This document shows, piece after piece, positions 1 through 25,923 of a DNA stretch of 25,923 nt. This DNA comes from a virus. The notes beneath the pieces are model-generated. The model saw nothing but the letters and a program-made list of their open reading frames with translations, had not been told where the DNA came from and made no database searches. The DNA lies in the IMG/VR virus record IMGVR_UViG_3300035670_001131, positions 1 through 25,923 of that record, one strand, 5' to 3'. Made by a program: the position numbers and the translations under genes. Numbering within the stretch: the first letter of the stretch is position 1; every line of letters starts with the position of its first letter.

Positions 1-238
1 GTCAAATAATCCGGGGGGGTTATTTTCCGGTCTTGATTTAATCGAAAATGTGAGTCACGTTAATTCGGGAAGCGTTAAACCCGCCCCGGAAGTTCCTTCC
101 CCGTGTCGGTGCTCCGCCGCTTCCCCCCTTCCAGGTGGTTCGTCGTGTCCCCTCGCTGGTCCCCCTGGACCGAAGGCCCGGATATCGGCTCGAGGACGTG
201 TGAGGCGTCCATTTCCCTTCTGAACATGCGAGGCGCCG
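1..238. other. AT-rich left edge, no supported gene
   Basis: No reading frame here looks like a real gene. The first 60 bases are only 25/60 G+C, far below the rest of the window. They include a run of seven G at 13-19 flanked by AAATAA (4-9) and TTATTT (20-25), which could pair weakly. A loose promoter-like pair, TTGATT at 33-38 and GTTAAT at 59-64, has a 20-base spacer, too long for a good sigma-70 site. The stretch could be a regulatory leader for the rightward genes or lie near a packaging site, since terminase genes follow 4 kb downstream. Neither is shown. Confidence 0.35.
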
Positions 239-574
239 ATGGGGCTGCGAATTATCGTCGTGGTCCTCCTGGCGAACGTGTTCATCTGGTGGGCGTTGAT
301 CAGCGCGCTGGCGCATGGCTGGTACGAGTACCGGTGTTGCAGCGACAAGGACTGCCGCGCGCTCGAGGCTCATGAGATCCGCGTGGCGCCCGAGGGGTTC
401 TACGTGACGCCTGACGGCGGCCCGACGCAGTTCGTCCCGATGGGAAATCATCGGCTCCGGGAAATTCCGGCCGCGGCGTCGGCGGAGGACATCCAGAAAT
501 TCCACCTATGCACGGTCCAGGGGAAGCCCACGGGCGAGATCTTGTGCCTGTATGTGCCGCAAGGGGGGTCGTGA
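239..574 (+). CDS. Small exported or membrane-anchored Cys-rich protein, unknown function
   Basis: 111 residues. A hydrophobic N-terminus (about residues 4-25, ending near ALAHGWY) looks like a signal peptide or single membrane anchor, so the rest probably lies in the periplasm. The remainder has five cysteines, in CCSDKDC and two near the C-terminus, which could form disulfides. The layout of leader, WY, a CC..DC cluster, then a C-terminal Cys pair resembles small hypothetical proteins I associate with alphaproteobacteria and their phages; this is recollection, not a search. The ATG follows no strong ribosome site. The stop overlaps the next start by one base (TGATG). A lysis or envelope role is possible but unsupported. 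Confidence 0.75.
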   Translation: MGLRIIVVVLLANVFIWWALISALAHGWYEYRCCSDKDCRALEAHEIRVAPEGFYVTPDGGPTQFVPMGNHRLREIPAAASAEDIQKFHLCTVQGKPTGEILCLYVPQGGS

Positions 575-696
575 TGGGCTACCTGATCGCTTTTCTGGCC
601 GGTGGGGTCATCGGCTGGGCGGTTTGCGACCTCGGCCTCGACCACAAGGCGGTCGCCTGGGCGAAACGGCTGTTCAGGAGAGGCGATCGGACCTGA
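574..696 (+). CDS. Tiny single-span membrane protein, unknown
   Basis: 40 residues starting MGYLIAFLAGG. Residues 2-22 form one hydrophobic segment, followed by a basic tail (KRLFRRGDR), which predicts an inner-membrane protein with a cytoplasmic C-terminus. I chose the ATG at 574 because it overlaps the stop of the upstream gene by one base, suggesting coupled translation. A longer frame from 508 would run inside the upstream gene and is unlikely. One-span proteins of this size occur in phage lysis regions and as phage tail or host-interaction peptides, but nothing here decides the role. Confidence 0.55.
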   Translation: MGYLIAFLAGGVIGWAVCDLGLDHKAVAWAKRLFRRGDRT

Positions 697-782
697 ATGG
701 CCCCTACACCGCCCTGACCCTGTCTCGCCAGTCCTGGCTACAGGAATCGCCCAGGTGAAGGCCATCCGACGAGGGGTCCGCG

Positions 783-965
783 ATGTACATCGGGACGTGG
801 GTCATTCCGCTCATCCTCACCATCCTCTTTTTCGTCGGCGCGCTGCGCCAGACGGTCCTTCACCTCGACGATGAGTGGGGTGGAGGCGCTTCGGTGTTCA
901 TCTGGCCGGTGATCGGCACGACGGGGATCGCCGGATCCTGGATCGGGTGGGCGCTATGGCTGTGA
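783..965 (+). CDS. Small two-span membrane protein, unknown
   Basis: 60 residues. There are two hydrophobic stretches (about residues 3-22 and 38-59) separated by a short acidic loop (HLDDEWGGG). A GAGGGG ribosome site about six bases upstream supports the ATG. The last ten bases overlap the next gene. Size and two-helix shape would fit a holin, but no endolysin or spanin is visible nearby, so I do not assign that. The 86-base gap before it (697-782) holds no gene I can support. Confidence 0.6.
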   Translation: MYIGTWVIPLILTILFFVGALRQTVLHLDDEWGGGASVFIWPVIGTTGIAGSWIGWALWL

Positions 966-1153
966 TCGAGCTCTACGCGATCGTCTGCCTGCTCAAGGCG
1001 CCGGACCAGTGCCGCGACCTGGCGATCGCCGAGTTCGCGTCGGTCCAGGATTGCGTGGCCGGGGCGATCCCCGCTGGGCAGATCTGGACCAACCAGAACC
1101 CGGAACTGATCATCGTGGCGATGCGCTGCACGCCCAAGGGGCGCGAGGCCTGA
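956..1153 (+). CDS. Small Cys-containing protein, unknown
   Basis: 65 residues starting MAVIELYAIV. The N-terminus is hydrophobic (residues 1-13, possibly a short export signal). Four cysteines follow in VCLL, QCRDL, DCVAG and RCTPK contexts. Spaced Cys plus a WTNQNPE-like centre resembles small hypothetical proteins I have seen in alphaproteobacterial phages; no function is known to me. I chose the ATG at 956, which overlaps the previous gene by ten bases, over a start at 875 inside that gene. The stop overlaps the next ATG by one base, so translation is probably coupled into the sugar-transfer set. Confidence 0.6.
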   Translation: MAVIELYAIVCLLKAPDQCRDLAIAEFASVQDCVAGAIPAGQIWTNQNPELIIVAMRCTPKGREA

Positions 1154-1767
1154 TGTTCGTCACCCTCGAGCGTGACTGGGTGGGGCGCACGGTCGTCCTG
1201 ATTGGCGGCGGGCCGAGCGCGAAGCACCAGCCGCTCGAGCGACTCGAGCACTCCGGGCACATCGTGGTCGCGATCAACGACGCGATGGTCCATCTGCCCT
1301 GGGCGGACGTGGCCTTCTCGATCGACATGGTCTGGATGGGGAACCGGATCGCCGAGCTGAACGCATTCCGCGGCGAGAAGCTGATGGCGGTGCCCCGCGG
1401 GTCGGCGCCGTTCGCCGATGAGCGCCAGATCATCCGGATTCCAGGCGTCGGGTTCGGGCAGCGGATGGATCACCTGTTCACCGGGGGGAACTCCGGCTAC
1501 GCGGCGCTGGGAATGGCTCTCCTGCGCGGCGCCGACCGCATCGTGCTCGTCGGCTACGACATGAAGCAGCACGGGCACTGGCACGCCGGGTACACCTGGC
1601 ATAGCCGTCCGGTGCAAGGCACGTACCCGCGGTGGGTCCGGGGCTTCTGGACGCTGGCGAAGCGGGCGCGGGAGAGCGGACAGGCCGTCTACAACACGAA
1701 CGCGGAGTCGGCGATCACCTGCTTCACGTTCGCGCCGATCGAGGACTTCCTGGAGGTGCCCGCATGA
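1153..1767 (+). CDS. MptE/Maf-like (DUF115-type) protein, candidate sugar transferase
   Basis: 204 residues. The N-terminus carries VVLIGGGPS (Gly-rich loop at residues 18-22), then AINDAM, and later GGNSGYAAL and RIVLVGYDM followed by His-rich GHWHAG. This pattern is typical of the DUF115 / MptE-like fold. That group includes 6-hydroxymethylpterin diphosphokinase MptE and the central domain of Maf flagellin-glycosylation proteins, and is related to sialyltransferase-like folds. A pterin role makes little sense in a phage. Its coupling to two glycosyltransferases and a methyltransferase favours sugar transfer, possibly of a nucleotide-linked sugar. A second copy of the family lies at 11432-12055. 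The start is the ATG overlapping the upstream stop. Confidence 0.75.
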   Translation: MFVTLERDWVGRTVVLIGGGPSAKHQPLERLEHSGHIVVAINDAMVHLPWADVAFSIDMVWMGNRIAELNAFRGEKLMAVPRGSAPFADERQIIRIPGVGFGQRMDHLFTGGNSGYAALGMALLRGADRIVLVGYDMKQHGHWHAGYTWHSRPVQGTYPRWVRGFWTLAKRARESGQAVYNTNAESAITCFTFAPIEDFLEVPA

Positions 1768-2555
1768 TCAGGGTCTTCGTCGGATGCTCTCCGGACGGGA
1801 TGGACGCGGAGTCCATGGCCGTCCTCGAATATTCGATCCACCGGCACGCCTCGATGCCGGTCCAGATCGAGTGGATGAAGATCACCAACGACGAGACGTC
1901 TTTCTGGCACGGATGGGACACGACGCGCTGGGCGACGCCGTTCTCAGGGTTCAGATGGGGCATTCCGGCGCGCTGCGGGTTCCACGGACGGGCCATCTAC
2001 ATGGACTCGGACGTGATCGTCATGGACGACCTGGCGAAGCTCTGGAACCAGCCGTTCCTGCCGGGCAAGTGCGTCCTCGGGAAGGGCGGCGGGTCGTGGC
2101 GCCTGTGCGTTTCGCTCTGGGACTGCGCGGCGGCCAAGCACGTCATGCTGCCGATCGAGCGGCTCCGGCAGGACCCGGAGGCCCACCGCAAGATGGGCAG
2201 GCTGATCCAGCCCTACATCGGGCAGTTCCGCGGCCACTGGAACGTGCTGGATGGGCAGGGGTTCAACGACCTCTGGGACCCGGCCATCGGCGCGATCCAC
2301 TACACGGACATGAGCTGCCAGCCGCACCTGCGCCACGCGCTGCCGCGGCTCGCCGCCGAGGGCCGCAAGCACTGGTTCGATGGCACGGTGCGGCCGCATC
2401 CGAGGCCGGATCTCGAGCTCCTGTTCGACGAACTGCTCGTCGAGGCCATTTCCGAGGGCTACAGCCCGGAAAACTACGTCCCGAACGACTTCGTGGGCGA
2501 TTTCCGCAAGGCGTCGCTCGTCGGCTACCGCGGGCGGTCCAGCCATGTGGATTGA
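1764..2555 (+). CDS. GT8-like glycosyltransferase
   Basis: 263 residues. It opens with a beta strand (IRVFVGCSPD), has a conserved-looking WATPFSGFRWGIP stretch, and then YMDSDVIVMDDL with the DxD metal and nucleotide-sugar motif at D81-S82-D83. A later GQGFNDLW and an IHYTDM histidine resemble the C-terminal metal ligand region of retaining GT-A enzymes. The expected reaction is transfer of a sugar from a nucleotide-sugar donor; donor and acceptor are unknown. There is no membrane segment, so it should be cytoplasmic. It overlaps the upstream gene by four bases (ATGA) and the next by eleven. The product could act on a virion protein or on host envelope glycan. Confidence 0.82.
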   Translation: MIRVFVGCSPDGMDAESMAVLEYSIHRHASMPVQIEWMKITNDETSFWHGWDTTRWATPFSGFRWGIPARCGFHGRAIYMDSDVIVMDDLAKLWNQPFLPGKCVLGKGGGSWRLCVSLWDCAAAKHVMLPIERLRQDPEAHRKMGRLIQPYIGQFRGHWNVLDGQGFNDLWDPAIGAIHYTDMSCQPHLRHALPRLAAEGRKHWFDGTVRPHPRPDLELLFDELLVEAISEGYSPENYVPNDFVGDFRKASLVGYRGRSSHVD

Positions 2556-3174
2556 CGTCGGAGAGGTCAAGGTCGAGCTGGTCGAGCCGGACTGCGGCGT
2601 CTGCCGGCACCAGGCGAAGGGCGCATTCGAGCCCGAGACGCGCGCGGCGTTCGCCGAATACGCGATTCCGGGATCCACGGTGCTCGACATTGGCGCCTAC
2701 ACCGGCCTCTACGCCATCGCGGCGGCCAAGATGGGGTGCCTGGTCCACGCCTTCGAGCCGATGCCGGCGGCGATGGGGCGGCTCGCGCTGAACATGGTGC
2801 TCAACAACGTCGACTTCTTCGCTCACGACCTTGCGGTCAGTGATGAAGACGGCGCCTCAAGGATGCGGTTCAACCCGCTGGTGGCGCTCACTTCCGGGGC
2901 GAGTCTGGTCGGGAGTCGGGCCGGACAGCACAAGGTGAAGACGGTCAAGCTCGACTCGATGGATTTCGGGCACATCAGCCTCATGAAAATCGACGTCGAG
3001 CGGGCAGAACTGCTCGTTCTGGCCGGCGCCGCGGAGACGATCCGGCTGAACAGGCCCGTGATCATCGCCGAGGCGCTCGAATCCGACTTCGCGGGCGAAA
3101 TGCTGGCCGTTCTGCCCGACTATCGGCTCGAGCGGATGCTGGACGGTGTGAATTGCCTGTTCCTGCCGAACTGA
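2545..3174 (+). CDS. FkbM-family SAM-dependent methyltransferase
   Basis: 209 residues. The SAM-binding core is clear: VLDIGAYTG (D48, G50) as motif I, then HAFEPMP with an acidic ligand (E71) after the next strand, and MKIDVERAE (D150) followed by LAGAAETI. This order and the KIDVE-like motif are the hallmark of FkbM methyltransferases, which O-methylate sugars or small molecules. In glycan clusters such enzymes usually cap or modify transferred sugars, which fits the glycosyltransferases on both sides. The start at 2545 overlaps the upstream gene by eleven bases; a longer frame from 2380 lies wholly within that gene. The acceptor is unknown. Confidence 0.85.
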   Translation: MWIDVGEVKVELVEPDCGVCRHQAKGAFEPETRAAFAEYAIPGSTVLDIGAYTGLYAIAAAKMGCLVHAFEPMPAAMGRLALNMVLNNVDFFAHDLAVSDEDGASRMRFNPLVALTSGASLVGSRAGQHKVKTVKLDSMDFGHISLMKIDVERAELLVLAGAAETIRLNRPVIIAEALESDFAGEMLAVLPDYRLERMLDGVNCLFLPN

Positions 3175-3803
3175 CCGTCGTCACCGTCCTGAAAACGGGT
3201 GGCGAGTACGAACTGGGCCACGTCTACAGCCTCCGGGACCAGGTGGCGCGCCATCTGAGCCTGAAACACCGCTTCGTCTGCCTCTCGGACGCCTCCGGAC
3301 TCGGTGTGGAGACCATCCCACTGATCAACGGGTGGCCCGGGTGGTGGTCGAAGATGGAGATGTTCTACCCGGGGCGCTTCGACACCCCGGTCCTCTACCT
3401 CGACCTCGACACCGCGGTCGTCGACAGCATCGACGACATCGTGCTCGGGCACGGGTTCACGGTCCTGCGGAACTTCTGGCGGCCGGACGCGATCGGCTCC
3501 GGGATCATGGCCTGGGACCAGACGCCGTCGGACCTCTACATCAACTTCGCCCACCAGGCCGAACAGGCGATGAGGCGCTACACCCGGAGCCCCCGGCTGG
3601 GGGACCAGGGGTTCATCCAGGACCACTTCTCGGCCGACTGGATGTCGTTCTGGCAGGAAAAGCACCCCGGACGGGTGGTCTCGTACCGGAAAGACGTCGT
3701 CCCGTTGGGACGGAGGCCTCGCGGCGCCTCGATCATCTGCTTCGGAGGGAAAATGCGGCCCTGGAACTCGGATCGGTGGCAGATTCCCGCGGGTGCGGCG
3801 TGA
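3153..3803 (+). CDS. Second glycosyltransferase (GT-A type, DxD)
   Basis: 216 residues from a TTG start. It has the strand LTVVTVLKTGG, a W-rich loop (GWPGWWSKMEMF), and YLDLDTAVVD with a DxD motif at D84-L85-D86. FWRPDAIGSGIMAWD, LGDQGFIQ and a C-terminal ICFGGKMRPW follow; the last resembles the FHG.PKPW end of GT8-like phage and bacterial enzymes. The TTG overlaps the FkbM gene by 22 bases. No ATG or GTG lies in frame nearby, and a CTG at 3171 is the only close alternative. Together with 1764-2555 it suggests that a short glycan of more than one sugar is built. The acceptor is not visible from sequence. Confidence 0.75.
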   Translation: MPVPAELTVVTVLKTGGEYELGHVYSLRDQVARHLSLKHRFVCLSDASGLGVETIPLINGWPGWWSKMEMFYPGRFDTPVLYLDLDTAVVDSIDDIVLGHGFTVLRNFWRPDAIGSGIMAWDQTPSDLYINFAHQAEQAMRRYTRSPRLGDQGFIQDHFSADWMSFWQEKHPGRVVSYRKDVVPLGRRPRGASIICFGGKMRPWNSDRWQIPAGAA

Positions 3804-4204
3804 GCGACGTCGGATTCCCGCGATTCCGCAAGAAATCGGTCGCTCCGCGGTTCCAGCCGGCCACTCCGGGCGAGTTCTTCCGCGGGACGAGCCGGGAGAG
3901 GGGTTACGACCGCCGCTGGGACCAGTTCTCGGTCGCCTACCGCCGCCAGAACCCGTTCTGCGCCGAGTGCGAGAGCCTGGGGATCGACCGGGTCTGCGAC
4001 GTGGTCGACCACATGGTCCCGCTGGCCGACGGCGGCGAGAAATTCGACGTCCAGAACGTCTGGTCGCTCTGCAACCCGCACCACAACGGCATGAAGCGGG
4101 ACCTCGAGCGGTACGCGCGGGCGAACGGTCTCCTACATGAGCTCCCGAAGTGGTGCCGGGACCCGGAGTCCCGGCCGCCGAAGTTCCGGCAACGGAGGTC
4201 GTGA
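3800..4204 (+). CDS. HNH homing-type endonuclease beside terminase
   Basis: 134 residues. The core has a CAEC zinc pair (C54, C57), VVDHMVPLADGG with the catalytic D70-H71, then VQNVWSLCNPHHNGMK with C91, N92, H94, H95 and N96. That is the beta-beta-alpha metal HNH fold with a structural zinc. Small HNH proteins encoded just upstream of the terminase genes are common in HK97-type siphoviruses and are needed in some for terminase cleavage at the packaging site. The GTG start overlaps the upstream stop (GTGA). The stop overlaps the next ATG by one base. A packaging role fits better here than a selfish homing role. Confidence 0.9.
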   Translation: MSDVGFPRFRKKSVAPRFQPATPGEFFRGTSRERGYDRRWDQFSVAYRRQNPFCAECESLGIDRVCDVVDHMVPLADGGEKFDVQNVWSLCNPHHNGMKRDLERYARANGLLHELPKWCRDPESRPPKFRQRRS

Positions 4205-4635
4205 TGAGCCGCCGCGCGCTGACAGACGAGGAGAAGAAGGCCCGCGGGACGTTCGAGGAGCGCGACAGCGAGGTCAACCGGACCAAGCGGCACCTCGCCA
4301 CGGTCCATGCCTTCCCGACGTTCAGGGAAATCCCTGAGCCGACGGTCCCGCTGGGCGAGGCCGGGCGCCGCGCCTACGACAAGTGGGCCCGGATCCTGTT
4401 CGACGCCGGCCACCTGACCGAAATCTCGCAGGGATTCATCCAGATCGTCGGCCAGTACGAGGATGCCTCGGCCTACTACCATGAGCGCGGGAAGCCGCTG
4501 CCGACGCAGTGGGTCCAGATCCACAAGGCGGCGCTAGGGGAGCTGAAATACCTCAATGCCGACAAATCCCTCGCCCCGAAGCAGGAAAAGTCGAATCCCT
4601 TCGCTCGCAATGGCTTCGCGAGACGCCTTCGCTGA
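4204..4635 (+). CDS. Terminase small subunit, P27 family
   Basis: 143 residues. A charged N-terminus (TDEEKKARGTFEERDSE) leads to the conserved-looking WARILFDAGHLTEI, which resembles the P27-type terminase small subunit core. An Arg-rich tail follows (NGFARRLR). The family binds the packaging site and recruits the large subunit. Position between HNH and the large terminase is exactly what is expected. It starts at the ATG overlapping the HNH stop and overlaps the large subunit by 26 bases, so stoichiometry may be set by coupled translation. Confidence 0.85.
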   Translation: MSRRALTDEEKKARGTFEERDSEVNRTKRHLATVHAFPTFREIPEPTVPLGEAGRRAYDKWARILFDAGHLTEISQGFIQIVGQYEDASAYYHERGKPLPTQWVQIHKAALGELKYLNADKSLAPKQEKSNPFARNGFARRLR

Positions 4636-6448
4636 CCTTCCGAAGATCAAGATCGAGGTCCCTGACGGGGATGGGTTCGTCGACCTGGTCGAGTTCCCCG
4701 ATTATCCGGGAATGGCCCGGAAATACGCCGAAATGGCCTCATCCGGGGCCATTCCGGCCTGCATCTACGTCCGGCAGGCGGCGGCGCGCTATCTCAAGAT
4801 GCTCGAGGAGGCGGCCGGCGGCGAGGCCAACTACACCTTCTCGCCGGCCTGGGTCTGCGACGTCTGCGACTTTATCGAGAAGCTGCCGGTCCCGGAGGGC
4901 GACGAGGGGGTCGACGACGACCACGTCGGCGAGACGTTCGTGCTCCAGCCGGCCCAGATGTGGTGGCTGGCCGCGATCTTCGGGTTCCGGCGCGACGATC
5001 CGGAGGCGCCGCGCGAGCGGGGCACCCGGCTCGTCCGCGAGGCCTACCTCGAGGTCCCCCGCGGCAACGGCAAGAGCGCGCTCCTGGCCGCCGTCGGGCT
5101 CTACCTGTTCACCTGCGAGGGCGTGAAGGGCTCGAAGGGCTTCATCGGCGCGCCGAAGGAGGAGCAGGCCCGCTACGTGTTCGATCCGATGACGGCGATG
5201 CTGGTCAACTCGCCGGATCTGCGGTCGCACTTCAACCTCGAGAACACGAAGCTGCGGATCAAGAAGGCGAACGACCCCGGCGCGTACATCCGCATGATCT
5301 CGTCGATCGCGGACCGCGAGGACGGCGCCAACCCGCACTTCATCATCATGGAGGAGCTGCACGCCCAGGACGAGGCGCTGTTCAACGTCATGGACAGCTC
5401 GATGGGCAAGCGGCCGAACAACCTGTTCCTGTCGATCACGACCGCGGGCAACCGGTCCAGCGGCGTGTGCTGGAACACGCGGCGCCGCGCGATGAACGTG
5501 CTGGCCGGGCTGGAGGAGGAGGAGTCCTTCTTCTGCGCGATCTACACGCTGGACGCGGACGAGGTGAAGGACGAGAAGGTCCGCTACGACCCGTCGATCT
5601 GGCCGAAGGCGAACCCCATGTGGGGGATCACGCTGTTCCCGTCGGCGATGCTGGACCGCTACCGCAAGGCGCGGATGACCTCGCCGGCGGCGATGCTCGA
5701 GTTCGACCGGACCCGGCTGAACCTCTGGCAGAACGCGGCCGGGGGGCTCGTCCACCCGGACAACTGGGCGGCCTGCAAGCGGCCGGGGATCAAGATCGCC
5801 GACTTCCGCAAGAAGCCGGCCTACATCGGCGGCGACCTGGCCTCCAAGCGCGACATCACGGCGATCGGCGCGCTGATCCAGGACGGCGACCGGGTGGTGG
5901 CCTTCAACCGCTACTTCATCCCGCAGGGCTCTCCGTCGTTCCAGAAGGAGCACATCGGGCCGCTGTACGAGGGATGGGTTCGCAACGGGTGGCTGACGGT
6001 CACGCCGACGCCCGTGACCGACTACGGCTTCGTCGAGCAGGCGATCCGTGACTGGTGCGACGTGCTGGATGTCGAGGCGATCGTCTTCGACAACTTCCAG
6101 TCCAACCAGGTGCTCACCAGCCTGTTCAACGACGGCTATCCAGCGATGGAGATGCCGACGGGTCTCAAGACGATCTCCGACCCGGCGCAGGACTTCTTCG
6201 CGCTGATCGAGGCGCACCTCCTGGTCCATGAGGGCAACCCCGTGACCGAGTGGATGGCCATGAACACGGTCGGCTACCTGGACAAGCGCGGCAACCTTCT
6301 ACCGCAGAAGGAGTCGCCGGAGTCCGACAACAAGATCGACGGCATCACCTCCCTGGTGAACGCCAACGTCGTGCGGGTCGACGCCCAGCTCGACGTGCCG
6401 AGGAAGCGGAAGTCGGTCTACGAGGGCCGCGGGCTCCTGGAGCTGTGA
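4610..6448 (+). CDS. terL: Terminase large subunit (packaging ATPase and nuclease)
   Basis: 612 residues from the ATG at 4610. The ATPase half has a Walker A loop in PRGNGKSA (residues about 150-156) and a Walker B in FIIMEEL (about 244-250). The nuclease half has candidate metal-binding acids in GGDLASKRD (D409), VFDNFQS (D494) and NKIDGITS (D577), the RNase H-like arrangement. It drives DNA into the prohead and cuts the concatemer. I prefer 4610 because an in-frame ATG at 4556 would overlap the small subunit by 80 bases. The 4556 start does have AGGGGAG upstream, so it is not excluded. The family match is to Terminase_1 / HK97-like enzymes. Confidence 0.95.
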   Translation: MASRDAFADLPKIKIEVPDGDGFVDLVEFPDYPGMARKYAEMASSGAIPACIYVRQAAARYLKMLEEAAGGEANYTFSPAWVCDVCDFIEKLPVPEGDEGVDDDHVGETFVLQPAQMWWLAAIFGFRRDDPEAPRERGTRLVREAYLEVPRGNGKSALLAAVGLYLFTCEGVKGSKGFIGAPKEEQARYVFDPMTAMLVNSPDLRSHFNLENTKLRIKKANDPGAYIRMISSIADREDGANPHFIIMEELHAQDEALFNVMDSSMGKRPNNLFLSITTAGNRSSGVCWNTRRRAMNVLAGLEEEESFFCAIYTLDADEVKDEKVRYDPSIWPKANPMWGITLFPSAMLDRYRKARMTSPAAMLEFDRTRLNLWQNAAGGLVHPDNWAACKRPGIKIADFRKKPAYIGGDLASKRDITAIGALIQDGDRVVAFNRYFIPQGSPSFQKEHIGPLYEGWVRNGWLTVTPTPVTDYGFVEQAIRDWCDVLDVEAIVFDNFQSNQVLTSLFNDGYPAMEMPTGLKTISDPAQDFFALIEAHLLVHEGNPVTEWMAMNTVGYLDKRGNLLPQKESPESDNKIDGITSLVNANVVRVDAQLDVPRKRKSVYEGRGLLEL

Positions 6449-6449
6449 C

Positions 6450-6632
6450 ATGACCATCACGATCACCTACGGCTGGTGGCTCATCCCGTGCGTCATCACC
6501 GTGGTCTCGATCGCGCTCGCCGTCCGGCACGTTCTGGTGGCGGAAGGTTACGATATAGCGCCCATCGTCTCTGCGTTTGCCGCGGTCACAGCGTCCCTCG
6601 CGTCGTGGCTGATTTGGAGTCTCCTGACATGA
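6450..6632 (+). CDS. Small membrane protein between terminase and portal
   Basis: 60 residues with two hydrophobic segments (about 8-29 and 39-59) joined by RHVLVAEGYDIAP. It begins one base after the terminase stop and overlaps the portal start by four bases. Tiny membrane proteins wedged between packaging and portal genes are seen in several siphoviruses, but their job is not known to me. It could be a holin-like protein or a superinfection factor; nothing in the sequence decides. Confidence 0.6.
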   Translation: MTITITYGWWLIPCVITVVSIALAVRHVLVAEGYDIAPIVSAFAAVTASLASWLIWSLLT

Positions 6633-8014
6633 GCGACGACGTGACGAAGGCGCTCTCGGTCCTCCGGGAGACGGTCGGCGAGGCCAAGGCGCTCCAGCAG
6701 GCGCAGACCAACCTCATCAACCTGGTCCGGATGGCCGGGTTCTCGAGCTGGTACGGCGAGCCGGTGAAGCTGACCCTCACCGACGTGCTCCAGGTGAGCG
6801 CGGTCACGATCTGCCTCGACATCCTGGCCCAGGACATCGCCAAGACCACCCTCCGGCTCTACCGGCGCCTGCCGAACGGCGGCAAGCAGGCGGTGATGCC
6901 CGGCGAGCATCCGGCGGCGCTGCTTCTGGCCACCGAGCCGAACCCGCGGCACCACTGGTACGAGCTCATCGAAATGATGATGCTCCACCTCGGCATCCTC
7001 CAGAACGCCTTCTGGGCGAAGCGGATCCTATCGAACGGCACCGTGACCGAGATCGTGCCGATCCTGCCCGGCCGCGTGCGCGTGCTGGCCGACGACGAGG
7101 CCGGCGTGGTCGCCTACGAGGTCAAGCGGGAGACGCCTTACGAGCGCATCCTGCTCGCCGGTCTCCCGGACGTGCTCCTCGAGGGAGAGATCATCCACTT
7201 CCGCGGCCGCATGTTCGACGGCCTGTTCGGGTACTCGAACCTCGAGGCCGGCAACCGGACCTTCAACCTCGCCAAGGCGCTCCAGACCTTCCAGACCAAC
7301 CTGTTCGAGAACGACGCCACGCTCCGCGGCGTGTTCCAGATGGGTCCGGAGAACTCGCTCTCGGACGAGGCCTTCCAGCGGATGCGCGCGCAGCTCACCG
7401 AGCGGTTCTCGGCGCTGCGGAAGGAGGCCAAGCCCCTGATCCTCGAGGAAGGGATGACCTTCCAGGGCATCTCCATGAAGTCGGACGAGGCGGAGGCCCA
7501 GAAGGCCTGGGACAACGCCATCGTCAACGTGGCGCGCCAGTTCCGCATCCCGCCGCACAAGATCTTCCACCTGATCAACGTCAAGTACGAGAACATGGAG
7601 ACGCTGGAGAAGTCCTACGTCTCCGACACGCTGGTCCCGTACTGCCGGCGGATCGAGCTGACGCTGGCGCGGCACCTCCTGGACCGCAAGGAGCGCGCGG
7701 AGTTCTTCCTCGAGTTCGACCGCGAGGAGATGGTCCTCTCCGACCCGAAGGCGCAGGCCGAGATGCTCGGCGTGCTGCTGCCCAACGGCGTCCTGACCAT
7801 CGACGAAGCCCGGCAAATGCGCGGCCGGAACCCGCTGCCGAACGGCGCCGGGAACGTCCGCCTCATCGGGTCCACCTACACGCTGGTCGACGACCAGAAC
7901 GAGGTCGTCATCCCCGCGGGCGGCCAGCAACAGGATCCCGCGGAGGATCCGGCGGACGACGTCACCACCCCCGACGACAGCGGGTCCAAGGGCCTACGGG
8001 TCATTTCGGGTTGA
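6629..8014 (+). CDS. Portal protein (HK97 gp3-like)
   Basis: 461 residues, normal for the family. Typical features include an N-terminal LTLTDVLQVSAVTICLDILA segment, KTTLRLYRR, HHWYELIEMMM, the IIHFRG and GYSNLEA stretch, GVFQMG, and a VARQFRIPPHKIF motif. The Glu-rich C-terminal helix region ends in a Pro/Asp-rich tail (residues about 435-461). It forms the dodecameric ring at the capsid vertex through which DNA passes and the tail attaches. The start at 6629 overlaps the upstream gene by four bases. A longer frame from 6476 is discarded because it lies inside the upstream gene. Confidence 0.95.
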   Translation: MSDDVTKALSVLRETVGEAKALQQAQTNLINLVRMAGFSSWYGEPVKLTLTDVLQVSAVTICLDILAQDIAKTTLRLYRRLPNGGKQAVMPGEHPAALLLATEPNPRHHWYELIEMMMLHLGILQNAFWAKRILSNGTVTEIVPILPGRVRVLADDEAGVVAYEVKRETPYERILLAGLPDVLLEGEIIHFRGRMFDGLFGYSNLEAGNRTFNLAKALQTFQTNLFENDATLRGVFQMGPENSLSDEAFQRMRAQLTERFSALRKEAKPLILEEGMTFQGISMKSDEAEAQKAWDNAIVNVARQFRIPPHKIFHLINVKYENMETLEKSYVSDTLVPYCRRIELTLARHLLDRKERAEFFLEFDREEMVLSDPKAQAEMLGVLLPNGVLTIDEARQMRGRNPLPNGAGNVRLIGSTYTLVDDQNEVVIPAGGQQQDPAEDPADDVTTPDDSGSKGLRVISG

Positions 8015-8027
8015 AAGGTCACCACCC

Positions 8028-9188
8028 ATGCCGAAGCCGAACATCTCCCTCGACGAGCTCCTGTCGCGCCGGCAGGGCCAGATCCGCTCCACCGATCGCG
8101 GCGACGCGCTGGTGAAGGCCTTCAAGGCCCCGCCGTCGTGGAACCCGGACAACCGGACGGCCAAGTTCGTCATGTCGACCGAGCAGCCGGACCGCCACGG
8201 CGACGTGGTGGTGCAGGCGGGCCTCGACACCGCCGAGTTCGAGAAGAACCCGGTCGCGCTGGCCTTCCACAATTCCTGGGACTGGCCGATCGGGAAGTGG
8301 TCGGACATCACCAAGGTCTCGGGCAAGCCGCGGCGGACCGAGGGCGTCCTGAACTTCGCCCCGGAGGGCGTCTCGGAGAACGCCGACAAGGCGGTGAAGA
8401 TGGTCGACGCCGGCCTGATGCGCTGCGTGTCGATCGGCTTCATCCCGAAGGAGTACGAGGCCCTCTACGACCAGCAGGATCGCTGGGTGGGGATCAAGTT
8501 CCTCGCCGCCGAGATGATCGAGTGCTCCCTGGTGCCGATCCCGGCCAACCCGGGAGCCGTTGCCAAGGCGGCCGGCAACGACAGCCGGGTCCACATGCTC
8601 ATGCTCGAGGAGATCCTCGACGAGTGGGCGATGACCCCCGAGGGCCTGGTCGTTCCGCGCGAGGTCTACGAGCATGAATATCAGGTCGTGAAGGCGCACC
8701 GCGGCGCGGTCATCGGCGGGTCGATCATGGAGGCGCTCCACAACTTCGGAGAGGAGCGCAAGAAGACGCTGGGGGACACTCCCCAGCCCGCCCCCGTCGC
8801 GCCCGTCCTGGACAAGGGAATCGCCCAGGAACAGGCATCCGAGGGCAAGCCGGAGGACGAACTGTCCCGCGGCATCCTCGAGTCCCTCAAGAAGGCCCTC
8901 CGCGAGGTGTTCGCGGGCTTCGGGTCGGCCGAGCACGCCATGATGATCGCAGAGCTCAAGGCCGCCGATGAGGTAATGCAGAAAATCGCCCAGGAGACGG
9001 CTTCCGAGGGCGTAGAGGCGTCGGAAACCACTGAAAAGACGGCGGAAAACGCCGAAATACGGGAAAATCCCGAAATTGACGAGCCGGCAGTCGAAAAGGC
9101 GCCCGAGCCGTCCGCGACTGATCTCGCCATCGCCCGCGCGAAGGCGAAAGCAACCCTCGCACGCCTGCGCTCGCAGGAAGCGGCCTGA
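8028..9188 (+). CDS. Prohead maturation protease with long acidic C-terminal extension
   Basis: 386 residues. Residues about 30-185 match the HK97-type prohead protease (peptidase U35/S78), with likely catalytic His81 in AFHNSWDWPIG and Ser135 in LMRCVSIGF, then the EMIECSLVPIPANPGA signature. It cleaves capsid precursors inside the prohead. Typical family members are about 200 residues. The further 190 residues here are rich in Glu, Ala and Lys (for example KTAENAEIREN and EKAPEPS) and look coiled or disordered. They may act as internal scaffold or a self-cleaved delivery tail. A strong terminator-like hairpin follows within 40 bases. Confidence 0.93.
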   Translation: MPKPNISLDELLSRRQGQIRSTDRGDALVKAFKAPPSWNPDNRTAKFVMSTEQPDRHGDVVVQAGLDTAEFEKNPVALAFHNSWDWPIGKWSDITKVSGKPRRTEGVLNFAPEGVSENADKAVKMVDAGLMRCVSIGFIPKEYEALYDQQDRWVGIKFLAAEMIECSLVPIPANPGAVAKAAGNDSRVHMLMLEEILDEWAMTPEGLVVPREVYEHEYQVVKAHRGAVIGGSIMEALHNFGEERKKTLGDTPQPAPVAPVLDKGIAQEQASEGKPEDELSRGILESLKKALREVFAGFGSAEHAMMIAELKAADEVMQKIAQETASEGVEASETTEKTAENAEIRENPEIDEPAVEKAPEPSATDLAIARAKAKATLARLRSQEAA

Positions 9189-9218
9189 ATCCCTTCGGGC
9201 GCGGCCCGCGGGATAGCC

Positions 9219-9242
9219 AAGGCGCCTCCGGGCGCCTTTTTT
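9219..9242 (+). terminator. Rho-independent terminator or attenuator before capsid gene
   Basis: AAGGCGCC pairs with GGCGCCTT across a TCCG tetraloop, an eight-pair GC-rich stem ending directly in six T (9237-9242). This has all the features of an intrinsic terminator. It sits only three bases upstream of the capsid gene ribosome site (GGAG at 9246-9249), so capsid mRNA must read through it, be processed there, or be antiterminated. Confidence 0.85.
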
Positions 9243-9256
9243 CATGGAGAAATCGA

Positions 9257-10543
9257 ATGACTCTCGAGCAGCTCCGCGCCCGGCTCAAGGAGCTCGGCGC
9301 CGAACTCACCGCCATCGTCGACAAGGGCGTGTCGTCCCCCGAGGACATGCAGAAGATCGACGCCCTGTCCGCCGAGGTCGACGACGTCGAGGCGAAGATC
9401 AAGTCCCTGGAGAACGCGGCACGGGTCAAGGCCCGCCTTGCCGGCAGCGTCTCCCCGGGCGCGATGACCGTCCCGGCCGAGGCCAAGTCGGAGCCGGAGA
9501 AGTTCCGCTCCTTCGGCGAGCAGCTCCAGGCGATCGCCCATGCCGGCATCAACCGCGGTGCCCCGCATGACCGCCGCCTGGTCTGGTCGAAGGCCGCCGG
9601 TGCCAACGAGGCTGTCCCGTCCGAGGGCGGCTTCCTGGTCCAGACCGACTTCTCGACCGAGCTCCTGTCCCTGTCGCACGACATGGGCCAGGTCGTGTCG
9701 CGCGTCCGCAAGATCCCGATCTCGAGCAACTCGAACGGCATCTCGTTCCCGACGATCGACGAGACCAGCCGCGCCAACGGCTCGCGCTGGGGCGGCATCC
9801 AGACCTACTGGGTGAACGAGGCCGACACCGTCACCGCGTCCAAGCCGAAGCTCGCCCAGATCGAGCTCAAGCTGAACAAGATGATGGGCATCGGTTACGC
9901 GACCGATGAGCTCCTGGCCGACGGTCCGGCCCTCGAGTCCATCATGAAGCAGGGCTTCGCCGAGGAGATCACCTTCAAGGCGGAGAACGCGGTCCTGAAC
10001 GGGACCGGCGCAGGCCAGCCGCTCGGCATCTTCAACTCCGGTGCTCTCGTCACCGAGTCCGCGGAGTCTGGGCAGGCGGCAGACACCATCACCGCGACGA
10101 ACATCCTCAACATGTTCTCGCGTCTGCCGACCCGCTCGGCGACGAACGCGGTGTGGCTGGTCACCCAGGAGTGCCTGCCGCAGCTCTGGACCATGACGAT
10201 GCCGACCAGCAACGTCATCATGTTCCAGCCGCCGGGCCTGAACGGCAACATCGAGGCGAATGCCCCCTACGGCACCCTCCTCGGCCGTCCGGTCCTGCCG
10301 GTCGAGTACCTGGGCCGCCTTGGCGACCTGGGCGACATCCTGCTCGCCGATCTGAGCCAGTACCTCATGATCGACAAGGGTGGGGTGGATGCCCAGGAGT
10401 CGATGCACGTCCGCTTCCTCTACGAGGAGATGACGTTCCGCATCACCTACCGGGTTGACGGTCAGCCGGCCTGGCGGACCGCCATGACCCCGGCGTCTGG
10501 TGGCCCGACCCAGTCGCCGTTCGTCACCCTCGCGGCGCGCTGA
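9257..10543 (+). CDS. Major capsid protein, HK97 fold
   Basis: 428 residues. Residues 1-60 are a charged coiled coil (EQLRARLKELGAEL and EDMQKIDALSAEVDDVEAKI), the usual delta or scaffold domain removed by the prohead protease. The body has typical HK97 capsid segments: SEGGFLVQTDFSTELL, ISFPTIDETSR, KLNKMMGIGYATDELLAD, FAEEITFKAENAVLNGTGAGQPLGI and RFLYEEMTFRITYRVDGQ. It builds the icosahedral shell. GGAG seven bases upstream supports the ATG at 9257. I cannot place the cleavage site with certainty. The gene lies between a terminator-like hairpin and a second hairpin. Confidence 0.96.
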   Translation: MTLEQLRARLKELGAELTAIVDKGVSSPEDMQKIDALSAEVDDVEAKIKSLENAARVKARLAGSVSPGAMTVPAEAKSEPEKFRSFGEQLQAIAHAGINRGAPHDRRLVWSKAAGANEAVPSEGGFLVQTDFSTELLSLSHDMGQVVSRVRKIPISSNSNGISFPTIDETSRANGSRWGGIQTYWVNEADTVTASKPKLAQIELKLNKMMGIGYATDELLADGPALESIMKQGFAEEITFKAENAVLNGTGAGQPLGIFNSGALVTESAESGQAADTITATNILNMFSRLPTRSATNAVWLVTQECLPQLWTMTMPTSNVIMFQPPGLNGNIEANAPYGTLLGRPVLPVEYLGRLGDLGDILLADLSQYLMIDKGGVDAQESMHVRFLYEEMTFRITYRVDGQPAWRTAMTPASGGPTQSPFVTLAAR

Positions 10544-10550
10544 TCCGGAG

Positions 10551-10573
10551 GGGGCGTCAGGAATTGACGCCCC
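10551..10573 (+). other. Perfect hairpin after the capsid gene
   Basis: GGGGCGTCA pairs with TGACGCCCC, nine GC-rich base pairs around a five-base loop, starting eight bases after the capsid stop. No T run follows, so it is a poor intrinsic terminator. It more likely protects the 3' end of capsid mRNA or slows downstream transcription. Confidence 0.75.
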
Positions 10574-10608
10574 ACCCCCAATCCCTCTGAAACTCAGGAG
10601 TAACCCCG

Positions 10609-11082
10609 ATGCAGGGTTGGAACCTCGCGGAGCAGGCGCACATTGTGAACGCGCTTCCTCCGGTCTCGATCGCTGGCGGCGCGACTGCCGACCGGTTCTC
10701 GATGAAGAACTTCGCCCACGCCACGATCATCGTGTCGGTGGGCGTCTCGGCGGCCGCCTTCACCAAGATCATCGTGCGGTCGTGCTCGGCCGCCACCTCC
10801 GGCACGGTCACGGACATCCCGTTCCGTGTCTACAAGGAGGAGACGGCTCTCGGCGACACGCTGGGCGCCAAGGTGGACGTCGCGGCGGCGGGTGTCACCC
10901 CGTCGGCCAACGACAACATCTTCTACGTGATCGAGCTCGACGCGGCCGAGCTCGAGGAGGACCAGCCGTGGGTGGAGGTCGCCCTGACCAACACCACCGG
11001 CAACTCGGTCATCGCCTGCGTGATCGCGGTTCTCTCCGGCGCCCGCTACACGGGCTCGGAGAACGCGACCGCCATCGCGTAA
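10609..11082 (+). CDS. Probable capsid decoration or head-stabilising protein
   Basis: 157 residues, Ala/Thr/Val-rich and strongly beta in character, with no membrane segment and only two Cys. Segments such as HATIIVSVGVSAAAF and WVEVALTNTTGNS alternate hydrophobic and polar residues, typical of beta-sandwich virion proteins. AGGAG at 10596-10600 is eight bases before the ATG, a strong ribosome site, fitting a highly expressed product. Position right after the major capsid gene and size match capsid decoration proteins, but I recognise no specific family. It could also be a head-associated protein of another kind. Confidence 0.7.
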   Translation: MQGWNLAEQAHIVNALPPVSIAGGATADRFSMKNFAHATIIVSVGVSAAAFTKIIVRSCSAATSGTVTDIPFRVYKEETALGDTLGAKVDVAAAGVTPSANDNIFYVIELDAAELEEDQPWVEVALTNTTGNSVIACVIAVLSGARYTGSENATAIA

Positions 11083-11089
11083 TGACCGC

Positions 11090-11113
11090 GGGGAGGGGGC
11101 CATCCCCCTCCCC
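11090..11113 (+). other. Perfect hairpin after the decoration gene
   Basis: GGGGAGGGGG pairs with CCCCCTCCCC, ten base pairs closed by a CCAT loop, seven bases after the stop codon. It lacks a T run. It repeats the arrangement after the capsid gene and is probably an mRNA-stabilising or pausing element. Confidence 0.75.
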
Positions 11114-11125
11114 ACTCCCCAACCC

Positions 11126-11131
11126 GAGGAG
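11126..11131 (+). promoter_or_regulatory. Ribosome site that sets the start at 11140
   Basis: GAGGAG lies eight bases before the ATG at 11140. An in-frame GTG at 11131 overlaps this site itself, so the ATG is the better start. Confidence 0.7.
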
Positions 11132-11139
11132 TGCCGTCC

Positions 11140-11439
11140 ATGCTCGTCCGCCAGCTCATCGGTGGTCTCGCCGGCCAGATCGTAGACATGCCCTATCATG
11201 TCGCCCAGTCGTGCATCGCCAACGGCACCGCGGCGCTTCCGGATGCGGAAGTGCGCGTGCGCGGGCTCGATGTGGCTGGGCCCCCCTCCCCGCGGGTTGA
11301 CGTCCCGGAGGACTGGAAGTCCCTCCACCACCTCGCCCGCATGTCCCTCGCCCGCAAGGTCAACCCGGCGCTTCCGGCGAGGATCTCGACGAAGCAGGCC
11401 GACGAGGCCATCGAAGCCTACCTCGCCGGCAATGCGTGA
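11140..11439 (+). CDS. Small protein in head module, unknown function
   Basis: 99 residues starting MLVRQLIGGLAG. The first half is a short segment with MPYHVAQSCIANGTA, then a Pro-rich linker, and a helical C-terminus (SLHHLARMSLARKV through DEAIEAYLAG). I do not recognise the family. It lies between the decoration gene and the second MptE/Maf-like gene, overlapping the latter by eight bases. Small head or connector accessory proteins occur at this point in many siphovirus operons; no specific role can be read. Confidence 0.7.
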   Translation: MLVRQLIGGLAGQIVDMPYHVAQSCIANGTAALPDAEVRVRGLDVAGPPSPRVDVPEDWKSLHHLARMSLARKVNPALPARISTKQADEAIEAYLAGNA

Positions 11440-12055
11440 TCTCTACAAGGTCCCAAGGATCTTTGCGGGCAAGACCGTCGTCATCATCGGCGGCGGCCCG
11501 TCGCTGGACCTGAAACAGGTCCGCAAGATCGCGATCGCCCACGCCGAGGGCAAGATCGGCGCCATCGCCGTCAACGACGCGGGCTTCGTGTGCTGGTTCG
11601 CCGACTGGCTGCACGCCTGCGACTTCAAGTTCTGGAACTGGAACAAGCAGTCGGCCACGCGGTTCCCAGGCATCAGGACGACGCTCGACGAGCACGTTCC
11701 GGCCGGATGGGCGGCGCTGATCAAGAACACCGGCCGCGAGGGCTTCGACGAGAACCCGTCGCACTGCCGCACCGGCAGCAATTCGGCCTACCAGGCGGCG
11801 CATTGCGCCATCCACGCCGGGGCCAGGAAGATCGTGCTGGTCGGCGTCGACCAGAAGCTCGGGCCCAAGGGCGAGTCCCACTGGTACGGCGAGCCGCCGG
11901 ACCGGATCGTCCCGCACTACGAGACCGCGATGATCCCGTACTGGGACGGCCTCAAGGACGCGCTCAAGGCCTTCGGCGTCGAGATGGTCAACGCGACGCC
12001 GGGGTCCGCGCTCAAGTCCTTCCCGCTGGCCGGGCTCGATGAGGTGCTGAAATGA
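11432..12055 (+). CDS. Second MptE/Maf-like (DUF115-type) protein
   Basis: 207 residues, a clear relative of the 1153-1767 product. It shares VVIIGGGPS (Gly loop at residues 20-24), AVNDAGF, TGSNSAYQAA, and KIVLVGVDQ followed by SHWYG, in the same order and spacing. The closest known families are MptE-like diphosphokinases and the Maf flagellin-glycosylation domain. It sits inside the head-to-tail morphogenesis genes, overlapping its neighbours on both sides, far from the glycosyltransferase set. That suggests it modifies a virion component while it is made. A catalytic role is inferred from fold motifs only. Confidence 0.78.
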   Translation: MRDLYKVPRIFAGKTVVIIGGGPSLDLKQVRKIAIAHAEGKIGAIAVNDAGFVCWFADWLHACDFKFWNWNKQSATRFPGIRTTLDEHVPAGWAALIKNTGREGFDENPSHCRTGSNSAYQAAHCAIHAGARKIVLVGVDQKLGPKGESHWYGEPPDRIVPHYETAMIPYWDGLKDALKAFGVEMVNATPGSALKSFPLAGLDEVLK

Positions 12056-12687
12056 TCCTCACCCAGGTCTCCGCGCCGGCCGAGATCGGCATCCTGGGCA
12101 CCTACACGGTGACCCAGTTCAAGGCGAACAAGCGCATCGCGCACAGCCTCGAGAACGACCGCATCGAGTCCGCGATCGTGGACGCCTACGAGTGGTTCGA
12201 CGGCCCCCACGGGTGGCTGCGCCGCGCGCTGATCACGCAGACCTGGGACATGCAGCTCGACTCCTTCGCCGACGAGATCGAGATCCCGCTCCCGCCGCTC
12301 CAGGCGGTGCTCTCGGTCACCTACTACGACGAGGACAACGTCGAGCAGACGCTCTACGACGCGACGGTCTCGCCGGTCACGGACGAGGGCAAGTTCATCG
12401 TGGTCGGGGGCCTGTTCTCGAAGATCGTGCTGGCCTACGACGAGACCTGGCCGGACCTCTACGACCGGCCGGACGCGGTCAAGATCCGCTTCCGGTGCGG
12501 CTACGGCGATGCCGGGGACGACGTCCCGCGCCCGATCTGCCGGTCCATCGGTCTCCTGGCGACGCATCTCTACGACAACCCGTCGCAGACCTATCCGGAG
12601 CCGCGGCTGGTCGAGGTCCCGCGCGAGCTGCCGTGGGGGATCAAGAGCCTCGCCGGCCGCTACCGGATCATGAACGACCACGATTGA
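12052..12687 (+). CDS. Head-tail connector (gp6-like adaptor)
   Basis: 211 residues. It has an N-terminal helix region with ENDRIESAIVDAYEWFDG and the strand-rich LPPLQAVLSVTYYDED, then a VKIRFRCGYGD motif and a helical C-terminus (RSIGLLATHLYDN). VTYYD followed by RCGYG is the usual signature of phiE125 gp8 / HK97 gp6-like connectors, which bind below the portal. Length is normal for the two-domain form. It overlaps the upstream gene by four bases. Confidence 0.87.
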   Translation: MILTQVSAPAEIGILGTYTVTQFKANKRIAHSLENDRIESAIVDAYEWFDGPHGWLRRALITQTWDMQLDSFADEIEIPLPPLQAVLSVTYYDEDNVEQTLYDATVSPVTDEGKFIVVGGLFSKIVLAYDETWPDLYDRPDAVKIRFRCGYGDAGDDVPRPICRSIGLLATHLYDNPSQTYPEPRLVEVPRELPWGIKSLAGRYRIMNDHD

Positions 12688-12702
12688 TCCGGGAGTCCCG
12701 AG

Positions 12703-13080
12703 ATGCGCTCAGCCTCCCGCAACGTCTACGCCCGGATCCAGTCGCGCACCACGGCGCGCGACCCGGAGACGAATGAGCCGCTCGGCTCCTGGGCGACCTA
12801 CAAGACGATCTGGCTGGCCCTGTGGCCGAAGCGGAACCGGGAGCGCGAGGGCGGCGGCCAGGTGGACAACTCGGTCCTCTACACCGCCCGCGGCGACTTC
12901 TACGACCTCGACGGCGTCACGTCGGAGATGCGTCTGGTCTACAGCCCGACCGGCGTCTACTCGGTCTCGACCGACTGGGTCTACTTCGACATCGAGGGCG
13001 TGCTGGTCGACCACGTCGACCGCCGCGAGACCACGCTCGAGCTCCGCCAGAGCTCGGCGACGACCGTGGGGATCGTCTGA
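12703..13080 (+). CDS. Head-tail joining / head closure protein
   Basis: 125 residues, mostly beta. The pattern WATYKTIWLALWPKRNRER and VYFDIEGVLVDHVDRRETTLEL fits the phage head-tail joining family (SPP1 gp16 / HK97 gp7-like stopper), in which W..Y.T.WA.. and a terminal R...L.L strand are typical. It would close the head after packaging and offer the tail a docking surface. GGGAG lies seven bases upstream of the ATG. It overlaps the next gene by one base. Confidence 0.8.
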   Translation: MRSASRNVYARIQSRTTARDPETNEPLGSWATYKTIWLALWPKRNREREGGGQVDNSVLYTARGDFYDLDGVTSEMRLVYSPTGVYSVSTDWVYFDIEGVLVDHVDRRETTLELRQSSATTVGIV

Positions 13081-13484
13081 TGGCCTCGGGCACCTCGATC
13101 ATGGTCCAGGCGCTCCTCGCCGGCGGCGCCACCTCGGCGATCGTCGATGACCGGATCGAGCCGTTCCCGCTGCGCGCGTCCACGCGGCGGCCTGGGATCG
13201 CGGTCAGCCTGGTCGACGAGACCGACGGCTACAAGCTGGACGGGGCGATCAAGTACCCGCAGAGCCGCGTCTCGGTCCACTGCATCGCGGAGTCCGCGAC
13301 GGCGGCCGACGCGCTGGCCGAGGCGGTGAAGCAGGATCTCATCGACTACCGCGGCGAGCTCCTCGACGCCGAGGTGACGATCTTCAAGGCGGGGTCCGAC
13401 TACTCCGACTACGCCGACGACCTCTCCACCTTCCGCCGCGTGGTCGACTTCGTCGTCCGGTGGCGCAACCTCGAGGGGACCTGA
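13080..13484 (+). CDS. Tail terminator (DUF3168-like)
   Basis: 134 residues. An N-terminal helix (MVQALLAGGATSAIV) leads to DRIEPFPLRAS..PGIAVSLV, RVSVHCIAES, a helix of Ala-rich sequence, and a C-terminal FRRVVDFVVRWRN strand. This is the usual arrangement of DUF3168 tail completion proteins, which cap the tail tube and set its end. It is coupled to the upstream gene by a one-base overlap. In many HK97-type phages the gp10-like and tail tube genes come directly next to it; here they come only 9 kb later. Confidence 0.82.
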   Translation: MASGTSIMVQALLAGGATSAIVDDRIEPFPLRASTRRPGIAVSLVDETDGYKLDGAIKYPQSRVSVHCIAESATAADALAEAVKQDLIDYRGELLDAEVTIFKAGSDYSDYADDLSTFRRVVDFVVRWRNLEGT

Positions 13485-13487
13485 CCC

Positions 13488-14207
13488 ATGGTCGCCGTCG
13501 CGATGGTTCCTGGCCTGACGTGGGAAACGTCCATCACGACGTCGTCTGCCTTCTTCACGGCGGGCGCCGAGTTTGAGGTGGTGATCAAGACGGGGAAGTA
13601 TGGCCGCGACGTGCTCGCGACGCTGACCGAGGCCGACGGGATCACCTGGGTCAGCGAGACCGAGGTTCTCCTCACCTTCAATGTCCCGCAGAACTTCTCC
13701 GCGGTCGAGGACGTCTACCTCGTCTTCTACGCCGACGATGTGGCGATGGGTCTGGCGATCACGGTCGACGTCACGAACGGATCCTCCACCGAGGCGGGCG
13801 CGATCGACATCACGATCGACTCCGGCGAAATCCTGGTCGACGTCGAGGTCACCGGGGGCACCAGCGATTCGATTTACGAGCTGGCCATGTTCGCCGGCGG
13901 CACGCTGACCGCGGGCGAGCTGGTCTTCCAGCACATCGTGTCCCGCCCGTTCACCCTCCCGTCGGGCCTGACCAACTCCCGCTTCTACGCTGGCGTGGCA
14001 GCGGACGCGGAAGCGGAGCTCTCCATCCAGAAAAACGGGGTGGAGTTCGCCACCGCGACTGTCGCCGCTGCCGGGACCAGCGCGACCTTCGCGTGCCTCG
14101 CCGCAACCAGCTTCGTCGCGGGAGACCGCCTCGAGGTGTATGGGCCGACCCCTGCGGATGCGGACCTCGCAGACGTCTCCATGACTCTCCGGGCAACCAA
14201 GGACTAA
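13488..14207 (+). CDS. Beta-rich virion protein, unknown family
   Basis: 239 residues with no Cys apart from one near the C-terminus, and no membrane segment. Alternating hydrophobic and polar residues throughout (EFEVVIKTGKY, EVLLTFNVPQNF, ITVDVTNGSS) suggest two or three beta-sandwich domains, perhaps Ig-like. The last 65 residues (AELSIQKNGVEFATATV through RLEVYGPT) look like a compact lectin-like or fibre-tip beta domain. It opens the adhesin-like block directly after the tail terminator. A tail-surface or head-fibre role is inferred from composition and neighbours. Confidence 0.72.
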   Translation: MVAVAMVPGLTWETSITTSSAFFTAGAEFEVVIKTGKYGRDVLATLTEADGITWVSETEVLLTFNVPQNFSAVEDVYLVFYADDVAMGLAITVDVTNGSSTEAGAIDITIDSGEILVDVEVTGGTSDSIYELAMFAGGTLTAGELVFQHIVSRPFTLPSGLTNSRFYAGVAADAEAELSIQKNGVEFATATVAAAGTSATFACLAATSFVAGDRLEVYGPTPADADLADVSMTLRATKD

Positions 14208-14225
14208 CCAGAAGGAACCGATGCC

Positions 14226-14654
14226 ATGACAATCTCGAACACCACCGAAAATGCCATCCTGGATCTCGTCTTCACGGCGGTCGCCTGGGCCAACTATGCC
14301 GACAATGCGGCTTCCAGCCCGGAGACCAACATCATCATTGGTCTGCATACGGGTGACCCGGCTGACACCGGCACCATGTCGACCAACGAGACGACGTACA
14401 CGTCCTATGCTCGCGCCTCTGTCGCCCGCACGACGAGCGGCTGGACGGTGTCGTCTGGTTCGTGCTCCCCGGACGCGAACATCGACTTCGCGGCCTGCAC
14501 GGGCGGCACCGCGACGATCAGCTACTTCTCGACCGGAAAGTCGGGCGGTGGTGCAGCGGCGATCCTGTGGTCCGGTACGGTGACCCCGAACATCTCGGTC
14601 AGCGACGGCGTTACGCCGCGGCTTACGACCGCGACCGCGATCACGCTCGACTGA
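14226..14654 (+). CDS. Tail-fibre-family small protein
   Basis: 142 residues. NAILDLVFTA, IIIGLHTGDPADTG, YTSYARASVART and a beta-rich tail matching a TATISYFSTGKSGGGAAILW pattern recall a family of about 130-residue phage proteins usually annotated as tail fibre. In that family an LHT..P.D.G motif is followed by Y.R..V and a GTVTHFGIFD-like strand. The assignment rests on this motif order. It is coupled to the next gene by a one-base overlap. It probably forms part of a surface appendage with its neighbours. Confidence 0.72.
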   Translation: MTISNTTENAILDLVFTAVAWANYADNAASSPETNIIIGLHTGDPADTGTMSTNETTYTSYARASVARTTSGWTVSSGSCSPDANIDFAACTGGTATISYFSTGKSGGGAAAILWSGTVTPNISVSDGVTPRLTTATAITLD

Positions 14655-15067
14655 TGCTCCGCGCGTTCCGGGAGATTCTCCTCACGCTCGACGTCAAGGC
14701 GGCCCGCGCTCTATGGGCGCGGGTTGCCCCACGGCTTCCCCAGCCGAAGGACGATGACGAGGCGCTCGTCATGCTCCACACGGCTCGGGTGAAGGCCCAG
14801 TCCGTGCCGGCAAGGGCGCGGGCCTATTCGGCCGCCTGGCTCGCCGAGCGCGAACTTGACCAGGTCGAGCCGATCATCGCGTCCTCCGCTGGGGCGGCGA
14901 CGAACACCAAGGACACCGGGCTTCGCTCTGCCCTTCTCGGGGCCATGTCCCGTGCTGCCGAGGCGGCTATTGCCGGGGGCCTCGACGTAGACAAGGACGC
15001 ACGGGAAGTTCGGCGCATCATGCTCGACGCCCGCGCCAAGGTGAAGGCCGGTCGGATCTCCGTGTGA
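14654..15067 (+). CDS. Helical hypothetical protein in adhesin block
   Basis: 137 residues, predicted mostly helical (FREILLTLDVKAARALW, EALVMLHTARVKAQSV, REVRRIMLDARAKVK) and rich in Ala and Arg. This contrasts with its beta-rich neighbours. It has no signal, Cys or membrane segment. An assembly chaperone or a connecting protein for the large repeat protein encoded next would fit its size and character, but that is a guess. The start overlaps the upstream stop by one base. Confidence 0.65.
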   Translation: MLRAFREILLTLDVKAARALWARVAPRLPQPKDDDEALVMLHTARVKAQSVPARARAYSAAWLAERELDQVEPIIASSAGAATNTKDTGLRSALLGAMSRAAEAAIAGGLDVDKDAREVRRIMLDARAKVKAGRISV

Positions 15068-15095
15068 GCGGGTCGACGACGCGGAGTGAACAAAA

Positions 15096-18000
15096 ATGGC
15101 GATCGAGTTCGTCGGCGGCGCTACGGCTACACGGACTGGCTCGGCCACTAACGGTTTTACGCTCGCGCTGGATAGCGGCCTGTCGGGCGGAATTTCGTCC
15201 TCTGTACAAGAGGGCGATCTTGTAATTGCGGCGTATGGCGTTGGCACTACGAACAGAACGCCGTCGCTTACCATCACGCCAGAGTTCGCTAGTGCAACGA
15301 GCGTTGCTGGAAGCATCGTCGTCGGCGATGGGTCGAGTTACGACAGTCGCCTCAATGCAGTCTACTTCTTTGTTGGCGCTTCACCGAATACGGATACGCT
15401 TGTTGATTTCGCCGCCACAGGAAACAATGCTGATGGCGGCGGTGGAGCTGTCTATGTATTTCGTGGCGTTGATCCGACGACGCCTCTGGATGGCGTTACC
15501 CCTGTAACGGACAGTGGCACAGGCGCAGTAGGCCCGAACCCACCGTCAATCCAGCCCGCCACCTCTGGCGCGGTTGGTGTCTTCATCGGCGCCTCCGGTT
15601 CTCCCGTTGTCCAGACCTACGGGCATTCAACGTTAACCGATGTCCAACAGGCGATCGGGGCGGACTCCCAAGACGGCGGCGTCGTAATCGCGCATGAGTT
15701 CTGGTCCGGTTCCGGCGCGATGGACCCGGCAGCGTTTACTGGTGGTGGTACGAATGCCGCTGGCGGCTGGTCCGCGCTGTCTTTTGTCTTGCGCCCGTCA
15801 TCAGCTTCGGTTGAATCTGGTGACGGATCTGCTGATGGTGATGGTGCCGCGACCGGCGTCGGTGCATCCATTGCGGCGGCGGTCGGTGCAGCGTCTGGAA
15901 CCGGCGCTGCATCTGGCGTCATGGTTTCGCCGAAGATCGACCTTCTCTCGTCCGACTTCACGGCCATTGACACGGACATATTCGAGGTCACCGAGGCGGT
16001 CTCGGGCTATGTCGACATGGCCTCGGGCACGCTGTCCATCGAGGCGCGCGACACCTATCCGACGCTTGCCACCAAGGGGACATGGGATCTCGACGAAAGC
16101 TCGGTCTTCGTCGCCGTAAATAGCGTCGGCAACGAGGTCGACCCGGCGAACGGCCGCGAGGTCATCATACAGGTTGTTGATCCGGACAGCGTAACCGGTG
16201 GCGATGGCGTCGGTGTCATCATCCTGTCGGCGTACACAAAGGCCGCGTTCACGACGGATTCCGGGTCGACGACCTATCACGGGTTCACGACGTGGAGCCC
16301 GGTGTCAGAGAAATTTTGGCGCATCCGGGATACGTCGGGCACGACCTATATCGAATACTCGGCGGACGGGTCGTCCTGGTCGACGCTCCGCTCGCAGTCG
16401 TCCGCCTCGTGGATCGGCGACGTCGAGTTCCAGATCTCCGCCGGCAACTACAACGGCGACGAAGATCCGATCGAGATTGCTGAGTTCAGCCAGCTCAACT
16501 CGACGGCGAGTGTCCAGTCTGGTGATGGCTCGGCTTCCGGGTCCGGTGCCGCATCAGGTGTTGGTGCTTCAATTTTCTCGGCCGCTGGGTCCGCCTCGGG
16601 TACGAGTGATGCGGCCGGTGTTGGTGCCTCTATCGCGGCCGGCGATGGAGCGGCCTCGGGCACGGGCGATGCCACTGGCGCCGGCGCCTCCATAGCGGAA
16701 GCCGCGGGGTCGGCGTCAGGAACGGGCGCAGCTACCGGTGGTGGCTCCACAGGCGGTGCTGGCTCCGGCTCCGATGTCGAGTCCCTGTCCGGCGACGCCC
16801 AGTCCGGGGTCGACGACCTCCTTCTGTCCGGCGATGCCCAGTCTGGCACTGACAATGTCAAGCTCTCAGGCGACGCCCAGTCCGGCGGCGCGGTCGAGTC
16901 CGGCGCTGGTTCGGCGGCCGGTTCCGGCGCGGCCAGCGCGGTAGGCGCGTCCACGGCGGCGAGCGTTGGGGCGGCGGCCGGCACTGGCGAGGCGACCGCG
17001 GTAGGGGCCGCGACGTCCGCTGCGGATGGCTCTGCGTCTGGAACTGGCACTGCGTCCGGTGTCGGCGCGGCGACCGCGGCTTCCGATGGTTCGGCTTCCG
17101 GCACGGGCGCTGCAACTGGCGTTGGCGCTTCGGTCGCGGGTTCGGCCGGCGCGGCGGCTGGATCTGGCGAGGCGACGGCCGTTGGCGCTTCGGTCGCGGC
17201 CGGTGAAGGTTCGGCCTCCGGTACTGGAGCCGCGACGGGCGTTGGTGCCTCGACCGCGGCCGCGACGGGTTCTGCTTCTGGCACGGGCGACGCATCCGGT
17301 GTCGCCGCCGACTTCGACGAGGGCGTTGGCCTCGCCGAGGGAACCGGCGCGGCGTCTGGCGTCGGCGCTTCCACTGCGGCATCCGCGGGGTCCGCGGCGG
17401 GGAATGGCGCGGCGGCCGGCGTTGGCGCATCCACGGCCGCGGGCGCTGGCAGCGCGGCTGGGACCGGAGACGCAACGGCGGTCGGCGCCTCTACGGCGGT
17501 GTCCAGCGGTTCCGCCTCGGGCACGGGTGACGCCACCGCTGTCGGACGGTCGACCGCCGCGGCCGCTGGTAGCGCGGCCGGAACCGGCGACGCGACCGGT
17601 ATCCCGGACCTGATCTATGAGACCGATGGCTCGGCCAGCGGCTCGGGTGCCGCGACTGGTGTCGGTGCGAGCACTGCGGCCGCGGCCGGTTCCGCGGCGG
17701 GGACGGGAGACGCCACCGCGGCGAGCTCCACGGTCCTGTCTGGAGATGGATCAGCATCCGGAACCAGTGCGGCTTCCGGCGTTGGCGCCTCGACGGCCGC
17801 CGCGGCCGGATCGGCGTCCGGTACGGGCGAGGCCTCCGGTGTCGGGGCGTCGACCAGCGCCGCGGCGGGTTCCGCGACTGGCGTTGGCGCCGCGACCGGC
17901 GCATCCGAAGCATCCGTTCCTGGTGCGGGCAGCGCGACCGGGACCGGTGCCGCTTCCGGCGTTGGCGCGTCAACGGCCTCCGGCGCTGGGTCTGCCGCCG

Positions 18001-19325
18001 GGACGGGCGATGCGACCGGCGTTGGAATCTCGACGGCGAGCGCGGCTGGGTCCGCGTCCGGTGTAGGGGCGGCCGCGGCGGATGGTTCGGCGGTCATCCC
18101 GGCAACGGGTTCGGCGGATGGAACGGGCGCCGCTTCCGGCGTCGGCACCTCGACGGGCGCGGCCGATGGCTCCGCGTCCGGAACGGGAGATGGTACTGGC
18201 GTCGGCGCCTCCACGGCGAGCGCGACGGGTTCGGCAGATGGCACAGGCGCGGCGACAGGCGTAGGCGCCTCGACCGCGGCCGCGGCGGGTTCCGCCTCCG
18301 GGTCTGGCGATGCCATCGCCATCAGCGATTCCGGGACCGCTACGGGCTCCGCAGGCGGCTCCGGCGCGGCGAGCGGTGTTGGTGCCTCCACGGCCGCCGC
18401 GGCCGCCACGGCTGATGGAATCGGCCAGGCGGACGGTGTCGGAGCATCGACCTCCGCTGGGGCCGGTTCGGCGGCAGGGTCCGGAGATGCGAACGGCGTC
18501 GGCGCTTCTACGGCGGCCGCTGCCGGGTCCGCGACTGGCTCCGGAGATGCGAACGGCGTCGGCGCGTCCACCGTGGCAGGAGACGGTGCCGCGGCCGGGA
18601 CTGGCGCCGCCTCGGGCGTCGGCGCTTCCACGGCGGTTGCGGACGGTTCCGCATCCGGCTCCGGCACGGCAACGGGCGCCGGCCAGTACATCGTCCCCGC
18701 GGCCGGTTCGGCTTCCGGGACCGGCTCCGCAACCGCCTCGAGCGACAGCGCGACCGGAACTGGCTCCGCGTCCGGTTCGGGTGACGCGACCGGCGTTGGA
18801 ACGTCGATCCTGGCTGGGGCGGGATCCGCGGCCGGCACGGGCGATGCCACGGCGGGCGGCGCGTCCATCGCTGCGGCGGCAGGCGCCTCGAGCGGGTCCG
18901 GAGATGCGGTCGGCGTCGGCTCATCGGTCGTCTCCGCGGCCGGCAGCGCGTCCGGCCTCGGCGATGCGACGGCTACCAGCGACTCCGGGTCGGCGTCTGG
19001 TTCTGCGTCCGGCTCCGGCGATGCCACGGGCGTCGGCACGGCCATTCTGGCGGGCGACGGCGCCGCCGCCGGCACGGGCGACGCGACCGGCGTCGTCATC
19101 GCCTTCGCCGCGGCGGCCGGATCGGCTTCCGGATCCGGGGAGACCACCGGCGCGGGTGGCGCAATCGCGAGCGGCGCCGGGTCCGCCGACGGGTCCGGGA
19201 ACGTCATCTGCTTCGCGACTGCCGTGGCGGCGATGCAGGGCGCCGCGGCCGGCACCGGGTCGGCGTTTGGAATTTCGAACTCCGCGCGGCGGGCCCGGCG
19301 CCGCGTGTTCAACGCGATAGGGTGA
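15096..19325 (+). CDS. Giant Gly/Ala/Ser/Thr repeat protein with two jelly-roll-like domains
   Basis: 1409 residues. Residues 1-240 form a beta-rich domain (EGDLVIAAYGVG, AVYVFRGVDP, WSALSFVLRP) like ones often found in phage surface proteins. Residues 241-275 are two repeat units. Residues 276-474 form a second beta domain resembling a concanavalin-type lectin (FWRIRDTSGTTYIEYSADG). From residue 475 to 1392 there are about 44 copies of a 20-residue unit close to GSASGTGAATGVGASTAAAA. The C-terminus is basic (ARRARRRVFNAIG). There is no signal peptide. It probably forms a long virion fibre or shaft, possibly a beta-solenoid. GGAG nine bases upstream supports the ATG. The 5' part is poorer in G+C than the rest. 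Confidence 0.88.
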   Translation: MAIEFVGGATATRTGSATNGFTLALDSGLSGGISSSVQEGDLVIAAYGVGTTNRTPSLTITPEFASATSVAGSIVVGDGSSYDSRLNAVYFFVGASPNTDTLVDFAATGNNADGGGGAVYVFRGVDPTTPLDGVTPVTDSGTGAVGPNPPSIQPATSGAVGVFIGASGSPVVQTYGHSTLTDVQQAIGADSQDGGVVIAHEFWSGSGAMDPAAFTGGGTNAAGGWSALSFVLRPSSASVESGDGSADGDGAATGVGASIAAAVGAASGTGAASGVMVSPKIDLLSSDFTAIDTDIFEVTEAVSGYVDMASGTLSIEARDTYPTLATKGTWDLDESSVFVAVNSVGNEVDPANGREVIIQVVDPDSVTGGDGVGVIILSAYTKAAFTTDSGSTTYHGFTTWSPVSEKFWRIRDTSGTTYIEYSADGSSWSTLRSQSSASWIGDVEFQISAGNYNGDEDPIEIAEFSQLNSTASVQSGDGSASGSGAASGVGASIFSAAGSASGTSDAAGVGASIAAGDGAASGTGDATGAGASIAEAAGSASGTGAATGGGSTGGAGSGSDVESLSGDAQSGVDDLLLSGDAQSGTDNVKLSGDAQSGGAVESGAGSAAGSGAASAVGASTAASVGAAAGTGEATAVGAATSAADGSASGTGTASGVGAATAASDGSASGTGAATGVGASVAGSAGAAAGSGEATAVGASVAAGEGSASGTGAATGVGASTAAATGSASGTGDASGVAADFDEGVGLAEGTGAASGVGASTAASAGSAAGNGAAAGVGASTAAGAGSAAGTGDATAVGASTAVSSGSASGTGDATAVGRSTAAAAGSAAGTGDATGIPDLIYETDGSASGSGAATGVGASTAAAAGSAAGTGDATAASSTVLSGDGSASGTSAASGVGASTAAAAGSASGTGEASGVGASTSAAAGSATGVGAATGASEASVPGAGSATGTGAASGVGASTASGAGSAAGTGDATGVGISTASAAGSASGVGAAAADGSAVIPATGSADGTGAASGVGTSTGAADGSASGTGDGTGVGASTASATGSADGTGAATGVGASTAAAAGSASGSGDAIAISDSGTATGSAGGSGAASGVGASTAAAAATADGIGQADGVGASTSAGAGSAAGSGDANGVGASTAAAAGSATGSGDANGVGASTVAGDGAAAGTGAASGVGASTAVADGSASGSGTATGAGQYIVPAAGSASGTGSATASSDSATGTGSASGSGDATGVGTSILAGAGSAAGTGDATAGGASIAAAAGASSGSGDAVGVGSSVVSAAGSASGLGDATATSDSGSASGSASGSGDATGVGTAILAGDGAAAGTGDATGVVIAFAAAAGSASGSGETTGAGGAIASGAGSADGSGNVICFATAVAAMQGAAAGTGSAFGISNSARRARRRVFNAIG
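15816..15920 (+). repeat. First short block of the 20-residue repeat
   Basis: Thirty-five codons with two repeat units (one slightly long, one truncated) separate the two folded domains of the large protein. They have the same GDGSADG and GAASGTGAASGV pattern as the main array 600 bases downstream. Confidence 0.8.
16518..19271 (+). repeat. Main tandem array of about 44 20-residue (60-base) units
   Basis: I read 44 units, most exactly 20 codons long, with consensus GSASGTG-D/A-A-T/S-GVGASTAAAA. Gly falls at unit positions 1, 5, 7, 11 and 13. Codon choice varies between units (GGT, GGC, GGA), so the DNA is more diverged than the protein. One pair of adjacent units is identical over 26 bases (18480-18505 and 18540-18565). 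About every four to six units, the second half is replaced by unrelated residues without changing the unit length much. Confidence 0.93.
16785..16888 (+). repeat. Three copies of an LSGDAQSG motif
   Basis: Three LSGDAQSG motifs, spaced about 13 residues apart and separated by VDDLL and TDNVK, interrupt the 20-residue array after its fourth unit. They form a separate repeat family inside the protein, perhaps a hinge or binding segment. Confidence 0.8.
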
Positions 19326-19328
19326 AAC

Positions 19329-19520
19329 ATGGCCGACAAGCAGATCAGCGAACTCACGGCCGCCGGCACGCTCGACGGCACCGAGATCGTCCACATCGTC
19401 CAGAGCGGGAACTCCCGCAAGGTGACGCTTGATGACGTGGTGGCCCTGGCCCCCGCTCCGGCGGACGGGATCACCCGCGGCCAGGCCGTCGCCATCGCGT
19501 CCAGCAACTTCATGAACTGA
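19329..19520 (+). CDS. 63-residue stand-alone fibre-base-like protein
   Basis: The sequence DKQISELTAAGTLDGTEIV..VQSGNSRKVTLDDV matches the short motif that commonly opens large phage tail fibre proteins (K.S.L..A..L.G.E..P.VQ.G...K.T). Here it is the whole protein, starting three bases after the repeat gene and ending in SSNFMN. It may be a virion-attachment adaptor for the neighbouring fibre-like proteins or a remnant of a larger fibre. There is no obvious frameshift to a downstream frame. Confidence 0.7.
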   Translation: MADKQISELTAAGTLDGTEIVHIVQSGNSRKVTLDDVVALAPAPADGITRGQAVAIASSNFMN

Positions 19521-19530
19521 GAGGCACCAG

Positions 19531-19950
19531 ATGGCCGCGAACACCGCACCGATCTACAGCCGCGTCGGCCAGATCGAATGGGCGTCCTCGTCCTCCGCGC
19601 TGACCACTGCGTCGACCGCCAAGGACGGCACGGGCGCCACGCTCGTCTTCACGGCAGACGCGACCGAGGGAAGCTGGGTCACGAAGATCCGGTTCCGGCC
19701 GGCGGGCACCAACGTTGCGTCCATGGCCCGCGTCTTCATCAACAACGGGTCGACGAGCGCGACGGCGGCGAACAACGTGCTCTGGGATGAGATCACGCTG
19801 CCGGCGACGACCGGCACGGAGTCCGCCGCGCTGATCGGTCCGGAACTGAACCTCGGCTTCGCCCTCCCGCCCGGATACCGGATCTACGTCGCCCTCGGCA
19901 CGTCCGTCTCGGCCGGCTACTACGTCACCGTGATCGGCGGGAAGTATTGA
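19531..19950 (+). CDS. Beta-rich structural protein, unknown family
   Basis: 139 residues. NTAPIYSRVGQIEW at the N-terminus, then TLVFTADATEGSWVTKIRF, and a C-terminal strand PGYRIYVALGTSVSAGYYV. The alternating pattern and lack of Cys or membrane segments fit a single beta-sandwich virion protein. I have seen similar small proteins annotated as hypothetical next to phage fibre genes, but recognise no named family. It follows the 63-residue gene by ten bases, with GAGAGG upstream of the ATG. Confidence 0.7.
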   Translation: MAANTAPIYSRVGQIEWASSSSALTTASTAKDGTGATLVFTADATEGSWVTKIRFRPAGTNVASMARVFINNGSTSATAANNVLWDEITLPATTGTESAALIGPELNLGFALPPGYRIYVALGTSVSAGYYVTVIGGKY

Positions 19951-19953
19951 TCC

Positions 19954-20862
19954 ATGGGACCGTCCGCCAACGACCTGTTCAACTTGAACTTCCCGGAGTA
20001 CGCGGACGTCTGGATGCAGCTTGGGTTCCACCGCGGGATCAACCAATATAACAACGGCTATGAATTGATCGAGTGGAAGAAGCCTCCCCGCGCCAATCTC
20101 GTCTTCATGATGGGGATGGGTCATGGTGGACGCGGTGGGGATGGTCGCGGGAACGCCGCCGGGAACGTCAGGTCTGGCGGCGGCGGCGGCGCCTCGGGGT
20201 GTCTCTGCTCTCTCCTGATACCGGCGCAGTTTCTTCCCGATACGCTCTGGTGTCAGGTGCCCTGCAACCCACTGTCGACCTCCGACCTTTACGTCATGTT
20301 TCACCCGTCGACGATTGCCTACGCGCAGTACAAGGTCATGCACGTCACTTCTGGGAGCAATGGGACGACCGCCAGCGGGAGCGCCACTTCCTACGCGGGT
20401 GGGACCACGCCCACGCAGAGCGACCTCGGTGCCGGCGCGGCTGATGTCGGCCTGTTCGCGTATCAAGCGGGCAGCGCAGGCGCGACAGGTCGCGGTTCGG
20501 CCGCTGGTGATGACGCCGCCTCGTCTCCAACGAGTTCGCGTACAGCGGGCGCCGGCGGGGGCGGCGTGGACGCATCCAACGTCGAGTATGCGGGCGGCGG
20601 CCAGCCGGCCATGCGGAACGGCCTCATCGCAGCGGCGCCGGGCGGCGCGGTTGGCGGCGGGAACGGGGCCGGTGGTGTCGTTGTCCGCCAGCCGTTGTTC
20701 TTCCAAGGCGGGTGTGGCGGCGGCGGCAACGCTTCCGGCACGGGTGGGACCGGCGGTCATGGCGGAATCGGCGCAGGCGGCGGCGGTGGCGGCGGTGGGC
20801 TGACGACCGGCGGTGCCGGCGGGCTCGGTGGCCCCGGCCTTCTTCTCATTGTCTCGTGGTGA
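19954..20862 (+). CDS. Glycine-rich adhesin-like protein, copy 1
   Basis: 302 residues. The N-terminal 35 residues end in the motif IEWKKPPRANLVF, followed by Gly-rich segments (GGRGGDGRG, SGGGGGASG), a LPDTLWCQV motif near residue 92, and a long Gly-rich C-terminal half ending GGAGGLGGPGLLLIVSW. It shares this plan with the next two genes but is the most diverged. Tail-tip adhesins built of packed polyglycine-II helices (phage S16 gp38 type) have comparable Gly runs, with variable loops that contact the receptor. Receptor binding is inferred from that resemblance. Confidence 0.78.
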   Translation: MGPSANDLFNLNFPEYADVWMQLGFHRGINQYNNGYELIEWKKPPRANLVFMMGMGHGGRGGDGRGNAAGNVRSGGGGGASGCLCSLLIPAQFLPDTLWCQVPCNPLSTSDLYVMFHPSTIAYAQYKVMHVTSGSNGTTASGSATSYAGGTTPTQSDLGAGAADVGLFAYQAGSAGATGRGSAAGDDAASSPTSSRTAGAGGGGVDASNVEYAGGGQPAMRNGLIAAAPGGAVGGGNGAGGVVVRQPLFFQGGCGGGGNASGTGGTGGHGGIGAGGGGGGGGLTTGGAGGLGGPGLLLIVSW

Positions 20863-20865
20863 CGC

Positions 20866-21789
20866 ATGGAACAGATCGGCCCCCCGCACACGCGGAAGCT
20901 CGGCACGACGACGCAGTTCCTCGTCGGAGGGACGTGGACGCCGTGGCAGAAGCCGCGCAATTGCCTGTTCATCATGATCCTGACCATCGGCGCGGGCGGT
21001 GGTGGCGGTGGTGGTCTCAACACAGCCTCCGGTGCAGGAGCGCAGCACGGCGGTCTTGGAGGGGGATCGGCGGCGATCCGCAAGTCGTTCTTCTTCGCAC
21101 CGCACCTGCCTGACACGCTGTGGGTCTACGTCGGTCTCGGTGGGGCGGGCGGCTCTGCCGACGTCGCGGGTAGCAACGGTGAATCCTCTTGCGTCGGCGT
21201 CCTCCCGGAAAAGAACGTGAACCACCTGCTCTCGTCGGCGAACGGCGGCGTCGGCGGTGGTAATGGTACGAGCGGCGGCGGTGGTACGGGTGGCACTGCG
21301 GCGACGTTCTCCACCGAGTGCTATCTGGGCGGTCCGATGTTCGGGATCGAACCGATCGCCATTGCGTCGTTCTACAACGAGCACGCCTTCGTTGCGGGTC
21401 TGACCGCGACGACGCGCACGGCGAGCGCCTACAGCGCGCGGGCGGTGCTGCAAAGCGGGACGATCACACTCCCCGGCGGCAATGGCGGGTCTTGGAGCGG
21501 CACAACGCAGCGCGCCGGCGAGGGTTTCGCCGCATCGACCAACAGCGTGATCCCTGCGGTGGGCGGCGGCGCGACAGGCGGCGGACGCGGTGTGGACGGC
21601 TACATCGTCACCATGCAGCCTCCGATCTTCACGGGCGCGTCCGGCGGCGGCTGCAACTCTGGCGGCACGGGCGGGGCCGGCGGCAACGGCGCGCCGGGCT
21701 GCGGGGGTGGGGGCGGCGGTGCCGGGAACGGAACCGGCGGCGCTGGCGGTCGTGGTGGCGACGGCCTGATCGTGATCGCGGCGAGGTGA
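20866..21789 (+). CDS. Glycine-rich adhesin-like protein, copy 2
   Basis: 307 residues. It shares with its neighbours a W.KP motif (TPWQKPRNCLF), an immediate Gly run (GAGGGGGGG), HLPDTLWVYVGLGG near residue 85, and a Gly-rich C-terminus ending GGAGGRGGDGLIVIAAR. Between the Gly segments are non-repetitive inserts (for example FSTECYLGGPMFGIEP and FYNEHAFVAGL) that differ from the other copies and could be receptor-contact loops. It starts three bases after the previous stop. Function is inferred as in copy 1. Confidence 0.78.
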   Translation: MEQIGPPHTRKLGTTTQFLVGGTWTPWQKPRNCLFIMILTIGAGGGGGGGLNTASGAGAQHGGLGGGSAAIRKSFFFAPHLPDTLWVYVGLGGAGGSADVAGSNGESSCVGVLPEKNVNHLLSSANGGVGGGNGTSGGGGTGGTAATFSTECYLGGPMFGIEPIAIASFYNEHAFVAGLTATTRTASAYSARAVLQSGTITLPGGNGGSWSGTTQRAGEGFAASTNSVIPAVGGGATGGGRGVDGYIVTMQPPIFTGASGGGCNSGGTGGAGGNGAPGCGGGGGGAGNGTGGAGGRGGDGLIVIAAR

Positions 21790-21793
21790 GCGC

Positions 21794-22714
21794 ATGTTCG
21801 TAGACCCCTCATTCCTCGGTGGCGCATCCAAGGTCGAGGTCTTCAACGCCAGCACCAACCTCCACGTCTGGACGAAGCCGCCGTGGGCGACCTTCGTGAT
21901 GTTCTGGGTTCTCGGGGCCGGCGGCGGCGGTGGCGGTGGGTTCACTCGCGCGGCCGGCGTGCAGGGCGGCGGTGGCGGGGGTGGCGGCGCCGGGTCGACG
22001 GTGGTGTCCTTGTTCATCGCCGATCTCTTGCCGGACAACCTCTACCTCCGGGTCGGCTACGGCGGCGATGGCGGCGCGGCGAACAGTGCAGGGTCGGCCG
22101 GCCGGTTCTCCGGAGTGCTGACCCGCCCGACGACCACGGGTGCGACGGATATCGCGCTCTCGCTCCCCGGAGGCGGTGGTGGTGGCGGCGCAGGGACAGG
22201 GGCGGCCGGCGGGTCGACTGGTTCCGCTGGTGGCGGGACGATTGCCAGCAACTACACGATCGGCATCACCGCGATCCTCGCCTATCTTCAAGGCGCCGGA
22301 AGCGCGGTGGCCGGCGGCGCAAGCGGAACGCCGACGAACGCCAACAACACGTTCAGCGGCGGCGAGTCGCCATCGCGCGGCGGCATGGGCGGCGCAGGCA
22401 TCTCGACCACCAATGTCGAGGGTGTCGGCGGTGGGAGGACTGCCGCCTATTCACCGAGCGTCGCAATCCCCGGCGGCGCGGCCGGCGGTGGCAACGGCAC
22501 CGACGCCTACATCGCGACCGAGCTCAACGATGCCTGGAAGTACATGCGCTACCTGACGTGGGGCTCATCTGGCGGCGGCGCCAACGCCTCGGGGACGGGG
22601 GGCAAGGGCGGCGACGGCATCATGGGCGGCGGCGGCAGCGGTGGTGGCTCCGGCCTGACCGGCGGTGCTGGTGGCAAGGGCGGCGACGGCATGATCGTGA
22701 TCGTGAGCTGGTGA
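21794..22714 (+). CDS. Glycine-rich adhesin-like protein, copy 3
   Basis: 306 residues. It keeps the plan: HVWTKPPWATFVMF, then GAGGGGGGG, LLPDNLYLRVGYGG near residue 80, variable inserts (NYTIGITAILAYLQG and ELNDAWKYMRYLTWG) and the GGAGGKGGDGMIVIVSW end. It is closest to copy 2 in both conserved ends. It precedes the gp10-like gene by four bases, so the cassette is inserted seamlessly into the morphogenesis operon. Copies 1-3 probably arose by duplication and then diverged in the middle. Confidence 0.78.
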   Translation: MFVDPSFLGGASKVEVFNASTNLHVWTKPPWATFVMFWVLGAGGGGGGGFTRAAGVQGGGGGGGGAGSTVVSLFIADLLPDNLYLRVGYGGDGGAANSAGSAGRFSGVLTRPTTTGATDIALSLPGGGGGGGAGTGAAGGSTGSAGGGTIASNYTIGITAILAYLQGAGSAVAGGASGTPTNANNTFSGGESPSRGGMGGAGISTTNVEGVGGGRTAAYSPSVAIPGGAAGGGNGTDAYIATELNDAWKYMRYLTWGSSGGGANASGTGGKGGDGIMGGGGSGGGSGLTGGAGGKGGDGMIVIVSW

Positions 22715-22718
22715 CGCC

Positions 22719-23201
22719 ATGGCCATCCAGAAATCCAAGGTCATCGGCGACAAGGAACTGATCGCCAGGATGAGGATCATCTCGCAGGCGGTGTCCGGCC
22801 GCCCGCTGGACGACCTGTGCAAGGAATCGCTCGAGCCGATGCGGGCGGAGACCCAGTCCAACGCCCGCGTCCTCCGCCAGCCCGGCACGAACCCGAAGGG
22901 CGGCCATCTCGACCAGGGGGTCGCGGTCGGCAAGCGCGAGCAGCGCGGCCGCGGCTACCGGATCTTCTGGCTGGGCTTCCGCAACCGGGCCCGCCGCATC
23001 GCCCACCTGGTCGAGTTCGGCACGCTCCCCCACTACCAGCCGCGCCGCCGCGTGATGCACCCCGGCGCCCGGCCCAAGCCGTTCATCCGGCCGGCGTTCG
23101 ACTCCAAGAAGGGAGACGTCGCCCTGATATTCGGCCGCGGGTCGTGGGCTCTCATCCGCGCCTACACGCTCGACGTGGTCAAGACCAGGAGGCTTCGATG
23201 A
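22719..23201 (+). CDS. HK97 gp10-like head-tail / tail completion protein
   Basis: 160 residues. A helical N-terminus with ELIARMRIISQAV, basic middle (GKREQRGRGYRIFWLGF), then AHLVEFGTLPHYQPR and RPKPFIRPAFDSKK. The VEFGT...P..F.RPAFD pattern is the usual HK97 gp10 signature. The family acts at the neck or tail end. It normally lies beside the connector, closure and terminator genes; here it lies 9.2 kb downstream of the tail terminator. It overlaps the next gene by four bases. Confidence 0.88.
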   Translation: MAIQKSKVIGDKELIARMRIISQAVSGRPLDDLCKESLEPMRAETQSNARVLRQPGTNPKGGHLDQGVAVGKREQRGRGYRIFWLGFRNRARRIAHLVEFGTLPHYQPRRRVMHPGARPKPFIRPAFDSKKGDVALIFGRGSWALIRAYTLDVVKTRRLR

Positions 23202-23488
23202 TCAGACGGCTCCGTAGGAGGTCGAGGAAGGCTGTCGAGGCCGAGGTGGCCCCGGAGGCCAGCCGGGAGGAGGATGCCGATCCTGGCTTACAGGATCGCC
23301 CGGACGAGGCCGCCGCGCCGGCCGCGCCCGAACCGAAGTGCGGCATGGTCGTCAGGGTGTGGTCGAAGGACATCCCCGTCTACCAGTGCCCGGTGTGCCG
23401 GATCGACACCACGAACCCGACCACCGCCAAGACTGAGTACCGGCGCAAGTGCCGGTTTCAGACGGAATCCGGCCCTCTCGCCGGATAA
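23198..23488 (+). CDS. Small Cys-rich, Zn-ribbon-like protein
   Basis: 96 residues. A strongly basic start (IRRLRRRSRKAVEAE) is followed by an acidic linker and a compact C-terminal part with four Cys: KCGMVV, YQCPVC and KCRF. This could bind zinc, but spacing does not match a ribbon I can name. It starts inside the gp10-like gene (four-base overlap) and lies before the tail tube gene. I know no phage neck protein of this type; it may be a small virion or assembly factor. Confidence 0.6.
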   Translation: MIRRLRRRSRKAVEAEVAPEASREEDADPGLQDRPDEAAAPAAPEPKCGMVVRVWSKDIPVYQCPVCRIDTTNPTTAKTEYRRKCRFQTESGPLAG

Positions 23489-23561
23489 TCGCTGCACGGG
23501 CCCAAGGCCGCGGCAGAACGGGCTCTGAGCCCATACACCAACCATCGAAGGAGTTGCTGAC

Positions 23562-24008
23562 ATGGCGGCCAGCACTGGCAAGGTCGGCCTTGGCACTGTG
23601 TTCAAGGTCGGAGACGGCGCATCGCCGGAGGCGTTCACCGCCGTCGCGAACGTCGTGAGCATCAATCTGTCGGGCCGTTCGGTCGAGGAGGTGGACTTCA
23701 CCCACCTCGCCTCCGACGCCGGCTTCCGCGAGTTCCGCGCCGGCTTCAAGGATCCGGGCGAGCTCTCGATGACCCTGCACTTCAACCCGTCGGATGCCAC
23801 GCATGATGGCACGACCGGTCTGGAGTCCAAGCTCCTGTCGGGTGCCACCTTCAACTGGCAGATCGACATGAGCGGCGCCGGGTTCGCCTACATCATCCAG
23901 GGTGCCGGGTACGTGTCCGGTGGCGACTTCACCCTCTCCGGTGAGGATCCGATCACCTACGACGCGACCATCCGCATCTCGGGTGACATCGAGATCGTGG
24001 CGGCGTGA
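23562..24008 (+). CDS. Major tail tube protein
   Basis: 148 residues. GKVGLGTVFKVGDG, VEEVDFTHLASDAGFREFRAG, the DPGELSMTLHFNP strand and ISGDIEI end match the tail tube fold (lambda gpV-like family), where the E.G.......ITL-type strand and terminal G.I... strand are typical. It polymerises into the tube through which DNA leaves. AAGGAG eight bases before the ATG gives a strong ribosome site, and the 73-base gap (23489-23561) leaves room for regulation. The gene is followed directly by the chaperone. Confidence 0.88.
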   Translation: MAASTGKVGLGTVFKVGDGASPEAFTAVANVVSINLSGRSVEEVDFTHLASDAGFREFRAGFKDPGELSMTLHFNPSDATHDGTTGLESKLLSGATFNWQIDMSGAGFAYIIQGAGYVSGGDFTLSGEDPITYDATIRISGDIEIVAA

Positions 24009-24400
24009 TGAGCAGCATCGCGGCGGGTCTCCGCGGCGAGATCCCCTTCCCCCAGGCGGGGGAAGGGGTGACTCTCCGCTTCACCAACTCGATCATGCTG
24101 ACGCTCCAGGACAAGCTCGGCGCGGACTTCGTGTCCGAGGCCTACCCTCGAGTGGCCAAGCACGACCTCATGTTCATCGCCACCTGCGTGAACATGGCAA
24201 TCCACAAGGACGGCAAGCCCGCGGCCCTTCGGTTCGCGGACCTGGACCACATCCCCATCGAGGACATCGAGTCCATCGTTCTCGACGGCATCTTCCTCGC
24301 CGTGTTCGGGCGCACCTTCGAGGGGCAGCTCGAGTACGCTCGCGTCATGGCGGCGCGGGGCGGCGCTGACGCCCCTCCTCCCGTGACCCCGGAGACCTGA
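24008..24400 (+). CDS. Tail assembly chaperone, first frame
   Basis: 130 residues. An N-terminal GEIPFPQAGEGVTLRFTNSIMLTLQDKLG strand-helix region and DLDHIPIEDIESIVLDGIFLAVFG resemble short tail assembly chaperones of the lambda gpG / GTA type. These coat the tape measure protein during tail assembly. I chose the ATG at 24008, overlapping the tube gene stop by one base, over a GTG one codon earlier. The gene ends just before a second open frame that probably continues it by frameshift. Confidence 0.75.
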   Translation: MSSIAAGLRGEIPFPQAGEGVTLRFTNSIMLTLQDKLGADFVSEAYPRVAKHDLMFIATCVNMAIHKDGKPAALRFADLDHIPIEDIESIVLDGIFLAVFGRTFEGQLEYARVMAARGGADAPPPVTPET

Positions 24401-24438
24401 TCCCTGAACTCCAGAGACGGGCCTACCGGGCGGGGCTG
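24370..24438 (+). other. Candidate -1 frameshift window and unstarted coding extension
   Basis: The first chaperone frame ends at 24398-24400. The frame one base behind is open from 24370, after a TGA at 24367, and reads PELQRRAYRAGLLPDQFW without a start codon, joining the next gene. This sequence looks coding and resembles the GL.P..FW.LTP motif of chaperone extensions. C-runs at 24372-24375 and 24387-24390 are the likeliest slip sites. I found no clean X-XXY-YYZ heptamer. Confidence 0.5.
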
Positions 24439-24705
24439 TTGCCGGATCAGTTCTGGCACCTGACCCCGATCGAGACCGATAACTTCATCCAAGGGCGGCT
24501 CGAGGGCGACTTCGAGACGGCATGGCGGCACGCCGCCGTGAGCAGGATGAAGCGACTGCCGAACGATCCAGCGGAGCTCTACCAGCGCCGCGACCAGATC
24601 CAGTCTCCGAACGAGATGTTCCGGAAGCTGGAAGCGTTCCGGCAGGCGAAGAACGCCCACAACCAAACCAAATCCCAGCGAAAGAAGAAGCCCGATGGCA
24701 AGTGA
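24439..24705 (+). CDS. Second tail assembly chaperone frame (GT-like extension)
   Basis: 88 residues if started at TTG 24439. Coding sequence continues in frame upstream to 24370, so the true product is probably made by -1 frameshift from the upstream chaperone. The motif DQFWHLTPIETDNFI, then HAAVSRMKRL and a basic C-terminus (KSQRKKKPDGK), fits the C-terminal extension of lambda-type chaperones, which binds the tape measure protein. No ribosome site supports TTG, and CTG at 24397 overlapping the stop is the other option. Its end overlaps the tape measure start by eleven bases. Confidence 0.65.
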   Translation: MPDQFWHLTPIETDNFIQGRLEGDFETAWRHAAVSRMKRLPNDPAELYQRRDQIQSPNEMFRKLEAFRQAKNAHNQTKSQRKKKPDGK

Positions 24706-25923
24706 AATCGGCTCCCTCTACGTCCAGCTCACGGCTGATGTGCAGCCCTACGCGGCAGCGATGTCGCGTGCGGAACGCATCACCAGGACGGCGACGGCTG
24801 GGATCAACAAAAACATCGGGGTGGCGGAGTCGGCGGTGAGCCGACTCCGTAACGCTTCGTCTCAGAACATCCGGCCCTATGGCCTCATCGCGGTCTCGCG
24901 CGCCTTCGACGGCGCCACCGACCGCGTCTCCCTTCTCCGCGGCGCGCTCCTCGCGACGACGGCGACCTTCGGCGGCTTCACGGCCGCCATCTCGTCGAAC
25001 CTCATCCTCCGCTACGCGGACACCTACACGAACCTGAACAACCAGATCCGTGTGGTCTCCAGCTCGACCGACGACCTCAAGCAGCGGTTCGACGACGTCG
25101 CCGGTGTAGCGGACCGCTCGCGCGCCTCGCTCCAGTCGACCGCCATCCTCTACTCGCGCCTCGCTAAGGCGGCCCCGGCCCTCGCCAACGAGGAGGTCAT
25201 CCGCTACGTCGAGACCATCCAGAAGGCGCTCCAGCTCGGCGGCGCGACGGCGCAGGAAGCCTCGTCGGCGGCGATCCAGTTCTCGCAGGCCATCGCCTCG
25301 AACCGGCTCGGCGGCGAAGAACTCCGCGCCATCCTCGAGACCCCGCTCGGCAACCAGCTCGCCGCGGGACTCGGGGTGACGCTCGGCCGGTTCCGCGAGC
25401 TGTCCATCCAGGGCAAGCTGACCGCGGACGTGGTGCTCGGCGCGCTGGCCAACATTGCCCCGCAGGTCGACAAGCAGTTCGCCCAGTCCACCCGGACGGT
25501 CGACCAGGCGCTCACCCGGGCCGACAACGAGCTCATCAAGTACGTCGGCGCCCTCAACGAGGCCTACGGCGGCACGCAGCTCGTCATCAAGGGCATCGAC
25601 GGGTTCTCGGACAACCTCGAGACCATCATCCCGCTCATCGCCCAGGTGGCCGGCGCCCTCGGAGCGGCCTTCGGCGGCCGTCTTGTCGGGAAGGGCGCGG
25701 ATGCCATCGGGCGCGGCGGGAGCCGGATCGCCGAGGTCTACCGCAACGCTCGCGAGGAGATCCAGGAGACCACGCGGGCGCTGGAGCGCCAGGTCACCAC
25801 CGCCAAGGAAAAGATCGACGAGAACACCAAGGCGTTCTCCCAGGTCCGCAGCCAGCCGCCCATCAACTTCGCGCCGAAGGAGCAGATCAAGGAGCTCGCC
25901 CGGCAGCGCGCCGCGCTGGAGGC
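24695..25923 (+). CDS. Tape measure protein, N-terminal part (runs off the window)
   Basis: At least 409 residues, starting MASEIGSLYVQLTADVQPY. A hydrophobic stretch lies at about residues 78-103. Residues about 130-255 (SRLAKAAPAL, VIRYVETIQKALQLGGAT, QFSQAIASNRLGGEELRAI, LGRFRELSIQGKLTADVVL) match the N-terminal domain of many siphovirus tape measure proteins. A second hydrophobic segment is at about 310-333, then coiled coil (REEIQETTRALERQVTTAKEKI). It sets tail length and is ejected with the DNA. GAAGAAG precedes the ATG. The 3' end lies outside this window. Confidence 0.92.
   Translation, partial: MASEIGSLYVQLTADVQPYAAAMSRAERITRTATAGINKNIGVAESAVSRLRNASSQNIRPYGLIAVSRAFDGATDRVSLLRGALLATTATFGGFTAAISSNLILRYADTYTNLNNQIRVVSSSTDDLKQRFDDVAGVADRSRASLQSTAILYSRLAKAAPALANEEVIRYVETIQKALQLGGATAQEASSAAIQFSQAIASNRLGGEELRAILETPLGNQLAAGLGVTLGRFRELSIQGKLTADVVLGALANIAPQVDKQFAQSTRTVDQALTRADNELIKYVGALNEAYGGTQLVIKGIDGFSDNLETIIPLIAQVAGALGAAFGGRLVGKGADAIGRGGSRIAEVYRNAREEIQETTRALERQVTTAKEKIDENTKAFSQVRSQPPINFAPKEQIKELARQRAALE

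Follow-up and report, generated by a model that had tools for sequence, protein, structure and literature searches.

Terminator hairpin at the protease/capsid junction

The window, i.e., the whole stretch of DNA analysed here, is a 25.9-kb viral contig (25,923 nucleotides) with a head operon on the + strand. The operon contains genes for the terminase large subunit (4556-6448), the portal (6476-8014), an S78-like prohead protease (8028-9188; Pfam PF04586, E 7.7e-6; PHROG head maturation protease) and an HK97-type major capsid protein (9257-10543; Pfam PF05065, E 1.3e-46; PHROG 10), with connector genes located 3' of the capsid gene. The protease stop codon (9186-9188) and the capsid ATG at 9257 are separated by 68 nt, the capsid start being backed by alignment with relatives (MTLEQLRA). 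A GGAG ribosome-binding site on the same strand (9246-9249) lies 7 nt before this ATG. The protease-capsid stretch shows no DNA similarity to known phages, and the protease used as a query retrieved no relatives among viral contigs.

Other genes of the window are as follows. Two separate genes (1009-1764 and 11198-12055) both match PHROG 4603 (alpha-2,3-sialyltransferase), and one of them sits within the head module, between the capsid and connector genes. A 1409-aa ORF without a Pfam or PHROG match (15096-19325) lies between the head and tail genes, with a GC content of up to 76% in its 3' half. Three consecutive ORFs of about 305 aa (19954-22711) each match PHROG 863 (tail fiber assembly) and appear to be tandem paralogues.

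The gap contains an eight-pair hairpin on the + strand (9219-9238), found by direct reading, a terminator scan and folding, and its position is kept in relatives. The 5' arm AAGGCGCC (9219-9226) and the 3' arm GGCGCCTT (9231-9238) enclose a UCCG loop (TCCG at 9227-9230) and form six G-C and two A-T pairs, with a stem energy of -13.7 kcal/mol. By direct reading, a T run occupies 9237-9242, followed by CAT (9243-9245), GGAG and the capsid ATG. The earlier note had described the hairpin, six T and the spacing to GGAG, and all these details were confirmed, except that two of the six T, the first ones, are also paired in the stem. The element combines a GC-rich, short-loop, sense-strand stem with a U tract directly after it, as is expected of an intrinsic terminator, and its discriminant d is 9.5, i.e., above zero. 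The hairpin ranks first in the terminator scan of the window, and 9219-9242 turned out to be the sole strong intrinsic terminator on either strand, the other site being a weak six-pair one at 15762. Of 5000 shuffles of the 68-nt gap, 11 contained a terminator that was at least as good. Judged from its sequence and its conservation in relatives, a terminator of the right form is present at 9219-9242; that it terminates, and how strongly, we infer.

Directly after the protease stop there is another hairpin, H1 (9189-9214, + strand), composed of an AUCCC..GGGAU stem and an inner CGGGC..GCCCG stem. H1 and the terminator hairpin are predicted to fold independently (-15.0 and -13.7 kcal/mol, respectively), and the segment 9186-9242 folds as H1 plus terminator with a z of -2.19 relative to shuffles. 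An Rfam search of the window gave no match at the gathering score.

The absence of a promoter from the gap, claimed earlier, was borne out. The 14 nt from the T run to the ATG are too short for a promoter that would keep GGAG in the transcript, and no promoter-like site was predicted in the window, including the 400 nt that precede the capsid gene. Since no promoter fits between the T run and GGAG and none is seen upstream, capsid RNA must come through the terminator, much as the note had stated, and this holds for transcripts from any upstream promoter.

Terminators before the capsid genes of related phages

Relatives were gathered with the capsid as the query, and a tree of 139 capsids was built. 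The window groups with L001, L002, L008, L099 and L102 in a clade with a support of 0.995 and a capsid identity of 53-62%. In all six members a strong terminator is found 18-38 nt before the capsid ATG. Its stems and spacing vary, the loops being TCCG, TTCG, GCAG, GTT, ATGT and GCGA, and the T run is kept in 6/6. One of the stems contains a U-G pair, which would be a mismatch in the RNA of the opposite strand. A hairpin of the AUCCC/GGGAU type occurs at the place of H1 in L001, L002, L008 and L099, and L102 has another hairpin there.

Across the tree, a strict terminator lies within 130 nt before the capsid gene in 18 of 139 related loci; shuffled upstream sequences gave a mean of 0.55 terminators per set and a maximum of 2 in 40 sets. 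Other gene starts of the related loci carry a terminator in 37 of 875 cases (Fisher p 1.6e-4 for the comparison with capsid starts). When only gaps of 40-150 nt were considered and unrelated Alphaproteobacterial capsids were added, the proportions were 13/55 for capsid genes and 28/258 for others (p 0.013), so that the gap-matched enrichment is only modestly significant; the loci counted are kin, a simple script assigned the gene starts, and the p-values in both comparisons serve as guides. Strong terminators are distributed by strand as 108 in the sense orientation vs. 43 in the other. Before unrelated capsid genes in Alphaproteobacterial genomes, a terminator was found at 5 of 58 loci, with 23-29 nt from the end of the nearest stem to the ATG. 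The remaining 121 of the 139 capsid relatives carry no strict terminator at the capsid start, and hence such a terminator is generally dispensable. None was found at the corresponding junctions of Dagobah, Bradyrhizobium phage ppBdUSDA122-1 and Kronos, all of which have less than 35% capsid identity. No paper describing a terminator ahead of an HK97-type capsid gene was returned by a search of the open-access PMC full text.

The H2/GAAGTT motif shared by L002, L008 and L099 was considered as a wider element and rejected. The scan produced at least 118 copies of the pattern, and among the matches listed a terminator follows the motif only in L318 and L351, both of which carry the sequence of L099. 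Separately, six relatives (L043, L062, L066, L076, L079 and L141) possess strong terminator-like hairpins about 1.5-1.9 kb upstream of the capsid start; several of these consist of CCGCYCGAAAGGGCGG plus a T run, and they precede another gene, perhaps that of the portal.

A covarying RNA hairpin in the sister phages

Comparison of the relatives revealed an element, termed R1, shared by the gaps of L004 (2612-2648), L007 (2769-2805), L010 (2877-2913), L011 (2715-2751), L015 (1863-1899), L019 (2889-2925), L109 (3881-3917) and L163 (3852-3888). R1 is a 37-nt hairpin that closely follows the protease stop and precedes the capsid gene. Its predicted structure starts with an outer stem and a UA/GAY internal loop, continues with a 4-bp stem, a base bulged out on the 3' side and a 3-bp stem, and is closed by a YGUN tetraloop; almost every copy adopts this fold when folded alone. 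Compensatory change is seen at 10 of 14 pairs. Pairing is retained in 91.7% of cells vs. 71.6% in shuffles and at most 51% with slid partners, and the covariation is 0.651, a value reached in none of 500 shuffles, vs. 0.245.

A scan of all viral contigs with the R1 pattern gave ten contigs. Five of them are earlier records with R1 at that place, and five are new, all with the element upstream of a capsid relative. Among the new ones, L376 (5277-5313), L382 (9241-9277, - strand) and L383 (5010-5046) are distinct sequences, and L374 repeats the sequence of L004. R1 begins 12-24 nt after a long ORF in the protease position in L376, L378, L382 and L383. Of the seven pairs that the pattern leaves free, six are formed in L382, six in L376 and five in L383. 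The layout of L383 and L378 is nearly that of the window: RNA, hairpin, TTTTTTCGTGGAGAATTATT, ATG. An Rfam search of 12 relative loci gave no matches and sub-threshold scores only. On this comparative evidence, R1 is an undescribed covarying RNA hairpin.

R1 has a clear distribution on the tree. The window's clade has the terminator in 6/6 members and R1 in 0/6; the sister clade has R1 in 8/8, with a strict terminator besides it in 3/8, and R1 is also present in the more distant L376, L163 and L109. The window itself is not a member, its best score being 11.9 bits as compared to 41-50 bits for members. In Alphaproteobacterial genomes the exact pattern was absent (0 of 385), and matches to the R1 model there scored 21-26 bits, far below members.

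Two further observations concern individual R1 loci. In L007, two near-identical tandem terminators (2720-2862), 107 and 32 nt before the capsid ATG, have the R1 RNA between them. By eye, the ORF after R1 in L011, L383 and L004 may have an additional hydrophobic segment at its N-terminus.

Proposed read-through, possible regulation and alternative explanations

One would not expect a terminator ahead of the protein in greatest demand, except a leaky, regulated or bypassed one. Our main reading, to which we assign a probability of about 0.6, is that 9219-9242 is a working, leaky or regulated intrinsic terminator between the protease and capsid genes of one late head operon. Part of the polymerase arriving from the packaging genes would stop there, and the stopped transcripts would constitute a terL-portal-protease mRNA ending in a protected 3' hairpin. 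Polymerase that reads through would make the capsid-to-tail mRNA, in which the capsid ribosome site would start right after the T run. Partial read-through is suggested by the gene order; it may be fixed, the terminator being leaky like TJ of phiX174, or be raised late by a phage factor or RNA. The most likely role of the terminator is to throttle or gate the capsid gene.

The same hairpin could instead act as a 5' stem or processing site, with RNase cutting near it and little termination; the stem would stabilise the capsid or upstream mRNA or insulate the ribosome site. The hairpin lies 18-38 nt from the ATG in the clade, with the ribosome site open after it, and in most loci tested it is predicted to persist in read-through RNA (0.96 in the window). 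In addition, the order of stem, U-rich stretch and SD resembles the leader of T7 gene 10. However, short distances to the ATG are not confined to capsid genes, and the T run abuts the stem as in a terminator. Enrichment before capsid genes is seen for T-tailed hairpins (14/197 vs. 28/1078 elsewhere) and not for those lacking a T run (21/197 vs. 182/1078). Insulation of the ribosome site was rejected, as the predicted accessibility of this site in the window is 0.53 whether the hairpin is formed or blocked. Because T-less hairpins are not enriched and the ribosome site of the window is predicted to be equally open in both states, the data favour termination over a plain 5' stem, which we regard as unlikely. 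Of the three options offered in the earlier note (late antitermination, an attenuator or a stabilising 5' stem), an attenuator or regulated terminator fits best in view of the T-tailed enrichment, late antitermination is a possibility, and a plain stem leaves the conserved T run unexplained. Even less credible is a chance or relic hairpin without a role, such as a terminator left by a lost inserted gene. The terminator is indeed absent from most distant relatives, and the tandem terminators of L007 are what a past insertion could leave, but it is kept in 6/6 clade members through full sequence turnover, and shuffles almost never yield such a terminator. We therefore consider a relic very improbable.

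More weight, if still that of a tentative alternative, is given to regulated read-through, in which a late phage protein or a gap RNA makes polymerase ignore the terminator, so that capsid synthesis is switched on and not merely tuned. A folded RNA is present directly after the protease stop in 8/8 sister phages (joint clade support 0.999). It precedes a strict terminator in L007, L382 and L383 and weaker hairpins in others, and it occurs as one strong copy per contig, solely at the protease/capsid junction. With one structured RNA copy in the corresponding gap of the sister phages, local regulation at the junction is plausible. On the other hand, the single copy argues against a nut-like general signal, the window lacks the sister RNA, and Q-type antiterminators were not found in the relatives' contigs (PF06530 in 0/10, PF03589 in 0/7), which may be fragments, these families being narrow. 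A further observation is that a 12-nt segment near the end of the protease gene of the window (9096-9107, AAAAGGCGCCCG) is a perfect complement of the terminator 3' arm plus T run (CGGGCGCCTTTT). A match as long arose in 6 of 500 shuffles, and visual inspection of L001 and L002 did not reveal the complement; as an antiterminator candidate, it is possibly due to chance. In its strongest form, the junction would be an RNA-controlled switch. The folded RNA that follows the protease stop (in the sister clade R1, in the window's clade another hairpin) would govern terminator read-through and thus gate capsid synthesis by an undescribed phage RNA; taken as a whole, this proposal is speculative and probably does not hold. 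R1 and the hairpin of the window's clade possibly share a role, e.g., in the control of read-through or of the 3' end of the upstream mRNA.

Several known systems resemble the throttling or gating terminator proposed here. In lambdoid phages, late antitermination relies on the Q protein, and the put RNA of HK022 is a cis-acting folded RNA. These phages likewise have terminators in or before late operons that polymerase must pass; in contrast, the Q family was not found in the contigs of the window's relatives, and the sister-clade RNA, unlike put, is single-copy and adjoins the capsid gene rather than a promoter. The leader of T7 gene 10 presents a 5' stem, a U-rich stretch and an SD before the capsid ATG, an order also seen in the window. 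T7 has its own promoter at this place, whereas in the window the T run is joined directly to a GC stem, which is the arrangement of an intrinsic terminator.

The nearest known case for the window's terminator is TJ of phiX174, between genes J and F: a short-gap hairpin between structural genes with no promoter between them. Its hairpin ends 16 nt before the ATG of coat gene F, in a 36-nt gap, as compared to 18 nt from the stem end to the capsid ATG in the window. Read-through is known for TJ, the efficiency of which was measured as 40-60%, with a fit to RNA-seq data giving a value near zero (PMC11527146). Read-through in phiX174 is described as producing stepwise transcript levels, which may set the ratios of structural proteins (PMC9135205). 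On the other hand, phiX174 is an unrelated virus (Microviridae), its T tail is weaker than that of the window, and it uses host RNA polymerase without late antitermination; the efficiency is a measured one for TJ and a presumed one for the window. The terminator alone is near a known kind, and it is a variant through its conserved place before an HK97-type capsid gene, beside a further folded RNA.

From a single operon, tailed phages must supply packaging proteins and capsid in widely differing quantities. The persistence of a terminator at one junction, while its sequence has turned over completely, is indicative of control at the level of transcription at exactly this step, and the RNA found at the same place in the sister phages is a concrete candidate for the regulator.
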